Assembly: GCA_017533915.1 (NCBI GenBank)
Contig: JAFWHX010000017.1
Location: 62,001-126,000 of the forward strand
DNA from: Eubacterium sp.
Lineage (GTDB): Bacteria > Bacillota > Clostridia > Peptostreptococcales > Anaerovoracaceae
Reading direction: 5' to 3'
DNA: 64,000 bases
Of this stretch, positions 1-64,000 are shown piece by piece. Below the pieces are notes generated by a model. It was not told where the DNA came from. It did no database searches and saw only the letters and a program-made list of their open reading frames with translations. The position numbers and the translations under genes were made by a program. The stretch's first letter is position 1. Each line of letters begins with the position of its first letter.

Positions 1-3000
1 AGATGTACGGCGGGACTTCCGCCTATCGTAAGGAATGCGGTAGTTCAGGACAGTATCACGCTTGAAGACGGTGCATGCATCATCAAAGTCATCGGCGGTG
101 TTTCGCTGGACGAGGTCAATAGAGTATTTGCAGCCAGGATAAAAGACAAGCTGCATGAGAAGTTCGGCATGGATTATGATGTCAGGTTCGAGCACGATCA
201 TGAAGCGAGAGATGAGATAAAGAAGCATATCGAGCTCTCTAATGAAGAGCTCGCCAAGATAGCTGAGGAAGACGCTGCGAAAGCTGAAGCCGAGAGAGCA
301 GATCTGCCGGATCCGGGATATACAGGCCGCCGATATGGCGGTGGCTTTGACGGCGGAGAGAGCGCTGGAGGAAACGCCGGTGCGGCAAATGGAGGCTTTG
401 ATGGCGGCACCGGAAAGGGCGGAGCAGCAGGGAAAAGCGCAAATGCCGGTGGAGAATCCGGTGGATATGGAGCCGGCGGCGGAAGAAGGCGTGGAACCAG
501 GAATATATTCGGCGGAAAGATCACAGGCGCGCGTACCGCTATAAACGACCTCAGACCGGATATGGGCGAAGTCGTGATCGAGGGAACGATATTCCACATA
601 GAGACACGGCCGATAAGAGAAGACCGGCTGCTCGTAATGATGCACATAACCGACAAGACAAATTCGACATGCGTCAAAGCTTTCCTCAAGAATGAGCAGT
701 GGGAGAAGGACGGAAGCGCAGTGAAGGAAGGCGTGTACGTCATCTGCCGTGGAAAGACAGAATTCAACGTTTTTGATAATGAGATGGACGTGCTGCTCTC
801 ACAGCTTCAGGTGAGCACTATGCCGATGAGAGAAGACACGTACGACGGCCCGCACCGGGTAGAACTTCACTGCCATACCAAGATGAGCGCGATGGATGGC
901 CTGAACGAGCCCGACAAGATCGTGGAGACAGCTGCGAGATGGGGGCAGCCTGCAGTGGCTATAACAGACCACGGAGTTGTCCAGAGCTTCCCGGACGCGG
1001 CGAACACAGCTAAGAAACTGATAAAGAACGGCACCGACATAAAAGTCATCTACGGCATGGAAGGATATCTTCTCCCGGACGAAGAGATCATTAGGGAAAA
1101 CGGGATGACCGAGCCGAGCCTGATAAAAGAAGACGGTACGATAGACTACAAAGCCCGCCCGACGAACCACATCATCATCCTTGTCGCCACGCAGGAAGGA
1201 ATGATGAATCTCTATAAGCTCGTATCAATATCGCACCTGGATTATTTCTATAAAAAGCCTCGTATACCGCGTTCGGTACTGGAAAAGTATCGTAAAGGAC
1301 TTATCCTTGGTTCTGCATGTGAGGCAGGAGAACTGTTCCGGGCAGTAGAGGCAGGGGCTTCAGACGAGGAATTGGAACGGATCGCGGCATATTACGATTA
1401 TCTCGAGATACAGCCTGTTGTTAACAATAAGTTTCTTATCGAAAACGGCACAGCGAATGGGAATGAGGACCTTCAGAATTTCAACAGAAGGATAGTTGAG
1501 CTCGCTGACCGTATGGGAAAGCCTATCGTGGCGACGACAGACGCTCATTATGATGAGCCTGAGTCGGCGATATACAGAAATATCCTGCTTGCCGGCATGG
1601 GTTTCAAGGACGCAGCGAACGGACGCGGCCTGTATCTCAGGACGACGCAGGAGATGCTTGATGAGTTTGCTTATCTTGGCGAAGAAACAGCAAAGCGCGT
1701 AGTGATAGACAATACGATTTTGATCGCGGATATGATAGACGAAGGCATCAAGCCTGTGCCTGACGAGAAGTGCCCGCCGAGAATAAAAGGAGCAGAAGAG
1801 ACGCTCCGTACGACATGCATGGAGCGTGCTCACGAGATCTACGGAGACCCGCTGCCGGAAGAGATCGGCAGCCGGCTTGAGACAGAGTTAAATGCGATCA
1901 TCAACAATGGATACGCAGTCATGTACGTATCTGCTCAGATGCTCGTGCACAAATCGCTTTCTGACGGATATCTGGTAGGCTCCAGAGGATCTGTGGGGTC
2001 TTCATTCGCAGCGACGATGGCTGGGATCACCGAGGTCAACCCGCTAGATCCGCACTATATCTGCCCGAAATGCAAACACCTGGAATGGGGCGACATGCAG
2101 AAGTACGACTGCGGTGTCGACATGCCGCCGAAGGTATGTCCTGAGTGCGGGACAGAAATGCGGCGCGACGGATTCACGATCCCGTTTGCGACATTCCTCG
2201 GTTTCGAGGGAAACAAAGAACCTGATATCGACCTCAATTTCGCGGGTGAGTACCAGGGACGCGCACACAAGTACGTCGGCGAGATTTTCGGTGAAAAGAA
2301 CGTCTACAAAGCCGGTACTGTCGGAACGATCGCAGACAAGACCGCTTACGGCTATGTGATGAAGTTCTTTGAAGAGACAGGACGGCCTCTGAATAAGTAT
2401 GAGGCAGGGCGTCTGGCGATCGGCTGTACCGGTGTAAAAAGGACGACAGGCCAGCACCCGGGCGGCATAATCATCGTTCCGGACGACCATCAGATCTACG
2501 AGTTCTGTCCTATACAGCATCCGGCAAACGATACGACGACAGACATCGTGACGACGCACTTCGATTATCATAAGATCGATAAAAACCTTCTCAAGCTTGA
2601 TATCCTCGGACACAATGTACCGTCAATGATACGACAGCTTCAGGATATGACGGGAGTCGACCCGCTGAAAGTCGACCTGACCGATAAAAAAGTGCTCTCG
2701 ATCTTTAACGGGATCGAAGCGCTCGACATAAAGATGGAAGACTACAAGTTCACACACGGTTCATATGCGATACCGGAATTCGGGACTTCGTTCGTGCGCC
2801 AGATGCTCGACGACGTCAAGCCGTCAAGATTCGAAGACCTGATCCGTATGTCGGGATTCTCGCATGGTACCGACGTGTGGCTGAACAATGCCCAGGATTA
2901 CATCCGTGACGGAGTCGCTACGATGCGTGAAGTCATCTCGACGCGTGACGATATCATGAACTTCTGCATGCTGAAAGGAATACAGAACGAGAAGTCGTTC

Positions 3001-3648
3001 CAGATCATGGAGGATGTACGTAAGAAGAATCGTGTGCTCACAGAAGACGACATCAAAGTCATGAAAGAGCACAACATACCGGACTGGTACATCGACTCGT
3101 GCTCAAAGATCAAATACATGTTCCCGCGTGCTCATGCTGTGGCTTACGTAATGATGTCGTTCCGCCTCGCATGGTACAAAGTATATTATCCGGTCGAATT
3201 CTACGCGACCTACTTCACGAGCGTTGCAGCAGACTTCAACGCAGACGTTGCCCTACGCGGACCACAGGCTTGCCTGGACAGGATGGATCAGATAAAGCAG
3301 AAGGGTACCAACGTTACCGCAAAAGAAAAAGAAGAGATGCTCGTGCTCGAAGTCGTATATGAGATGTACGCCCGCGGCTACGAGTTCGCGCCAGCTCGCA
3401 TCGGTGAGTCGATGGCGACGAAATTCTGGAAAAAAGACGGAAAGGTCCTGCTCCCGTTCTCGGCATACAATGGAGTCGGTGAGTCATGCGCCAAATCGAT
3501 ATACGACGCATACACCGAGAAGCCATTCGACACTATCGAGGACGCCGTGAATCGCGCCGGTATCAACAAAGCCGCCTGCGACACGCTCCGCGAACACGGT
3601 GTGTTCGGCGATCTGCCGGAAAGAGATCAGCTGAGCTGGGCATTCTAA
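1..3648 (+). CDS. polC: DNA polymerase III PolC-type alpha subunit, 5'-truncated by window edge, no exonuclease insert
   Basis: Replicative DNA polymerase of Gram-positive bacteria. The frame is open from base 1, so the true start lies upstream. Order of parts: the end of the N-terminal domain (to about 230), a Gly-rich linker (about 320-500), an OB fold (about 540-830), the PHP domain beginning at ELHCHTKMSAMDG (about 860), a Cys-rich zinc site (YICPKC near 2060 and VCPECG near 2135), the catalytic motif PDIDLNFAGEYQ (about 2221) and the third acidic motif KLDILGH (about 2595). The C-terminus, GDLPERDQLSWAF, is typical of PolC. PolC normally carries a DEDD 3'-5' exonuclease of roughly 170-200 residues inside the PHP domain, opening with FDxETTG. 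Here YGMEGY (about 1052) is followed only about 25 residues later by YKARPTNHIII (about 1147), and no such motif is present. Identity is certain; loss of proofreading is inferred. Confidence 0.97.
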   Translation, partial: RCTAGLPPIVRNAVVQDSITLEDGACIIKVIGGVSLDEVNRVFAARIKDKLHEKFGMDYDVRFEHDHEARDEIKKHIELSNEELAKIAEEDAAKAEAERADLPDPGYTGRRYGGGFDGGESAGGNAGAANGGFDGGTGKGGAAGKSANAGGESGGYGAGGGRRRGTRNIFGGKITGARTAINDLRPDMGEVVIEGTIFHIETRPIREDRLLVMMHITDKTNSTCVKAFLKNEQWEKDGSAVKEGVYVICRGKTEFNVFDNEMDVLLSQLQVSTMPMREDTYDGPHRVELHCHTKMSAMDGLNEPDKIVETAARWGQPAVAITDHGVVQSFPDAANTAKKLIKNGTDIKVIYGMEGYLLPDEEIIRENGMTEPSLIKEDGTIDYKARPTNHIIILVATQEGMMNLYKLVSISHLDYFYKKPRIPRSVLEKYRKGLILGSACEAGELFRAVEAGASDEELERIAAYYDYLEIQPVVNNKFLIENGTANGNEDLQNFNRRIVELADRMGKPIVATTDAHYDEPESAIYRNILLAGMGFKDAANGRGLYLRTTQEMLDEFAYLGEETAKRVVIDNTILIADMIDEGIKPVPDEKCPPRIKGAEETLRTTCMERAHEIYGDPLPEEIGSRLETELNAIINNGYAVMYVSAQMLVHKSLSDGYLVGSRGSVGSSFAATMAGITEVNPLDPHYICPKCKHLEWGDMQKYDCGVDMPPKVCPECGTEMRRDGFTIPFATFLGFEGNKEPDIDLNFAGEYQGRAHKYVGEIFGEKNVYKAGTVGTIADKTAYGYVMKFFEETGRPLNKYEAGRLAIGCTGVKRTTGQHPGGIIIVPDDHQIYEFCPIQHPANDTTTDIVTTHFDYHKIDKNLLKLDILGHNVPSMIRQLQDMTGVDPLKVDLTDKKVLSIFNGIEALDIKMEDYKFTHGSYAIPEFGTSFVRQMLDDVKPSRFEDLIRMSGFSHGTDVWLNNAQDYIRDGVATMREVISTRDDIMNFCMLKGIQNEKSFQIMEDVRKKNRVLTEDDIKVMKEHNIPDWYIDSCSKIKYMFPRAHAVAYVMMSFRLAWYKVYYPVEFYATYFTSVAADFNADVALRGPQACLDRMDQIKQKGTNVTAKEKEEMLVLEVVYEMYARGYEFAPARIGESMATKFWKKDGKVLLPFSAYNGVGESCAKSIYDAYTEKPFDTIEDAVNRAGINKAACDTLREHGVFGDLPERDQLSWAF

Positions 3649-3670
3649 AGAGATTTTGATGCGATATGAA

Positions 3671-3745
3671 TTTTGATGCGATCTGCCGGAGATGGGCTTA
3701 CCCGGCATGCGAAAGGGATTTTGATGCGACCTGCCGGAGATGGGC
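3671..3745. repeat. 27-bp direct repeat downstream of polC
   Basis: Two 27-bp copies at 3671-3697 and 3719-3745 differ at one base, and a shorter partial copy starts near 3654. The core GATCTGCCGGA also occurs in the last codons of polC (near 3609), so this may be a decayed copy of the gene tail. Reading through it would add a repeated peptide to the following small ORF, which is one reason for placing that ORF's start further downstream. Confidence 0.7.
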
Positions 3746-3768
3746 CGGCTAAACTGGGGATTCCTGTG

Positions 3769-4023
3769 ATGAAGACACTCGAAGAATACAAAGAGGAAAT
3801 AGAAAAGGACCCGAAAGCACGCCGCCGCCTCAAAAAACTTGAGAAGGAGTTTGAAGCAGTGGAAGAGAGCCTGACAGAGGAAGAACTCGTCAAATACGGC
3901 CTTAAGCCAGCGGAATCCGAACCTGACAATGAGGCGGAGAACGCTTCTGATAATAAGGGAAAGGCTCAGGCAGAAGAGAATGCAGATGCCGTACTTGATT
4001 CGATCGCACGCAAGATGTTCTGA
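3769..4023 (+). CDS. Small charged hypothetical protein (84 aa)
   Basis: I do not recognise this protein. It starts MKTLEEYKEEIEKDPKAR and is very rich in Lys and Glu. Residues 1-45 are predicted helical, probably coiled coil, and are followed by an acidic, Asn- and Ala-rich low-complexity tail ending in SIARKMF. The frame is open from 3673, but that extension runs through a duplicated noncoding-looking repeat, so the ATG at 3769 is preferred. The ribosome site is weak (GGGGATT). It follows polC on the same strand and ends just before a clear terminator, so it may be the last gene of the polC transcript. No signal peptide or membrane segment is seen. Confidence 0.6.
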   Translation: MKTLEEYKEEIEKDPKARRRLKKLEKEFEAVEESLTEEELVKYGLKPAESEPDNEAENASDNKGKAQAEENADAVLDSIARKMF

Positions 4024-4035
4024 AAAATAAGCAGC

Positions 4036-4070
4036 AAAACACCTGGCATTAAAAAGTCAGGTGTTTTTTT
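4036..4070 (+). terminator. Rho-independent terminator after the polC operon
   Basis: The stem ACACCTG/CAGGTGT is followed by seven T residues and preceded by A residues, so it may work in both directions. A diverged copy of the same block lies about 95 bp downstream. Confidence 0.85.
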
Positions 4071-4131
4071 GCCGTCATTTCCAGAACAAGTAGGAGCAAG
4101 CTCCTACCAAATTGCAGATTTGACTCCTACC

Positions 4132-4336
4132 AAAACACCTGATCTATGAAAAGTCATGTGTTTTTATGGCCGTCATTTCCAGAAAAAAGTAGGAGCTAGC
4201 TCCTACTTTCGCTGAACATAGCTCCTACTTTCACTGAACATAGCTCCTACTTTCACTGAACATAGCTCCTACTTTCACTGAACATAGCTCCTACTTTCGC
4301 TGAACATAGCTCCTACTTTAATAGCTCCTACTTTAA
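4132..4336. repeat. Duplicated terminator block plus 22-bp tandem array
   Basis: 4132-4165 is a mutated copy of the terminator at 4036-4070 (one mismatch in the stem, weaker T tract), followed by the same CCGTCATTTCCAGAA segment. From 4197, five 22-bp units with the core TAGCTCCTACTTTC start at 4197, 4219, 4241, 4263 and 4285, then two truncated units run to 4336. A perfect 22-bp palindrome at 4187-4208 (half site AAGTAGGAGCT) begins the array, and an imperfect version (GTAGGAGC/GCTCCTAC) lies near 4089-4107. A short palindrome, ATAGCGAT/ATCGCTAT, at 4344-4360 abuts the stop of the next gene. The gap 4024-4360 holds no gene. Confidence 0.85.
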
Positions 4337-4360
4337 TTTAGCCATAGCGATAATCGCTAT

Positions 4361-5500
4361 TTATCTATCATGGGACGCGGAATCGTCTGTTTTGATTGCC
4401 CGAACGAGTACATCAGGCGCACTGCGCTGGCCCCGCACAGTCTTTTTCACGCCGTGCTCATTCATCCACGATCGTGGGTAATCTCCTTTTTTAAACGAGC
4501 GAAGTCTTTTCAGTGTCATTCTGTATTTTGAACTCTGCGCGTATGTGCCCCAGTTTTCAGGACGAGGCAGGAACGACTCCAGTACCTCGCATTCCCACAT
4601 GATTGACGCGACCGGCTCGGTCTGATATATGTAGACGATATCACCAGGAAGCACATTTATCCTGTGGTGCCACGCAAGTGTATCGTTTCCGCTGTCGCGG
4701 AATGCCTTGTCAACGTCGTAGTTGGCCGGATTCGATGGAATGATCCAGTATCTTCTCGTGTCATCAGGTCTTCTCGTCAAAGCAGAGCTTCGGCGGGCAG
4801 CAGTCCCGTTCATCGTCAGCAGAAAGCTTCTTTTGATAAGCTCCATCACTTCGTCATCGCTCAGTCTGTCGTCCATAGTTAGCGTGACCCAGTATTTTTT
4901 GTTCATGTGGTAGCACCTGCAGATGCCGGGCTCTTTCAATAATTCGTCCACCGTATCAGGGTCGACTTTTACGTTCATGATGTCGATCAGCTCGCGGCTG
5001 TCCCCATTGTAAAACGGGTCATCGAGCTTTGAACGCTCTACACACATGTCCAGTGCGAACCATTTATCCGACGAGGGATTTCTGAAGACGGCAGATCCGT
5101 CGCCCTTGAACGGATGCTCAGGTGGAGCGCTGAATGTGCGTTCGATCTCCGCGGCGATCCTGTTAGCTTGATCCGAAGCGAATTCCATATCATCAAAACA
5201 TCTTTCGGCCACTCGTTCGAGCAAAGCCTTGTACTCTTCACGTACTTTTCCGATATACGTTCCTGTATACCCCTCGATATTGAGCGGAAGATACTCCTCC
5301 AGAGATTCACTGTCCCTGACAGTATTCAAAATACTCCCGTCAGGTTTTATTTTAATTGTCGCTATGAGGTCGCCGTCCATAAACTTCTCTGAATAAACGA
5401 ACCATGGACCGTCTATGTTGTTTCGCAAAACAAAGCCTGCATCTTTAAGTCTGCTTCGCACGGCTCTTTTCCTGAGGAAGACCTCCTTTGCGATATCCAT
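4361..5500 (-). CDS. MmcQ/YjbR-EVE domain fusion protein
   Basis: A 379-residue soluble protein. The middle (about residues 125-240) matches the MmcQ/YjbR fold, with NPSSDKWFALDM, an IMNVKVDPDTVDELL segment and MNKKYWVTLTMDD. The C-terminal part (about 250-360) resembles an EVE domain, starting RYWIIPSNPANYDV and continuing PGDIVYIYQTEP. EVE domains belong to the PUA-like group and several bind modified bases in DNA. The N-terminal 110 residues look like a diverged YjbR-like half. The ATG at 5500 has a good GGAGG upstream. It lies 72 bp downstream of a predicted nuclease gene on the same strand, so the two are probably co-transcribed. A link to recognising modified or foreign DNA is inference only. 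Confidence 0.75.
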   Translation of the reverse strand: MDIAKEVFLRKRAVRSRLKDAGFVLRNNIDGPWFVYSEKFMDGDLIATIKIKPDGSILNTVRDSESLEEYLPLNIEGYTGTYIGKVREEYKALLERVAERCFDDMEFASDQANRIAAEIERTFSAPPEHPFKGDGSAVFRNPSSDKWFALDMCVERSKLDDPFYNGDSRELIDIMNVKVDPDTVDELLKEPGICRCYHMNKKYWVTLTMDDRLSDDEVMELIKRSFLLTMNGTAARRSSALTRRPDDTRRYWIIPSNPANYDVDKAFRDSGNDTLAWHHRINVLPGDIVYIYQTEPVASIMWECEVLESFLPRPENWGTYAQSSKYRMTLKRLRSFKKGDYPRSWMNEHGVKKTVRGQRSAPDVLVRAIKTDDSASHDR

Positions 5501-5572
5501 ATTGTTGCCTCCATTTTGATCTGTTGTGTTTTGTTTCTATGATTGTACGATATTATGGCTTCTTTTGCATGT

Positions 5573-6409
5573 TTACATGTATGGGAAGTGTGTCTTGATG
5601 ATTTTGATGATTCTACCGATCTCCTCAGAATCGATTCCGCCGAGCACCTCATCACTCGTAACGAAAAGAGAGTATCCCAGATAGTAGCCGTTAAGCTGAT
5701 ACAGCTGCAGCTTCTTCGCCAGGCTTTCGGCATACTGCAATGAGTCAAGCTTTCCGGCATGTTCGATTATGATCAGCGAGCCATCAGGAAGCATGATCAG
5801 AAAATCCGGAGATTCATAAAAAATCTCGATCTCACCGTTTTCACCTCGACGCTTCAAAGGAATGACAGAATCATATCGAAAAGGGATCCCCGCATCCAGA
5901 AGCGCATTGTAGATAATACATTCGGATTTTGATCTTACCCGCCTGCCATCCTTTGCCTTGATGACCGTATCGCCAAAGGGGGCTGTGTTTCTTTTATATT
6001 CAGCGTGTGCCCAATCCCACAACTTTTTCATTACGGTACTGAATTCGGTATCGAATGGAACATTGTAAAGTGCTGGTGACAATCCGGCAAACACTGCAGC
6101 TGTCTCATATGATTTGATCTTAGCCAGGGTCTGTTTAACGATTTTGATATCATAATCAACTATGTCAATCAGCCGTCGTTTATATGCGCTCCGGGCGATC
6201 TTGACAAGTTTATCAGATGTGCTGCTCCCAAGATAAGTCTGAGTACGTCTGCCGTTTTTCTTTGTGCTTTTCCAGAAATAAGTATTACCTCTGATCTCCT
6301 TGGAAATCACTGCCGCGCTCGAAGGACGCACACTGTCCTTCATCAGATCAGCATGTAAAGTGACCAGATTAGCCAGCTCACTTTTTAGCATTTCTATTAG
6401 TGCTGTCAT
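5573..6409 (-). CDS. PD-(D/E)XK-like predicted nuclease of a hypothetical family
   Basis: A 278-residue protein. The N-terminal third contains ISKEIRGNTYFWKSTKKNGR and TYLG, resembling a short module common in uncharacterised Firmicutes proteins. The C-terminal half has the pattern of a restriction-endonuclease-like fold: VRSKSECIIYNALLDAGIPF, then SPDFLIMLPDGSLIIIEHAG, giving E, PD and E-H positions in the usual order. The classical ExK is replaced by EHAGK, as I recall for this family. The frame is open back to 6508, but the ATG at 6409 is preferred because GGGAG lies six bases upstream. It is upstream of, and on the same strand as, the MmcQ-EVE gene. Substrate and role are unknown. Confidence 0.65.
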   Translation of the reverse strand: MTALIEMLKSELANLVTLHADLMKDSVRPSSAAVISKEIRGNTYFWKSTKKNGRRTQTYLGSSTSDKLVKIARSAYKRRLIDIVDYDIKIVKQTLAKIKSYETAAVFAGLSPALYNVPFDTEFSTVMKKLWDWAHAEYKRNTAPFGDTVIKAKDGRRVRSKSECIIYNALLDAGIPFRYDSVIPLKRRGENGEIEIFYESPDFLIMLPDGSLIIIEHAGKLDSLQYAESLAKKLQLYQLNGYYLGYSLFVTSDEVLGGIDSEEIGRIIKIIKTHFPYM

Positions 6410-6726
6410 TATACTCTCCCTAAAGTGTGATCGCATACTTGAAAGAAGATGTACACAATGATATTTGCCTGTATCATAGGCTCCGATTGATTCAGCATGT
6501 ACGATCAATTATAAGCAGTAACTGTCTTTCGCTGACATGATAAAAGATTTAAAATTGCTGTCAATACACTTTTTTACTTTATGTCGAAAATAGTGATTTA
6601 AATGTCGTTTTACCGTACGTTTTTGTATCTGGCCTTTTTTGATGGTGTCCAGATCGAGCCTCATATATGACACCTCACAAGTCAGAGGTGATACATGAAG
6701 TCGAGTGACTTTTTTTCGTCCAGCTG

Positions 6727-6840
6727 ATCAAAATCTCATTAGTGTATCAGAATCTCATTAGTACATCAAAATTGCATTATCATATCAAAATCTCATTAGT
6801 ACATCAAAATTTCATTATTATATCAGAATTTCATTAGTAT
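6727..6840. repeat. 19-bp tandem array, six units
   Basis: Six contiguous 19-bp units starting at 6727, 6746, 6765, 6784, 6803 and 6822, with consensus ATCAAAATCTCATTAGTAC and a few substitutions each. It is the first of four arrays in the 974-bp noncoding gap between the nuclease and DUF1848 genes. In 6410-6726 I see no gene, only a short hairpin (CACCTC/GAGGTG, 6671-6690). Confidence 0.9.
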
Positions 6841-6855
6841 ACAAATAAGCCTTGG

Positions 6856-7130
6856 TTAGTATTTTTATACTAAAAAGTTCGCAGACAGTGCAGGAAGTTA
6901 GTATAACAATTGGCTGATGTTAGTAAATTTATACTAACAAGTTTGCAGACAGTGCAGGAAGTTAGTATAACAATAGGCTGATGTTAGTAAATTTATACTA
7001 ACAAACATGCAAACGATGCGGGAAGTTAGTATAAAAAGAGACAGATGTTAGTACTTTTATACTAACAAGTTTGCAGACAGTGCAGAAAGTTAGTACAACA
7101 AGAGGCAGTTGTTAGTATTTTTATACTAAT
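6856..7130. repeat. 64-bp tandem array, about 4.3 units, with inverted repeats
   Basis: Units start at 6856, 6920, 6984, 7048 and 7112 (partial), so the period is exactly 64 bp. Each unit begins with TTAGTA followed by an A/T-rich core and TACTAA, a near-palindrome. A second half-site, GTTAGTAT, sits about 40 bp later in the unit. The invariant part includes GCAGACAGTGCAGGAAGTTA. Units vary by a handful of substitutions. There are no unique spacers, so it is not a CRISPR. Confidence 0.92.
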
Positions 7131-7150
7131 TTAGAACGAATTCTGAGACT

Positions 7151-7234
7151 AAATACATCGCTGGAAGTAGGTGCCCTCAAATACATCACTGGAAGCAGGT
7201 GCCGTCAAATACATCACTGGAAGTAGGTATGCTC
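7151..7234. repeat. 28-bp tandem array, three units
   Basis: Three units starting at 7151, 7179 and 7207, with the core AAATACATCACTGGAAGTAG. They differ at two to four positions each. The array follows directly after the 64-bp array and is unrelated in sequence. Confidence 0.88.
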
Positions 7235-7301
7235 AATTATTGCAGGAAGAAAATGTATGTAACACATTGTGGAAAGCACATGTATTTAATACGTTAGTCT
7301 G

Positions 7302-7382
7302 GATATTGTTTGGATGCAGCTGAGTTTGGGTATTGTTGGGATAGAGAAGGATTTTGATATTGTTGGGATAGAATGGTATTTT
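7302..7382. repeat. 27-bp tandem array abutting the DUF1848 start
   Basis: Three units starting at 7302, 7329 and 7356, with core GATATTGTTGGGATAGA. The last copy ends two bases from the ATG at 7384, so the 5' leader of the next gene consists of repeat DNA and carries no obvious AGGAGG. Confidence 0.8.
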
Positions 7383-7383
7383 T

Positions 7384-8313
7384 ATGATCATCAACACGGG
7401 ACAACGAACGGATATACCGGCTTTCTACGCGGAGTGGTTTGCAAACAGGCTCCGTGAGGGTTTTGTTTGTGTACGAAATCCGTATGATCAGAGTCAGGTG
7501 AGCCATTATCGTCTGGATCCGTCGATCGTGGATGTGATCGGCTTCTGCACAAAGAATCCCGCGCCTATGTTTCAGTATATGGATCTTTTAAAAGACTATG
7601 GACAGTACTGGTTCGTTACGATCACACCGTATGGACGGGATATAGAACCGAATGTGCCGGATAAACACCGCTTGCTCGATGATTTCAGAAAACTCTCAGA
7701 TATTGTAGGGATAGATTCTATCGGCTGGAGATATGACCCGATATTAATTACGGACCGCTATACAATGGAATATCATCTCAGAGCTTTTGAGCAGATGGCA
7801 GCTACTTTGGACGGATACACAAAAACAGTGGTGATAAGCTTTATAGATCTATATCCGAAAGTCAGAAAGAACTTCCCGGAAGCAGTGGAAGTCACGAGAG
7901 AACAGCGGATTGAGCTTGGGAAGGCGATCATCGAAACAGCGTCTTCGCATGGCATGACTGTAAAACCCTGCGCTGAAGGTGATGAGCTTGCAGAATATGG
8001 AGCTGACTGCAGTGGCTGCATGAAGATAAGCGATTATGAGAAAGCGATCGGCAGGAAGCTGAATGCGCCGAAAAGAAAAGTTGCGAGAGATTTATGCGCC
8101 TGCTATCTGTCATGCGATATCGGAGCGTATAACACCTGCAGGCACCTTTGCAGATACTGTTATGCGAACGTGGAGCCGGATAAAGTGATTGCGAGAAGTA
8201 AACTTCATGATCCTGATTCACCGTTTTTGATCGGCGGATACCTTGATGGGGATAAGATACATGATGTCCCACAAGAGTCATGGATAGACCCACAGACCAG
8301 TCTGTTCCTGTAA
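7384..8313 (+). CDS. DUF1848 family protein with C-terminal cysteine cluster
   Basis: A 309-residue protein matching what I know of DUF1848: an N-terminal motif with DIPAFYAEWFANRL and VDVIGFCTKNPAP, a central alpha/beta part (VTITPYGRDIEP, GWRYDPILIT), and a Cys-rich C-terminus. The last includes CACYLSCDIGAYNTC and CRHLCRYCYAN, a C-x3-C-x2-C arrangement that could bind an iron-sulfur cluster as in radical SAM or photolyase-like proteins, but it sits at the C-terminal end. The function is not established. The ATG at 7384 directly follows a 27-bp repeat array and has no convincing ribosome site, so expression or the exact start is uncertain. It is not in an obvious operon with its neighbours. 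Confidence 0.8.
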   Translation: MIINTGQRTDIPAFYAEWFANRLREGFVCVRNPYDQSQVSHYRLDPSIVDVIGFCTKNPAPMFQYMDLLKDYGQYWFVTITPYGRDIEPNVPDKHRLLDDFRKLSDIVGIDSIGWRYDPILITDRYTMEYHLRAFEQMAATLDGYTKTVVISFIDLYPKVRKNFPEAVEVTREQRIELGKAIIETASSHGMTVKPCAEGDELAEYGADCSGCMKISDYEKAIGRKLNAPKRKVARDLCACYLSCDIGAYNTCRHLCRYCYANVEPDKVIARSKLHDPDSPFLIGGYLDGDKIHDVPQESWIDPQTSLFL

Positions 8314-8413
8314 AGCCGCTTCAGCAAGCTTCATTGAACAGGTTGCGGTTATGCAGTGGCTTTGTCGTAATGCTGCCGCTGACATCATATCGTGTTGCTG
8401 TATACATTATGTC

Positions 8414-8442
8414 TTGATTATCGGGCACCCAGGTGATATAGT
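8414..8442 (+). promoter_or_regulatory. Predicted sigma-A promoter for the flavodoxin gene
   Basis: TTGATT (8414-8419), 17-bp spacer, TATAGT (8437-8442), with a TG extended -10 just upstream. It lies about 115 bp before the flavodoxin start. The match is by eye. Confidence 0.6.
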
Positions 8443-8557
8443 TAGTTTGTAAAAGAATGAGAAGTACTTGATTTCTCGTAAATCATATTTCATTACATAT
8501 CTCCGGGCGCATCCTGAACAGGGTGTATTGGGAAGTATGTAAGGAGAGGAGACTATC

Positions 8558-8983
8558 ATGGCAAAGGTTGCAATAGTTTATTGGAGTGGTTCTGGTCATA
8601 CTGAGAAGATGGCTCAGGCGGTCTGCGAAGGCGCCAAGGCAGCCGGAGCGGATGCACATCTTTACAAGGCTATGGACTTCAGTGCCAGCATGGTGAATCA
8701 GTTTGATACCGTTGCGTTTGGATGCCCGGCGCGTGGAAATGAGCAGCTTGAGGAGGAGACTATGCAGCCTCTGTGGGATGCCTGCAAGACTCAGCTGAAG
8801 GGCAAGAGGATCGGCCTGTTTGGCTCATACGGCGCAGGCGGCGGTCCGTGGATGCAGTCCTGGGAAGAAGATGCTGACAAGGCTGGCGCAAAGCTTGCAT
8901 GCCTGTCAGTGATATGCAAAGGTGACCCTGATCAGCATACTCTCAAAGAGTGTGTGGTAATGGGCGTTTCACTGGCCAGATAA
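8558..8983 (+). CDS. Flavodoxin (short-chain)
   Basis: A 141-residue FMN-binding electron carrier. The phosphate-binding loop WSGSGHTEKMA is near residues 9-19. The ring-binding segments are GCPARGNEQLEEETM (about 57-71) and GSYGAGGGPWMQSWEEDA (about 90-107), all typical of short-chain flavodoxins. The length is normal. AAGGAGAGG lies at good spacing before the ATG. A predicted promoter lies upstream and a strong terminator lies directly downstream, so it is probably mostly monocistronic, with possible read-through into the membrane-protein/MATE pair. The redox partner is not evident here. Confidence 0.93.
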   Translation: MAKVAIVYWSGSGHTEKMAQAVCEGAKAAGADAHLYKAMDFSASMVNQFDTVAFGCPARGNEQLEEETMQPLWDACKTQLKGKRIGLFGSYGAGGGPWMQSWEEDADKAGAKLACLSVICKGDPDQHTLKECVVMGVSLAR

Positions 8984-9001
8984 GCTTTTTTCGATTGATT
9001 T

Positions 9002-9040
9002 GCCGGGGCATGCATGGTTGGTGCCCCGGCGTATTTTTTT
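9002..9040 (+). terminator. Strong terminator between flavodoxin and membrane-protein genes
   Basis: A nine-base perfect stem GCCGGGGCA/TGCCCCGGC is followed by GTA and seven T residues. The T tract runs directly into the AGGAG ribosome site of the next gene, whose ATG is at 9051. Confidence 0.92.
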
Positions 9041-9050
9041 AGGAGTAGAT

Positions 9051-9407
9051 ATGTCACTTATCACAGTAGGAATAGTAGTTGGTTTAGCGTGGATCTTTAT
9101 TTCTGTTCTTGGAATGAGCGCAGCTCCTGAAGAACGTAATGACATCAATTCAGATGGAACAAACACTCTTCTCAGCGCGGTAGGCTATATGGCTGTAATG
9201 TATGCGTGCATGTATTTCAAGTCGGATGCCATGGACTGGGTCGCTTTCATACTGCTGGGTCTTCTGGCGCTTGTCCCGCTTGCAGGCGCGATAGCGCTGA
9301 TAGTCAAGCATGAAGTCTCGCCAAGAAGGATGCTGTCTGCGCTGATATCCAGTCTGGTACCATTGTTTATCGATGGATGTATTTTGTACACTTGCATACT
9401 CAAATAA
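9051..9407 (+). CDS. Small four-helix membrane protein, unknown function
   Basis: A 118-residue hydrophobic protein with about four predicted membrane helices: residues 2-23, about 42-58, about 62-83 and about 95-115. A polar loop (APEERNDINSDGTN) follows the first helix. I do not recognise a family. A longer reading from 9000 would pass through the terminator hairpin, so the ATG at 9051, with AGGAG six bases upstream, is chosen. It ends 15 bp before the MATE exporter gene, suggesting co-translation and possibly a shared role. No promoter was found between the terminator and the start, so transcription presumably depends on read-through. Confidence 0.75.
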   Translation: MSLITVGIVVGLAWIFISVLGMSAAPEERNDINSDGTNTLLSAVGYMAVMYACMYFKSDAMDWVAFILLGLLALVPLAGAIALIVKHEVSPRRMLSALISSLVPLFIDGCILYTCILK

Positions 9408-9422
9408 TTTGCCGCAAAAACG

Positions 9423-10865
9423 ATGAATGATCTGACTAAGGGAAGCGTTTTCGGTACGATCGTAAAATTCTCTCTGCCATACTTCGCGGCATATTTTCTG
9501 CAGACGTTCTACGGTCTGGCAGATCTTTTCATCACAGGACAGTTCTGCGGAGCCGATACGATAACTGCAGTCGCGGGCGGAAGCCAGCTGATGCATTTTG
9601 TGACCGTAGTCATAGTCGGGCTTGCCGTCGGGACTACTGTCATGATCGCACATGAAGTGGGCAGGAGCAGTTCGAACAAAACGCACGAGCATGCTCAAAT
9701 AAACAAGATAATCGGAAACACCGTTACTGTTTTCGCAGCTGCTGCAGCTGCGATGACAGCGGTGCTTCTTTTTAGTGCTCGCGGCATAGTCGGGATCATG
9801 CAGACACCGCCTGAGGCGAAGGCCGGCATGCTCACTTATATCACCATATGCTTCGCCGGTATTCCTTTCATAACGGCATACAACGTGATCGCCGCTGTTT
9901 TCAGAGGACTGGGCGATTCAAGGACTCCTATGTATTTCGTCGGGATCGCCTGCATACTTAACATCGGGCTGGATTATCTTCTGATTGGCGGGCTTTCAAT
10001 GGGAGCGGAAGGTGCTGCATTTGCTACTGTTACAGCGCAGACCGTCAGCGTCATCCTGTCGCTTATATGGATCCATTACAATAACAGACATGCCGTGCAG
10101 GCAGCAGCGGATCCGAATGGCGCCGTAGAGGAAATACAGTCAGATGTCAGTAAGCAGGACAGGGGAATACGTGTGACGAAAGCTGACATTAAGCCTGACA
10201 GAGACATCATAATGGGTTTTGTCAGGATAGGGCTTCCAATAGCGTTCCAGGACGGTTTCATACAGGTATCTTTCCTTGTGATCACTGCGATCGCGAACAG
10301 CCGCGGGGTAGAGATAGCTGCCGCCGTCGGCATAGTGGAGAAGATGATAACATTCCTGTTCCTGGTGCCGTCTTCGATGCTTTCTACGATATCGTCAGTC
10401 GGGGCGCAGGCGGTCGGAGCAGAACTATACGGAAGGGCAAGGAAGGTCTTGTTCACGGGTATGGCGATAGCGTGCTCAGTCGGCATGGTGTTTGCAGTGT
10501 CATTCCAGTTCATCTCTGAGGAAGTTCTTTCGGCGTTCACCAGCGACGCGGATGTGATCAGTTTTGGGTCGCAGTACATCCGCGCGTACATAATCGACTG
10601 TGTGCTGGCGTCGATACACTTCTGCTTCAGCGGCTATTTCAGCTGTATTGGCATGTCGGTCTGGTCGTTCATACATAATGCGGTGTCGATAGTGTGTGTG
10701 AGGATACCGGGTGCTTATATGGCGTCAAAACTCTTCCCGGACAATCTTTTCCCGATGGGGCTCGCGGCACCGATGGGGTCGCTTCTCTCCGCGGTGATCT
10801 GTGTCTGCGTGTATATCTATATACAAAGCCATACTGTCTACGGAGGGGATGACCGCTCCGAGTAA
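9423..10865 (+). CDS. MATE family efflux transporter
   Basis: A 480-residue integral membrane protein of the MatE family, which exports cationic drugs or metabolites in exchange for Na+ or H+. The N-terminus (GSVFGTIVKFSLPYFAAYFLQTFYG fragment, then GLADLFITGQF) is characteristic, and there are about 12 membrane helices. The two MatE halves are joined by a long hydrophilic loop (about residues 220-258, with VEEIQSDVSKQDRGIRV), longer than usual. The second half starts near MGFVRIGLPIAFQDGF. The ATG at 9423 has no strong ribosome site, in line with coupling to the gene ending 15 bp upstream. Substrate unknown. A terminator follows. Confidence 0.92.
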   Translation: MNDLTKGSVFGTIVKFSLPYFAAYFLQTFYGLADLFITGQFCGADTITAVAGGSQLMHFVTVVIVGLAVGTTVMIAHEVGRSSSNKTHEHAQINKIIGNTVTVFAAAAAAMTAVLLFSARGIVGIMQTPPEAKAGMLTYITICFAGIPFITAYNVIAAVFRGLGDSRTPMYFVGIACILNIGLDYLLIGGLSMGAEGAAFATVTAQTVSVILSLIWIHYNNRHAVQAAADPNGAVEEIQSDVSKQDRGIRVTKADIKPDRDIIMGFVRIGLPIAFQDGFIQVSFLVITAIANSRGVEIAAAVGIVEKMITFLFLVPSSMLSTISSVGAQAVGAELYGRARKVLFTGMAIACSVGMVFAVSFQFISEEVLSAFTSDADVISFGSQYIRAYIIDCVLASIHFCFSGYFSCIGMSVWSFIHNAVSIVCVRIPGAYMASKLFPDNLFPMGLAAPMGSLLSAVICVCVYIYIQSHTVYGGDDRSE

Positions 10866-10930
10866 AAAGGCAACACTGTCTGCAGCGGGAAATGACCGCT
10901 CAGAAGTGCTTGAATTTCAATGTGATTCAC

Positions 10931-10964
10931 GTGCTCTATGCGTTGACATGGAGCGCTTTTTTTT
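10931..10964 (+). terminator. Terminator after the MATE gene
   Basis: The ten-base stem GTGCTCTATG/CATGGAGCGC, with G-U pairs and a six-base loop, is followed by eight T residues. It overlaps a consensus promoter for putP. Confidence 0.85.
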
Positions 10965-10971
10965 GTATAAT
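10943..10971 (+). promoter_or_regulatory. Perfect-consensus sigma-A promoter for putP, inside the terminator
   Basis: TTGACA (10943-10948), exactly 17 bp, TATAAT (10966-10971). The -35 box spans the hairpin loop and the start of the 3' stem, and the spacer contains the terminator's T tract. It predicts a leader of about 127 bases before putP at 11105. Confidence 0.85.
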
Positions 10972-11104
10972 TTTTATTAGTGTTATTTTGCGGTATTGTA
11001 TCCTTTTTTCATTGCGAGGACATGATCAGGAGGCGTATTTTAGGGCTGTCCGATCGATGCGGATATGAGCGCAGAACGCAATAAAAGAATGAAGGAGTGG
11101 TTTT

Positions 11105-12646
11105 ATGTCAAATGTACTGATCATCGCGGCCATAATCGGTTATATGGCACTGGTGGTAGGAATCGGTTTTTACTTCACGAGCAAGAACAAGTCGACAGAT
11201 GACTTCTATCTTGGCGGACGTAAGCTCGGGCCTTTTGTAACAGCCATGTCGGCTGAGGCATCGGATATGTCCAGCTGGCTTCTCATGGGTCTTCCGGGCG
11301 TAGCTCTTGCGGGACTTGTCGGTATGACGGGAACGTTTGCCGAGGCGGTATGGACCGCAGTCGGCCTTGCTGTCGGGACCTATGTCAACTGGCTGATCGT
11401 AGCAAAGAGGCTCAGGCTCTATTCTGAGCATATCGGCGCAAATACGATACCGGATTATCTGTCGAACAGGTTCAACGATAAGAGCGGAGCGCTCATAGGG
11501 ATCGCCGCGCTTATTATCATCGTGTTCTTTGTGCCGTATGTTGCATCAGGCTTTGCGGGTGTAGGTAAGCTCTTCAACAGCCTGTTCGGGATCGATTACC
11601 ACATGGTAATGGTAGTCGGCGCTGTCATCATTGCCACATATACGCTGCTCGGCGGATTCCTGGCGGCTTCCACTACAGACTTCATACAGAGCATCATCAT
11701 GACGATAGCTCTTTTCGTAGTATGCTTCTATGGTATCTCCAGAGCGGGCGGGATCGATCAGGTGATCGCGAATACACAGGATGTTCCGGGATATTTCAGC
11801 CTGACAGGTCCGGACGGTTCATACAGCGCGCTTCCGATAGCCTCGACACTTGCGTGGGGCCTCGGATACTTCGGTATGCCTCACATCCTGCTGAGATTCA
11901 TGGCTATCGAAGACCATGAGAAACTTGCGATGTCAAGACGTATCGCATCTGTCTGGGTAGTTATCTCGATGGGCATCGCGATCTTCATCGGAATCGTCGG
12001 ATATTCATTCGCAAAGGAAGAGGGCATCATAAACGATACGTTCGATCCGGAGAGGATCATAGTGTACATCGCATCATATATAAGCAAAGTGAATCCGCTG
12101 ATGGCTATCGTCGCGGGGCTTATCATTTCCGGAATCCTGGCGTCCATCATGTCGACGTCAGACTCACAGCTCCTTGCGGCAAGCTCCAGTGTGTCAGAGA
12201 ACATCATCCACAGATTCATTGTCAAAGACATGTCAGCCGTGAATCAGATGATCCTCGCAAGGGTGACTGTAGTCATAATCGCAGTACTTTCATGCATGTT
12301 CGCTTGGGATCCGAATTCAAGCGTATTCCGTATCGTGTCTTTCGCCTGGGCAGGATTCGGCGCGTCATTCGGGCCAGTCGTTTTGTTCAGCCTGTTCTGG
12401 AAGAAGACGAACAAGTGGGGCGCGCTTCTCGGCATGCTGTCCGGCGGTATCATGATATTCGTCTGGAAGTTCGGGATCGCGAACCTCGGCGGGATCTTCA
12501 CTATCTATGAGCTGCTTCCGGCATTCGTGGTGAACTGCATAGTGATACTTGTCGTCAGCATCGTGACAGGCGGTCCGGACAAGGAGACTGCAGAGACATT
12601 CGATAAAGTTAACGAGATGGTCAAAGAGAATAAGGCATTCAACTAG
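11105..12646 (+). CDS. putP: Sodium/proline symporter
   Basis: A 513-residue member of the sodium:solute symporter family, importing proline with Na+ across the cytoplasmic membrane. Diagnostic segments are STDDFYLGGRKLGPFVTAMS (about 30-49), SAEASDMSSWLLMGLPG (about 48-64), GFLAASTTDFIQS (about 183-195) and SGILASIMSTSDSQLLAASS (about 341-360). Thirteen membrane helices are expected for this family and the length is typical. AAGGAG precedes the ATG. It has its own consensus promoter. The gap to valS is only 46 bp with no terminator, so valS is probably co-transcribed. Confidence 0.95.
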   Translation: MSNVLIIAAIIGYMALVVGIGFYFTSKNKSTDDFYLGGRKLGPFVTAMSAEASDMSSWLLMGLPGVALAGLVGMTGTFAEAVWTAVGLAVGTYVNWLIVAKRLRLYSEHIGANTIPDYLSNRFNDKSGALIGIAALIIIVFFVPYVASGFAGVGKLFNSLFGIDYHMVMVVGAVIIATYTLLGGFLAASTTDFIQSIIMTIALFVVCFYGISRAGGIDQVIANTQDVPGYFSLTGPDGSYSALPIASTLAWGLGYFGMPHILLRFMAIEDHEKLAMSRRIASVWVVISMGIAIFIGIVGYSFAKEEGIINDTFDPERIIVYIASYISKVNPLMAIVAGLIISGILASIMSTSDSQLLAASSSVSENIIHRFIVKDMSAVNQMILARVTVVIIAVLSCMFAWDPNSSVFRIVSFAWAGFGASFGPVVLFSLFWKKTNKWGALLGMLSGGIMIFVWKFGIANLGGIFTIYELLPAFVVNCIVILVVSIVTGGPDKETAETFDKVNEMVKENKAFN

Positions 12647-12692
12647 CATATATAGCTGTTAAATATATTTGAACTACGAGAGGGAACGACAA

Positions 12693-15401
12693 ATGGGAAA
12701 AAATCTGGCAAAGACATATGATCCTAAGGATTTTGAGGACAGGATCTATAAGATGTGGGAGGAGAACGGATGCTTCAGAGCCGAAGTTGATCCGAACAAG
12801 AAACCGTACACTATCATGATGCCACCTCCAAATATCACAGGACAGCTCCATATGGGGCATGCGCTGGATCAGACACTTCAGGATGTGCTCACGAGATGGA
12901 AGAGGATGGAAGGCTACAGTGCCTTGTGGCTTCCGGGATCTGACCATGCAAGTATCGCGACCGAAGTCAAGGTAGTGAATGCGATACGTGAGAAGGAGGG
13001 ACTCGAGAAAGAAGACCTCGGGCGTGAGGAATTCCTGAAGCGCGCATGGGAATGGAAGAAAGAATACGGCGGACGCATAACGCGCCAGTGCCGTAAGCTC
13101 GGAGACTCCTGCGACTGGAGCCGCGAGCGATTCACTATGGACGAAGGGTGCAGCAAAGCTGTAAGAAAACAGTTCTGCAACCTGTATAAAAAAGGCCTCA
13201 TCTACAAAGGAAACCGGCTCGTGAACTGGTGTCCGAGCTGCGGGACCTCGCTGTCTGACGCTGAGGTAGAGCATGAGGACGTAGAAGGAAAATACTGGTA
13301 CTTCCGTTATCCGTCTGCTGAGGAGAACGGTCCTGACATCATGGTCGCTACATCACGTCCTGAGACGATGTTCGGAGACGTTGCAATCGCAGTGAACGGA
13401 GAAGACGAGAGATATAAAGACGTCGTCGGTCACAAGGTCATCCTTCCTATCGTAGGACGCGAGATCCCTGTTATCGCTGACCCGTATCCGGATCCGGAAA
13501 AAGGAACCGGTGCTGTAAAGATCACTCCGGCGCACGACCCTAACGACTTTGAGGTAGGGGAGCGCCACGGACTTGAGGTCCTCGCCTGCATCGGCAAAGA
13601 CGCAAAGATGACTGCAGTCGCTGGTAAATACGAGGGTATGGACAGGTACGAGTGCAGAAAGCTCTGGGTCAAGGAACTCGAAGACGCAGGATACCTTGTG
13701 AAAACTGAGAAGATGACCATTCCTGTAGGAACGTGCTACAGATGCCATACGGTCATCGAGCCTATGCTTTCAGAGCAGTGGTTCGTGAAGATGCAGGAGC
13801 TCGCAAAGCCGGCTATAGAAGCGGCCGAATCAGGAAAGCTCCAGCATGTTCCTGACAGGTTCCAGAAAGTATATCTGAGATGGCTTTACGAGATCCGTGA
13901 CTGGTGCATCTCGCGCCAGCTGTGGTGGGGACACAGGATCCCGGCATGGTACTGCGATGACTGCGGTGAAGTGATCGTTTCTGAAGAGGATCCGACAGTC
14001 TGCCCGAAGTGCGGATGTAAACATCTGCATCAGGATGAAGATGTGCTTGATACATGGTTCAGCTCGGCGCTGTGGCCGTTCTCTACACTCGGATGGCCTG
14101 AGAAGACAAAGGACCTCGAGTATTTTTATCCGACAGACGTCCTTGTGACAGGATACGACATAATCTTCTTCTGGGTCGTGAGAATGGTGTTCTCAGGCTG
14201 CGAAGCCATGGGAGAGCCGCCGTTCAAATATGTATATGTCCACGGCCTGGTCCGCGACGCTGAAGGCCGCAAGATGAGCAAATCGCTCGGAAACGGCATC
14301 GACCCGCTTGAAGAGATCGATAAATACGGCGCAGACGCGCTCCGATTCATGCTGACTACCGGCATCACGCCTGGTAACGACATGAGGTATAAGATAGACA
14401 GAATACTGAACGCCAGAAACTTTGCCAACAAGCTGTGGAATGCTTCGCGTTATGTCATCATGAATCTTCAGGATGATAATGGCGAATTCCTCGAGCTCGC
14501 TGACGGGGCCGGAAAAGGTTTCGACGGTACGACGGACTTCAGCGGTATCGCACTCCGTGACGAAGATAAATGGATGATCTCCAGGCTGAACGAAGCGGTG
14601 AAATACGTGACGGATGAGTTGGACAAGTTCGATCTCGCCCTCGCAGGCCAGCGTGTGTACGACCTTATATGGAACGAGTACTGCGACTGGTATATAGAGA
14701 TCACCAAGAAGCGTCTGTACGGGGACGACGAGGAGGATAAGAAGGTCGCGAGGTTCGTGCTCGTCATGGTGCTCAAGAACATGCTCGAGCTGCTCCATCC
14801 GTTCATGCCGTTCATCACTGAGGAGATCTGGAGCTTCCTGCCGCATTCCGATAAGGAGTTAGAGTATCTGATCAAAGCCTGCTGGCCTGTTTATTCAGAG
14901 GGTCGCTCGTTCCCGGCAGAAGAGAAAAAGCTTGAGATGGCGATGGAGGCAGTCACAGCTGTCCGTAACATCAGAGCCGAGGCAGATGCAGCGCCGTCAA
15001 AGAAGCTTACGGCAGTGATCCTTGCAGAAGGTGACGCGCTGCAGACACTTAAGGACGGCGAGAGATATGTCCAGGAGCTTGCAGGTATATCGGAGATCAC
15101 ATTTGTGACAGACAAGGCAGATGTGCCTGAGGACGCGATGTCCAAGGTCATCAGCAAAGCTCAGATATTTATACCTCTGGCGGAGCTCGTGGACTTCAAA
15201 GAAGAATTTGCCAGGCTTTCAAAAGAAAAAGAAAGGCTGGAAGGAGAAGTAGAAAGAGTCGAAAAGAAGCTCTCTAATCAGGGCTTTGTCGCTAAAGCTC
15301 CGGAAAAGGTAGTTCAGGCTGAACGAGACAAAGAAGCACAGTATAAAGAGATGCTTGCAAAAGTGGAAGAACAGCTGGCCGACGTAGAGAAGCGTATATA
15401 G
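12693..15401 (+). CDS. valS: Valyl-tRNA synthetase
   Basis: A class I synthetase charging tRNA-Val. The HIGH-type motif occurs in [15 protein letters not shown] (about residues 45-59) and the second catalytic motif is KMSKS (about 527). The editing domain includes [14 protein letters not shown] Cys pair cluster (CDDCG ... CPKCG) lies near residue 425. The C-terminal coiled-coil arm, rich in Lys and Glu, runs from about residue 830. The frame extends to a TTG at 12669, but the ATG at 12693, after GAGAGGGA, is preferred. Total length is 902 residues, normal for the family. In many Firmicutes valS is preceded by a T-box leader; here the 46-bp gap leaves no room for one. Confidence 0.97.
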
Positions 15402-15476
15402 AGAAACGCATCTGGCTGCGAACTGCAGCAGGAGCAGACCGGAGCAAGCTGTTGAAAGATACAGATAAGTGTTGAT

Positions 15477-16910
15477 ATGGGACGTAAGACGGCGGAAGAG
15501 AGAATAGGTGAGTTCCTGAGATTCGGGAGCCGGCTCGGGTTGGAGCGCATAACTGAGCTAATGCACAGGCTCGGCGACCCGCAGGACGATCTTGAAGTGA
15601 TCCATATCGCCGGAACGAACGGAAAAGGATCAACTTCCAGATATATCTATGAGACTTTGATAGAGGCCGGATATAATGCCGGAATATACACATCGCCGTT
15701 CATCGAGAAGTTCAACGAGCGGATCGAAGCTGGCCGCCATGTCATATCTGATGAGGATCTGGAAGAATGCACAGATGTTGTGCTTGAGAAAGTCAGTCAG
15801 ATGGTGGACGAAGGCATGGAATCTCCGACTGAGTTCGAAGTGGTCACCGCCGTCGCTTTTGTCTGGTTCAAGAAGATCGGCTGCAACGTTGCAGTTCTGG
15901 AAGTCGGTCTCGGCGGACGCGGAGATTCGACCAACATCATAAAAAAGCCTGTGATAACTGTTATCACATCGATCTCGTACGATCACATGGACCGGCTCGG
16001 CTCTACGATAACCGAGATAGCGTCCGAAAAGGCCGGTATCATCAAAAAGGGCTGTCCGGTAGTGGTCAGCACAGAGCGGGAAGCCGCACTGAAGGTATTT
16101 AGTGACAAAGCATCAGAGCTCGGAGCTCCGCTGTACGATACTCGTAAGCTTGCGTCATATACGATAAAAGAGCTGAGACCGGGAGGATCCACATTCGACT
16201 ATTCTGCTGATATCGGCGGAAGCCATGTGTCGATGAACGGGATCGAGATATCCATGGGCGGGGAGCACCAGGTAATAAATGCTGCCGAAGCGATAACTGC
16301 ACTCCTTGTACAGGACAGATTTGATATCAGTGAAGAAGCGATCCGGCGAGGTCTTGGAAAGGCAAAGCAGCCTGGAAGGTTCGAGATCCTTTACGATCCA
16401 AATGAAGATGCATTCGAACAAAACACCCACGTATCAGGTCATGGTACCGGGAATCCGTGGGTGATAATAGACGGCGCGCATAACCAAGACGCCGCGAAGC
16501 GGCTCAGGGCTGCGATGGGGCAGTTCTTCCCGGGCAGACGTGTGCTGTTCGTATGCGGGATACTGGCCGACAAGGATGTGTCCGGGATCCTCGATGAATT
16601 CACAGAGATCGGGACAGACTTCGTAGCGACGGAGCCTGAGAACGAAAGAAAGCTGTCGGCGTATGAGCTTGCAAAAGCGATAAACAGCCGCGGCAAGATG
16701 GTCTATGAGATACCAAAGCCGAAGGATGCAGCAGCTCTCGCGATGTCTATTGCTAAGGGATATGATGTGGTTCTGTTCACTGGATCGCTCTACCTTATCG
16801 GGATGATAAGAAAGCTTCTCCGCGAGAAATATCTCATTAAGGGGAATGTGTGCTTTGACAGGCCGGACAAGGATGACAGTATTTCAGCAGGCATCGATGA
16901 GGACGATTGA
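15477..16910 (+). CDS. folC: Folylpolyglutamate synthase / dihydrofolate synthase
   Basis: A 477-residue Mur-ligase-family enzyme that adds glutamate to folates. The P-loop IAGTNGKGSTS is at residues 45-54, followed by SPFIEKFNERI, which positions the substrate. VLEVGLGGRGDSTN and TSISYDHMDRLGSTITEIA are family signatures, and the C-terminal domain contains IDGAHNQDAA. Following valS is a common gene order in Firmicutes. The ATG at 15477 has only a weak ribosome site. The stop is 16 bp before the acetyltransferase start, indicating an operon. Confidence 0.95.
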   Translation: MGRKTAEERIGEFLRFGSRLGLERITELMHRLGDPQDDLEVIHIAGTNGKGSTSRYIYETLIEAGYNAGIYTSPFIEKFNERIEAGRHVISDEDLEECTDVVLEKVSQMVDEGMESPTEFEVVTAVAFVWFKKIGCNVAVLEVGLGGRGDSTNIIKKPVITVITSISYDHMDRLGSTITEIASEKAGIIKKGCPVVVSTEREAALKVFSDKASELGAPLYDTRKLASYTIKELRPGGSTFDYSADIGGSHVSMNGIEISMGGEHQVINAAEAITALLVQDRFDISEEAIRRGLGKAKQPGRFEILYDPNEDAFEQNTHVSGHGTGNPWVIIDGAHNQDAAKRLRAAMGQFFPGRRVLFVCGILADKDVSGILDEFTEIGTDFVATEPENERKLSAYELAKAINSRGKMVYEIPKPKDAAALAMSIAKGYDVVLFTGSLYLIGMIRKLLREKYLIKGNVCFDRPDKDDSISAGIDEDD

Positions 16911-16926
16911 GAGGAGAAGATCGGAA

Positions 16927-17490
16927 ATGGATGTAAAAAAGCCGAAAAAGCATAAGCTTACGGAGGAAGAGCTGAAGGCGCTTCTCGGGAAAACATGTCC
17001 GGGACGCCAGTGGTTCCTGATGAAGAAAGCTGCAGATTACAACAAGCTCGCTTTGTTCCTCAAGATCAACGGAGTCAATAAGATCGAGCTCGGGAAGAAG
17101 GCTTACACATATGAGGTGGATCTGAGAGACGAGACGATCGCAGGTGCTTTTATACTGACGGAGAAAGCGGTCGGAAGCGTCAGGTCTGACGGGAAAAAGA
17201 TAGGAGACGATGCTGTGGGTGCAGGAGCATCAGAGGATCCCGGAACGAGGTGGTACATCGCGGCTGCAGTAGTCGCGCCTGATTACCGCGGGCACGACAT
17301 CGGCAGGATCATGCTTGACAAGATGAAGAAGCTCGCCGGGGCTGAAGGAGCGAACGCTGTGTATGTTGATGTCACTGAGGACACACCGAGTCCGGACGAT
17401 ATAGACGGAGTGACTGACGCTGCTTCATTCTGGGAGAGCCTGGGTTTTGTTGACTGGGGCGATGGATTGCTTGTTTTATCACTTGATTAA
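16927..17490 (+). CDS. GNAT family N-acetyltransferase
   Basis: A 187-residue protein whose C-terminal half carries the acetyl-CoA-binding motif A of the GNAT fold: AAAVVAPDYRGHDIGRIMLDKM (core VVAPDYRGHDIG), followed by YVDVTEDTP and ASFWESLGFVDWG. The first 35 residues are Lys-rich and precede the fold. A longer frame opens at 16846 inside folC, but the ATG at 16927, preceded by GAGGAG, is the better start. The substrate is unknown. The position between folC and plsX suggests a house-keeping transcription unit but does not reveal the target. Confidence 0.85.
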   Translation: MDVKKPKKHKLTEEELKALLGKTCPGRQWFLMKKAADYNKLALFLKINGVNKIELGKKAYTYEVDLRDETIAGAFILTEKAVGSVRSDGKKIGDDAVGAGASEDPGTRWYIAAAVVAPDYRGHDIGRIMLDKMKKLAGAEGANAVYVDVTEDTPSPDDIDGVTDAASFWESLGFVDWGDGLLVLSLD

Positions 17491-17529
17491 GTGTTGGGAA
17501 GATACGATTTTGCTGGAAGGAGAAAAAAT

Positions 17530-18561
17530 ATGAAGATCATAGTTGACGGCATGGGCGGAGATGATGCCCCTCAGGTGATCGTTGATGGAGCGTGCCAGGC
17601 GGCAGAGGAGCTTCCTGAAGGCGTAAGTATCGTTCTTGTAGGCAGGGAAGATGTGCTGAAGAGCGAGTTGAAGAAACTCCACTATAAGGGCGATAAGATC
17701 GAGATAGTTAATGCAGACGACGTGATCACTAATGACGAATCGCCCGTAAGAGCGATAAGACGTAAAAAGGAGTCTTCTATCGTCAAGGGCATCGAGATGG
17801 TCAAGAACGGTGAAGGCGAAGCTTTCGTATCAGCCGGGAGCACAGGTGCGCTTCTCGCAGGAGGACTTCTGATACTCGGACGGATCAACGGGATCGACAG
17901 GCCGTCGCTTGCGACGATATACCCGGTCGTCGGAAGAGAACCATCACTTATCCTTGACGCGGGCGCGAACGCTGAGTGCCGTGCGAGCAATCTTCGCGAA
18001 TTTGGCGTCATGGGCTCGATATATATGGAGAGGGTGATGGGCCGCCCGAATCCGACAGTCGGCCTGGTAAACATCGGGACCGAGGAAGGAAAGGGTACAG
18101 CGCTGACGAAGGAAGCGTTCAAGCTTCTAAGCGAGAGCGACGTCAACTTCATCGGTAATATCGAGACTCGTGAGCTACAGAACGGAGCGGCAGACGTCAT
18201 CGTGACAGATGGTTTCACAGGGAATGCTTTGATCAAGCTGACCGAGGGGATCGGAGCGATGGTGCTCCGCGAGATGAAGAACAGATTCACGAAAAACATA
18301 AAGAACAAACTGGGAGCTCTCCTGCTGAAGGATCAGCTTCTTGGAATAAAGAAGGAATTCAACTACAGTGAATACGGCGGCGCCCCGATTCTCGGCGTGA
18401 AGGGAGTCGTCCTGAAATCACACGGGTCATCAGACGCGATGGCCATCAAACAGACGATACTGAAAGCCATTCCTTTCGTCGAAAACCGCGTCGTAGATAC
18501 GATCGCAACAGCGATAAGCGAGCTGGCCGCTGAAGATACTGCAGACTCCGCAGATCTCTAG
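17530..18561 (+). CDS. plsX: Phosphate acyltransferase PlsX
   Basis: A 343-residue enzyme that converts acyl-ACP to acyl-phosphate, the first step of the PlsX/PlsY route to phosphatidic acid. It begins with the conserved MKIIVDGMGGDDAPQV, and contains VSAGSTGALLAGG, DAGANAECRA and VTDGFTGNALIKL, all family hallmarks. The frame extends to 17491, but the ATG at 17530 has AAGGAG upstream and matches the family's N-terminus. Its partner plsY lies about 7 kb downstream in the same run. In many Firmicutes fabD, fabG and acpP sit between plsX and rnc; here rnc follows directly. Confidence 0.96.
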   Translation: MKIIVDGMGGDDAPQVIVDGACQAAEELPEGVSIVLVGREDVLKSELKKLHYKGDKIEIVNADDVITNDESPVRAIRRKKESSIVKGIEMVKNGEGEAFVSAGSTGALLAGGLLILGRINGIDRPSLATIYPVVGREPSLILDAGANAECRASNLREFGVMGSIYMERVMGRPNPTVGLVNIGTEEGKGTALTKEAFKLLSESDVNFIGNIETRELQNGAADVIVTDGFTGNALIKLTEGIGAMVLREMKNRFTKNIKNKLGALLLKDQLLGIKKEFNYSEYGGAPILGVKGVVLKSHGSSDAMAIKQTILKAIPFVENRVVDTIATAISELAAEDTADSADL

Positions 18562-18599
18562 AAGACCGGCCGCATTATGGTAATGGAGGGAAGAAAGAA

Positions 18600-19292
18600 T
18601 TGAATCTGGCAGAATTTGAAACTAAGATCGGCTATACGTTCAAGAGCAAAAAGCTTCTTGAGACTGCGCTGACGCACAGTTCTTATGCGCGCGAGCACAA
18701 CATGGGGAACTATAAGTGCAATGAGAGGATGGAGTTCCTCGGAGACGCATATCTGGACGCCATCGCAGGGCTGGCTTTGTTCGAGCAGATGCCGCATGTC
18801 AGGGAGGGCGTGCTCTCCAAGACGAGATCTCTGGTAGTGTGCGAAGACTCACTTGCTGAGGTGGGACGGAAGATCGATATAGGCAGCTATCTCCTGCTCG
18901 GCGTCGGCGAAGACAAGTCTGGCGGAAGAAAGAAAAAGTCGATAATCGCGGACTCGACAGAAGCTCTTATCGGAGCGATATTCCTTGATGGGGGATACTA
19001 TGCTGCAAGCGATTTCGTGCTGAAGGAGTTCAGAAAGATCTTAAGGGACGCTGCCGGCGGCAAGCTGGTAAGCGACTATAAGACAACTCTTCAGGAGATA
19101 CTCCAGCAGGACGGAAAGATGCATGAGATCGTTTACAGGATCGATAAGACAGAGGGTCCGGATCATGACAAAGTGTTCTTCGTGACGCTCGTGCTCGAAG
19201 GCCGGGAGATGGGCTCCGGCAAGGGCAAGACGAAGAAAGAGGCGGAGCAGAAGGCCGCCAAGATGACAATGGAAGGCGGGTACCTGGATTAA
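18600..19292 (+). CDS. rnc: Ribonuclease III
   Basis: A 230-residue double-strand-specific endoribonuclease that processes rRNA and other structured RNAs. The signature NERMEFLGDAYLD (about residues 41-53) supplies catalytic acidic residues; the second cluster is DSTEALIGAIFLDGG (about 118-132). A double-stranded-RNA-binding domain covers about 155-230, with DYKTTLQEILQQ and GSGKGKTKKEAEQKAA. The likely start is the TTG at 18600, with GGAGGG upstream. The stop overlaps the smc start (TAATG), indicating translational coupling. Confidence 0.96.
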   Translation: MNLAEFETKIGYTFKSKKLLETALTHSSYAREHNMGNYKCNERMEFLGDAYLDAIAGLALFEQMPHVREGVLSKTRSLVVCEDSLAEVGRKIDIGSYLLLGVGEDKSGGRKKKSIIADSTEALIGAIFLDGGYYAASDFVLKEFRKILRDAAGGKLVSDYKTTLQEILQQDGKMHEIVYRIDKTEGPDHDKVFFVTLVLEGREMGSGKGKTKKEAEQKAAKMTMEGGYLD

Positions 19293-22200
19293 TGTACTTT
19301 AAAAGACTGGAAATGCAGGGGTTCAAGAGTTTTGCGGACCCTGTCGTCATAGATTTCCATGAGGGCGTGACGTGTATCGTCGGACCGAACGGGAGCGGCA
19401 AATCGAATGTCAGCGACGCTCTCCGCTGGGTGCTCGGCGAACAAAGCCCTAAAGCGCTGAGAGGCGGCCGCATGGAGGAAGTCATCTTCAACGGCACCGA
19501 GGCGCGGCGCGCAAAAGGGATGGCTGAAGTAACGCTTGTGATCGATAATTCTGCAGGCATCCTGAAGATCGACTACAGCGAAGTTGCGATAACAAGGCGT
19601 ATGTACCGCAACGGAGACAGCGAGTATCTTATCAACAACAATCAGTGCCGTCTCAAGGACATCCGCGAGCTCATCATGGATACTGGTATCGGCGTGGACG
19701 GATACTCGATAATCGGACAGGGAAAGATCGCCGACATCGTAAGCAACAAGCCGGAGGCAAGACGCGCGATCTTTGAGGAATCTGCCGGTATCGTCGCATA
19801 TAAGACGAGGAAGACAGAGGCTGAGCACAAGCTCGAGCGCACACAGCAGAACCTTGACCGCATAAATGATATAGTTTCTGAGATAGAGGGCCGTATCGGA
19901 ACGCTTAAAGAAGAGAGCGAAAAAGCAGAAAAGTACCTCAAGATGCGCGACCGCTTCAAAGAGCTGGAAGTCAATATCACGCTCAGAAACATAGACAATG
20001 CTGAAAAGCGCGCTGCTGATTACAAAGAACAGGAGAAAGAGCTTCAGGAGAGGATAGACGCCGCGGCAGAAGGGAAGCGCTCGGTAGACGAAGAGTCGGC
20101 AGAGCTTGAGAAGAAAAGAGCGGAGCTCGACAATAAAGCTGAAGACGCGCACAACAGGATGCTGGAAGCCGTGCAGACGATCAATGATAAGAAACAGGCA
20201 AATCAGCATTCCGAAGAGCGCATCGTGAGCATAAAGGCCGAAAGGCAGCGTCTTTCGACTGAGATCGAGCAGCTGACCAGAAAGCATGAGATAAGCGCCG
20301 CCGAGATGACCAGCCTCACGGCTGACCATGACGAGGCAGAAGCAAAGAACAGAACAGCAGCAGAGAATCTGAAGGCAAAGACTGAAGAATACGACAAGAT
20401 CGCGAGTGACACCTCCGGATTCAACAAAATAATAGACGAGGGAAATGACAGACTCTTTGCGCTGCATTCGGAGGCAGCTGCCAAGAAGAGTGAAGCAAAG
20501 AGCCTTGAGAATTACAGAGAGACGCTTACTGAGAGGCAGAAAGAGATCGAGAAGGAGAAGCAGAACCTTTCCGATCAGCTCAAAGATGAAGACGCCCGTC
20601 TCAGGAGTTTCGACGAGAGCCTGCAGCAGGCTGAGCAGGAGAAGAAGAGAATAGATGGGATCCTCTCGGATGGAGCCTCCAGAAAAGTTGAGCTGGGCGC
20701 TCAGATAAACAAGCTGAGATCTTCAAAGGAACAGCTCTCGATCACGTCGAGCAGGATTTCCGCAAGGCTCCGCACAATCGAAGAGATGGAGCACAACTAT
20801 GAAGGCTACAACTATCCGGTCAAATACATAATGCAGGCCGGGCTCTCAGGCGTTATAGGAGTCGTGGCTGAGCTGATCGATGTTCCACGCGAGCTTGAGA
20901 CTGCTGTTGAGACAGCTCTCGGCGCAGCCAAGCAGAACATCATAGTTGAAGATGATCAAAGCGCAAGGCGCGCAGTATCAGAGCTCAAGAACAGCCGCGC
21001 CGGAAGGCTCACGTTCCTTCCTGTCGCTTCGATCGACGGTGTTTATACAGAACCTTCGGGAGATGTCAAGAACGATCCCACATACCTCGGTATCGCATCA
21101 GACCTTATAGATTTTGATGATAAATACGGATCCGTCATGGACTACCTGCTCGGCCGCACCGCTGTAGTGAAGACTATCGACGACGCGATCAGGCTGTCAA
21201 AGAAAGCCAGAAGGCAGGGACTGCGCTTCGTGACTCTGGATGGAGAAGTGATAAATCCACAGGGCGCGATAACAGGCGGCAGGTACAAAGGCGAAAACGC
21301 GAACCTTATCGGCAGGCGTAACGAGATGGCGAGACTGAAAGCCGAAGTCGCGGAGACTGAGAAAGAGCTTTCAAAAACATCAAAAGACCTCGAGAAGGCG
21401 GAGACAGACCTAGCCGAAACGACAGAAGAGATAGCAAAAGCAGAGCGTGAGCGTTTTGATAATGACGTAAAGCTGTCAGGACTCCAGAAAGACGCAGGTG
21501 CCGCGCACAGCGGGATCGACGACATAAAGGCGAGGATCGAGAAAGCCTCTTCCGAGACCGCAGAGATAGAGAAAGAACTCGGGCGCAACACAGAGATGGC
21601 GGAAGGGCTGACGAAAGAAAGCCAGGATGCCGAGGAAGAGATCAAGAAAGTAAGCGCAGAGATAGAGCAGGCGATGTCGGGGTATGAGACCAGGCAGCGC
21701 CAGTCGGAAGATGCGACACGTGCTCTCACTGAGGCAAGGATCGAAGCAAACAAGTGGAGCAGCAAGCTCACAAGCATAAACGAGATCCTGATGCGCGTGC
21801 AGCGTGAGGCTGAGGGTTACAGCGCCGATATCAAGACACGCCAGGATCAGATATTTATCCTTGAGCAGGAACTTGAAGAGATCACCTCAGGACGTGAAAA
21901 CTGGTCTGCAGAAGCTGAGGAACTGGAAAAGAAGAAAGAAAGCATAGATCGCGAGATCAAGAAGCTGAACAAAGAGCGTGAGCAGATATCTGATAGGATA
22001 GCCGGCATATCCGGCGAGCTGAGGCAGAAAGAAGACGAGATCAATGCAATAAAGGATGAGCGGTTCCAGCTCGAGATAAAGACGGCGAGGAACGATGCTC
22101 AGGAAGAACAGCTGAAGAACAAGCTCTGGGAAGACTTTGAGATAAGCTATGCCGAGGCGCAGGATCTCCGCTGGGAGTCATTCGCGATGGGAAAAGCCCA

Positions 22201-22855
22201 GCAGGAATCCAAGGAGATGCGTGACGGCATCCGCGAGCTCGGCGACGTAAATATCGGAGCGATCGAAGAATACCAGCAGGTAAGCAAGCGCTACAAGTTC
22301 CTGACGGAGCAGCGTGAAGACGTGACGACTGCGATGAGCGAGCTGAACGGCATCATAAACGATATGGACAGGACGATAAGGTCCAGATTCAGCGACAACT
22401 TCAATAAAGTGGAGGAAAGATTCGAGCAGGTATTCTCGGAACTGTTCGGAGGCGGACATGCTGAGCTCAGGATAGAAGATGGCGAGGACATGCTGGAAGC
22501 TGGTATCGACATTATCGCGCAGCCGCCTGGCAAGAAGCTGCAGAATATCAATCTGCTCTCCGGCGGCGAGAAGACGATGACTGCGATTGCTCTCATGTTC
22601 GCTGTACTTCATGTAAAGCCGACGCCGTTCTGCATCTTGGATGAGGTCGAAGCAGCGCTCGACGACGCGAATATTGACAGATTCGCAGATTATCTTAAAC
22701 ATTTTGCGGCGACACAGTTCGCGATCATCACCCACCAGAAGGCGACAATGGAGCATGCAGATGTCCTGTACGGCATCACTATGCCGGAACACGGAGTATC
22801 TCAGCTGCTGTCGCTCCGCCTTGGTGATTATGATCCGGACGACTATACAGAATAA
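19292..22855 (+). CDS. smc: Chromosome segregation ATPase SMC
   Basis: A 1187-residue condensin subunit that extrudes and organises chromosomal DNA. Walker A is GPNGSGKSN (31-39). The two long coiled coils flank a hinge at about 510-660 (with GVIGVVAELIDVP and AITGGRYKG). The ABC signature LLSGGEKTMTAIAL is near residue 1088 and Walker B CILDEVEAALDD near 1113. The length is typical. It begins at the overlapping TAATG of rnc. A long inverted repeat, not a classical terminator, separates it from ftsY. Confidence 0.97.
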   Translation: MYFKRLEMQGFKSFADPVVIDFHEGVTCIVGPNGSGKSNVSDALRWVLGEQSPKALRGGRMEEVIFNGTEARRAKGMAEVTLVIDNSAGILKIDYSEVAITRRMYRNGDSEYLINNNQCRLKDIRELIMDTGIGVDGYSIIGQGKIADIVSNKPEARRAIFEESAGIVAYKTRKTEAEHKLERTQQNLDRINDIVSEIEGRIGTLKEESEKAEKYLKMRDRFKELEVNITLRNIDNAEKRAADYKEQEKELQERIDAAAEGKRSVDEESAELEKKRAELDNKAEDAHNRMLEAVQTINDKKQANQHSEERIVSIKAERQRLSTEIEQLTRKHEISAAEMTSLTADHDEAEAKNRTAAENLKAKTEEYDKIASDTSGFNKIIDEGNDRLFALHSEAAAKKSEAKSLENYRETLTERQKEIEKEKQNLSDQLKDEDARLRSFDESLQQAEQEKKRIDGILSDGASRKVELGAQINKLRSSKEQLSITSSRISARLRTIEEMEHNYEGYNYPVKYIMQAGLSGVIGVVAELIDVPRELETAVETALGAAKQNIIVEDDQSARRAVSELKNSRAGRLTFLPVASIDGVYTEPSGDVKNDPTYLGIASDLIDFDDKYGSVMDYLLGRTAVVKTIDDAIRLSKKARRQGLRFVTLDGEVINPQGAITGGRYKGENANLIGRRNEMARLKAEVAETEKELSKTSKDLEKAETDLAETTEEIAKAERERFDNDVKLSGLQKDAGAAHSGIDDIKARIEKASSETAEIEKELGRNTEMAEGLTKESQDAEEEIKKVSAEIEQAMSGYETRQRQSEDATRALTEARIEANKWSSKLTSINEILMRVQREAEGYSADIKTRQDQIFILEQELEEITSGRENWSAEAEELEKKKESIDREIKKLNKEREQISDRIAGISGELRQKEDEINAIKDERFQLEIKTARNDAQEEQLKNKLWEDFEISYAEAQDLRWESFAMGKAQQESKEMRDGIRELGDVNIGAIEEYQQVSKRYKFLTEQREDVTTAMSELNGIINDMDRTIRSRFSDNFNKVEERFEQVFSELFGGGHAELRIEDGEDMLEAGIDIIAQPPGKKLQNINLLSGGEKTMTAIALMFAVLHVKPTPFCILDEVEAALDDANIDRFADYLKHFAATQFAIITHQKATMEHADVLYGITMPEHGVSQLLSLRLGDYDPDDYTE

Positions 22856-22875
22856 TGATACAATTCCTGCCAGCA

Positions 22876-22951
22876 ATGCGTCATAAGCACTCCCTTCACT
22901 AGTCCTAGGACCAAGGTCCTGCGGGGTCGTTCAGGGAGTGTTATAACGCAT
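22876..22951. other. Long imperfect inverted repeat between smc and ftsY
   Basis: The arms ATGCGTCATAAGCACTCCCT (22876-22895) and AGGGAGTGTTATAACGCAT (22933-22951) pair over about 18 bases with one bulge and one G-U or mismatch position. The internal segment holds GTCCTAGGAC and AGGACC/GGTCCT short palindromes. There is no T tract, so it does not look like a Rho-independent terminator. As RNA it would form a stem long enough to be an RNase III substrate or an mRNA-processing site; that is inference. Confidence 0.75.
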
Positions 22952-22989
22952 GTACCGGCTAGTAACTTACAAATTTAGAGGATTTTATT

Positions 22990-23892
22990 ATGTCAATTAC
23001 TGAGAAGAAAATGGGCTTTTTCGGCAGGCTGTCGCAGAAGATAAGCGACGTTATCCTGGCGAGGACTAAGATAGACGACAACATGATAGATGACCTTGAG
23101 GAGGTCCTCATCACGTCAGACATCGGAATGGACACTACGGTCAAGATCATGGATGAGCTGAGAGACGTGGTCGAGAAGAAGGAGATCACGGTACCTTCAT
23201 ATGTTACACGTGAGCTCAAGCGGATCGTAACGGAGATAATCGATAAGGGCGACCGCTGCAATATGTCTGAGGATTATCCTCTTGTGATCCTCATGATCGG
23301 CATAAACGGCGGCGGAAAGACGACTACGATCGCGAAGCTCGGAAACATGTATAAGAAGCAGGGCAAAACTGTCATGTTCTGTGCGGCTGATACGTTCAGG
23401 GCGGCTGCTGGTGAGCAGCTCCAGATCTGGGGCGACAGGATCGGCATCAACACAGTCATGCACCAGGAAGGAGCAGATCCGTCAGCTGTCATCTACGACG
23501 CGATACAGTCCGCAAGGGCAAAGAACATAGATGTTCTGATCGTAGACACCGCAGGAAGGCTCCAGACAAAGCGAAACCTCATGGCAGAGCTTGAGAAGAT
23601 GAATAAAGTCATACTGCGTGAGTATCCGGAAGCATCAAAAGAGACGATCCTCGTCCTTGATGCGACCAACGGCAAAAATGCCATTTCACAGGCACAGCAG
23701 TTCAATGAAGTCGCTGAGCTTTCAGGAGTTATCATAACCAAGCTCGACGGCACTGCAAAAGGCGGTATCGCCGTGACAGTTACAGATCAGTTTGACATGC
23801 CGATCAAATACATAGGCGTTGGCGAAGGAATCGATGACCTGCAGAAGTTCGATCCAGAAGCATTCGCGTCAGAGATCGTAGACGAGCAGTAG
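22990..23892 (+). CDS. ftsY: Signal recognition particle receptor FtsY
   Basis: A 300-residue SRP-family GTPase that docks ribosome-nascent-chain complexes at the membrane for insertion through SecYEG. The N domain occupies about 1-90. The GTPase loop GINGGGKTTTIAKL is at 104-117, followed by AADTFRAAAGEQL, DTAGRLQ and TKLDGTAKGG, all diagnostic. The acidic A domain is essentially absent, as in many Firmicutes. The ATG at 22990 follows AGAGGA. It belongs to the smc-ftsY-der run. Confidence 0.96.
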   Translation: MSITEKKMGFFGRLSQKISDVILARTKIDDNMIDDLEEVLITSDIGMDTTVKIMDELRDVVEKKEITVPSYVTRELKRIVTEIIDKGDRCNMSEDYPLVILMIGINGGGKTTTIAKLGNMYKKQGKTVMFCAADTFRAAAGEQLQIWGDRIGINTVMHQEGADPSAVIYDAIQSARAKNIDVLIVDTAGRLQTKRNLMAELEKMNKVILREYPEASKETILVLDATNGKNAISQAQQFNEVAELSGVIITKLDGTAKGGIAVTVTDQFDMPIKYIGVGEGIDDLQKFDPEAFASEIVDEQ

Positions 23893-23956
23893 CAGGCATG
23901 ATCCCAACAGAAGCAGGAATGATTTTGACAGATATACGATAATTCAGGAGGACACA

Positions 23957-25282
23957 ATGAGTAAACCCATCGTTGCCGTGGTCGGAAGGCCGAACGTGGG
24001 CAAATCGACTTTTTTCAATAAAATGATAGGAAAGCGTCTCGCGATCGTTGAGGATACGCCGGGCGTAACGCGTGACAGGATCTACGCTGAGACTGAGTGG
24101 AGCGGCGTGGAGTTCGCGCTAATAGACACGGGCGGTATCGAGCCGTCTTCCAGCGACATAATCCTTTCCAAGATGAGGGAGCAGGCGGAGATCGCTATCG
24201 ACATGGCAGACGTCATCGTATTCATGGTCGACGGCCGCGACGGCGTTACGACTGCTGATACAGAGGTCGCTGACATGCTGAGGAGGACCGGAAAGAAGGT
24301 CATTTTACTGGTCAACAAGATAGATAATCCGGTAAACCTGCCTGATACTTTCTATGATTTCTACGAGCTCGGGATCGGCACGCCGATCCCTGTATCCGCT
24401 GCAAATAAGCTGAATTTCGGCGATGTGCTGGATGAGATAGTGGCAGATCTTCCAAAGACTTCAGAGATGGAGGAGGACGACAAGATCAACATCGCAATCA
24501 TCGGAAAGCCAAACGCAGGCAAATCGTCCCTCGTGAATGCTTTGATCAAAGAGAACAGGGTCATTGTGTCGCCGATCGCCGGGACTACGCGCGATTCCAT
24601 CGACACACCGTTCACCTGGAACGGCGAGGAGTACAACCTGATCGACACAGCCGGCATACGCAGGAAGAGCAAAGTCTACGAGGATATAGAGAAGTTCAGT
24701 GTGGTCCGTGCGATCGCCGCGATCGAGAGAAGCGACGTCGCTGTGCTCATGATCGACGCAGTTGACGGTGTGACTGAGCAGGACAAAAAGATCGCAGGAC
24801 TGGCACATGAAGCCGGCAAAGGCATCGTTATCTGTGTGAACAAGTGGGATCTCATCGAAAAAGAGACTAACACGATGAACAAATTCCGCAAAAAAGTACA
24901 GAACGAGCTTGTCTTTATGACTTACGCACCGATAATCTTTACATCTATTACTGAGAATATCAGGATCGAGCAGGTCATGACTGAGGCGCGGCGCGTTGCT
25001 GAGAACTGCAGGCGCAGGATACCGACAGGACCGCTGAACAGCCTTATCGCAGACGCGATGATGATGAAACAGCCGCCGGCAGATAAAGGCAAGCGGCTCA
25101 AGATATACTATGTCTCACAGATAGGAGACAGACCGCCGCTGTTCTCATTCCAGGTAAACAAGCGCGAGCTCATGCATTTCTCATACGCCCGCTATCTGGA
25201 GAACAGACTTCGCGAATCATTCGATTTCGAGGGGACCTCGATAAAATTCGTTTTCAGAGAGAAAAAAGAGAAAGATCAGTAG
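23957..25282 (+). CDS. der: Ribosome-assembly GTPase Der (EngA)
   Basis: A 441-residue essential GTPase acting in 50S ribosomal subunit maturation. It has the diagnostic tandem GTPase domains: the first P-loop GRPNVGKST at about 10-18 with DTGGIEPSS, and the second P-loop GKPNAGKSS at about 182-190 with DTAGIRRKSKVYEDIE. A C-terminal KH-like domain (about 350-441) contains KGKRLKIYYVSQ. NKxD motifs are NKID and NKWD. AGGAGG precedes the ATG at good spacing. It is followed after 32 bp by plsY. Confidence 0.97.
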   Translation: MSKPIVAVVGRPNVGKSTFFNKMIGKRLAIVEDTPGVTRDRIYAETEWSGVEFALIDTGGIEPSSSDIILSKMREQAEIAIDMADVIVFMVDGRDGVTTADTEVADMLRRTGKKVILLVNKIDNPVNLPDTFYDFYELGIGTPIPVSAANKLNFGDVLDEIVADLPKTSEMEEDDKINIAIIGKPNAGKSSLVNALIKENRVIVSPIAGTTRDSIDTPFTWNGEEYNLIDTAGIRRKSKVYEDIEKFSVVRAIAAIERSDVAVLMIDAVDGVTEQDKKIAGLAHEAGKGIVICVNKWDLIEKETNTMNKFRKKVQNELVFMTYAPIIFTSITENIRIEQVMTEARRVAENCRRRIPTGPLNSLIADAMMMKQPPADKGKRLKIYYVSQIGDRPPLFSFQVNKRELMHFSYARYLENRLRESFDFEGTSIKFVFREKKEKDQ

Positions 25283-25314
25283 GAAGCAGCCAGATGTGAG
25301 GGGGCGGATAGAAA

Positions 25315-25929
25315 ATGCTCGAAAATATTGACCTGAATTTCATACTGGCAGTTGTGATTGCCTATCTTCTCGGCAGCATTTCGCCATCTACGATACTGGC
25401 AAAGGCTCAGGGCGTAGATATAAAGAAAGAGGGAAGCGGCAATGCAGGAACTACCAACACGCTACGCGTGCTTGGAAAGAAAGCTGCGATAATCACGCTG
25501 ATCGTCGACATCGGCAAAGGTGTGCTCGCTGTATCCCTGGCAGAGATGATATCAGGACCTGAAGCTGCATATGTGGCTGCGCTGGCAGCGCTTTGCGGCC
25601 ATGTATGGCCGATATTCTTCAAATTCAAAGGCGGGAAAGGTGTGGCGACAGCATTTGGAGTGGTCCTCAGGCTCGACTGGAGAATAGCTGTCATGATGTT
25701 CGCGCTTCTGGTAGTCGTGGTCCTGATAACCAAGATGGTATCAGTCGGGTCTATTTCCGTCTGCATAGCATTCCCGATAGCCTGCTGGTTCATGCACAGG
25801 GAGATGTTCCCGGTAAGCCTTATAATGGCTGCGATAGTTATCTGGAAACACAGTGATAATATCAAGCGCCTTATCAACCACGACGAGAACGAAGTCGACA
25901 TAGGAAAGCTGCTTCACGGAAAGAAATGA
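25315..25929 (+). CDS. plsY: Glycerol-3-phosphate acyltransferase PlsY
   Basis: A 204-residue membrane enzyme that transfers the acyl group from acyl-phosphate to glycerol-3-phosphate. The conserved motifs are YLLGSISPSTILAK, GSGNAGTTNTLRVLGKK and KFKGGKGVATAFG. About five membrane helices are expected. It completes the phosphatidic acid route begun by PlsX. AGGGGGC precedes the ATG. The C-terminal hydrophilic tail is short. Confidence 0.95.
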   Translation: MLENIDLNFILAVVIAYLLGSISPSTILAKAQGVDIKKEGSGNAGTTNTLRVLGKKAAIITLIVDIGKGVLAVSLAEMISGPEAAYVAALAALCGHVWPIFFKFKGGKGVATAFGVVLRLDWRIAVMMFALLVVVVLITKMVSVGSISVCIAFPIACWFMHREMFPVSLIMAAIVIWKHSDNIKRLINHDENEVDIGKLLHGKK

Positions 25930-25964
25930 TAGAGCCTTTCCGGGCATAAACGAGATTTTGATAG

Positions 25965-27530
25965 ATGGATAAAACATTTCACATAACAACATTCGGATGC
26001 CAGATGAACGAGCACGACTCGGAGATCATGGCGGGCATGCTCGCGGAACTTGGATACGAGCGTAAGGAAGAGCGCCGGGACGCGGAGATCCTGATCATCA
26101 ACACGTGCAGTGTAAGGGAGAACGCGGACAAGCGTTTTTTTGGCACGCTCGGACAGCTCAAGCACCGGCATGAAGCCGATCCGGATCTGGTAGTCTGTGT
26201 CTGCGGATGCATGATGCAGCAGAAACACGTCGTCGATACGATAAACGAGAAGTATCCGTGGGTGGACATCGTGTTCGGCACAAATAATCTGCACAGGCTG
26301 CCGCACCTGCTTGAAGATCTTCTTCAGCACAGGGAAGATGCGAAGGCTGAAGAGTTATGTAAAGCAGAAAAGAATAAAAGGGCTGGCGGAGCCGAGGATA
26401 CTGGCAGTCATGATAGAGCTGGAAGAGCAAAGGATCAGAAAAAAGAGCCGGTAAGGGAGCGCGAGATCTGGGATGAAGCACGGGAGATCGCAGAAGGTCT
26501 TCCTGCACAGAGACTATACAAGTGCAAAGCTCTTGTCAACATTATGTACGGATGCAATAATTTCTGCACGTACTGCATCGTTCCGTATACGCGCGGAAGA
26601 GAGCGAAGCAGAGCACCTGAGGAGATCCTGAAAGAGATCTGCGCGCTTGCGGCGGACGGTGTAAAAGAAGTGATGCTGCTGGGGCAGAACGTGAATTCAT
26701 ATAAAGGTCAATGGCAGTCCGGGGCGAAAGCTGCAGGTCAGGAGGCAGGCAGATCTTGCTCGTTCGCGGAGCTTATCCAGGAGGTCGCGAAGATCGACGG
26801 GATCGAGCGGATACGTTTCATGACTTCGCACCCTAAGGATATCTCAGACGAGCTTATCGAACTGTTCAGGACATGCCCGAAGCTCTGCAGGAACATACAT
26901 CTGCCGGTACAGGCAGGGAGCGACGAAGTGCTTCGCCGCATGAACCGCCATTATACGAGCCAGGTCTATCTTGACGAGATCAGGAAGCTGCGCGAAGCGG
27001 CGCCTGACATCACTATCTCAACAGATATAATCGTCGGCTTCCCGGGCGAGACCGAGGAAGATTTTCAGAAGACGCTGGATCTGGTGAACGAAGTCAGATA
27101 CGATTCCGCCTTTACTTTTCTGTACTCAAAGCGCCGCGGAACGCCGGCGGAAAAATATGAAGATCAGATCCCGGAAGACGTAATGCACGAGCGGTTCGGG
27201 CGGCTGGTCGATGCTATCGACACGATCAGCGCGCAGAAGAACGCCGCATACGAAGGCCGCGTCGAGACAGTTCTCGTAGAAGGCCGGAGCAAGCGCGACC
27301 GAAACACATATGCCGGCAGGACTGATGGCTTCAAGCTCGTTAACTTCACCGTATCGGACAGTACTGCTGGTCGATCAGGGATATCTGACGATGCCGCCGT
27401 ACGATCAGGGATATCTGACGGTACTGATGATATCAAAGTCCAGGCGGCAGATAGTGACCTGACCGGCCAGTTCGTTCAGGTACGGATCACGAAAGGCAAG
27501 ACCTTCAGTCTGGAAGGTGAGCTGATATAA
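25965..27530 (+). CDS. miaB: tRNA-2-methylthio-N6-dimethylallyladenosine synthase MiaB
   Basis: A 521-residue radical SAM methylthiotransferase acting on A37 of tRNAs. The N-terminal UPF0004 domain has TFGCQMNEHDSE, NTCSVRENADKRFFG and CGCMMQ, giving the three Cys of the auxiliary cluster. The radical SAM cluster is GCNNFCTYCIVPYTRGRERSR (C-x3-C-x2-C near residues 197-204). A charged insertion (about 125-170, Lys, Glu and Arg-rich) separates the domains. The C-terminal TRAM domain is interrupted by a Ser/Gly/Asp-rich segment containing an in-frame repeat (nt about 27370-27425). The start has a weak ribosome site. Confidence 0.95.
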   Translation: MDKTFHITTFGCQMNEHDSEIMAGMLAELGYERKEERRDAEILIINTCSVRENADKRFFGTLGQLKHRHEADPDLVVCVCGCMMQQKHVVDTINEKYPWVDIVFGTNNLHRLPHLLEDLLQHREDAKAEELCKAEKNKRAGGAEDTGSHDRAGRAKDQKKEPVREREIWDEAREIAEGLPAQRLYKCKALVNIMYGCNNFCTYCIVPYTRGRERSRAPEEILKEICALAADGVKEVMLLGQNVNSYKGQWQSGAKAAGQEAGRSCSFAELIQEVAKIDGIERIRFMTSHPKDISDELIELFRTCPKLCRNIHLPVQAGSDEVLRRMNRHYTSQVYLDEIRKLREAAPDITISTDIIVGFPGETEEDFQKTLDLVNEVRYDSAFTFLYSKRRGTPAEKYEDQIPEDVMHERFGRLVDAIDTISAQKNAAYEGRVETVLVEGRSKRDRNTYAGRTDGFKLVNFTVSDSTAGRSGISDDAAVRSGISDGTDDIKVQAADSDLTGQFVQVRITKGKTFSLEGELI

Positions 27531-27577
27531 AGTATCTCCGATTCGTAACAGATATGTATGGGAGCAAGGAGTATAGA

Positions 27578-28114
27578 ATGGCTGAGAATAATCTGGGATG
27601 TATCCATATCTATTATGGTAATGGAAAGGGCAAGACCACCTGCGCGATGGGGCTCGCCGTGAGAGCGGCGGGATGTGGCAAGAAGGTTTTGATCATCCAG
27701 TTCATGAAGACAGGCAGGAGCAGTGAGATCGCTGTGCTGGAGTCGCTCCCGGGGATCGAGATCATGGACGCACCGCGGATGAAGAAGTTCTCGTTCAGGA
27801 TGACGGACGAGGAGAAACAGGAGATGCTCACGGCCGACAATGCCGTGCTCGGCAAGATCCGCGAGAAGGTCGCGGGCGGCGATTACGACCTGCTTATAAT
27901 GGACGAGACACTCGGCTCATGTCACAAAGGCTTTCTTGACGAGCAGCTGCTCATAGATTTTCTGAAGAACAAGCCGGAGCACCTGGAAGTAGTCATGACA
28001 GGAAGACATCCGGATGATACATTGATGGACATCGCGGACTATGTGACGGAGATGCACAAGGTGAAGCATCCGTACGATCAGGGGATCATGGCGCGCCGCG
28101 GGATAGAATTTTAG
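27578..28114 (+). CDS. cobO: ATP:corrinoid adenosyltransferase (CobO/BtuR type)
   Basis: A 178-residue enzyme that adenosylates cob(I)yrinic acid derivatives or cobalamin. The P-loop YYGNGKGKTTCAMG (about residues 11-24), LIIQFMKTGRSSE, the MDETLGSCHKG segment and the final MTGRHPDDTLMDIADYVTEM are typical. The frame extends to 27554, but the ATG at 27578 has GGAG upstream and fits the family. No other cobalamin genes are in the window. It is followed 16 bp later by the protease-like membrane gene. Confidence 0.93.
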   Translation: MAENNLGCIHIYYGNGKGKTTCAMGLAVRAAGCGKKVLIIQFMKTGRSSEIAVLESLPGIEIMDAPRMKKFSFRMTDEEKQEMLTADNAVLGKIREKVAGGDYDLLIMDETLGSCHKGFLDEQLLIDFLKNKPEHLEVVMTGRHPDDTLMDIADYVTEMHKVKHPYDQGIMARRGIEF

Positions 28115-28130
28115 AAGGAGAAAGAGGTTA

Positions 28131-28853
28131 ATGAACAACTTACGAAGAAATCCAATGCTTCCAATAATATTGATCTTCGTGCTGATGGCGGTGAACAGCC
28201 TGATGCGCGGAGGTTATTCGAATCCGATGGACTGGATAATGGAAAAGATACTGATACTGCCGGGAATTCTGATCGGGCTTTCGTTCCATGAGTTCGGCCA
28301 CGCGTATGTGTCGACTAAGCTGGGCGACCCGACGCCGAAGCTGCAGGGCAGGGTGACTATCAACCCGCTCGCGCACATCGATCCGGTAGGTATGGTGTGC
28401 TTGCTTTTCGCAGGGTTCGGATGGGGGATCCCGGTAGAGATAAATCCTTCATATTATAAAAACAGGCGTCAGGGCGAGATCATGGTCGGCTTTGCGGGTG
28501 TTGCGATGAACCTGATCCTTGCTATTGTCTTCAGCCTGCTTGTTCGTGTGGCTACGATGGTATACCCGGTCATGGGACCGGATGTTGGGTCGATCGTCTA
28601 TCAGATCCTGATAAATGTCGTAGCGATCAACGTGGTTCTAATGGTGTTCAATCTGCTTCCGGTGCCGCCGCTTGACGGCTTCGGCATCGTGACCAACCTG
28701 TTTCATCTGGAAAAGTACAGCTGGTATCAGCAGTATTACCAGTGGGGATATTTTATCCTGATATTCCTTGTGCTGCTTGGCGTGGTGAGCGCTATTCTTG
28801 GTCCTGTGACGACATTTATCATGACGCTCCTGTCACCGCTTATGGGAATGTAG
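28131..28853 (+). CDS. Site-2 protease family (M50) membrane protein
   Basis: A 240-residue membrane protein. The zinc motif HExxH is present as SFHEFGHAYVSTKLGD (about 53-68), and the third ligand region is NLLPVPPLDGFGI (about 178-190), the classic NPDG-like motif of the M50 family. About six membrane helices are predicted. It belongs to the short site-2-protease-like group (no PDZ domain) widespread in Firmicutes; substrates are generally unknown. AAGGAG precedes the ATG. It is in operon distance (16 bp) after the adenosyltransferase gene. Confidence 0.9.
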   Translation: MNNLRRNPMLPIILIFVLMAVNSLMRGGYSNPMDWIMEKILILPGILIGLSFHEFGHAYVSTKLGDPTPKLQGRVTINPLAHIDPVGMVCLLFAGFGWGIPVEINPSYYKNRRQGEIMVGFAGVAMNLILAIVFSLLVRVATMVYPVMGPDVGSIVYQILINVVAINVVLMVFNLLPVPPLDGFGIVTNLFHLEKYSWYQQYYQWGYFILIFLVLLGVVSAILGPVTTFIMTLLSPLMGM

Positions 28854-28970
28854 CGCTTAAGTAGTGATGACAGCGCTCGTGGATATCCGGCGCTTAAGTA
28901 TTGAGGACAACGCTCATGGATATCCGGCGCCTAAGTATTGAGGACAGCGCTCATGGATATCCGGCGCCTA
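28854..28970. repeat. 37-bp tandem array between convergent genes
   Basis: Three 37-bp units at 28854, 28891 and 28928, followed by the first six bases of a fourth. Each contains GCTCATGGATATCCGGCGC or a near variant. The array starts immediately after the stop of the protease-like gene and ends at the stop of the convergent nitroreductase gene, filling the whole gap. Confidence 0.92.
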
Positions 28971-28971
28971 G

Positions 28972-29487
28972 CTACAGCGTTGTAACAGTTTCTTCCAGAG
29001 CCTTTTTCTGTGAATGGAGAGCTGCCGGTCTGACCCCGTCGTCGGCGTATCCCAGAGTAAGAAGTAAGACGATTCTTACGTTGTCTGGTATGTCGAAAGC
29101 TTTCGCAGTTTCAGTCGGAGGGAAATAGTTGACCCAGCAGGAGCCGATCCCCAGGTCCCATGCTTTGAGCATCATCTGCATAGCTACGATGCTCGCGTCC
29201 TGCTCGCCCGAAGTCACACCACTTTCAAATGGGTTTTCCCACTGCTCGTTTTTGTCATAGCCGATCATAAGGACGATCGGAGCATCAAAAGCACATTTTG
29301 TGATCGAGCGTATCTTCCTGATTGATTCATCACTCTTAAGAACAAAAACTCTCTGACACTGATGGTTGGCCGCTGTTGGTGCAATGCGTCCAGCTTCGAG
29401 GATCGTATTGAGTTTGGCGTCGCCTATAGGAGTGCTCTTATACTTCCTAACCGAAAAACGATTTCTGAGAACATTTGCAAGTTCCAT
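28972..29487 (-). CDS. Nitroreductase family protein
   Basis: A 171-residue flavin-dependent oxidoreductase of the nitroreductase family. The N-terminus RNRFSVRKYKSTPI is the FMN-phosphate-binding motif, and LEAGRIAPTAANHQCQRVFVL and AWDLGIGSCWVNYF (residues about 108-121) are also characteristic. The length fits the short subfamily that acts on quinones or nitro compounds; the physiological substrate cannot be told. AGAGG lies upstream of the ATG, and a good promoter lies about 85 bp further upstream on the minus strand. Confidence 0.93.
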   Translation of the reverse strand: MELANVLRNRFSVRKYKSTPIGDAKLNTILEAGRIAPTAANHQCQRVFVLKSDESIRKIRSITKCAFDAPIVLMIGYDKNEQWENPFESGVTSGEQDASIVAMQMMLKAWDLGIGSCWVNYFPPTETAKAFDIPDNVRIVLLLTLGYADDGVRPAALHSQKKALEETVTTL

Positions 29488-29572
29488 ATAGCGGATACCT
29501 CTTTTCTGTTTGATTATTATTCATTTTATCATTAGTATTATCATTCTTGTTGGCATCATTGCTGCCATTTTT

Positions 29573-29601
29573 ATTATACTGCATTTATAGCACCCGTTCA
29601 A
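29573..29601 (-). promoter_or_regulatory. Predicted sigma-A promoter for the nitroreductase gene
   Basis: On the minus strand, TTGAAC (29596-29601), 17-bp spacer, TATAAT (29573-29578). It predicts a leader of roughly 80 bases. Confidence 0.6.
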
Positions 29602-29648
29602 TCGGGGAGGGCATTTACCGTGATCCGGAGAAGAACTATGCTGTTTTG

Positions 29649-29675
29649 TTAGCACTCTTACATAAAGAGTGCTAA
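29649..29675 (+). promoter_or_regulatory. CIRCE operator (HrcA binding site) upstream of clpB
   Basis: A perfect match to CIRCE: TTAGCACTC, nine bases, GAGTGCTAA. HrcA represses heat-shock genes through this inverted repeat. It sits seven bases upstream of the clpB -35 box. Confidence 0.96.
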
Positions 29676-29682
29676 AAATTGC

Positions 29683-29711
29683 TTTACTTTTGATTTTTGG
29701 TGTTATATAAT
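29683..29711 (+). promoter_or_regulatory. Predicted sigma-A promoter for clpB
   Basis: TTTACT (29683-29688), 17-bp spacer, TATAAT (29706-29711), directly after the CIRCE operator. It predicts a leader of about 120 bases before the clpB ATG. Confidence 0.75.
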
Positions 29712-29839
29712 AATTATAGAACAGAGAAAAACGGCTTGGTTCCAACGGATGAAGCTTTTTCTCATGCCAGGAGAGCAGTTTAAGATATAGCTCTTACAGC
29801 ACACAAAAATGCAGATTACCTGAAAGGGGTGATATATAT

Positions 29840-32437
29840 ATGAATGAAAACTATACGAATAATGCACAGGCTGCGCTGATCGAGGCGCAGGACCTGGCGG
29901 TGCAGCTGGGAAACAGCGAGGTCACGCCGGAACATCTTCATCTGGCGCTCCTGAAGCAGGACGATGGGCTGATCCCGAAGCTGCTTACATATATGGATGC
30001 AAAGCCTGATCTTATGATGGCTGATCTGAATGATGAAGTGAACCGCCTTCCGAAGGTAAGCGGAAGCGCAAGCCAGGCTTATGCTTCAAGGCAGCTCTCA
30101 CAGGTGCTTACTGAAGCCGGCAAGATCGCAGAACGTCTGAAGGATGAATATATAAGCGTCGAGCACCTTTATATCGCGCTTCTTAACGTCCAGCCGCCGA
30201 TCTCGGCAAAGCTTTTCAAGCGTTACGGGATCACAAAGGATAAGTTCCTGGAGGCTTTGACAAAAGTAAGAGGAAATCAGCGCATAACTTCTGACAACCC
30301 GGAAGACAGCTATGACGCGCTTTCCAAGTACGGACGCGATCTGGTCGACATGGCCAAAGAAGGAAAGCTTGACCCTGTGATCGGGCGAGATTCAGAGATC
30401 CGCCACACGATCCAGATACTTTCGAGACGTACAAAGAACAACCCGGTTTTGATCGGTGAGCCTGGCGTCGGAAAGACCGCCGTAGTCGAAGGACTGGCGC
30501 AGCGTATCTTCAACGGCGACGTCCCGGAGGGGCTGAAGGAAAAGACGATCTTCGCACTTGATATGGGTGCTTTGATAGCCGGGGCCAAGTACAGGGGCGA
30601 GTTCGAGGAGCGTCTCAAAGCCGTGCTTAACGAGATCGAGAAGTCGAACGGCAGGATCATCCTGTTCATCGACGAGATCCATAATATCGTCGGTGCAGGC
30701 AAGACCGAGGGTTCGATGGATGCCGGAAACCTGCTCAAGCCGAAACTTGCGAGAGGCGAGCTCCACTGCATCGGCGCTACTACTCTCGACGAATACAGAA
30801 AGTACATGGAGAAAGATGCAGCGCTCGAGAGGCGTTTCCAGAAAGTGCTTGTAGATCAGCCTTCCGTGGAAGATACGATATCGATCCTCCGTGGACTCAA
30901 GGAGAAGTTCGAGATACACCACGGAGTGCGTATCACTGACAGTGCTTTGATCGCTTGTGCCAAGCTGTCAGACCGCTACATCAGCGACAGGTTCCTTCCG
31001 GACAAAGCCATCGACCTCATGGACGAGGCGGCGGCACGCATAAGGACAGAGATCGACAGCATGCCGGCTGAGCTCGACGAGATCTCACGTAAGATCATGC
31101 AGCTCGAGATCGAGAAGCAGGCTTTGTCCAAAGAGACCGATAGGGGATCAAAATCCCGCCTGGAGACTTTAGAGAAAGAGCTTTCTGAACTCAAGGAAGA
31201 AGACAGCAAGATGCGTGCTCAGTGGGAGAGCGAGAAAAAAGACATCGCTGCGAGTAAAGATCTGAAGAAGCAGATCGAAGACGTGAAGCATCAGATGGAA
31301 GTCGCCGGCAAGGAATACGATCTTGAGACTGTCGCAAAGCTGCAGTACGGCACACTGCCGGAACTTGAGAAAAAACTCGAGGAAGCAAAAGAGCGTGCAG
31401 CTGAGAGCCGCGCTGACAGGCTTCTCTCAGAGGAAGTCGGGGAAGAAGAGATCGCAGAAGTCGTTTCCAGCTGGACAGGTATCCCTGTTTCCAAGCTCGT
31501 CGAGACCGAGCGTGAGAAACTGCTCCGCTTCCCGGATATACTGCATAAGCGTGTGATCGGCCAGGATGAAGGCGTCAAAGCTGTTGCCGAAGCGATAATA
31601 AGAGCACGCGCCGGGCTCAAAGATGAGAACAGACCGATCGGATCGTTCATATTCCTCGGGCCTACAGGCGTAGGAAAGACAGAGCTTGCAAAAGCATTGT
31701 CAGAGGCTTTGTTCGATACAGATAAGAATATGATCAGGATCGACATGTCGGAGTACATGGAGAAGCACTCGGTATCTCGTCTGGTCGGAGCCCCTCCAGG
31801 ATATGTAGGGTACGACGAAGGCGGCCAGCTCACAGAAGCAGTGAGACGGCACCCGTACAGCGTGATTTTGTTCGATGAGATCGAGAAAGCACATCCGGAC
31901 GTGTTTAACATTCTGCTCCAGCTGCTGGATGACGGGCGCTTGACCGATAACCAGGGAAGGACCGTAGACTTCAAGAACACGATAGTCATCATGACTTCCA
32001 ATATCGGAAGTGCCGAGCTTATTGAGAACATCAGAGAAGACGGATCGATCGACCCTGAAGTCAAGGAACACGTAGAAGGTGAGCTGAGACAGTACTTCAG
32101 ACCGGAATTCCTGAACCGTGTGGACGACATTATTGTGTTCAGCCCGCTCACGAAGGAACAGATCGTAGGCATAATCGAGCTTCAGATGAAAGATCTCGAG
32201 GCAAGGCTCGCGGCGCGAGACATCACGCTCGATATGACTCTGGCTGCAAAGGAATACGTTGCAGACGAGGCATACGATCCGGCATACGGCGCACGGCCAG
32301 TAAAGAGATACATCCAGGCGCACATCGAGACCGAGATCGCCGGGATGATCATCAAAGGAGACGTCACCGATGGATGCACGATAAAGATCGACGCGCCTGC
32401 TGACGGCGAGGACAGCCTGAAGTTCGAAGTGAAGTAA
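29840..32437 (+). CDS. clpB: ATP-dependent disaggregase ClpB
   Basis: An 865-residue Hsp100 chaperone that, with the DnaK system, pulls apart aggregated proteins. Order of parts: double Clp N-domain (1-145), AAA1 with [17 protein letters not shown] (about 206) and [12 protein letters not shown], the coiled-coil M domain (about 405-525), AAA2 with [14 protein letters not shown] (about 606), and the C-terminal small domain. The M domain separates ClpB from ClpA/C. AAAGGGGTGA precedes the ATG. CIRCE control of clpB, not only of dnaK and groESL, indicates HrcA regulation. The last codons are partly repeated after the stop. Confidence 0.97.
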
Positions 32438-32502
32438 GGCTAAGTTAAACGTTGACCGTTGACGGCGAGGACAGCCTGCCATTCAAAGTCGAGTACATCT
32501 AA
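32402..32502 (+). repeat. Duplicated 3' end of clpB
   Basis: GACGGCGAGGACAGCCTG occurs in the last codons of clpB (32402) and again at 32461, 59 bp downstream and past the stop. The second copy reads DGEDSLPFKVEYI plus stop, against [11 protein letters not shown] plus stop in the gene, so both read as plausible ClpB C-termini. The second copy lies in the 3' untranslated region and has no start. Confidence 0.85.
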
Positions 32503-32533
32503 GGAAAGGAAGAGAAGAAAGAATTTCCGAATA

Positions 32534-32575
32534 AAAAAATGAGCTTCAGTCCTAGTTGGGCTGAAGCTCATTTTT
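32534..32575 (+). terminator. Terminator after clpB
   Basis: The stem AATGAGCTTCAG/CTGAAGCTCATT is flanked by A and T runs, ending in five T residues. It could work in both directions. Confidence 0.9.
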
Positions 32576-32659
32576 GAGATTATCATCCGATATTATTTTC
32601 CATCGTTCATCTCGTAAGTCAAATCTGGCACCTGCAAACTCCAATTTGGAATGTGATCT

Positions 32660-32726
32660 GGTTGGCTTTTTGACGAGAATTGCAAAAAGCCAACTCGTTT
32701 TGTGAAAAAAGATCAAAAAGCCAACC
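32660..32726. other. Three-part repeat allowing two alternative hairpins
   Basis: The segment GGTTGGCTTTTTGA (32660-32673) is complementary to two downstream segments: CAAAAAGCCAAC (32683-32694, 12 bases) and TCAAAAAGCCAACC (32713-32726, perfect 14 bases). Only one can pair at a time. There is no gene in 32576-32941; the rest of that gap shows nothing else I can support. Confidence 0.7.
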
Positions 32727-32941
32727 AAAACCCGCGATTTGAGGGTCGATAATGCTGCGTAAAGGTATCGAGCAAGGTTATCTGCTGTTCAGTGTGATGG
32801 TGATAGTGAAATAGCGGTGCACATTTCCTGCAGATGTTGTACAATGTGGTCAGAAGTAATATGGAACATCTGAGGCTGTTTTGCTGTATTTGTTTTGATG
32901 ACGGCAGAACGACAATATGCCGGTAACGGCGAGGTGGAATC

Positions 32942-33646
32942 ATGTCAGATGAATCGAAAGTAATTGACGAGCAGATCAAAGCGGAAGCTGTTGATGCTGT
33001 CGATAATGAGAATGGTCAGGAATCGAACAATAGTGATGTAAGTATCCCGGAGGATCCGGGACATCCTGCTGGCGACTCTGGCGCTGCTATGCTGATAAGG
33101 ATGAATGAACACCACAAGCCGCTAAGAAGCTGGGGATTCAGCTTCATTGAGTGGCGGCCGGGGATGGAGATCCTGGATGTCGGATGCGGAGGCGGTGCAG
33201 CTGTGCATGAAATGCTTTCTCTTTCAGAGGGCAGCATAGTTAAAGGAATAGACCACTCTGATAAAAGCATTGCTTTGTCTAAAGTGATCAATGATGAGGC
33301 GATCAAATATGAACGCTGCAGGATCGAGAAAGCTGATGTTGAAAGGATGCCGTTCCTGGACAAAGAGTTTGATCTTGTGACAGCAATCGAGACGATGTAT
33401 TTCTGGCCGGATCCGCTCGCTGCTGTTCGCGAGATCAGAAGGGTATTGCGAAGCGGCGGCAGATTTGTCGTAATGGCTGAAGCCTGCAATCATGATACGT
33501 GGGCGGATGACAGGGAGAAGTTTTCTACTCCGTTCGTAGTATATACGGCAGATGAGATAGCGGATTTCATGAAGAAAGCCGGATTCAATGAGATCCGGTC
33601 TGAGCGAGGCGAAGGCGAAAATATCTGCGTTATCGGTGTGAAGTAG
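32942..33646 (+). CDS. Class I SAM-dependent methyltransferase
   Basis: A 234-residue protein with a Methyltransferase_11-type fold. Motif I is MEILDVGCGGGAAVHEM (about 75-91), with VKGIDHSDKSI for the acidic ribose-binding residue, then FDLVTAIETMYFWPDP and EIRRVLRSGGRFVVM. The first about 45 residues are acidic and Asn-rich, probably disordered. AGGTGG precedes the ATG. The substrate is unknown; the WPD segment and C-terminal end resemble small-molecule methyltransferases. Endonuclease III follows after 42 bp, perhaps on the same transcript. Confidence 0.87.
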   Translation: MSDESKVIDEQIKAEAVDAVDNENGQESNNSDVSIPEDPGHPAGDSGAAMLIRMNEHHKPLRSWGFSFIEWRPGMEILDVGCGGGAAVHEMLSLSEGSIVKGIDHSDKSIALSKVINDEAIKYERCRIEKADVERMPFLDKEFDLVTAIETMYFWPDPLAAVREIRRVLRSGGRFVVMAEACNHDTWADDREKFSTPFVVYTADEIADFMKKAGFNEIRSERGEGENICVIGVK

Positions 33647-33688
33647 CAAAGCATAGATCTTGTGAAAGTCGTGTGGGAGGCAGGAAAG

Positions 33689-34327
33689 TTGAGCAGAAAA
33701 ATACTTACAAAGGATCAGGCTGTCGAGGTACTGAATCGGCTTGGTAATGAATATCCGGACGCAAAGTGCCAGCTCGAGCATGTTAATGTATGGCAGCTGC
33801 TCGTCGCGACAGTGCTGTCTGCTCAGACGACGGACGTGAGTGTGAACCAGGTGACGCCGGATCTTTTTGCTGCTTATACGGGACCCGAAGAGCTTGGTAA
33901 TGCTTTGCCGGAAGATGTTGAGCAATACATAAAGCGGATAGGTATGTATCATCAGAAAGCGAAGAATATCATCAGTCTTTCTGCAAGGATAGCTTCTGAC
34001 TTTGGAGGTGAGGTTCCAAGGAGCAGGGCAGATCTGGAGTCGCTTCCGGGTGTCGGACGAAAGACCGCTAATGTCGTGCTCGCCGAGGGTTTCGGCGAGC
34101 AGCAGATAGCTGTTGATACGCATGTATTCAGAGTGTCTAACAGGATTGGACTGGTCCATGAGAAAGATGTGGAGCATACCGAGCAGGCTTTGATAAAGAA
34201 ACTTCCGCATGAACGGCTGACTGAGTCGCACCACCTGCTGATCTTCCACGGGCGTCGATGCTGTCATGCCCGCAAGCCGGAATGCGAGAGGTGTTGTCTG
34301 AATGGACTTTGCCAGGAGAATATTTAG
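33689..34327 (+). CDS. nth: Endonuclease III
   Basis: A 212-residue DNA glycosylase/AP lyase that removes oxidised pyrimidines. It has the helix-hairpin-helix LPGVGRKTANVVLAEGFG (about residues 114-131) with the catalytic Lys, the catalytic Asp in AVDTHVFRVSNRIGL, and a 4Fe-4S cluster, C-x6-C-x2-C-x5-C (CHARKPECERCCLNGLC), at the C-terminus. The frame is open to a GTG at 33662, but the TTG at 33689 has GGGAGG upstream and is preferred. The last 17 codons recur after the stop. Confidence 0.95.
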   Translation: MSRKILTKDQAVEVLNRLGNEYPDAKCQLEHVNVWQLLVATVLSAQTTDVSVNQVTPDLFAAYTGPEELGNALPEDVEQYIKRIGMYHQKAKNIISLSARIASDFGGEVPRSRADLESLPGVGRKTANVVLAEGFGEQQIAVDTHVFRVSNRIGLVHEKDVEHTEQALIKKLPHERLTESHHLLIFHGRRCCHARKPECERCCLNGLCQENI

Positions 34328-34400
34328 TGCATGTCTGATGGCCGGAATGTGAGAGGTGCTGCCTGAAGGGACTTTGTCAGGAGAATCTGTAGTGCATGCC
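34276..34400 (+). repeat. Duplicated 3' end of nth (65-bp period)
   Basis: The segment from 34276 to the gene stop and beyond is repeated at 34341-34400. The second copy reads PECERCCLKGLCQENL plus stop, against PECERCCLNGLCQENI plus stop in the gene. Of six differing codons, four are synonymous Cys changes, one is Asn/Lys and one Ile/Leu. The second copy has no start codon and is out of frame with the first. Confidence 0.9.
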
Positions 34401-34805
34401 TACAGGACAACGCGTGAGAGACCACATAGTGGGTGCCTGCATGACAACGCATAGAAGATGACATGGCTAATCGTTGAGCAACTATATGTGGGATAGGACA
34501 TGGCGCAAAACTCTGCTGCAGATAGCCTTATCGATGCTGAATTTCTAAATAATTCTTATGGCTTAGGCGGGGTCTGAAAGCGTTTTTTTTCAATGATTTT
34601 AGTCATATGTTGTGTTATTATAATGTTAGTTTGATAGTTAGTTATTTTTGATGGAAGCAGTTTTTGCATTTTAATGTTATTTTCAGTTGAAGGGTTTAGT
34701 GTCGGTATTAAGTCAGGGGTAAAATTTGCCTGTTAATATATTGACTTTGGGTTTCAGCTGGAAGTTTTTATGGGAGTTTAAACGGTTATAAAAGGAGGGA
34801 CAAGG
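34401..34805. other. Noncoding gap before the secreted-protein block
   Basis: About 400 bp with no gene. The first part holds a degenerate repeat (GCCTACAGGACAACGCGTGA near 34398 and GCCTGCATGACAACGCATAG near 34435). The rest is A+T-rich and contains TATAAT (34619-34624) and TTGACT (34741-34746), but neither has a convincing partner box. The promoter for the secreted-protein block presumably lies here. Confidence 0.5.
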
Positions 34806-36323
34806 ATGAAGAAAACATTAATGCTGCTGCTTGCTGTATGCATGATGGCAGTCATGGTACCTGCATCTTTTGCTTTCGCTGATGACGGAGATACGCCTGA
34901 AGAACCGGTTCAGGAGCAGCAGTTCATCGCGTATGAGTCAAAGATGAGCCTTAATGAGGGCGAGATCGGCTGGCAGCAGGATCCTGAAACAAAAGTATGG
35001 AAGTACTGGGATGGTTCGAAGTACCTTACAGACAAGCAGCAGATCGGCGGGAGCTTCTACTATTTTGATGGTACAGGAGCTCTGAAGACAGGCTGGGTAC
35101 AGCTTACAGACGGCAACAAGAATTATTTCGACCCGACGCCTGGAACTCCGGGAGCAGCGGGGAGCACATACGGCGTCATGAAGACCGGCTGGCTCAAGCT
35201 TAAGAGCGATAAGTATTATCTCAATACTTCAAACGGTAATATGTACACCGGTATGCACACTATCAGCGGAAGCAAGTATTACTTTGCATCAAACGGAAAG
35301 ATGAAGACCGGCTGGGTCACATTCGAAGAGCACAAGTACTACTTCAATCCTAAGAATGGAAAGATGAAGACTGGTTGGCTCAAGCTTGACGGAGCAAAGT
35401 ATTATCTCGACCCGAAGAGCGGAAAGATGAAGACCGGATGGGTCAAGATCGAGAGCGACAAGTATTACTTTGCTTCAAACGGAAAGATGAAGACCGGCTG
35501 GCTCACGTTAGACGGCAAGAAATATCGTCTTGACCCGAAGAGCGGAAAGATGGAGACCGGCTTCAGAAAGATCAGCAAGAAAAAGTATTACTTCGATTCA
35601 AACGGAGTCATGCAGACAGGTCTCAAGACGATCAAAGGATACAAGTATTACTTTGATTCCAAGGGTGTCATGAAGACTGGAGCGATCAAGATCTCCGGTT
35701 CTCTCTATTACTTCTACTCAAGCGGCAAAGCTGTCAAGAATACAGGATGGTTCAAGGGCTCTGACAAGAAGCAGAGATACAGCCTCGGCGGCGGCAAGAT
35801 CGCTATCGGCGAGAAGAAGATCGGAGGAACCTGGTATGTATTCAGTACTACTACCGGTATACTGATCAGCTCGATGGATACATATGATAAGAATATGCAG
35901 AGCAAGAGCAGCAAGACAGCATATCTCATCCAGGTGATAAGGAAGAATCATCAGGTGAGAATCTATAAGGGCAAGAAAGGCAACTGGAACAAGATCTATA
36001 CATTCACTTGCTCAGTCGGTAAGAAAGAGACTCCGACACCTACAGGAACATTCAAGATCTATCAGAAGCTCCAGAAGCATGAGGTCAAGGATCCTGACAC
36101 GGGTGTGAAGGTAAGATGCTGGGGACTCTGCAGATTCTATAAAGGCGATGATGGAACCCAGTATGCTCTCAACAGCATTATCTACAGGGCATCTGACGGT
36201 TCAGTATATGACGGACGTCTTGGCGTCAACAATTCAAGAGGAAGCGTGCGTACATCATATAACAACGCTATGTGGATCTATAACAATATTCCGGTTAACA
36301 CAGCGGTTATTGTAGTCGCATAA
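34806..36323 (+). CDS. Secreted cell-wall-binding repeat protein with degenerate L,D-transpeptidase (YkuD) domain
   Basis: A 505-residue exported protein. The signal peptide covers MKKTLMLLLAVCMMAVM and ends near SFAFA-DD. Residues about 55-365 hold roughly 13 copies of a 20-residue aromatic repeat (YYF/YYL, NGKMKTGW), the choline- or wall-binding type. The C-terminal domain (about 370-505) matches YkuD, with HQVRIYKG, PTPTGTFKI and DGRLG. Active YkuD enzymes have SHGC with a second His upstream. Here the motif is SRGS (residues 477-480, codons at 36234-36245) and the upstream His is Asn456 (LNS), so the nucleophile and both His are missing. Probably a pseudoenzyme, retaining a wall-binding role. 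AAAGGAGGG precedes the ATG. Confidence 0.9.
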   Translation: MKKTLMLLLAVCMMAVMVPASFAFADDGDTPEEPVQEQQFIAYESKMSLNEGEIGWQQDPETKVWKYWDGSKYLTDKQQIGGSFYYFDGTGALKTGWVQLTDGNKNYFDPTPGTPGAAGSTYGVMKTGWLKLKSDKYYLNTSNGNMYTGMHTISGSKYYFASNGKMKTGWVTFEEHKYYFNPKNGKMKTGWLKLDGAKYYLDPKSGKMKTGWVKIESDKYYFASNGKMKTGWLTLDGKKYRLDPKSGKMETGFRKISKKKYYFDSNGVMQTGLKTIKGYKYYFDSKGVMKTGAIKISGSLYYFYSSGKAVKNTGWFKGSDKKQRYSLGGGKIAIGEKKIGGTWYVFSTTTGILISSMDTYDKNMQSKSSKTAYLIQVIRKNHQVRIYKGKKGNWNKIYTFTCSVGKKETPTPTGTFKIYQKLQKHEVKDPDTGVKVRCWGLCRFYKGDDGTQYALNSIIYRASDGSVYDGRLGVNNSRGSVRTSYNNAMWIYNNIPVNTAVIVVA

Positions 36324-36354
36324 TTGTAATTGCAGAGATCGAAAGGAGAATATC

Positions 36355-38100
36355 ATGAAAATGAAATCAATCAACATGCCTGCGGTCCTGCTGGCAGTTA
36401 TCGCAGCAATGGTTTTGATGATGGCCGCAGGAGCCACTACGGCATACGCAGACGACACTGGATACGATGTAGAGATCAAACCGGTTTTTAAAGAAGGATT
36501 CAGCTATATCGCACTCCCAGGAGGATCAATTCCACTTACTGCTGACGTATATTATGATTTTGAAGGCGAAAGCTACAGAGACGATGGAGATCTCGAGTTC
36601 AAATGGGAGCTTGGCGACGATGATTCACAGTTTGCCAAACTGAAGGTACACAAATATACCAATTCTCTCGCTACGGTTGAGTTCAGAAATCTTCCTGCAG
36701 GAGAGACAGAAATAGATGCGATCATTTCTGTAAAGGTTACTGCTTATTCTGATGATGTAGAAGTTGGAACAGATACTATATTCCTTCTCGAGTCTGACGA
36801 TTATTATCAAATGTATCCGACATATCTGGATTCATATCTAGGTGTAGGTGAGAGTAGGGAAGTGGAAGTGGAAGTAAGGCACTATTCGCTTTCAACTCCA
36901 AAAAGTGGTGAGATCGTAAAGAATGTGGAATTTGACTGGGAAGTCGATGGCGGAGCATTTGAAGGACTTGATAAACCGGTCTCCAGAACAGATGAGAAGG
37001 CTGTATATAACATCAAGCGTATGTCAGCCGAAGAATCACTGCTCGTACTTCACGGCAAGTGGGGTGAGGGAGAAGATACTCATGAGGAATGGAGTGTATT
37101 ATGGACTGAGAATATCCCAACAGATTTGAACGAATACAAAGTTAAGCTTCCTTCTGATATCAATTCCTGGGAAGACTTTGTCGACGAGGGTGAAGTAATA
37201 GACAGACAGTATCTGGAAGACAACACTTCTGTTTATTACGAGAGAAAAGATGAGACATTATACCTGAAGAATGGTATCGATTACGAACTCAAAGTGCAGA
37301 AATATCTTGGCTATAATGAAGAAACAGGCATTCCTGTATGGAAAGATTGGGAAGGAGACCTCAAGACAGATCCTAAGGGATCAGAGCCTGACCTCAACGG
37401 TGAGCCTACAGAGGGAACCGGTATATTCAGAGTCATTGCGGTAGCTAAGGGAGATACTCTTACTGGCATGACAGAGGATTATGCAGAATGGGTATACATG
37501 TACAGCAAGAAGTCTATCTCAGGATATGCACCATTCTTCGAATTCGACTACACTTACGGCTCATATCTTGATGACGAGCCATGGTTCCGCTATGATGTGA
37601 AACCTGGAGTGATCCTTGATCCTACAGTTAAACTCAACGATGAGGAACTTGAAGAAGGAAAAGATTATACAGTAAACTATTATGGAATAAATGTCGACTA
37701 TGCAGGAACAGAATTCCCTGAAGATCCTGGTGAGTATTATGCATTTGCAGAAGGCATCGGCGAATACTATGGTACGACATATATCCGCTACATCAAAGTA
37801 GGAAAGACGAACCTTGACTTCATCGCATCGGGTAAGACGATAAAGGCAAAAGCTTCCAAGAAGATGACATTTGCCAAGGCGAAAGCATTCAAGGTCTCCG
37901 GGAACAAAGGCACAGTTTCATTTGAGAAGATAAGCGGAGACAAGAAGATCACAGTTTCAAGCGCAGGAAAAGTTACAGTCAAGAAGGGCCTCAAGAAGGG
38001 CAAGACATACAAAGTAAAGGTTAAGGTCATTGACAGTGATTCTGATCTCTACTTCACATCGTCAAAGACAGTTACCCTCAAAGTGAAGGTCGCAAAGTAA
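36355..38100 (+). CDS. Secreted Ig-like-fold protein, unknown function
   Basis: A 581-residue exported protein. The signal peptide is followed by an AYA-DDTG cleavage site near residue 32. The body is acidic, aromatic and rich in beta strands, with segments suggesting Ig-like folds (FKWELGDDDSQFAKLKV, FDWEVDGGAFEGL, VKLNDEELEEGKDYTVNYYG). The last about 95 residues are strongly Lys-rich (KTIKAKASKKMTFAKAKAFK, GLKKGKTYKVKVKV), resembling C-termini of other secreted proteins here. No LPxTG, SLH or membrane anchor is seen. AAGGAG precedes the ATG, which is 31 bp after the previous stop, so the two form an operon. A strong terminator follows. Confidence 0.8.
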   Translation: MKMKSINMPAVLLAVIAAMVLMMAAGATTAYADDTGYDVEIKPVFKEGFSYIALPGGSIPLTADVYYDFEGESYRDDGDLEFKWELGDDDSQFAKLKVHKYTNSLATVEFRNLPAGETEIDAIISVKVTAYSDDVEVGTDTIFLLESDDYYQMYPTYLDSYLGVGESREVEVEVRHYSLSTPKSGEIVKNVEFDWEVDGGAFEGLDKPVSRTDEKAVYNIKRMSAEESLLVLHGKWGEGEDTHEEWSVLWTENIPTDLNEYKVKLPSDINSWEDFVDEGEVIDRQYLEDNTSVYYERKDETLYLKNGIDYELKVQKYLGYNEETGIPVWKDWEGDLKTDPKGSEPDLNGEPTEGTGIFRVIAVAKGDTLTGMTEDYAEWVYMYSKKSISGYAPFFEFDYTYGSYLDDEPWFRYDVKPGVILDPTVKLNDEELEEGKDYTVNYYGINVDYAGTEFPEDPGEYYAFAEGIGEYYGTTYIRYIKVGKTNLDFIASGKTIKAKASKKMTFAKAKAFKVSGNKGTVSFEKISGDKKITVSSAGKVTVKKGLKKGKTYKVKVKVIDSDSDLYFTSSKTVTLKVKVAK

Positions 38101-38169
38101 CGATCTGCCAATGAACTGATGGCAATGTGCTCATGGCTAACGGTCCATGAGCGGCCGAAAGATGATCGA

Positions 38170-38201
38170 GGGGCTTCAGCAGAAATGCTGGAGCCCCTTT
38201 T
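38170..38201 (+). terminator. Strong terminator after the Ig-like protein gene
   Basis: A 12-base stem GGGGCTTCAGCA/TGCTGGAGCCCC (one G-U pair) with a GAAA loop and four T residues. An extra hairpin, GCTCATGG/CCATGAGC, lies just upstream (about 38131-38153). In 38202-38414 no gene is seen; there is a TATAAT at 38326-38331 without a clear -35 box. Confidence 0.92.
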
Positions 38202-38414
38202 GTATGCCGGCGGTCTTCTGATATGTGCCGGCAATTCTGGAATCTCTCTGGTATGCCACCATTTCAGATACGGAGCAGGTGCGTTTCTTTAACATTATTA
38301 ATAAATGCTCGCGTATTATGGGTAGTATAATGTAGATGGTATAAAGGGATATTATGTAAAGCCGGTTGAGGGAGCCGGCTTTGGATATAGAGATCATTCA
38401 GTGAGGTTATTGTT

Positions 38415-40805
38415 ATGATGAAAGCTAGGGGAAAGTTGTATAGAGTCACGGCATTAGCCGCGGCTGTTTTATTGTGTGTAAGCATGGTCCCTATAGGGAC
38501 TTTTGCAGAGAGTAAGAATGTTGACAGAGGCATGACGCTGTCGGAAGGTGATCTTCCGGTCGACGGCGGTGAAGATGGCAGCAGTCAGGGAGAAGACGGC
38601 GGCACGCAGCACAGGCACTCTCTGGAGTTCGTCATGAGAGTAGACGCCACGTGTCTGAAGTCTGGCGTTGAGGCGCATTATGTGTGCACAGGAAATACCG
38701 GATGCGGCAAAGAATTCTTTGATGCTGCAGGTGAAAAAGAGGTCACGAACCAGGAGGATCTCATAATACCAATTAAGGAACACGACTGGGACGGCGGTGT
38801 GGCCGATCCGAACAACAGCAGGATCACTATATACACATGCAGGTCATGCGGAACGACAAAGGAGGTCGAAGGTGACCCGCAGCCCATTGATCCGGATCCG
38901 CAGCCGATAGACCCACAGCCGATAGACCCTGATCCACAGCCGATAGATCCTGACCCGGTCGATCCTGATGAAAAGTTTCCTGAGGCAAAGTCAGTCGAGC
39001 TCAACGGAAACACGCTGAAGTTCAAGTCAAAAGTCGTGACTCAGGCAGAACAGATCAAAGCCATGGATGAAGGCAGAGTAGACCATGTAAAGCTCAAAGC
39101 TGCAAAATCAAAGATAACGGTCTACTGGAAGACAAACAAAGCCATGAAATTCATCGATGGGGTTATATTACTAAGAAAGACGGGGACTGCCAAAACGTAT
39201 AAAGAGATCGCTGTAATACCGTTCAGGACTTCTGATGGAGATGCTGAGGAATGGACTCCGAAGACGAAGTATGTGGACAAGACAGCAGCAAAGGCCGACA
39301 CGCCATATTCATATGTAGTCGTTTCATATCTAGACAAGAATGGACAGAGGCTGATCTCACACTGCTCTGACTGGGCGGCAGGCCAGACGACAGCGAGCAT
39401 GCTCAAAACGGTGAATACCGCGGCGATCAGCAGTACGTCAGAAAAGCTCCAGTATAAAGGCACAGTAAAGCTCAAGCTTGCATATGAAAAGCCGAAGGAG
39501 ACGTATAACGCGAAGAGCTTCAGGTGGTATTCCGATGACAAGAAGGTCGCAAAAGTCACGAGCAAAGGAAAGATCACAGCAGCTGGAGTTGGGAGCACTA
39601 CGATCAGAGGAAGGCTCTCAAGCGGCGACGACATCACGTGCAAAGTTACTGTAGTCGGCGCTTTAAAGCCCGGAACTCCGAAGCTCAAGGTCGACACCGC
39701 GACCGACACGAGCATCACGCTAACCTGGAACGAAGTAAAAAATGCGACTGAATATGACGTCTACCGCTCCGACGACGGCCTTAACTGGAAAGCTCCGGTA
39801 ACGACAGAGAAAACGACATACAAGTTCAAGAACCTGGTGAAGAATCACAGATATACGTTCTATGTAATCGCGAGGAACGTAAACTACAGCTACAGCAAAG
39901 ATGGGGCCAATTCCAATGTGATCAACCAGAAGGCGGTCCAGAAGAGAAGAGCGACGAAGGTTACAGGCTTCCCGAAAAAGGCCTCTCTCAGATCAGGAAC
40001 GAGCTATACGGTCTCGGTCAAGATCACATCGCCTGAAAAGAGAAAAGCAAGTCTTCAGATGTACGTCGACAAGAGCTGGGTGACAAAGAAGACCATAATT
40101 CTTCCATCAGGGACGGGAGAAAAGACTGTCAGTATCCCATTCCCGAATGACTGGTGGGGGAAGACATCTTCGTGGCGGCTGTATATACCGCAGAGCAAAA
40201 CATCAGCGGAGTATACGAGCCCGACCCTGAAGATCACCACGGTGAGATTCTACCAGAACCCGAAACAGTATATCCAGATCAAGAACACGATAAGCAAGCA
40301 TGGCTTTGATCATTACGTTGCGCCGGTGCTCATAAATGACGCGAGCACGAGGGACGACTGCGTTGCTGCTCTACTCAAGACGGCGGGCAAGTATGAAGGT
40401 GATCCGTACGTAAGCGGCAAGACTCAGGCTCCCGGCAAAGGCATAGACGCCGGAGGACTTGTCATCGAGGCATGCTACGGCGCAGGGATCGACCTGTGGC
40501 CGCTGAGCCCTTCAACAAGAGAGGCGAACATTGCTCCCGACATCATGGAGCTTGATCTCAAGAAGGTGACCAACTACGGAACGCCGGTAGAAGGCGACTT
40601 CCCGGAAGTGTACCGCGGTGACCTCATCTTCTTCAACACGAGCAAAAACAACGTCGGCCACGTTGCGATCTACCTCGGATACGGCAATATCATACACGCA
40701 AGCAAAGTCTCCGGCAAAGTGGAGAAAGTCAAGCTGCTTACGCTGCTGAACAAAAAGGGCAAGTACAAATATACGATCGCAGGCGTCAGGCGCGTCTTCG
40801 CGTAA
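38415..40805 (+). CDS. Secreted multidomain protein with degenerate NlpC/P60 domain
   Basis: A 796-residue exported protein. Signal peptide to about residue 31 (TFA-ESKN). A Cys- and His-containing region (about 70-155, with CTGNTGCGK and CRSCGTT) precedes a DPQPIDP repeat linker (about 156-188). Further on are an Fn3-like segment, a Big_2-like Ig domain (about 330-415), a second Fn3 (about 418-510), and a C-terminal NlpC/P60-like domain (about 630-796) with GDLIFFNT, GHVAIYLG (His749) and IIHAS (His761). NlpC/P60 peptidases need Cys in D-C-S/G-G-L; here it is DAGGLV, with Ala679 (codon 40449-40451). Hence probably inactive. The start is one of two adjacent ATGs. Confidence 0.88.
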   Translation: MMKARGKLYRVTALAAAVLLCVSMVPIGTFAESKNVDRGMTLSEGDLPVDGGEDGSSQGEDGGTQHRHSLEFVMRVDATCLKSGVEAHYVCTGNTGCGKEFFDAAGEKEVTNQEDLIIPIKEHDWDGGVADPNNSRITIYTCRSCGTTKEVEGDPQPIDPDPQPIDPQPIDPDPQPIDPDPVDPDEKFPEAKSVELNGNTLKFKSKVVTQAEQIKAMDEGRVDHVKLKAAKSKITVYWKTNKAMKFIDGVILLRKTGTAKTYKEIAVIPFRTSDGDAEEWTPKTKYVDKTAAKADTPYSYVVVSYLDKNGQRLISHCSDWAAGQTTASMLKTVNTAAISSTSEKLQYKGTVKLKLAYEKPKETYNAKSFRWYSDDKKVAKVTSKGKITAAGVGSTTIRGRLSSGDDITCKVTVVGALKPGTPKLKVDTATDTSITLTWNEVKNATEYDVYRSDDGLNWKAPVTTEKTTYKFKNLVKNHRYTFYVIARNVNYSYSKDGANSNVINQKAVQKRRATKVTGFPKKASLRSGTSYTVSVKITSPEKRKASLQMYVDKSWVTKKTIILPSGTGEKTVSIPFPNDWWGKTSSWRLYIPQSKTSAEYTSPTLKITTVRFYQNPKQYIQIKNTISKHGFDHYVAPVLINDASTRDDCVAALLKTAGKYEGDPYVSGKTQAPGKGIDAGGLVIEACYGAGIDLWPLSPSTREANIAPDIMELDLKKVTNYGTPVEGDFPEVYRGDLIFFNTSKNNVGHVAIYLGYGNIIHASKVSGKVEKVKLLTLLNKKGKYKYTIAGVRRVFA

Positions 40806-40854
40806 AGCGATAAAGTCCTAAAAACATCTTAAGCGGGTCTTAAAATATTTTAAA

Positions 40855-40881
40855 AAATGACGGGGGAAACCCCGTCTTTTT
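40855..40881 (+). terminator. Terminator before the giant gene
   Basis: The seven-base stem GACGGGG/CCCCGTC with a GAAA loop is preceded by A residues and followed by five T residues. A TATAAT at 40906-40911 may be the -10 box of the next gene, but its -35 is poor. Confidence 0.92.
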
Positions 40882-40988
40882 GTGTCTTTTTATATAGAGT
40901 GAGAGTATAATGTACTTTAACAAAGTAACGTGATATAGCGGTGCATTTAATAAGTTTTTTTGATCTGTTTGTTATGGAGGGAAATGAA

Positions 40989-43900
40989 ATGCTGTGCTTT
41001 GCTAAGCGGTGTATGACGGTGTTTGTAGCTGTTATGTTGGTGTTGGCCGAGCCACTTCTTACTGTGGGACCGGCCGGCCTTTACAGTGGTTCTGGAACAG
41101 CTTATGCGAGTGTGGGATCTGTAGCCGACGGCTCGGATGTCATATATGATAAGACAGGAGGTATTCTGAGCAGTCTCGGCTTTGATACCACAAAGCTGCC
41201 GGATACATATGATCCGAATGCCACGACAAACCCGTACGGATCAGATGTTTCCACTCTTAACGAAGTCAAGGAGCTGGCGATCCTTGACACGTCTAACACG
41301 CAGCAAGGGGGCGTCTCAGAGCTTTTCGGACACAACAAGCCTCTAAACGGGAGCTTCGAGACATTCAAGAATAATCCGATAGTAAAAAATATCAGAAAAA
41401 ATGACGATCCCCATAAGATGCAGGAAGGCGCATTTATGTCTGCGGTAAAATGCGACATAAATGGTGATGGAAGGGACTCAGCTTTAGCGATAGTCTATAC
41501 GAACTATTCAACTGAAAAGGCTCAGGCGATCTATAATAATTCTGCTTTGTCAGAACAGCAGAAAAAGGCACAGCTCCAGGAGCTTCAGTCAGTTTTCCTG
41601 CGCTTATACAATCCTGCTGAAGGCATAATGTCGGATGCGATCAAAATAGCGGAGTTCAACAACACAGATAATCAGCATCTCGTTTATTTTGATTACTTCC
41701 TGCAGTCTCAGATGCAGATAACCGCAGGGGATTACGATAAAGACTCAGTAGATGAGATAGCGGTATACGTACCGTCCGGTACTGAAAAGGTCAGAAACAA
41801 GGTGACTATATTCGATCTTACGGATGGCACGGAATGTGAGAATCCATACAGCGTCGCATCTTGGAGGGAAGCTTGGAATTATGTACTTCCTGTTTCCGAA
41901 AGTGAAGTCGTCAATTTCAGCAATAACGGCACGATTAAATGTGTAAGAAACGTATACAACAACCTGGACCTCACTTCAGGAGACGCTGATAATGACGGTA
42001 TCTGCGATCTGGTCGTATCATACGGCGCTTCTGAGACTGATAATTATCTACATGGTACAATTTCACTTTCTCCTGTGATAATAAAGAGATCCGTTCCGAG
42101 TACATCAGTCCTCCTTTATGGAAGAGATACGGGGCAGATGCTCAGGGATGAGCAGGTATTGTCATATGATGATAATGACCTCATCAGAGTATCATTTGCA
42201 TTCGGCGATGTGGATGGTGACGGAAATGAAGATATGTTTATCGGCGGCCAGCTGCAGAGTGAGTCAAACAGAAATGAAACAAGAATACTTGGTAAATACA
42301 TATATGACACTGATTCCGACAGCATGGAAGTCGAATCCATACAGGATGTCAAAGTAGTCGAAGGAGATTATGACTCTAATGACAGGTTCTATTCCACGAA
42401 CGGCTGGAACCAGGCGTATTTCAGTACGCCTCTGATGAAAACGAATCTTGCGATCGGCAAATTCATGGGAGAAGCCAGCAGCACCAGGATCTACATGGAC
42501 AGTGTTCTATATTCATATGAAAACGGACAGTATGAGATCATCGATGAGCTGGAGGACAGCAGCGAGCTCAAAGATGATGAGGGAAATTCATATAATCCAA
42601 AGAAATATAAAGGCAGCAGGGTATTCACGGATATAAAGAAAGAGTTTCCTGGGTTTTACGATATGCAGTGCTGGTATTATGAATACGGAGCAGATTCAGG
42701 TGATTTTACCGGTTCGTTATCTGATTACCTTATCGTAAGCAGAGTGAGCGTTGATAAAGAAAAAGGAGAAACACAGGCGTCAAGACAATATGTAACAGAC
42801 GCAAGGTACTCTCTCTTATACTTGAACAATAAGAACGAGCTTACCAAATATGAAATGAACCCGTTAAACGGATATCAATATCATAGTATGACACAGTCCG
42901 CTCCCCGCTTCGTCACAACGACCGACACTGACATAGACAGTATGGTCGCTACGTATACCGGAATTCATAATATCGTTTATCAGGAGCCTAAAGTAATGGC
43001 AGTGCTTACAGCTGCACCGTATTTCAAGGATGTTGCGGACTTTACGGGAGGAAGTCTGGCGTCAGGATGCAGTACGACTTACGGCGAGACTGACGGTACC
43101 ATCTCAGGAGACAGCCACTCCTTCAATTATAATGTCGGAGCATTTCTTAATGTGAATTTCGGCATAAAGCTGATATATATGACGGTCAAAACTACCGGAG
43201 GCTATGCCAGGAACGAATCATGGGGCAACACTGATACCACAGCTTTCAAGATGTCATACAAGACCGGCGGCGAAGATTCTGTAGTACTGTATTCTATACC
43301 TACAGAGAACTATGAGTATGTATTGGAGGGCATATCTGTAGACGACGACGGCAATTTCAAAAAATGCACGCAGCCTCTGATAGTCGCAAGGCCGCATAAG
43401 CCTGTTACACAGACGATCGCCCTCGATGATTATATAGATATACAGAAGAGAAGCAAAAATAAGATCCCTGATGTGACAAAATATTTCAAATCCACTCCGG
43501 GAGATCCATCATCCTATCCAAAGAGCCAGAATGACCTGACAAAAGAGGCCAAAGAAAAGCTCGGAGAAGTAAAGACGTTCAAGCAGTTTGCAGGCGTCGC
43601 GTATGGAAGCGGAAATGTGACGCAGACGATCACATTTACACATAACTATACGCATACACTCCTGAAAGGCGGATATTTCTCAATCAACGCCGGCATAGGC
43701 GGGACAAGAGGAGGGACGCTTCCTACCGACATATTCTTTACCGGTGAAGGTGGTCTGAATTTCAGCTTCACAAAGAACAAGGGAACAACGGACGGCACCA
43801 CGTCAGGCAGTGACTGCTCCGGAACGGTCCCAAACATGCCGAAGGCGGCAAAAGGTTATGGATATGACTTCTCGTGGAAGCTGTTAAAGTATGAGATCAA

Positions 43901-46900
43901 GACAGATGCGAAGAACTCGTTCTACGTGATAACCTATATAGTCGATGACGTGAGCGCTCCGCCAAAACTGCCGGACAGCATCCAGCAGGATTTTGACAAT
44001 ACCACTGACTCACAGATCGCGCTCACATGGACTCAGACACAGGGTGATCCGAAGGAGTTTGATATATACAGATATGAGGATTTCCCTCAGGGCGGAGGCG
44101 ATAAGCTGGTAGGAACTGTCGACGGCTCCGACTATAAGCTTATGAAGGATGAGAACGGTCATACGATAGTGGATGATAAGGGACGTCCTATCAGACATTA
44201 TTCCTTCATAGAAGAAGGGCTTACAGCTGATGCCAGATACAGCTACAGGCTGAAAGTAAAGGGAGACGGTATTCCGCCTGAGAGCATTTTCAGCCCGGTC
44301 GTAGAGGCGAGGACGTTCGTGAAGACCATGCCTGACATATCTCTGTCAACAGATAAGCTGACTATATATCCGGACAGCGTATATCTCGTCGAGACCAGAC
44401 TGGCTGACCCGGAGAATTATCAAAGCGATATAAACTACCAGTGGCAGAAATACAATCAGAAGACAAGGCAGTGGGAAGATCTGGACGGCTGCACCAGAAA
44501 GAACCTGTGCTTCTACAGCTGCTCCCCGGATGACGAGGGTCAGTACAGATGCAGGATGAACCTCGTGAGAAGTATAGAGAGCAATCCGCAGTATATTAGC
44601 GCGTATACAGAGACATGTACAGTCACGTATTCGCTGAGGAGCGTCAAGTTCGGCGACATCAAAGTCACTGAAGTAAGAGACAATCAGGGCAATATAACAG
44701 ATACCGGGCTTTCTGTCACAGTGTCAAACGACAATCCTACAAGCAAAGAGAAGCCTGCAGGGAAGATGGAATTTACCTTCAAGGGTCCGAACGGCATCCT
44801 CACGTTCGAGGCAGATATCGATGAGGCTACCGGAAAGGCTGAGATCGAGAGCATAGAGGATCTTATCGGTACAGCCGGCGCAGAGGCGATGGTCGACGGC
44901 GGATATCTGATTACAGTAAGATATGAAGGGAATAAGATATTCTATCCGGCAGATGACCCTGAGGAATACCATTATCTGAGAAATATCGAAGAATGCATAT
45001 TCCTGTCGACAAAATCCGCATACTATTTCGGCGAGGATGTAATGGAGACCGTGGAGCTGTCAGATTATCAGAAAGGCGGCAACGGCAAGATCAAGAAGAC
45101 TGATCTCACTGACAAGCTCACGAAGCTGGAATTCTATGAAGCGATCGTAAATGGCGACGAGATAACCAAGGGAGAACTCGTTGAAACATATGACATTACG
45201 AGCGGCGATAAGAAAGCTCCAGTACCGCTTGATAAGAAACTTGCAAAGCACGCTTATATTGAAGCATATACAGACGGAGACGAACCTGTCGCACATTCAT
45301 ATATAGATACGATGAAAGTCGAAGTCCAGATCTCCCTCAATGAGAAGCTTACCGGTACAGGGAACATGCTGAAATGGATCGACGCTTCTGATGTTACAGT
45401 TTCCAACGATATCGAACTTGAAAAGAAGAATATAAAGACTGCTGACGGCGACAAGAGCCTTATGGATTTTCTGCTCTTCAAATACTACGAGCAGAATGGA
45501 GACTATATCTGCAACTCAGATAATGCGGAGCAGCATAAGAATGAATTCATACCGGCAGCTTACCATACTGATGTGTCGTTCATAGAAGCTGAAAGTGGAG
45601 AAGACGAAAGCAAGAAATATGCGTCATATTTCTATACGCCGACATTCAGCGGCGCAGACTTCATCGTTGTAGGAAACTACTATCTGGTATCTGCAGGACC
45701 TGCCGACATCAACACCGGAAGTGTAAAGATGATCTCTCCTGACGATCTGACCGACTTCACGGATAAAGGATATGCGGGCGGCACAAAGCTTCAGCTGCAA
45801 GCGGTTCCTAACAAGGGATATGAGATAAGTAAATGGCTGGTGACTGAACCGGTAAAGGACGGAACGACCAAGACATATACTCTTCCTGGAGATGAGACCA
45901 TCACATATACAGTGAAGAGCGAGAATGAAGAAGCAGATGTGGAGGGCGATGGAAAGATCACTATATTGGCTGTTATGAAGCCTAAGGAGAACAGGCTGAC
46001 ATTCAGCAAGATCGGAAAAGGAAGCCTTGCACTCAAGCCGTCAGGCATCGAAAGTGGAGATATCGTTCTTGCGGATACGAAGCTTGAGTTTACAGCGACG
46101 CCTGATGCGGGCTGGCGTTTCGAAGAATGGCGATGGACGAACATCGGCGGAAACAATATCGTATCCGGCGGAGTAACTGATGATGAAGGCGTGAACAGAA
46201 AAACATTCACGATGCCGGATAACTCTGCAGAGCTGTATGCGATATTCGCAAGAGATACGATCGATATCATCACGTCAAATGACTTTGATGTCCTGTACAT
46301 AAACGACGGAAGTAATCCGTATTATGATGACGGCGAGCTCGTGATGACTGAGAGAGGTAAGGACGTTCCTAAGGGAGTAGAAGTCATCGTAAGAGCTAAG
46401 CCGGGCATCGTGTTTACTCCGGGAAGCGAGTGGGATGTCAAGGAGACTACTGTATCAGAGGAGATCAAGACGCTTACTGTAACTGAAGTGACGTCAGACG
46501 GACGTCCAGGTTGCAGATTCAAGCTTGATGATGATGCGATATCATGCATCGTCGCAAGAGACGCTGAAAAAGGCAAATATGCCGTCAACACCTCAGGTAC
46601 AGGTATAGAGTTCACTGTTACAGTCGACGGAGAGGAAATGAGCGGAAATCCTGTATACGACATTGAAGCAGGATCACTTGTTTCCGTAAAAGCAAAGCCT
46701 GTAAGAGGAGAACTGATAAAGAGCTGGACCGTAAATGGGACGACGAACGAGTCCAGTGAAGGTACATATTCGTTCAACATCACTGAAAATATGAACATCT
46801 CAGTTCAGACTAAGGATGATGAAAAGCTGGAGCTCAAGCTGTCGACGACAGGCGGCGGTACAGCTGTATGTAAGATCACTGATAAAAACGGCGACAATGT

Positions 46901-49900
46901 GGATCCTGTCGAGTTCAGCGGAGCTGAGCAAACAGTTGACGCATACAAAGGTGAAGAGGTTTTGATCGGAGCCGCCGACGGTGAAGACGAGTACACGCTG
47001 AACGCAGTTATCGTGAACGATGAGCAGCTGGATCTTGATGAGGACGGCAAAGTCACTCTGAAGGATCTCGATGAAGACAAGACGATAGTCTGCAGATTCG
47101 GAGCGAGTACTTACGTCGACGCGACATTCACAAAGGATGTAAGGAAGATCGAAAAGTCCGATATGATCATCTTGAGCGAAGATGAGACAGAGATAGATGA
47201 CGGAGAGTCTTATATCATTCAAAAGGGACAGCAATTTGAATTCACAGTTTCTGTACCTGAAACAAGTAATTCCTACGTTACGGTAGATGGCGAGCCTCTG
47301 GATGCTTCAGGTGACCCGATAACAGCAGACGGCAGGAAGACATACAGCTATAAGATCGCGAGCATGAACAAAGACAAAGAAGTCGCAGTCTGTGATTACA
47401 GGGTGATCTATATCCCTGATGAGAAGGATACCAGGACACCGCAGGAACAGCTCATTGCATATTTCGAAATGATCACTGACAGTGTTGATAACCAGCCTGA
47501 CGGAGTCCTGACCGATGACATAACACTCGAAGGTAATTATAGCCTTCCGAGACCTAAATCATTCAGCGCGGTATTTGATGGTAAAGGACATACGATTACC
47601 GGCATGAAGATCAAGTCAGCATATGGTGATGGAAGAGTAATTCCTTTCAGTGGTCTCTTTGGAAATGTAAAGGAAGGCGCATGCATCAGAGATGTGGCTC
47701 TGTCAGGGCTTGATGTGGCCGCGATGGGTGATATTATGGGCGGCATTTACGTATCATCAAAACAGACAGGATTGATATGCAAAACGAATTCAGGAACGAT
47801 TAGCGGCGTTGCGATCATAGATTCTGTCCTCGATGTCACTGATGCTTCATCTTCTGAAAGGAACAAGCCATTAGCAGGTATAGCATTTGAGAATAACGGC
47901 ACGATCGAGAACTGTCTTGTACGCGGACTTTCTGTAACAACTGACGCAGATGCTGCAAACACGGTTATGGCCGGCGTCGTTAATAACTATACGATAGTTG
48001 GCGATCAGAAAGTGGGAGGCCAGATAAAGAACAGTTACTTTGCAGGCTTCGGTGTCAAGTATGCCGGACAGTCAGATTTCAGCTATCCGACTGACAACGT
48101 AATTGCGAGGGTGACTGATAATCCGGTCGGAACATTTGAAGGCAACTACTACAATGCCACATACAACGGAAACGATCAGTTCGGAACGAGCGTATTCACT
48201 CTTGCATCTTCTACCGGCCAGCAGGCTCAGGAAGAAGAAGTCAAGACACCTGCGTTCACAAGGAAACTTGCGTACACTATGAACGGCAGCACTGATGATC
48301 CTGTCTGGGGGACCACAGATCCTGCTGATGATACATCAGCTGATGATCCTGAGAGTGCCAGAATGATCCAGATAAAGCTGGGAGGAGAGAAGTGCAAGGC
48401 TCCGATCAAAGTATCGTACGAGGCGGATGGACACCATCTTGACACATATCTGTATCCAGGCGATAACAAGCTTCCGCCGGCAGACGTCTTTGATGGAGTT
48501 ACTGTGACAGCGTGGGAGATCGACGACAAAGCCTACGCTCCGGGAGATACCGTTGAACTTGACGAAGATATGTCAATAGTCGGTATCGTGGATCTCAGTG
48601 ATTATGTGGCGTCACTCGAACTTACATCAGACGGAGACGCGAAGCCGATCATATACTACACAGACATCAAAGAGGCGTTCAGGGCGGCAGAAGCAAATGA
48701 AGCTGCTGCTGAAGATTCTGTGATCTCTCAGGTGCTCACGATCATAGGAACATGCACACTCGCAGACGAAAGCGTGAGCGTCGGAGCCAATACGACTTTG
48801 ATTATCAAGGAAGATGTGGCATTCACCATGAACGGAAATACCTACATCGAAAACAGCGGCGTTATCGAGGTCGAACAGGGCGCTACAGTCCACAAGTACG
48901 GAACGATGCGCAACAAGGCGAACGCGTCGATAAGCATTCCGGAAGGATCGGGAACACCTGGAGCAGCTGACGGGAAATACTTCTACAACTACGGAACTTT
49001 GCTGGAGAACAATGGCGTGATAGATCATCCGGAATACATCAAGTGCGTGCCGCATCTCTGCGAGGAGTGGAAATACGCAGACGAACCGGATGAGGAAGGC
49101 AAGTGGTGGAAGACGAGCAAGTGCTCAGTCTGCGGGACCACCGTAAAAGAAGAGATCAAGCCGAATCCTCCTGCAGCAAAAGTGAAGAGGATAGAGATCT
49201 TCCATGAAGCGGAAAAGATCGTATATGAGATCAATGACAACTTCACCAAGAGCGGCCTTGTGATCGTGGCTGTACTCACAGACGATACGAAGGCGCCGGT
49301 CACAGATTATACTCTTGCGCTCAAGGTCGGAGATGAAGAGGAGAAGCCTCTCAAGGAGAATGATGCACTTACTGAACAGGGAGCCGCAAAAGTCATAGTG
49401 AAGTACGGCAAGTTCACATGTGACTACGACATCACGATATCAAACACTGCAGATCTCCTTACGCTTACAGATGCTGAAGGAAACGAGATCACAGAAGCCG
49501 ATATGGCTCCTGAGCAGAAGATAACTATCAATGCTTCACTTAAAGAGAAGCTCCCATATGAGACAGAGTTCAAATGGGCTGTCGACGACAGTGATGTGGC
49601 GTCTCTCGATACGAAAACTACCGGAAAGACGAAAGAAGTCACAGCCGGACAGCTTGGCGAAGCGATCATAACCGTTACTGTCGTGGATAAAGATGGTATC
49701 AAGATCCAGGATATCGATCCGAAGACAGTACATGTGGAAGTAAAGAAGCACCTTACAAGTCTGAAGATCAAGGGCGACGACTTAACGGTCAACAAAGACG
49801 ATAACCTGCAGCTTGAGCTGGAAACGGCGCCTGAAGGCTTTGTTGATACGATAGAATGGACTTCATCAGATGAAGATACCGCGGCAGTCGACCAGAACGG

Positions 49901-52088
49901 ACTCATATCAGGTAAAAAGGGCGGCGATGTAACGATCACCGTGACCTCATCTAATGGCCTGACAGACTCAAAGAAAGTAACCGTGCTTGAGCCGGCAAAT
50001 GATCTTACGATCGACCCGACAACACTCAACACAGTAATAGGAAGCTACAGTACGATCAACGCAGTCGTTTCAAATGAGAACGCAAATGCCGAGATCACAT
50101 GGACCATCGATCAAAACACAGTCGGCGGATTCTATGTGAAGAATGAAACAACCGGCGCCATGGAGGTCGTCGACACAGCCAAGACGAAGCTGACGCCGGA
50201 CGGAAAGGGCAAAGCTACAGCTTACATCACTGTATTTGGACAGGCAGAAGGAGACGCGGTCATAACAGCGTCAGTCCAGGGAGCAGCAGGCACTATTGAG
50301 AAGACGTGCTCGTTAACCGTAAGTCCTTCGAACGAATTTATAAACATCACACTGAACGGCACAAGCATTTCAGGGCAGACTTTGAAGATGTCGCTGAGCG
50401 GCCAGTATGTCAAGCTTGGAGCAATATCATCTCATACAGGTGATACATTCAAGTGGGAGGTCATCGACGACAGCGCGGATCCTGTGCTCGAGGTCGACAG
50501 TACAGGAATCGTGACGTTCAGAAAAGTCGGAACCGCCGCGGTGAAAGCTACGTCTCAGTACAATACGAGCCTGTCAGATGTTGTGATGATCAAAGTCATC
50601 GCTGAACCGACAGGAGTCATAGTCACACCGAGCAAGCTTGAGCTGAAAGAAGGCACTCAGGCGACTTTGACGGCGAAACTGATCCCGGAGGGAGCAGAAG
50701 GCAAGGTCAAATGGTCATCTTCGGATACAAAAGTCGCGACTGTGACGGACAGCGGAGTGGTCAAGGCAGTAAGTAAAGGTACAGCGATTATTACAGCACA
50801 GCCTGAAGCAGAAGGTGCAGAGTCGGCAACTTGTGAAGTGACTGTGACCGGAGGAAGCGGACCGGTTCCTCCGGGACCTGGTCCAGGGCCTGAGCCTGAG
50901 CCTGACAAGCTGATAACAGTAAGCCGGGAGAAGATGGATCTCAGGATCGGCGGAAACGACGTGTTGTTCGCTACTGTAAAGGATGTAGGTCCGGATGCTG
51001 TAGTCGTCTGGACTGTGGATAATGACAAAGCAGCAGGATTCCTCGTATACGATGAGGAATCAGGTCTGATGAAGACAGTGAGCACGGTCAGGACGCAGCT
51101 TATATATAACGAATACGACAAGCTCGAAGCAAACGTGATCCTGACAGGTATCGGAAATGGAACTGCGAACGTCACGGCAGAGGTATTCACGAAGAACGAT
51201 GCGAACTCCGGCAGCAGCGAAGTGCTCACTAAGGACACATGTGTTCTGACAGTCGGCGAGGTAGATTCATACGTCTATATCACGCATAACGGCGCGCCGG
51301 TATCAGGCCAGGTGATGAAGATGAGCGTTGAGGATAAGATCCAGCTCGGCGCTGAGTCATCAGAATCAACAGACTCATTCAAGTGGACTTCGATCAGCTA
51401 TGGCGATGACGAAGTGCTGAAGACCAGCAATTCAGGACGAGTAACGATGCTCGATGAAGGTTTTGCTGCTGTAAGAGTAATGTCAAGGATCACAGGCGCT
51501 GCGGACATCTGCTTCTTCAAAGTGACAGAAGCCGTAATCCCGCCTGAGCCGGTGATCTCAGACCTCGATGTAACGCTCGATGAGTACACGTTCATCTACG
51601 ACGGCACCAAGAAACTTCCAGCTGTCACAGTGAAGAACGGCGACAAAGTGCTCGGCGACGGCATCAAAGAATCCAACGATAATGTCATACTTTTGACCGA
51701 TGACGAGACCAGCACGATGCCGGGCATCTACAAAGTCGTCGCCATCGCGAGAGACATTCATATGGGCTCCGGAGAAGCCAGATACACCATCATCGTGAAG
51801 CCGACTGCGATAAAGAAACTCAAGAAGGGCAGCCGCTCGTTCAAGGTGAAGTGGAAGAAAGTCTCAAAGAAGAACATCACAGGCTACCAGATCCGCTACA
51901 GCACGAAGAAGAGCATGAAGCGCTCCAAGTATAAGACAGTGAAGAAGTACAACAAGACCAGCCTCACTGTGAAGAAACTGAAAGCACGCAAGAAGTACTA
52001 CGTACAGGTACGCACCTACGTGAAGAAGAACGGTATCACATACTGGTCACAGTGGAGCAAAAAGAAGTCCGTTAGGACCAAGAAATAA
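40989..52088 (+). CDS. Giant secreted surface protein with FG-GAP-like, Ig-like, InlB-type and Fn3 domains
   Basis: About 3,699 residues. The frame opens at 40941, but the ATG at 40989 has GGAGGG seven bases upstream and a signal peptide (cleavage near AYA-SVGS). Domain order by nucleotide: four FG-GAP/calcium-loop segments (for example DINGDGRD, DADNDGICD, DVDGDGNED; 41450-42260); a Ser/Thr/Gly-rich beta region (43000-43930); Fn3 (43970-44330); an Ig-like domain with DEGQYRC (44330-44620); a further Ig-like domain (44640-44990); several InlB-type bacterial repeats (45680-47110); a GLUG-like beta part (47540-48200); a CSVCGTT segment (near 49130); alternating Big_2-like and paired Ig modules (49730-51530) with a Pro-rich linker near 50870; and a Lys-rich Fn3 end. 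No LPxTG or SLH. Adhesion or binding is inferred. Confidence 0.9.
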   Translation: MLCFAKRCMTVFVAVMLVLAEPLLTVGPAGLYSGSGTAYASVGSVADGSDVIYDKTGGILSSLGFDTTKLPDTYDPNATTNPYGSDVSTLNEVKELAILDTSNTQQGGVSELFGHNKPLNGSFETFKNNPIVKNIRKNDDPHKMQEGAFMSAVKCDINGDGRDSALAIVYTNYSTEKAQAIYNNSALSEQQKKAQLQELQSVFLRLYNPAEGIMSDAIKIAEFNNTDNQHLVYFDYFLQSQMQITAGDYDKDSVDEIAVYVPSGTEKVRNKVTIFDLTDGTECENPYSVASWREAWNYVLPVSESEVVNFSNNGTIKCVRNVYNNLDLTSGDADNDGICDLVVSYGASETDNYLHGTISLSPVIIKRSVPSTSVLLYGRDTGQMLRDEQVLSYDDNDLIRVSFAFGDVDGDGNEDMFIGGQLQSESNRNETRILGKYIYDTDSDSMEVESIQDVKVVEGDYDSNDRFYSTNGWNQAYFSTPLMKTNLAIGKFMGEASSTRIYMDSVLYSYENGQYEIIDELEDSSELKDDEGNSYNPKKYKGSRVFTDIKKEFPGFYDMQCWYYEYGADSGDFTGSLSDYLIVSRVSVDKEKGETQASRQYVTDARYSLLYLNNKNELTKYEMNPLNGYQYHSMTQSAPRFVTTTDTDIDSMVATYTGIHNIVYQEPKVMAVLTAAPYFKDVADFTGGSLASGCSTTYGETDGTISGDSHSFNYNVGAFLNVNFGIKLIYMTVKTTGGYARNESWGNTDTTAFKMSYKTGGEDSVVLYSIPTENYEYVLEGISVDDDGNFKKCTQPLIVARPHKPVTQTIALDDYIDIQKRSKNKIPDVTKYFKSTPGDPSSYPKSQNDLTKEAKEKLGEVKTFKQFAGVAYGSGNVTQTITFTHNYTHTLLKGGYFSINAGIGGTRGGTLPTDIFFTGEGGLNFSFTKNKGTTDGTTSGSDCSGTVPNMPKAAKGYGYDFSWKLLKYEIKTDAKNSFYVITYIVDDVSAPPKLPDSIQQDFDNTTDSQIALTWTQTQGDPKEFDIYRYEDFPQGGGDKLVGTVDGSDYKLMKDENGHTIVDDKGRPIRHYSFIEEGLTADARYSYRLKVKGDGIPPESIFSPVVEARTFVKTMPDISLSTDKLTIYPDSVYLVETRLADPENYQSDINYQWQKYNQKTRQWEDLDGCTRKNLCFYSCSPDDEGQYRCRMNLVRSIESNPQYISAYTETCTVTYSLRSVKFGDIKVTEVRDNQGNITDTGLSVTVSNDNPTSKEKPAGKMEFTFKGPNGILTFEADIDEATGKAEIESIEDLIGTAGAEAMVDGGYLITVRYEGNKIFYPADDPEEYHYLRNIEECIFLSTKSAYYFGEDVMETVELSDYQKGGNGKIKKTDLTDKLTKLEFYEAIVNGDEITKGELVETYDITSGDKKAPVPLDKKLAKHAYIEAYTDGDEPVAHSYIDTMKVEVQISLNEKLTGTGNMLKWIDASDVTVSNDIELEKKNIKTADGDKSLMDFLLFKYYEQNGDYICNSDNAEQHKNEFIPAAYHTDVSFIEAESGEDESKKYASYFYTPTFSGADFIVVGNYYLVSAGPADINTGSVKMISPDDLTDFTDKGYAGGTKLQLQAVPNKGYEISKWLVTEPVKDGTTKTYTLPGDETITYTVKSENEEADVEGDGKITILAVMKPKENRLTFSKIGKGSLALKPSGIESGDIVLADTKLEFTATPDAGWRFEEWRWTNIGGNNIVSGGVTDDEGVNRKTFTMPDNSAELYAIFARDTIDIITSNDFDVLYINDGSNPYYDDGELVMTERGKDVPKGVEVIVRAKPGIVFTPGSEWDVKETTVSEEIKTLTVTEVTSDGRPGCRFKLDDDAISCIVARDAEKGKYAVNTSGTGIEFTVTVDGEEMSGNPVYDIEAGSLVSVKAKPVRGELIKSWTVNGTTNESSEGTYSFNITENMNISVQTKDDEKLELKLSTTGGGTAVCKITDKNGDNVDPVEFSGAEQTVDAYKGEEVLIGAADGEDEYTLNAVIVNDEQLDLDEDGKVTLKDLDEDKTIVCRFGASTYVDATFTKDVRKIEKSDMIILSEDETEIDDGESYIIQKGQQFEFTVSVPETSNSYVTVDGEPLDASGDPITADGRKTYSYKIASMNKDKEVAVCDYRVIYIPDEKDTRTPQEQLIAYFEMITDSVDNQPDGVLTDDITLEGNYSLPRPKSFSAVFDGKGHTITGMKIKSAYGDGRVIPFSGLFGNVKEGACIRDVALSGLDVAAMGDIMGGIYVSSKQTGLICKTNSGTISGVAIIDSVLDVTDASSSERNKPLAGIAFENNGTIENCLVRGLSVTTDADAANTVMAGVVNNYTIVGDQKVGGQIKNSYFAGFGVKYAGQSDFSYPTDNVIARVTDNPVGTFEGNYYNATYNGNDQFGTSVFTLASSTGQQAQEEEVKTPAFTRKLAYTMNGSTDDPVWGTTDPADDTSADDPESARMIQIKLGGEKCKAPIKVSYEADGHHLDTYLYPGDNKLPPADVFDGVTVTAWEIDDKAYAPGDTVELDEDMSIVGIVDLSDYVASLELTSDGDAKPIIYYTDIKEAFRAAEANEAAAEDSVISQVLTIIGTCTLADESVSVGANTTLIIKEDVAFTMNGNTYIENSGVIEVEQGATVHKYGTMRNKANASISIPEGSGTPGAADGKYFYNYGTLLENNGVIDHPEYIKCVPHLCEEWKYADEPDEEGKWWKTSKCSVCGTTVKEEIKPNPPAAKVKRIEIFHEAEKIVYEINDNFTKSGLVIVAVLTDDTKAPVTDYTLALKVGDEEEKPLKENDALTEQGAAKVIVKYGKFTCDYDITISNTADLLTLTDAEGNEITEADMAPEQKITINASLKEKLPYETEFKWAVDDSDVASLDTKTTGKTKEVTAGQLGEAIITVTVVDKDGIKIQDIDPKTVHVEVKKHLTSLKIKGDDLTVNKDDNLQLELETAPEGFVDTIEWTSSDEDTAAVDQNGLISGKKGGDVTITVTSSNGLTDSKKVTVLEPANDLTIDPTTLNTVIGSYSTINAVVSNENANAEITWTIDQNTVGGFYVKNETTGAMEVVDTAKTKLTPDGKGKATAYITVFGQAEGDAVITASVQGAAGTIEKTCSLTVSPSNEFINITLNGTSISGQTLKMSLSGQYVKLGAISSHTGDTFKWEVIDDSADPVLEVDSTGIVTFRKVGTAAVKATSQYNTSLSDVVMIKVIAEPTGVIVTPSKLELKEGTQATLTAKLIPEGAEGKVKWSSSDTKVATVTDSGVVKAVSKGTAIITAQPEAEGAESATCEVTVTGGSGPVPPGPGPGPEPEPDKLITVSREKMDLRIGGNDVLFATVKDVGPDAVVVWTVDNDKAAGFLVYDEESGLMKTVSTVRTQLIYNEYDKLEANVILTGIGNGTANVTAEVFTKNDANSGSSEVLTKDTCVLTVGEVDSYVYITHNGAPVSGQVMKMSVEDKIQLGAESSESTDSFKWTSISYGDDEVLKTSNSGRVTMLDEGFAAVRVMSRITGAADICFFKVTEAVIPPEPVISDLDVTLDEYTFIYDGTKKLPAVTVKNGDKVLGDGIKESNDNVILLTDDETSTMPGIYKVVAIARDIHMGSGEARYTIIVKPTAIKKLKKGSRSFKVKWKKVSKKNITGYQIRYSTKKSMKRSKYKTVKKYNKTSLTVKKLKARKKYYVQVRTYVKKNGITYWSQWSKKKSVRTKK

Positions 52089-52125
52089 GCACTGACAGTA
52101 AAAATCTACAAGGGTCGGGGGAATA

Positions 52126-52170
52126 GAAGAACAGCAGCGGTGAGTACGAACTCATCGCTGCTGCTTCTTT
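52126..52170 (+). terminator. Terminator after the giant gene
   Basis: A stem of about 19 bases formed by GAAGAACAGCAGCGGTGAGT and its near-complement at 52150-52169, followed by a short T tract. It may also serve the convergent DUF2284 gene. Confidence 0.85.
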
Positions 52171-52175
52171 ATAAG

Positions 52176-52259
52176 CTAGTCTTTGATCAGTAAGCCGCCG
52201 GATGGTGCTGGCATGGTTAGTCTTTGATCAGTAAGCCGCCGGACGGTGCTGCATGGCTA
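52176..52259 (-). repeat. Two extra copies of the 3' end of the DUF2284 gene
   Basis: On the minus strand the gene ends GGLLIKE plus TAG (stop at 52257-52259). Just beyond, units at 52217-52256 (40 bp) and 52176-52216 (41 bp) each read GGLLIKD plus a stop (TAA and TAG). Against the gene, the differences are GGT/GGC, CTG/TTA, GAG/GAC and the stop: all synonymous or conservative. A 16-bp spacer (CCATGCAGCACCGTCC or variant) separates the copies. Confidence 0.9.
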
Positions 52260-52913
52260 CTCTTTGATCAGCAGACCGCCGATCTGCACGAAATAATCAG
52301 GAAGCTCGTTGTCGACGATCCATTTCATTTCGATGCCGAACAGTTCACGCGTCGTCTTGTCAAGGTCGCTGCCGAGGGATTCGAGAGAATGGTGCATCTT
52401 TTCGGGATGGCGGCACGGTTTGCCCAGTTTTCTGGCACAGTTGCCGTAGCCGCAGACTATGCAGCTTCCCGGGATAAGGGCGTTGCTGCCCGGATAGATC
52501 TTCTCAAGGCTCACAAGCTGTTCCAGAAGGCCGGCGAGATTTCCGTCGATCAGCTTGTTTATATTGAATTTGTCGCCATCGCCGCCGCTTTTGATCTCGC
52601 CCTTCACAGCCATCTTGCCGCTTTCGCTCCGCCAATCATCCGCCTTAGGCTTATCGTTGACGAACTTCTCTGCGACCGCCTTGCGGTAGTCCGCTTTGTC
52701 TTTGTCAGTCATGATGAGCTTCCTGCAGACGAGGATCAGGCTGTGAAACGATTTCCAGTACCTGAGCGTGTCAAAACTGTCAAACGGCGGGCATGACCAG
52801 CTCCACCCATACACAGGGCAAAGCGCGCACTTCTCCTGGAAAAGCTCGATATCGCAGTATTTATCCAGATAATCATCAACAGTGATGATCTTCTCGTATG
52901 TTTCCGCTTTCAT
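52257..52913 (-). CDS. DUF2284 metal-binding protein
   Basis: A 218-residue cytoplasmic protein matching DUF2284, a predicted metal-binding family. The first Cys group is CALCPVYGWSWSCPPF (about 32-47), and the second is CIVCGYGNCARKLGKPCRHP (about residues 150-169). Arrangement and spacing are as in the family, suggesting an iron-sulfur cluster or zinc. Function is not established. The ribosome site before the ATG is weak. The gene tail is present in three tandem copies downstream. An open frame on the opposite strand (52224-52796) is treated as a shadow. Confidence 0.85.
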   Translation of the reverse strand: MKAETYEKIITVDDYLDKYCDIELFQEKCALCPVYGWSWSCPPFDSFDTLRYWKSFHSLILVCRKLIMTDKDKADYRKAVAEKFVNDKPKADDWRSESGKMAVKGEIKSGGDGDKFNINKLIDGNLAGLLEQLVSLEKIYPGSNALIPGSCIVCGYGNCARKLGKPCRHPEKMHHSLESLGSDLDKTTRELFGIEMKWIVDNELPDYFVQIGGLLIKE

Positions 52914-53041
52914 AATGGTTACGTGTTCTTTCTGATAATTTCATTCTTTTTCTTTTGCTTATTCGGTGTCTTTTTCTAATCGGCTTCTTTTTCTCTTTTA
53001 TATCGGCGCAGTTACTAAGTAGGGCGCTGACGGTAGCACGG

Positions 53042-53132
53042 TAGTCAGCCGCGCTTTTGTCATCCGGTAGTCGGCCGGATAGCATGCTTCAGATAATCAG
53101 CCGTGCTTTTGTCATCCGGTAGTCAGCCGGAT
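53042..53132. repeat. Two 39-bp direct repeats flanking the HAD gene stop
   Basis: Copies at 53042-53080 and 53094-53132 differ at three positions; each contains GCTTTTGTCATCCGGTAGTC and an internal CCGG/CCGG pair. The second copy ends exactly at the stop of the HAD gene. The gap 52914-53132 holds no gene. Confidence 0.85.
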
Positions 53133-53810
53133 CTACAGTACGTCGATTATCTCAGCAGGTGTCGCGATCAGATATTCCGGCTGGTCGTCAGTGATGCTGG
53201 AGATCGCTTTGACCGGGTTGCCGTCAGGATCACGCTCGATCTGGTATGTCCTGGTCCACAAAACTAGAGCAAAATCAACGCCGGCGTTATGAGATGTAAG
53301 CAGATCAAAAACGGCATCGCCGATATACAGCGATTTCTCGGGATCTGAAGCGAGCATGCTCAAAGCCTTGTCGATCGGGGCAGGGTCTGGTTTATGCCTC
53401 TCAGTGTCTTCGCATGTGAGCATAACGTCAAAATACTGTCTCGCGTCGAATAGATCGAACATTATATCTGCGGTCTCTTTGTGTCTTGATGTCACGACTC
53501 CTGTCTTGAATCCTGCGTCGTGCACACGACCCACTGCGTCTAGAACGCCCGGTATCTCATGCACGAGATCAGTAAGTCGCTCGATCTGCCAGTCACGGTA
53601 TATCGCGACGGCCTTTTCGGTCGGAACTTCAGGAAAGTGTTTGTGCAGGCTGATGTCGAGTTGTTCGCCAAACGTCTTCAGGCATTCAGCTTCATCATAT
53701 TCGCCAGGCCGAAGCACATCGTAAGTGTGCTGCCATGACTTCAGTACGGCGTCAGTCGAGTCGACGATCGTACCATCAAAATCAAAAAGCACGGTATCAT
53801 ATTTCGACAT
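53133..53810 (-). CDS. HAD superfamily hydrolase (PpaX/Gph-like phosphatase)
   Basis: A 225-residue phosphatase of the HAD family. Motif I is FDFDGTIVDSTDAV (about residues 9-22), motif II GVVTSRHKE (about 110-118), motif III KPDPAPIDKAL, and motif IV IGDAVFDLLTSHNAGVD. The cap domain inserted after motif I is alpha-helical, as in PpaX pyrophosphatase and phosphoglycolate phosphatase. The frame is open to 53933, but the ATG at 53810 with AGGAGG upstream is chosen. A promoter with good spacing lies about 75 bp upstream. The substrate is not determined. Confidence 0.88.
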   Translation of the reverse strand: MSKYDTVLFDFDGTIVDSTDAVLKSWQHTYDVLRPGEYDEAECLKTFGEQLDISLHKHFPEVPTEKAVAIYRDWQIERLTDLVHEIPGVLDAVGRVHDAGFKTGVVTSRHKETADIMFDLFDARQYFDVMLTCEDTERHKPDPAPIDKALSMLASDPEKSLYIGDAVFDLLTSHNAGVDFALVLWTRTYQIERDPDGNPVKAISSITDDQPEYLIATPAEIIDVL

Positions 53811-53885
53811 TTGCTGCACCTCCTGTACCGAGCCCGAAACTCCGACTTCCCAAATGAGCCGATGAGATTTTGCTCGTACAATACG

Positions 53886-53914
53886 ATTATACAAAGAGAA
53901 TAGGGTATTTGCAA
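53886..53914 (-). promoter_or_regulatory. Predicted sigma-A promoter for the HAD gene
   Basis: On the minus strand, TTGCAA (53909-53914), 17-bp spacer, TATAAT (53886-53891). A 27-bp repeat array begins a few bases upstream of the -35 box. Confidence 0.65.
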
Positions 53915-53917
53915 GAT

Positions 53918-54079
53918 TGTCACATCGCCACATTGCGATTGCGCTATCACATTACCAGATTGCTGTTGCGCTATCACATTACTAGATTGCTGTTGCGCTC
54001 ATGATATGTCAGATTGCGGTTGCGCTTTCACATTACCAAATTGTTGTTGAGCTCATGATATGTCAGATTGCGATTGCAC
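53918..54079. repeat. 27-bp tandem array, six units
   Basis: Units at 53918, 53945, 53972, 53999, 54026 and 54053. Two unit types occur: one starting TATCACATTACCAGATTGC and one starting TCATGATATGTCAGATTGC, in the order A-like, A, A, B, A-like, B. This order suggests duplication of a two-unit block. Confidence 0.9.
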
Positions 54080-54118
54080 CCACTAAACTTATATGACTTT
54101 CGGATAGATTATGATCTA

Positions 54119-54371
54119 TCTACAAAAAGCAGAAAATTAGCGAAAATGATCTCATTTTGCACGATTTTTCTAATTCTGTAGACAGAAATGGCCCCAAAAC
54201 CCATGATTCCGTCTACAAAAAGCAGAAAACTGGCGAAAATGATCTCATTTTGCACGATTTTTCTAGTTCTGTAGACAGAAACGGCCCCAAACCCATGATT
54301 CCGTCTACAAAAAGCAGAAAACTAGCGAAAATGATCTCATTTTGCACGATTTTTCTAGTTCCGTAGACAGA
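54119..54371. repeat. 92-93-bp tandem array (type A)
   Basis: Units start at 54119, 54212 and 54304 (the last incomplete). Each contains TCTACAAAAAGCAGAAAA, then GATCTCATTTTGCACGATTT and CTGTAGACAGAA. Ends such as TCTACAAAAA and TTTTTCTAG are roughly complementary. No unique spacers are present. Open frames through it are treated as spurious. Confidence 0.9.
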
Positions 54372-54390
54372 ATGAGTCTATAGGACAGGA

Positions 54391-54800
54391 TTCTGTAGAA
54401 AAATGGACCTGAATTTGATGAAAAGTGTAACAAAACCGATAATTATGCGGGATTTTTCTACAGAAACAACCTATAGGAAGGGATTCTGTAGAAAAATCGG
54501 CAAGATTTTGATGAAAAGTGTAACAAAACCGATAATTATGCGGGAATTTTCTACAGAAACAGCCTATAGGAAGGGATTCTGTAGAAAAATCGGCAAGATT
54601 TTGATGAAAAGTGTAACAAAACAGATAATTATGCGGGATTTTTCTACAGAAACAGCCTATAGGAGGGGATACTGTAGAAAAATCGGCAAGATTTTGATGA
54701 AAAGTGTAACAAAACAGATAATTCTGCAGGATTTTTCTACAGAAACAGCATTACAGGAAGGGATTCTGCAGATTAGTGGGCAAGATTTTGATATGAACGG
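54391..54800. repeat. 93-bp tandem array (type B) with inverted ends
   Basis: Units start at 54391, 54484, 54577, 54670 and 54764, so the period is 93-94 bp, the same as the type A array just before it. Each unit has CTGTAGAAAAAT and, about 50 bp later, ATTTTTCTACAG, a perfect inverted pair that could form a stem. The 93-bp period is divisible by three, so a frame of 138 codons stays open through it, but there is no ribosome site and the peptide is a pure repeat, so I do not call a gene. Confidence 0.9.
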
Positions 54801-54811
54801 CTTGACAGTTA

Positions 54812-54820
54812 TGATATAAT
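54812..54820 (+). promoter_or_regulatory. Predicted extended -10 promoter for the DUF5684 gene
   Basis: TG-A-TATAAT at 54812-54820, with no good -35 at standard spacing. A TTGACA at 54802-54807 is only seven bases upstream of TATAAT, too close to act with it. Confidence 0.5.
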
Positions 54821-54862
54821 ATCACATGTTATTATATTTTATTATTTAATGAAGGTATTGTT

Positions 54863-55294
54863 ATGGAATTAGCATTTGGTGGAGTTGCGGTAGCTGGAGT
54901 GATCCTCATAATCTGGTGGGTACTTCAGATCATCGGTGACTGGAAGCTCTTTGAGAAGGCTGGGAAGCCGGGTTGGCACAGCATCATTCCGTTCCTGAAC
55001 ACTTATGATGAGTATGATCTTTGCTGGAACGGTGGATTTGGTATCCTTTACCTTGTGATTCTTATCGGAATCAACATGATCACTCCTGAAATGGCACAGG
55101 AACATGCCATGCTTCCGATGCTTGCGGGAATTGGCGGAGTCGTAGCTCTTGTTCTGCAGGTCATCGAGAGTAACAAGCTAGCAAAATCATTTGGCAAGGG
55201 AATCGGCTACACGATCTTCCTGATCCTTTTAGACCGTATTGCAAGAATGGTGCTCGGATTCAGCGATGCTGAGTACAAAGGAAAAGATCTGTAG
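54863..55294 (+). CDS. DUF5684-like small membrane protein
   Basis: A 143-residue membrane protein with about four helices. The motif DWKLFEKAGKPGWHSIIPFL (about 27-46) followed by NTYDEYDLCWN, and the final KLAKSFGKGIGYTIFLILL with LGFSDAEYKG, match my memory of the DUF5684 family. This family is often next to signal-peptidase-like or secreted proteins and has no known function. GAAGG precedes the ATG. An inverted repeat overlaps its stop codon. It is bordered on both sides by tandem arrays and stands alone. Confidence 0.75.
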   Translation: MELAFGGVAVAGVILIIWWVLQIIGDWKLFEKAGKPGWHSIIPFLNTYDEYDLCWNGGFGILYLVILIGINMITPEMAQEHAMLPMLAGIGGVVALVLQVIESNKLAKSFGKGIGYTIFLILLDRIARMVLGFSDAEYKGKDL

Positions 55295-55302
55295 GATCTT
55301 TT
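55282..55302 (+). terminator. Possible terminator overlapping the DUF5684 stop
   Basis: AAAAGATC/GATCTTTT with a five-base loop that contains the end of the coding region. The stem is short and A+T-rich, so it is a weak terminator at best. Confidence 0.4.
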
Positions 55303-55308
55303 GAGTCG

Positions 55309-55455
55309 TGAGCAAAACCCCATTCGTACGTGAGGTGAATTGTTCTGACATGAGCAAAACCTCATCGGTATGTGAGGTAGATTGATCTGACATGATCAAA
55401 GCCTCATCGGTATGTGAGGTAGTTCGATCTGGCATGAGCAAAACCATCTGCTCGT
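55309..55455. repeat. 42-bp tandem array
   Basis: Units start at 55309, 55351, 55393 and 55435 (partial). Each has TGAGCAAAACCTCATCGGTA followed by TGTGAGGT, in which ACCTCA and TGAGGT can pair. Two middle units are the best conserved. Confidence 0.88.
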
Positions 55456-55478
55456 GCGGGAAGTAAAAAGTTTTGTGC

Positions 55479-55510
55479 GCCGGTACTGTGTTTCAAAATG
55501 CAGTACCGGC
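55479..55510. other. Ten-base perfect inverted repeat
   Basis: GCCGGTACTG (55479-55488) and CAGTACCGGC (55501-55510) with a 12-base spacer. No T tract follows on either strand directly. It lies between two tandem arrays in a gap (55295-55726) without a gene. Confidence 0.75.
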
Positions 55511-55531
55511 AACTGTTAGATAGAGATTTCT

Positions 55532-55690
55532 GACAGCAGGCGAATGAGCCATGGATGTCTTTTGACAGCAGGCGAATGAGCCATGGATGTCTTTTGACAG
55601 CAGGCGGATGAGCCATGGATGTCTTCGACCAGCAGTTAAATAAGCCATGGATGTCTTCGGCCAGCAGTTAAATGAGCCACAGAAGGTTTA
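55532..55690. repeat. 31-32-bp tandem array, about five units
   Basis: Units start at 55532, 55564, 55596, 55627 and about 55660. The first three have GACAGCAGGCGAATGAGCCA with ATGGATGTCTTTT; the last two are diverged (AGCAGTTAAATGAGCCA). The array ends shortly before the ribosome site of the cysteine hydrolase gene. Confidence 0.9.
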
Positions 55691-55726
55691 GTCAGTTGGT
55701 GTTTGAGCCGCTGAATGGAGGGTATT

Positions 55727-56257
55727 ATGAAAAAACTCGTAGTTGTGGATATGCAGAATGATTTTATCGATGGCGCGCTCGGAACGCCGGAAGCGGTCGC
55801 AATCGTAGACAATGTGCGGGAAAAGATCGGCCAGTACAACCCATGTGACATTTACGTCACGATGGATACGCATGGGCCGAATTACATGAATACGCAGGAA
55901 GGGCAGAACCTTCCAGTTGAGCACTGCATAAAGGGCACAGACGGCTGGAAGCTTTCACCTGCGATCGAGGAGATGCTCCATGATGCTCATGTTTTTGAGA
56001 AGCCGACTTTCGGATCGGTAGAGCTTGCTGAATCGCTAAGGGATCTGGCAGGGGACGACTACCCGAACGGCGAAGGTATGGAGATCGAGCTCGTCGGCCT
56101 TTGCACCGACATCTGCGTCGTTTCAAATGCTTTACTCATCAAAGCATTTCTTCCGGAAGCTGAGATCAGCGTCGATCCGGCTTGCTGCGCAGGCGTTACG
56201 CCGGAGGCTCACGAAGCCGCGCTGGCGACGATGCGTTCATGTCAGATAAAGTGCTAG
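55727..56257 (+). CDS. Isochorismatase-family cysteine hydrolase (nicotinamidase-like)
   Basis: A 176-residue enzyme of the isochorismatase-like hydrolase fold. The triad positions are visible: Asp in MKKLVVVDMQNDFIDGALG (Asp8), Lys in VFEKPTFGSVEL, and Cys in ELVGLCTDICVVSNALL. The overall pattern is near to nicotinamidase-related proteins of Firmicutes, but metal ligands are not clearly of the PncA type, so the substrate is left open. The ATG at 55727, after GGAGGG, is preferred to an ATG 12 bases upstream. A terminator follows that occurs in three copies. Confidence 0.88.
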   Translation: MKKLVVVDMQNDFIDGALGTPEAVAIVDNVREKIGQYNPCDIYVTMDTHGPNYMNTQEGQNLPVEHCIKGTDGWKLSPAIEEMLHDAHVFEKPTFGSVELAESLRDLAGDDYPNGEGMEIELVGLCTDICVVSNALLIKAFLPEAEISVDPACCAGVTPEAHEAALATMRSCQIKC

Positions 56258-56259
56258 TA

Positions 56260-56292
56260 AAAAACGGTGGTGAGCTAACGCCGCCGTTTTTT
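56260..56292 (+). terminator. Terminator after the cysteine hydrolase gene
   Basis: AAAAACGGTGG pairs with CGCCGCCGTTTTTT (one G-U), ending in six T residues. Two diverged copies follow. Confidence 0.88.
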
Positions 56293-56352
56293 GTGTTCGG
56301 TGGTGAGCATCGCCGCCTCTTTTTGTGTTCGGTGTAAGTTAATGCCGCCGTG
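56265..56352. repeat. Three tandem copies of a terminator (32-33-bp period)
   Basis: Copies start at CGGTGG/CGGTG at 56265, 56298 and 56330. The first is the intact terminator, the second keeps CGGTGG/CGCCGCC and five T residues, and the third is strongly decayed. Confidence 0.8.
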
Positions 56353-56375
56353 TTATTTCATGTGCATCACAAAAA

Positions 56376-56406
56376 TAAAAGCAGGCTCTCAAGGGGTCTG
56401 CTTTTT
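56376..56406 (-). terminator. Terminator after the radical SAM gene
   Basis: On the minus strand, AAAAAGCAG/CTGCTTTTATTTTT with a 13-base loop. It may also stop plus-strand transcription. Confidence 0.8.
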
Positions 56407-56416
56407 GTGTGGTTTG

Positions 56417-57316
56417 CTATTTTACCGGATGTACCAGGTCGCCTTCGTAGATGCGCATGTCGTTTGGCTCGAACTTGACTTTACGGTATGCGTCGACGTC
56501 GAGCTTGGTGTCGTCCCAGTCGGAGCGGATCTCACCGTTTTGTCTGACTACGATGTCGTAGAGGATATCGTAGGTATTGCCGTCTTCAGGGTCGGTCTCG
56601 ACGATCGTGCTGTACGGCAGGGTCTTGTGGTATGTGAGCTCGAGGCCTTTGTAGTTGAAGTGGAACCCGCATCTCATGCGGCATCCGTCGAGGCCTGTGT
56701 AATCGGCGATCTTGCTGACGTCGGTGAAGATCGGATCGTTCTCATGATCGTATAGGTTCTCCGGCGTCGTCGCGGTGTAGTCGAATCTGAACTGTACAGG
56801 AATGCCGTACGGGAGCCAGCGCTCAAGATAGCCTGGGAGCTGGTCAGCAGGGTATTTCTTGTAGAGCACGCAGTTAACGCGGACAGGGCATGCGAGCTCC
56901 GCCAGATATGAGTCCGGCGTCTCGGTGACGTAGTGCTGCATGTGGCGCGAAACATTGATGCATGTCAGCTTGTCTTTGTTGTGCTCTGTGAATGCGATGA
57001 GCTCGTCGAGTCCCTGGCCTTCAAATGTCGGCAGGGTGGTGTTTATGAACAGTCGGTGCGTGTTCGGGATGAGATCGATCATCCGCTGAAGCATAGGGAT
57101 ATTCGCGAGAGGCTCGCCGCCTGTGAAAACAAAATCACATTTTGGCGTTATCTCATCCATGATGCGGATCGACTCTTCGATCTTGTCCTGGTCGAACCAC
57201 GAAGTATCTTCGTAATCGCCTTTGTTTATACAGAACGGGCAGTGGTTTCCGCAGTCGTATGGTGCGAATACGGTAACAGTCGCACCGCCTTCTCTTGTCT
57301 TATATGGATTGGTCAT
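56417..57316 (-). CDS. Radical SAM protein, function unknown
   Basis: A 299-residue protein with the radical SAM cluster motif C-x3-C-x2-C in YDCGNHCPFCINKGDYED (about 21-38) and the GGE motif in FVFTGGEPLANIP (about 63-75). It has a typical partial TIM-barrel pattern. The C-terminal region has a Cys pair (GCRMRCGFHF, about 211-220) but no complete SPASM domain. I do not recognise a specific reaction. The AAGGA site is about 13 bases from the ATG, a rather long spacing. It is upstream-flanked by two 41-bp repeats and then by hom on the same strand. Confidence 0.82.
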   Translation of the reverse strand: MTNPYKTREGGATVTVFAPYDCGNHCPFCINKGDYEDTSWFDQDKIEESIRIMDEITPKCDFVFTGGEPLANIPMLQRMIDLIPNTHRLFINTTLPTFEGQGLDELIAFTEHNKDKLTCINVSRHMQHYVTETPDSYLAELACPVRVNCVLYKKYPADQLPGYLERWLPYGIPVQFRFDYTATTPENLYDHENDPIFTDVSKIADYTGLDGCRMRCGFHFNYKGLELTYHKTLPYSTIVETDPEDGNTYDILYDIVVRQNGEIRSDWDDTKLDVDAYRKVKFEPNDMRIYEGDLVHPVK

Positions 57317-57340
57317 TTTTGCTTTCAGTTCCTTTCATAT

Positions 57341-57420
57341 GCCGCGCGTTCATAGGGCGCGGCTGTTTCGGCTTTATGACTGCCGCGCGTTCATAGGGCG
57401 CAGCTGTTCTGGCTTTTGCG
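57341..57420. repeat. Two 41-bp direct repeats between hom and the radical SAM gene
   Basis: Copies begin at 57341 and 57382 with GCCGCGCGTTCATAGGGCGC, and run into GGCTGTTTCGGCTTT or a close variant. Within each, GCCGCGC and GCGCGGC can pair. No gene lies in 57317-57458. Confidence 0.85.
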
Positions 57421-57458
57421 CCGATCAAAGCATGATTGGTCGTCTATAGTAATAGTCT

Positions 57459-58430
57459 TTATTGCAGTGCCTTCATTATCGCGAGGATATCTCCCACGAT
57501 CGCACTTCCGGTCGGGAGAGCACCGGCGCCTTTGCCGTAGAACATGAGCTCGCCGACCGCGTCTCCATCGAGGTAGATCGCGTTGAACTCATTAGACACT
57601 GATGCGAGAGGGTGGTCTAGAGGGATCTCCTCAGGCTTGACGTAATAATTGAAGCCGTCTTCGTTCAGTGTTGCATGGGCGATAAGCTTGATCACGCAGC
57701 CGCGGTTGTATGCCGCCTGGATGTCTTCCATCGTGACGTCAGTGATGCCTTTTGTTGGGATCTGCTGTGGGTTTACGTAGCGGCCCATCGCGAGCACCAT
57801 GAGCAGGCAGAGCTTGTTCGCGCAGTCGATGCCTTCAACATCGGCTGTCGGGTCAGGCTCAGCAAAACCGTTTTTCTTGGCGCCTGCGAGCGCGTCTTCG
57901 TAGGACTGACCCTGCTTGAGCATCTTGGTCAAAATATAATTGGTCGTCCCGTTCAGTATTCCCATTATATCTGTGAAGTGGTTGCATGAAAGCTGCTCCT
58001 GGATAGGGGTCAGGATCGGGATCCCGCCGCCTACCGCAGCTTCGAACTTAAGGTACGCGTGGCCTTCATCAGCCGCTTTCTTAAGAGTGTCGTAATTTGC
58101 AGCCACAGCGGCTTTGTTCGGGGTGACGACGCTGATGCCGTTCTTAAGAGCACGAGTCATTACCTGGACAGGGAAGTCCATCCCGCCGAGCGCTTCCACG
58201 ATGATATCAACGCCGCTGTCCTGGCTTATGATCGAATCGATATCGAGTGTCTGAAGGCTCAGGTCAGCGCCATGCTTCTCGAGCTGCTCTGCATACTTTT
58301 CAAAAATGTGAGTTATCTCATAGTCGACACCTGTACGCTCCATGATGATGTCACGGTTCTTTGTCAGGATGTCATATGTTCCGCCGCCGACCGTTCCAAG
58401 GCCGAGCAGCGCGATCTTTACTTTTTTCAT
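57459..58430 (-). CDS. hom: Homoserine dehydrogenase, short form without ACT domain
   Basis: A 323-residue NAD(P)-dependent enzyme converting aspartate semialdehyde to homoserine, on the threonine/methionine route. The Rossmann motif is KIALLGLGTVGGGTYDIL (about 4-21). SVVTPNKAAVAANYD, AAVGGGIPILTPIQE, GILNGTTNYILTKM and DPTADVEGIDCANKL are typical. Full-length Gram-positive enzymes of about 430 residues carry a C-terminal ACT regulatory domain; here the protein ends soon after AVGELMFYGKGAGALPTGSA, so the ACT domain is missing. The frame extends to 58466, but the ATG at 58430 fits the family start. Confidence 0.95.
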   Translation of the reverse strand: MKKVKIALLGLGTVGGGTYDILTKNRDIIMERTGVDYEITHIFEKYAEQLEKHGADLSLQTLDIDSIISQDSGVDIIVEALGGMDFPVQVMTRALKNGISVVTPNKAAVAANYDTLKKAADEGHAYLKFEAAVGGGIPILTPIQEQLSCNHFTDIMGILNGTTNYILTKMLKQGQSYEDALAGAKKNGFAEPDPTADVEGIDCANKLCLLMVLAMGRYVNPQQIPTKGITDVTMEDIQAAYNRGCVIKLIAHATLNEDGFNYYVKPEEIPLDHPLASVSNEFNAIYLDGDAVGELMFYGKGAGALPTGSAIVGDILAIMKALQ

Positions 58431-58630
58431 GTGTTGGATCGTTGTCCTTTCTTTATAAACAGTCATACATAGTTATATTACCACAAAATCAATACAATTG
58501 CGCAAAAAATATGCAATATAGCAGCTTAGGAACAAATAATATGCAATATGAGTATAATATGTTACAGTATATACAGGTAATAATATTTATGTAGGGCTGA
58601 TCTGCAGGCTTTTCAGGAAAGGAATGAGAT

Positions 58631-59101
58631 ATGGCGCTTCATGTTGTTTTTGTTGAACCGGAGATCCCGTCGAACACCGGGAACATCGCGAGGACGTGTG
58701 CGATCACTGACTCGGTGCTGCATCTTGTAAGGCCGCTTGGATTCAACATCGATGAGAAGTCGGTGAGAAGGGCGGGTCTTGATTACTGGCCATACGTTGA
58801 TCTTAGAGTGCATGACAGCTTTGATGATTTTCTGGCGGAGTATGAAGGCCGCAGGATGTACCTGGCGACGACAAAGGGACCGAGGTTCTATACAGACGTT
58901 GAGTACCACGACGAGGACATGATTCTGTTCGGGCGTGAAACTGCCGGACTGCCCAGACCTTTCATCGAGGCGCACAAGGACATGGCGATCCGTATCCCAA
59001 TGAGCGAGAACACGAGACTTAGGTCGCTCAACCTGGCAAATTCAGCGAATATTATAGTTTACGAGGCGCTAAGGCAGCTGGGATTCCCGGGTCTTGCCTG
59101 A
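58631..59101 (+). CDS. trmL: tRNA (cytidine(34)-2'-O)-methyltransferase TrmL
   Basis: A 156-residue SPOUT-class methyltransferase modifying the wobble base of certain leucine tRNAs. The N-terminus MALHVVFVEPEIPSNTGNIARTC has the family pattern VEPEIPxNTGNIxR; LVRPLGF, FGRETAGLP and SENTRLRSLNLANSANIIVYEALRQ (fragments) make up the knot. Length is typical. GGAAAGGAA precedes the ATG. It is divergent from hom; the 200-bp gap contains A+T-rich sequence with TATAAT (58553-58558) but no clear -35. Confidence 0.95.
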   Translation: MALHVVFVEPEIPSNTGNIARTCAITDSVLHLVRPLGFNIDEKSVRRAGLDYWPYVDLRVHDSFDDFLAEYEGRRMYLATTKGPRFYTDVEYHDEDMILFGRETAGLPRPFIEAHKDMAIRIPMSENTRLRSLNLANSANIIVYEALRQLGFPGLA

Positions 59102-59117
59102 AGCCGGGATCTGTTTT
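59082..59117 (+). terminator. Possible terminator overlapping the trmL stop
   Basis: ATTCCCGG pairs with CCGGGAT with one bulged base; five T residues follow after CTG. Part of the stem lies inside the coding region. Confidence 0.6.
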
Positions 59118-59242
59118 TAATACACCTGCTCTGCACCGGGATAAAGAGACTTGGGAATATGCGGCGCAGGTGTATCTATATATATATAGATGGACATAGT
59201 AATATAATATGGCATTACAGAAAGGCAAAAGGAGGCTTTTAT

Positions 59243-60007
59243 ATGAGTATCAGGAGAATGATCGCTGCACTGGTGTTTACGGTTGCTTTGATGGCTGTCA
59301 TGGCGCCTGCGTCTGTGTTCGCTGAGAAACATGCAGGTACGATGGATGATCCGATCCCGATGACGCTGGGCGAATATTATAATGCGTTTATTAATGAACC
59401 AAATCAGGAGGTCGTCTTCGAATGGAAAGTGCCGGATAATATCGATTCCGGGAAAAATCTTTATTTCGAATCGATCTCTTCTCCGGCACTTCCGTCGAAT
59501 ATAGAGAGGCAGGGACTGATCTTCTATGGGGAAGGCCAGTATTACAACCAGTATTATGACGGAGAATCAGCCAAGCCGGATTTCCTTTTCTCATGGAATA
59601 TAAATGACGAGGTAAGGACATATCTGATCAAGGTGAGATTTAAAGACGAGAGAGATACCGGGGTCTTTGAGGTGCAGCTCAGGGACACGCCGAGCCGCTT
59701 TGGTACTGACTATAACAAAGTGCGTAAGCCTACAGATGTCAAAGCTGTCGCCGGCAAGAGGTCGATGACGGTGACATGGAAGTCGGCAGGCTGCTCTGAC
59801 TTCAAGTACAAAGTCACATACAGCGCTAAGGGCGTCAAAGCCAAGACTGTCACAGTCAAGGTAGATGAGAATAATTATCACAGTCCGTCAGTCAAGATCA
59901 AGAATCTCAAGAAGGGCAAGAAATACACAGTAAAGGTCCAGGCGATCACATATGATGGTTATAAGAGTGACTGGAGCAAGAAGGTGACGTCCGGGAAGAT
60001 CAAATAG
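59243..60007 (+). CDS. Small secreted protein with Lys-rich Fn3-like C-terminus
   Basis: A 254-residue exported protein. Signal peptide MSIRRMIAALVFTVALMAVM, cleavage near VFA-EKH. The middle (about 35-155) is a beta-rich, aromatic domain (VFEWKVPDNIDSGKNLYFES, FYGEGQYYNQYY) of unknown fold. The last about 90 residues form an Fn3-like module, Lys-rich (KPTDVKAVAGKRSMTVTWKS and KIKNLKKGKKYTVKVQAITY). The frame extends to 59159 through A+T-rich repeats, but AAAGGAGG directly precedes the ATG at 59243. It resembles the C-termini of the larger secreted proteins at 36-52 kb and may share their location at the wall. Confidence 0.82.
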   Translation: MSIRRMIAALVFTVALMAVMAPASVFAEKHAGTMDDPIPMTLGEYYNAFINEPNQEVVFEWKVPDNIDSGKNLYFESISSPALPSNIERQGLIFYGEGQYYNQYYDGESAKPDFLFSWNINDEVRTYLIKVRFKDERDTGVFEVQLRDTPSRFGTDYNKVRKPTDVKAVAGKRSMTVTWKSAGCSDFKYKVTYSAKGVKAKTVTVKVDENNYHSPSVKIKNLKKGKKYTVKVQAITYDGYKSDWSKKVTSGKIK

Positions 60008-60070
60008 AGGCTGTGTAAAGAATAGTATTTATTAATGCAAGCTGCGATAATATATGCTTAGCAGGCCAGC

Positions 60071-60115
60071 AAGGGACAGGTGTCAGCCGGTAAGACCGGA
60101 GGGCGCCTGTCCTTT
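60071..60115 (+). terminator. Probable terminator after the small secreted protein gene
   Basis: AAGGGACAGGTG pairs with CGCCTGTCCTTT, with an inner CCGG/CCGG stem. The T tract is short. The gap 60008-60304 has no gene. Confidence 0.65.
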
Positions 60116-60183
60116 GCTTGATTATGAAGACATCTGCCATTGATATGAGCATGCTCAATGCGGAGTGCGGCAGGCTATAAGTA

Positions 60184-60212
60184 TTGCCTTTTACTACATA
60201 ATATGCTAAATT
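60184..60212 (+). promoter_or_regulatory. Possible promoter of the polysaccharide locus
   Basis: TTGCCT (60184-60189), 17-bp spacer, TAAATT (60207-60212) with a TG extended -10. Both boxes match at only four of six positions. Confidence 0.4.
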
Positions 60213-60304
60213 ATGAACAGGAAATGAAAGTGTGGCGGATGGTCACATTTACGGTTTTGTATTAGATTTTTTTGCTGATCTGTAGATAATAAGAGGAATA
60301 TGAA

Positions 60305-61672
60305 ATGAGCTCCAGGAGCCGTATGTTTCATGATCTAACGATAAGAGCCATAAAGCTTTTGAATATCGTATTAATGATTATACCATTTGTATTCGTATGG
60401 TATACATTTTATGCTGATAAGCTATGGGTCATCTTTTACATGCGCGGCCATTGGATGGTAATCGCACTATATGCTCTGCTATATGTATTTATAGGCAGGC
60501 TGTATGATGCATTCAATATGTCATACTACAGCCGTGGCGAGATGATCTACAGTCAGCTGCTTTCGCTTTCTGAAGTTAACGTAATTATATATATTGTAGC
60601 CTGGCTGTTGATCAGACATATGCCAGCTGTACTCCCTATGTTGGGATTAATGGCTGTTCAGATCGTGATTGCTGTTATATGGGCTTATTGTTCTCAAGCT
60701 TGGTATTACTATACATTTCCGGCTAATAAGACGGTTGTGGTATATGACATAAAACGTGGAATAGCGGGACTTATTGAGAAATATAATCTGGCGAAGAAAT
60801 TCAAAGTAGTGGCAACAATTTCAGCTGATGAATGCATTAAAGATCTATCGGTATTAGATGATGCGGATACAGTTTTCCTTGTTGGGGTTCATAGTCACGA
60901 CAGGAATACAGTTACAAAGCATTGCCTGATGCATAACATAAAAGCTTTTTTGATTCCACATATCGGAGACTTGATTTTAACAGGCTCAAAACGTGTTCAT
61001 ATGTTCCACTTGCTGCTATTGAAGGTAGAAAGATATAATCCATCGTTTGAATATCTGGTTATAAAAAGAATAGGTGATATCGTCTTATCATTGATAGCTG
61101 TTATTCTTTTTTCACCAGTTATGTTGGTCACAGCTATCTGTATAAAGATGGAAGATCATGGTCCGGTACTATATAAACAATGCCGGTTAACGAAGGACGG
61201 TAAAAAGTTTGAAATATATAAGTTCCGCAGCATGAAGCCTGATGCAGAGAAAGATGGAGTTGCCAGATTATCAACTGGGGATAGTGATGATCGAATAACA
61301 AAGGTTGGTCGTTTTATTCGCAGGGTAAGAATTGATGAGATTCCTCAGCTATTTAACATAATTAAGGGCGATATTTCGATAGTTGGACCTCGTGCGGAGA
61401 GACCGGAACTTGCAGAGAAATATCAAAAAGAATTACCAGAGTTTGTGTTAAGACTGCAGGTAAAAGCAGGACTTACGGGATATGCCCAGGTATATGGTAA
61501 ATATAACACCACACCATATGACAAATTGATCATGGACTTAATGTATATTGCGAATGCGAGCATATTTGAAGATATCAGGATCATTTTTGCAACTATAAAG
61601 ATTTTATTCATGCCGGACAGTACAGAGGGAGTAGCTTCTGTGCAAGCATCTGAAGGGGATAGTGATGAGTAA
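60305..61672 (+). CDS. Polyprenyl glycosylphosphotransferase (undecaprenyl-phosphate sugar transferase)
   Basis: A 455-residue membrane enzyme that starts a surface polysaccharide by placing sugar-1-phosphate on the lipid carrier. The N-terminal half has about four membrane helices. Next is a Rossmann-like region (about 140-240). The C-terminal catalytic domain, with a re-entrant helix (VIKRIGDIVLSLIAVILFSP), then LYKQCRLTKDGKKFEIYKFR, RRVRIDEIPQLFNIIKGD and VGPRAERPE, is of the WcaJ/PglC type. GAGGA precedes the ATG. Its base composition is more A+T-rich than upstream genes, a sign that the locus may be mobile. It overlaps the next gene by eight bases. Confidence 0.95.
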   Translation: MSSRSRMFHDLTIRAIKLLNIVLMIIPFVFVWYTFYADKLWVIFYMRGHWMVIALYALLYVFIGRLYDAFNMSYYSRGEMIYSQLLSLSEVNVIIYIVAWLLIRHMPAVLPMLGLMAVQIVIAVIWAYCSQAWYYYTFPANKTVVVYDIKRGIAGLIEKYNLAKKFKVVATISADECIKDLSVLDDADTVFLVGVHSHDRNTVTKHCLMHNIKAFLIPHIGDLILTGSKRVHMFHLLLLKVERYNPSFEYLVIKRIGDIVLSLIAVILFSPVMLVTAICIKMEDHGPVLYKQCRLTKDGKKFEIYKFRSMKPDAEKDGVARLSTGDSDDRITKVGRFIRRVRIDEIPQLFNIIKGDISIVGPRAERPELAEKYQKELPEFVLRLQVKAGLTGYAQVYGKYNTTPYDKLIMDLMYIANASIFEDIRIIFATIKILFMPDSTEGVASVQASEGDSDE

Positions 61673-62777
61673 GATCCTTTATGTGGCAACAGTAGTCAAA
61701 AATCATATCATGGAATTCCACGTACCATATTTAAAAATGTTAAAAGAGATGGGGTGGGAGACAGCAGTAGCAGCGAAAAATGATTATGATAATAAAGGAG
61801 AGTGTGTAATTCCATATTGTGATACATTTTATGACATTCCATTTGAAAGAAACCCATTCAGATTTGACAATATAAAAGCATATAAAGAACTCAAACAGAT
61901 CATAGACAAGGGAGAATACGATATAATCCATTGTCATACTCCGGTTGGGGCTTTGATTACGCGTCTGGCAGCTCAAGATGCCAGAAAGAAAGGAACCAGG
62001 GTTTTTTATACAGCTCACGGATTTCATTTTTATAAAGGCGCTCCTTTAATTAACTGGATCGTGTATTATTCAGCAGAAAAATATCTTGCGCGTAAGACAG
62101 ATGTCCTTATAACTATTACCAAAGAAGATTATCAGCGTGCTAAAAAGTTTAATGCAAAGCATGTTGAATACATCCCTGGCGTTGGCATTGATTTGAATCA
62201 TTATAAGAGAGATAACCTTGAGCTGGCAAAACAGCTCAAATCAGATCTTGGAATACCGGCATCTGCGACAGTGCTTCTTTCGGTTGGTGAAGTTAATGCT
62301 AATAAAAACCATAAACTGATTATACAAGCTTTACAGGACTTCCCGGACGCATGGTTTGTTTTGTGCGGTCAAGGTCCACTTATTCAAGAATACAGAAAAC
62401 TTGCAGATGATCTTGGAGTAGGCGATCGTGTCATTATGACAGGATACCGTACAGATGTCATAAACTTCTATCGTATGGCAGATATCTTTATTCTTCCTTC
62501 ATTGAGAGAGGGACTGCCTGTCGCCCTGATGGAAGCAATGAGTATGGGATTAGTCTGCGTCGCCTCTAGAAACAGAGGAACTGACGAATTGCTTAGAGGA
62601 AGCAGATTGCTGTTTTCCGCTACATCCGTCAAGGAACTGAAAGAAAAACTGATGATAGCAATGAAGGAAGACTGTTCTGATGAGGTAAAACGGAACAGTC
62701 TTCATTTAAAAGACTTTGATCTTTCAAATACGCTTAAATCAATGAAAACATTATATCAACAAGAAGTACTTCATTGA
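61665..62777 (+). CDS. Glycosyltransferase family 4 protein
   Basis: A 370-residue GT-B enzyme that adds a sugar to the growing lipid-linked oligosaccharide in the cytoplasm. N-terminal acceptor domain: MSKILYVATVVKNHIMEFHV, DIIHCHTPVGALITRLAA and YTAHGFHFYKGAPL. C-terminal donor domain: LLSVGEVNANKNHKLIIQAL, VIMTGYRTDVINFYRMADIF and the E-x7-E motif in LREGLPVALMEAMSMGL. Both an overlapping GTG (61662) and ATG (61665) are possible; the ATG is preferred, with GGGG upstream. Donor and acceptor sugars are unknown. Translationally coupled to the sugar transferase. Confidence 0.94.
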   Translation: MSKILYVATVVKNHIMEFHVPYLKMLKEMGWETAVAAKNDYDNKGECVIPYCDTFYDIPFERNPFRFDNIKAYKELKQIIDKGEYDIIHCHTPVGALITRLAAQDARKKGTRVFYTAHGFHFYKGAPLINWIVYYSAEKYLARKTDVLITITKEDYQRAKKFNAKHVEYIPGVGIDLNHYKRDNLELAKQLKSDLGIPASATVLLSVGEVNANKNHKLIIQALQDFPDAWFVLCGQGPLIQEYRKLADDLGVGDRVIMTGYRTDVINFYRMADIFILPSLREGLPVALMEAMSMGLVCVASRNRGTDELLRGSRLLFSATSVKELKEKLMIAMKEDCSDEVKRNSLHLKDFDLSNTLKSMKTLYQQEVLH

Positions 62778-62798
62778 TATATGGTTTAGGAGGTATTG

Positions 62799-63986
62799 AT
62801 GAATAAGGTATCATACATACTGAAATCATCTCGCTTTTTATATGGTGTTTATTACTATGTAATGTCTGCTCTTTTAAGGCTGTTAGGTGTATTTGTTGGA
62901 CAGGATGATAAAATGATTCTTTTCAACAGTTATGGTGGAAAGAAATATAATGATAGTCCTAAAGAGATATATGAGTATATGCTCTCAGATCATCGGTTTG
63001 ATGGATACAAATTTGTATGGGCGGTACAAGAGCCGGATAAAGAATCAGTGCCTGGTAGGGCTTTGATCATAAAGACTGATAGCTTCCGGTATTTTGTAAC
63101 TGCTTTGAGGGCGAAAATGTGGGTAACTAATTCTTCGATGGAAAGAGGGCTTGATTTCAAAAAAAAGGGGACTGTATGTTTTAATACATGGCATGGAACT
63201 CCAATTAAGTCGATGGGAATAGATATCAATGACGGGAATCAATCGTTTAAGAGCAAATCGTTAGTCAGAGCAGATATTATGCTGGCACAGAGCCAATATG
63301 ATATTATCGTTTTTACTCATGCATTTAAACTGCCGCAATCGGTTTTCAAGATGATTGGATTACCGAGAAATGATAACCTTTTAAAATATAAGGAAAATGA
63401 TATATGCAGGATACGAAAAGATCTGGGAATTACTGAAAACAAGACTGTAATATTGTATGCACCAACTTTTCGTGAATATACGAAGGGAAAGAGCAAGGAA
63501 GTTATTCTGGATATTCCTATTGATTGTAAATATTGGCAGGAAGTTCTTGGCGAAAAATTCATCGTGTTGTTCAGAGCTCATTACGAAGCTGCGGAACATG
63601 TAGATGTAAGTAAGTATCCATTATTCATTGATGTTTCAGATTATCAGAACTTAAGTGACCTGATAATTGCGTCAGATGCGTTGATTTCAGATTATTCGAG
63701 TGTTTTTTTTGATTATTCGATCACACATAAGCCAATGTTTTGTTTTGCTTATGATTATGATGAATACCTTCATAAAAGGGGAATGTACCTTGATCTTGAA
63801 ACAGAAATGCCATTTATCGTTCACAGAGATGAGGCCACATTGATAAATGAATTACGGATAATGCATGAGCATTATGAATCATTTTGTGAAAAAACAACTG
63901 CATTTCAAGAAAAATATGTTACAGTATATGGTCAAGCAACTGAAAGAAGCTGTGATCTTATTTCAGATGTGCTAAGTAAGGGCTGA
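62799..63986 (+). CDS. CDP-glycerol glycerophosphotransferase family protein
   Basis: A 395-residue TagB/TagF-like enzyme, which transfers glycerol phosphate (or ribitol phosphate) in teichoic-acid-like polymer synthesis. Motifs: ILFNSYGGKKYNDSPKEIYE, CFNTWHGTPIKSMGID (about 126-141), YAPTFREY (about 213-220), FRAHYEAAEH and the catalytic-region SDYSSVFFDY (about 306-315). The N-terminal amphipathic helix (about 5-30) probably associates with the membrane. The ATG at 62799 is at good distance from AGGAGG; a TTG at 62796 is too close. This is an A+T-rich gene and the last in the window; the locus is expected to continue. Confidence 0.93.
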   Translation: MNKVSYILKSSRFLYGVYYYVMSALLRLLGVFVGQDDKMILFNSYGGKKYNDSPKEIYEYMLSDHRFDGYKFVWAVQEPDKESVPGRALIIKTDSFRYFVTALRAKMWVTNSSMERGLDFKKKGTVCFNTWHGTPIKSMGIDINDGNQSFKSKSLVRADIMLAQSQYDIIVFTHAFKLPQSVFKMIGLPRNDNLLKYKENDICRIRKDLGITENKTVILYAPTFREYTKGKSKEVILDIPIDCKYWQEVLGEKFIVLFRAHYEAAEHVDVSKYPLFIDVSDYQNLSDLIIASDALISDYSSVFFDYSITHKPMFCFAYDYDEYLHKRGMYLDLETEMPFIVHRDEATLINELRIMHEHYESFCEKTTAFQEKYVTVYGQATERSCDLISDVLSKG

Positions 63987-64000
63987 ATTGTATATTTCAA

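Follow-up and report, generated by a model that had tools for sequence, protein, structure and literature searches.

How are errors corrected by a PolC that lacks the DEDDh exonuclease, the editor which this polymerase is usually described as carrying within its own chain? The question is raised by the first gene of the window, by which is meant the whole stretch of 64,000 nucleotides that was analysed, from a clostridium close to Eubacterium pyruvativorans. The polC CDS covers positions 1–3648 (residues 96–1310 and the stop codon) and, like all features given below, lies on the forward strand; its reading frame is open at the left edge of the window, with the genomic start at G000:C6:61716 (L004:9716), and the full-length protein has 1310 residues, including 95 encoded left of the window. 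Two curated PolC models are matched over their cut-offs, TIGR01405 with 1290.8 bits over the full chain versus 1043.45 and NF001688 with 1388.5 versus 873 bits, and the matches of the NCBIfam PolC models fall into two stretches, of which the best begins behind the exonuclease positions (TIGR01405 370–1209). Upstream of polC and in the same direction are pyrH, frr, uppS, cdsA, dxr, rseP and ispG (names from reading of the ORFs), which we take to be the usual polC neighbours. At the other end of the window, positions 60001–64000 have a G+C content of 37%, and the ORFs at 60305–63986, read by eye as a sugar transferase, a glycosyltransferase and a CDP-glycerol-type transferase, probably belong to a surface polysaccharide cluster.

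A glycine-rich low-complexity linker (337–483) leads from the N-terminal part, where the domain model DNA_pol3_a_NII reaches 12.4 bits (cut-off 26.3), to an OB-fold region at residues ~284–375 (565–840), where PF01336 scores 17.2 bits, under its cut-off of 27. The latter region was located by a phmmer alignment to the Geobacillus kaustophilus PolC (3f2b), which begins at residue 284 and extends to residue 1307, through the polymerase core. The PHP domain follows in two halves, residues 378–451 (847–1068) and 478–690 (1147–1785), placed by Pfam (PHP, residues 383–563) and alignments. Behind it are the polymerase core, residues 691–1222 (1786–3381), with the zinc-ribbon cysteines and the motifs PDIDLNF and KLDILGH, placed by the 3f2b alignment and Pfam, and a helix-hairpin-helix region (3382–3630; HHH_6 with 34.6 bits at residues 1223–1305, over the cut-off). 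The protein ends in QLSWAF (3628–3645), which was examined in a comparison of 18 C-termini and resembles what is presumably the sliding-clamp motif of PolC, a putative assignment.

The motif YGMEGY is found at residues 446–451 (1051–1068) and YKARPTNH from residue 478 (1147), and the two are joined by a junction loop of 26 residues (1069–1146) at the site that holds the DEDDh exonuclease in canonical PolC. This agrees with the initial annotation, whose coordinates were correct and which had described the PHP halves as joined by about 25 residues, with no exonuclease motif and the remaining parts apparently intact. Searched with Pfam at E≤1, the protein matches PHP, pol3_alpha, finger and HHH_6 and no exonuclease family, and the remaining parts, PHP, polymerase, finger and HhH, are all matched and align to 3f2b. 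The stretch of 95 residues encoded to the left of the window was scanned for an exonuclease lying upstream in the same protein, and holds none. Counted from E449 (included) to H485 the window PolC has 36 residues, and the corresponding count is 17–58 in rows without the exonuclease, 205–238 in rows with it and 151–348 in the six rows whose insert is non-canonical. The DEDDh exonuclease is missing from the window PolC, which is therefore classed as an exo-less PolC variant and not as a canonical PolC. The same short junction is present in all four loci from the named genome records searched (L012–L015, one from E. pyruvativorans and three from MAG or uncultured records), all of them exo-less, and since the exo-less pattern also extends across the family, an assembly error is unlikely as its source.

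All nine metal ligands of the PHP site are kept, namely H385 (868–870), H387 (874–876), D394 (895–897), H419 (970–972), E449 (1060–1062), H485 (1168–1170), C535 (1318–1320), D609 (1540–1542) and H611 (1546–1548). They read HHDHEHCDH, in accordance with the nine-ligand pattern HHDHEH[C/H]DH that is counted as an active PHP (PMC12926913). D609 aligns with D226 of Mycobacterium tuberculosis DnaE1 (7pu7 row), where the change D226N abolishes the exonuclease (PMC5636811). Two solved PolCs, 3f2b and 9qpc, have Asn at this position, and because of this one changed ligand these enzymes cannot show PHP proofreading; the G. kaustophilus PolC, with one PHP residue changed, shows no exonuclease activity according to PMC5636811. 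The same report places the exonuclease of PolC within a loop that flanks the PHP site and has 29 residues in M. tuberculosis and 18 in Taq, and in the window PolC this loop is short again. A predicted model of the PHP domain is of middling confidence (mean pLDDT 65.5) and has PolC and Pol III PHP domains as its best matches.

No second polC was found in the genome to which the window belongs (G000; 2.19 Mb in 21 contigs, 96.94% complete). Beside the window PolC there is a single further alpha subunit, a polymerase of the DnaE type. By eye this DnaE also reads HHDHEHCDH, and on these complete ligands and the lineage it would be a DnaE1 and not a DnaE3. Only one protein of the genome, of 192 amino acids and encoded at L009:8796–9374, is over the cut-off of PF00929 (RNase_T), with 60.7 bits, and it scores 52.7 bits with the PolC exonuclease profile. 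Its best NCBIfam match is KapD with 67.1 bits (cut-off 169), and it reaches 39.9 bits with the dnaq model, under the cut-off of 71.5, so no dedicated DnaQ was found in G000; at 96.94% completeness in 21 contigs a gene could be missing. The KapD-like gene is absent from both congeners searched (100% and 99% complete), which have neither an exonuclease-profile hit nor a PF00929 match at E≤0.001. The search for a free DnaQ also returned a distant RNase_H_2 protein, presumably a YprB relative. An exonuclease split off as a neighbouring gene was considered and rejected, PF00929 having no further match over the cut-off in G000. The DEDDy exonuclease model scores 14.3 bits on PolA, under its cut-off of 23.6, which suggests a degenerate exonuclease site, and G000 also has genes of the MutS family (283.8 and 118.9 bits).

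Among 119 genomes of the window's family at least 74 show the exo-less match pattern and at least 12 carry the exonuclease, while 33 are unclassified, with PolC fragmentary or not among the matches listed; both counts were taken from the positions of HMM matches, by which a decayed exonuclease would fall among the exo-less. In the family loci that were read (L004, L012–L045, L129 and L130) the distance between two motifs of the PHP domain is 131–150 residues without the exonuclease and 323–328 with it, the latter from the seven exonuclease-bearing rows in which both motifs were found. Outside PolC, 21/74 of the exo-less and 5/12 of the exonuclease-bearing family genomes have an exonuclease-profile hit (E≤0.001), hence there is no sign of a general replacement in trans, and a free PolC-like exonuclease of more than 100 bits was found in three of the exo-less genomes (G036, G091 and G118). 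Fifty of the exo-less family genomes are of good quality; 35 of them are without an exonuclease-profile hit, and 34 of these 35, two of them single-contig and both congeners included, are also without a PF00929 match (E≤0.001), in a search whose control was positive in 10 of 14 known genomes. An average of more than three stand-alone DnaQ homologues per proteome has been given elsewhere (PMC12926913).

The survey was extended to 147 genomes of the class with a completeness of at least 90%, from part of which the PolCs were fetched. The exo-less HMM pattern, with the exonuclease absent or decayed, is present in at least 27 of the 147 and in at least ten families (f1, f7, f11, f13, f22, f35, f38, f46, f47 and f50). 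Among the 27 exo-less genomes listed, 20 have no exonuclease-profile hit and 7 have one (E≤1e-10), five of these 7 with a free exonuclease of more than 100 bits (G122, G126, G158, G197 and G253). The free PolC-like exonucleases of four of these (G122:C20, G126:C109, G158:C47 and G197:C28; 133–172 bits, ORFs of 206–328 amino acids) may possibly edit in trans. A tree of 102 PolC rows, built from the part behind the junction, requires 7 changes between presence and loss of the exonuclease, and well-supported branches make at least 5 of these unavoidable. Parsimony alone cannot separate loss from regain, and three exonuclease-bearing rows (L018, L025 and L026) are nested among exo-less ones. The exonuclease appears to have been lost repeatedly in Clostridia, both by removal and by decay in place. 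Glycine at residue 608, beside D609, present in 25/57 rows with the exonuclease and 2/39 without, was tried as a change recurring with its loss, likewise substitutions at residues 684, 1219 and 612, and all were rejected, the independent tree pairs, only 5 of them on well-supported branches, not being significant.

Decay in place is seen in family f38, where L124, L125, L131, L132 and L149–L177 have a decayed and often enlarged exonuclease of ~224–357 residues, with segments of 294–357 residues at its place in one genus. One row, L178, retains the exonuclease motifs and the other 14 aligned rows are without the full catalytic set; it is because such intermediates exist within the family that the f38 insert is regarded as a decayed exonuclease, and the nine PHP ligands are kept in 30/30 f38 rows. 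Two PolCs of f35 (L118 and L119) have an insert of ~150–160 residues at the exonuclease site without DEDDh motifs, probably also a decayed exonuclease as judged solely by length and position. When the f38 and f35 inserts were compared with the exonuclease, profile against profile, the probability stayed under 1%. Elsewhere in the class, four small (0.8–1.1 Mb), near-complete genomes of f6 (G121, G154, G202 and G224) have no strong PolC match and contain an ORF of ~510 amino acids with a PolC-like exonuclease domain, and G240 has two full-length PolC genes (G240:C30 and G240:C21, ORFs of 1459 and 1432 amino acids).

When the two sites were tallied together in the 161 PolCs fetched, a non-random sample with 35 from the window's family, both were canonical in 113. 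The PHP site was intact in 39 PolCs without the exonuclease, in 6 with a non-canonical one and in 1 that is masked in the exonuclease; two had a broken PHP site together with a canonical exonuclease, and none was without both. This fits a PolC that needs one editor, where either will do, and since ~0.6 double losses would be expected by chance, their absence is only suggestive. The PHP ligands are intact in 113 of the 115 PolCs with a canonical exonuclease, and therefore their conservation in the exo-less ones is no special signal. The two broken sites, both in f29, are EHDTESGSR in L142 (G217) and HHADDKGDR in L238 (G196), each beside a canonical DEDHD exonuclease; they are the reverse of the window case, and a third f29 PolC, L133, keeps both sites.

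The initial annotation had left the polymerase to rely on a separate exonuclease or to replicate without proofreading. A dedicated DnaQ was sought and not found. The either/or itself is incomplete, as it omits the PHP domain as a nuclease and thereby leaves out what seems to be the likeliest answer. In some C-family polymerases the PHP domain itself is a proofreading nuclease. Because its nine ligands are present as in such domains the PHP site is the likeliest editor, and the window PolC probably proofreads at this zinc-type site of the same protein. An exonuclease-bearing ancestor would have lost the domain through removal of the insert, after which the PHP site would have taken over proofreading. 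On this reading the mispaired end of a primer would move from the polymerase site to the zinc-type PHP centre, bordered by the junction loop as by the matching loop in M. tuberculosis DnaE1, where it would be trimmed before going back for extension. DnaE in the same cell, with its PHP ligands complete by reading, would edit what it synthesises itself, and mismatch repair of the MutS type would follow behind both polymerases.

That PolC is the main replicase of this organism is assumed, and it is conceivable, if unlikely, that the bulk of the genome is copied by DnaE, which has a PHP site of its own, and that a limited role of PolC tolerates the loss of the exonuclease. In favour are the nine PHP ligands read by eye in DnaE, and PMC3919608, which draws on the PolCs without the exonuclease, found only in clostridial genomes, when it asks whether DnaE1 does the bulk synthesis in bacteria with PolC and DnaE1, and which notes some clostridia with DnaE1 alone. 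In the class survey 11/147 genomes are without a PolC match over the cut-off among the matches listed, some merely having fragmented genes, but such a match is present in at least 136 of the 147, and in G000 polC is kept downstream of ispG and aligns with the G. kaustophilus PolC through the polymerase core. We consider it still less likely that PolC has no proofreading of its own at all, with polymerase selectivity and mismatch repair sufficing and the lineages mutating faster. The MutS-family genes are in favour, as mispairs could be mended later, and so is the low score of the DEDDy model on PolA, from which editing may be relaxed in general; against this, none of the exo-less PolCs read, which come from several separate branches, has lost any of the nine ligands. 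The metal site might yet be kept for stability, since metal-ligand mutants of the M. tuberculosis enzyme are less stable (PMC5636811).

That a separate DEDDh exonuclease, for instance the KapD-like protein, proofreads in trans is very improbable for the window organism. That protein is over the RNase_T cut-off and resembles the PolC exonuclease profile, and a few exo-less relatives have a free exonuclease-like protein of more than 100 bits, which could edit in trans in those genomes of the family and class; yet its scores are under the KapD and dnaq cut-offs, it has no match in either congener, and free exonucleases are not commoner in the exo-less genomes of the family. Proofreading at the PHP site remains the preferred reading for the window PolC. 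On the wider scale we lean, by a little, towards clostridial lineages that have two alpha subunits and only zinc PHP proofreaders, in which the exonuclease was lost repeatedly and mostly without replacement, the loop went back to a DnaE1-like length and the PHP site is the working editor. The two editors of PolC would be interchangeable, as the reverse case in f29, with PHP lost and the exonuclease kept, implies. If editing by the PHP site alone is true, these PolCs would be a natural test of PHP proofreading for PolC, and near relatives with and without the exonuclease offer a contrast for the contribution of the DEDDh editor to fidelity. PolC is also a drug target (PMC12592400).

An exo-less PolC is not new in kind, having been reported in 2013 (PMC3919608), where 6% of PolCs, and 16% of PolC in systems with PolC and DnaE1, were without the exonuclease, in Clostridia and Negativicutes with one additional copy in Thermotogae. 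A partial literature search, at the level of titles and abstracts, recognised no further publication on exo-less PolC. The window PolC belongs with these variants, being a clostridial PolC without the exonuclease and with a DnaE1-type partner; they likewise have no exonuclease insertion, are paired with DnaE1 and have a PolC PHP metal site reported as conserved. In its accessible part that report counts the variants and does not treat repeated loss, decayed exonucleases or missing free DEDDh nucleases, and in comparison with that part it is new here that the exonuclease was lost repeatedly and along two routes, that no general substitute for it in trans is seen, and that f29 holds the opposite case. 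The exonuclease-bearing PolCs of the same family (L016–L027) are close on the tree and have the same PHP ligands, but carry an insert of ~190 residues with DEDDh motifs that the window PolC is without. The G. kaustophilus structure 3F2B also has the two PHP halves and no exonuclease, with 42% identity over the aligned PHP; there, however, the N-terminal domain and the exonuclease are missing from the structure and present in the natural protein, and the PHP site has Asn in place of D609 in an enzyme reported to be without exonuclease activity (PMC5636811). M. tuberculosis DnaE1 (5LEW) shares the nine-ligand PHP site and the short loop beside it with the window PolC, and differs in being of the DnaE type with a measured activity.
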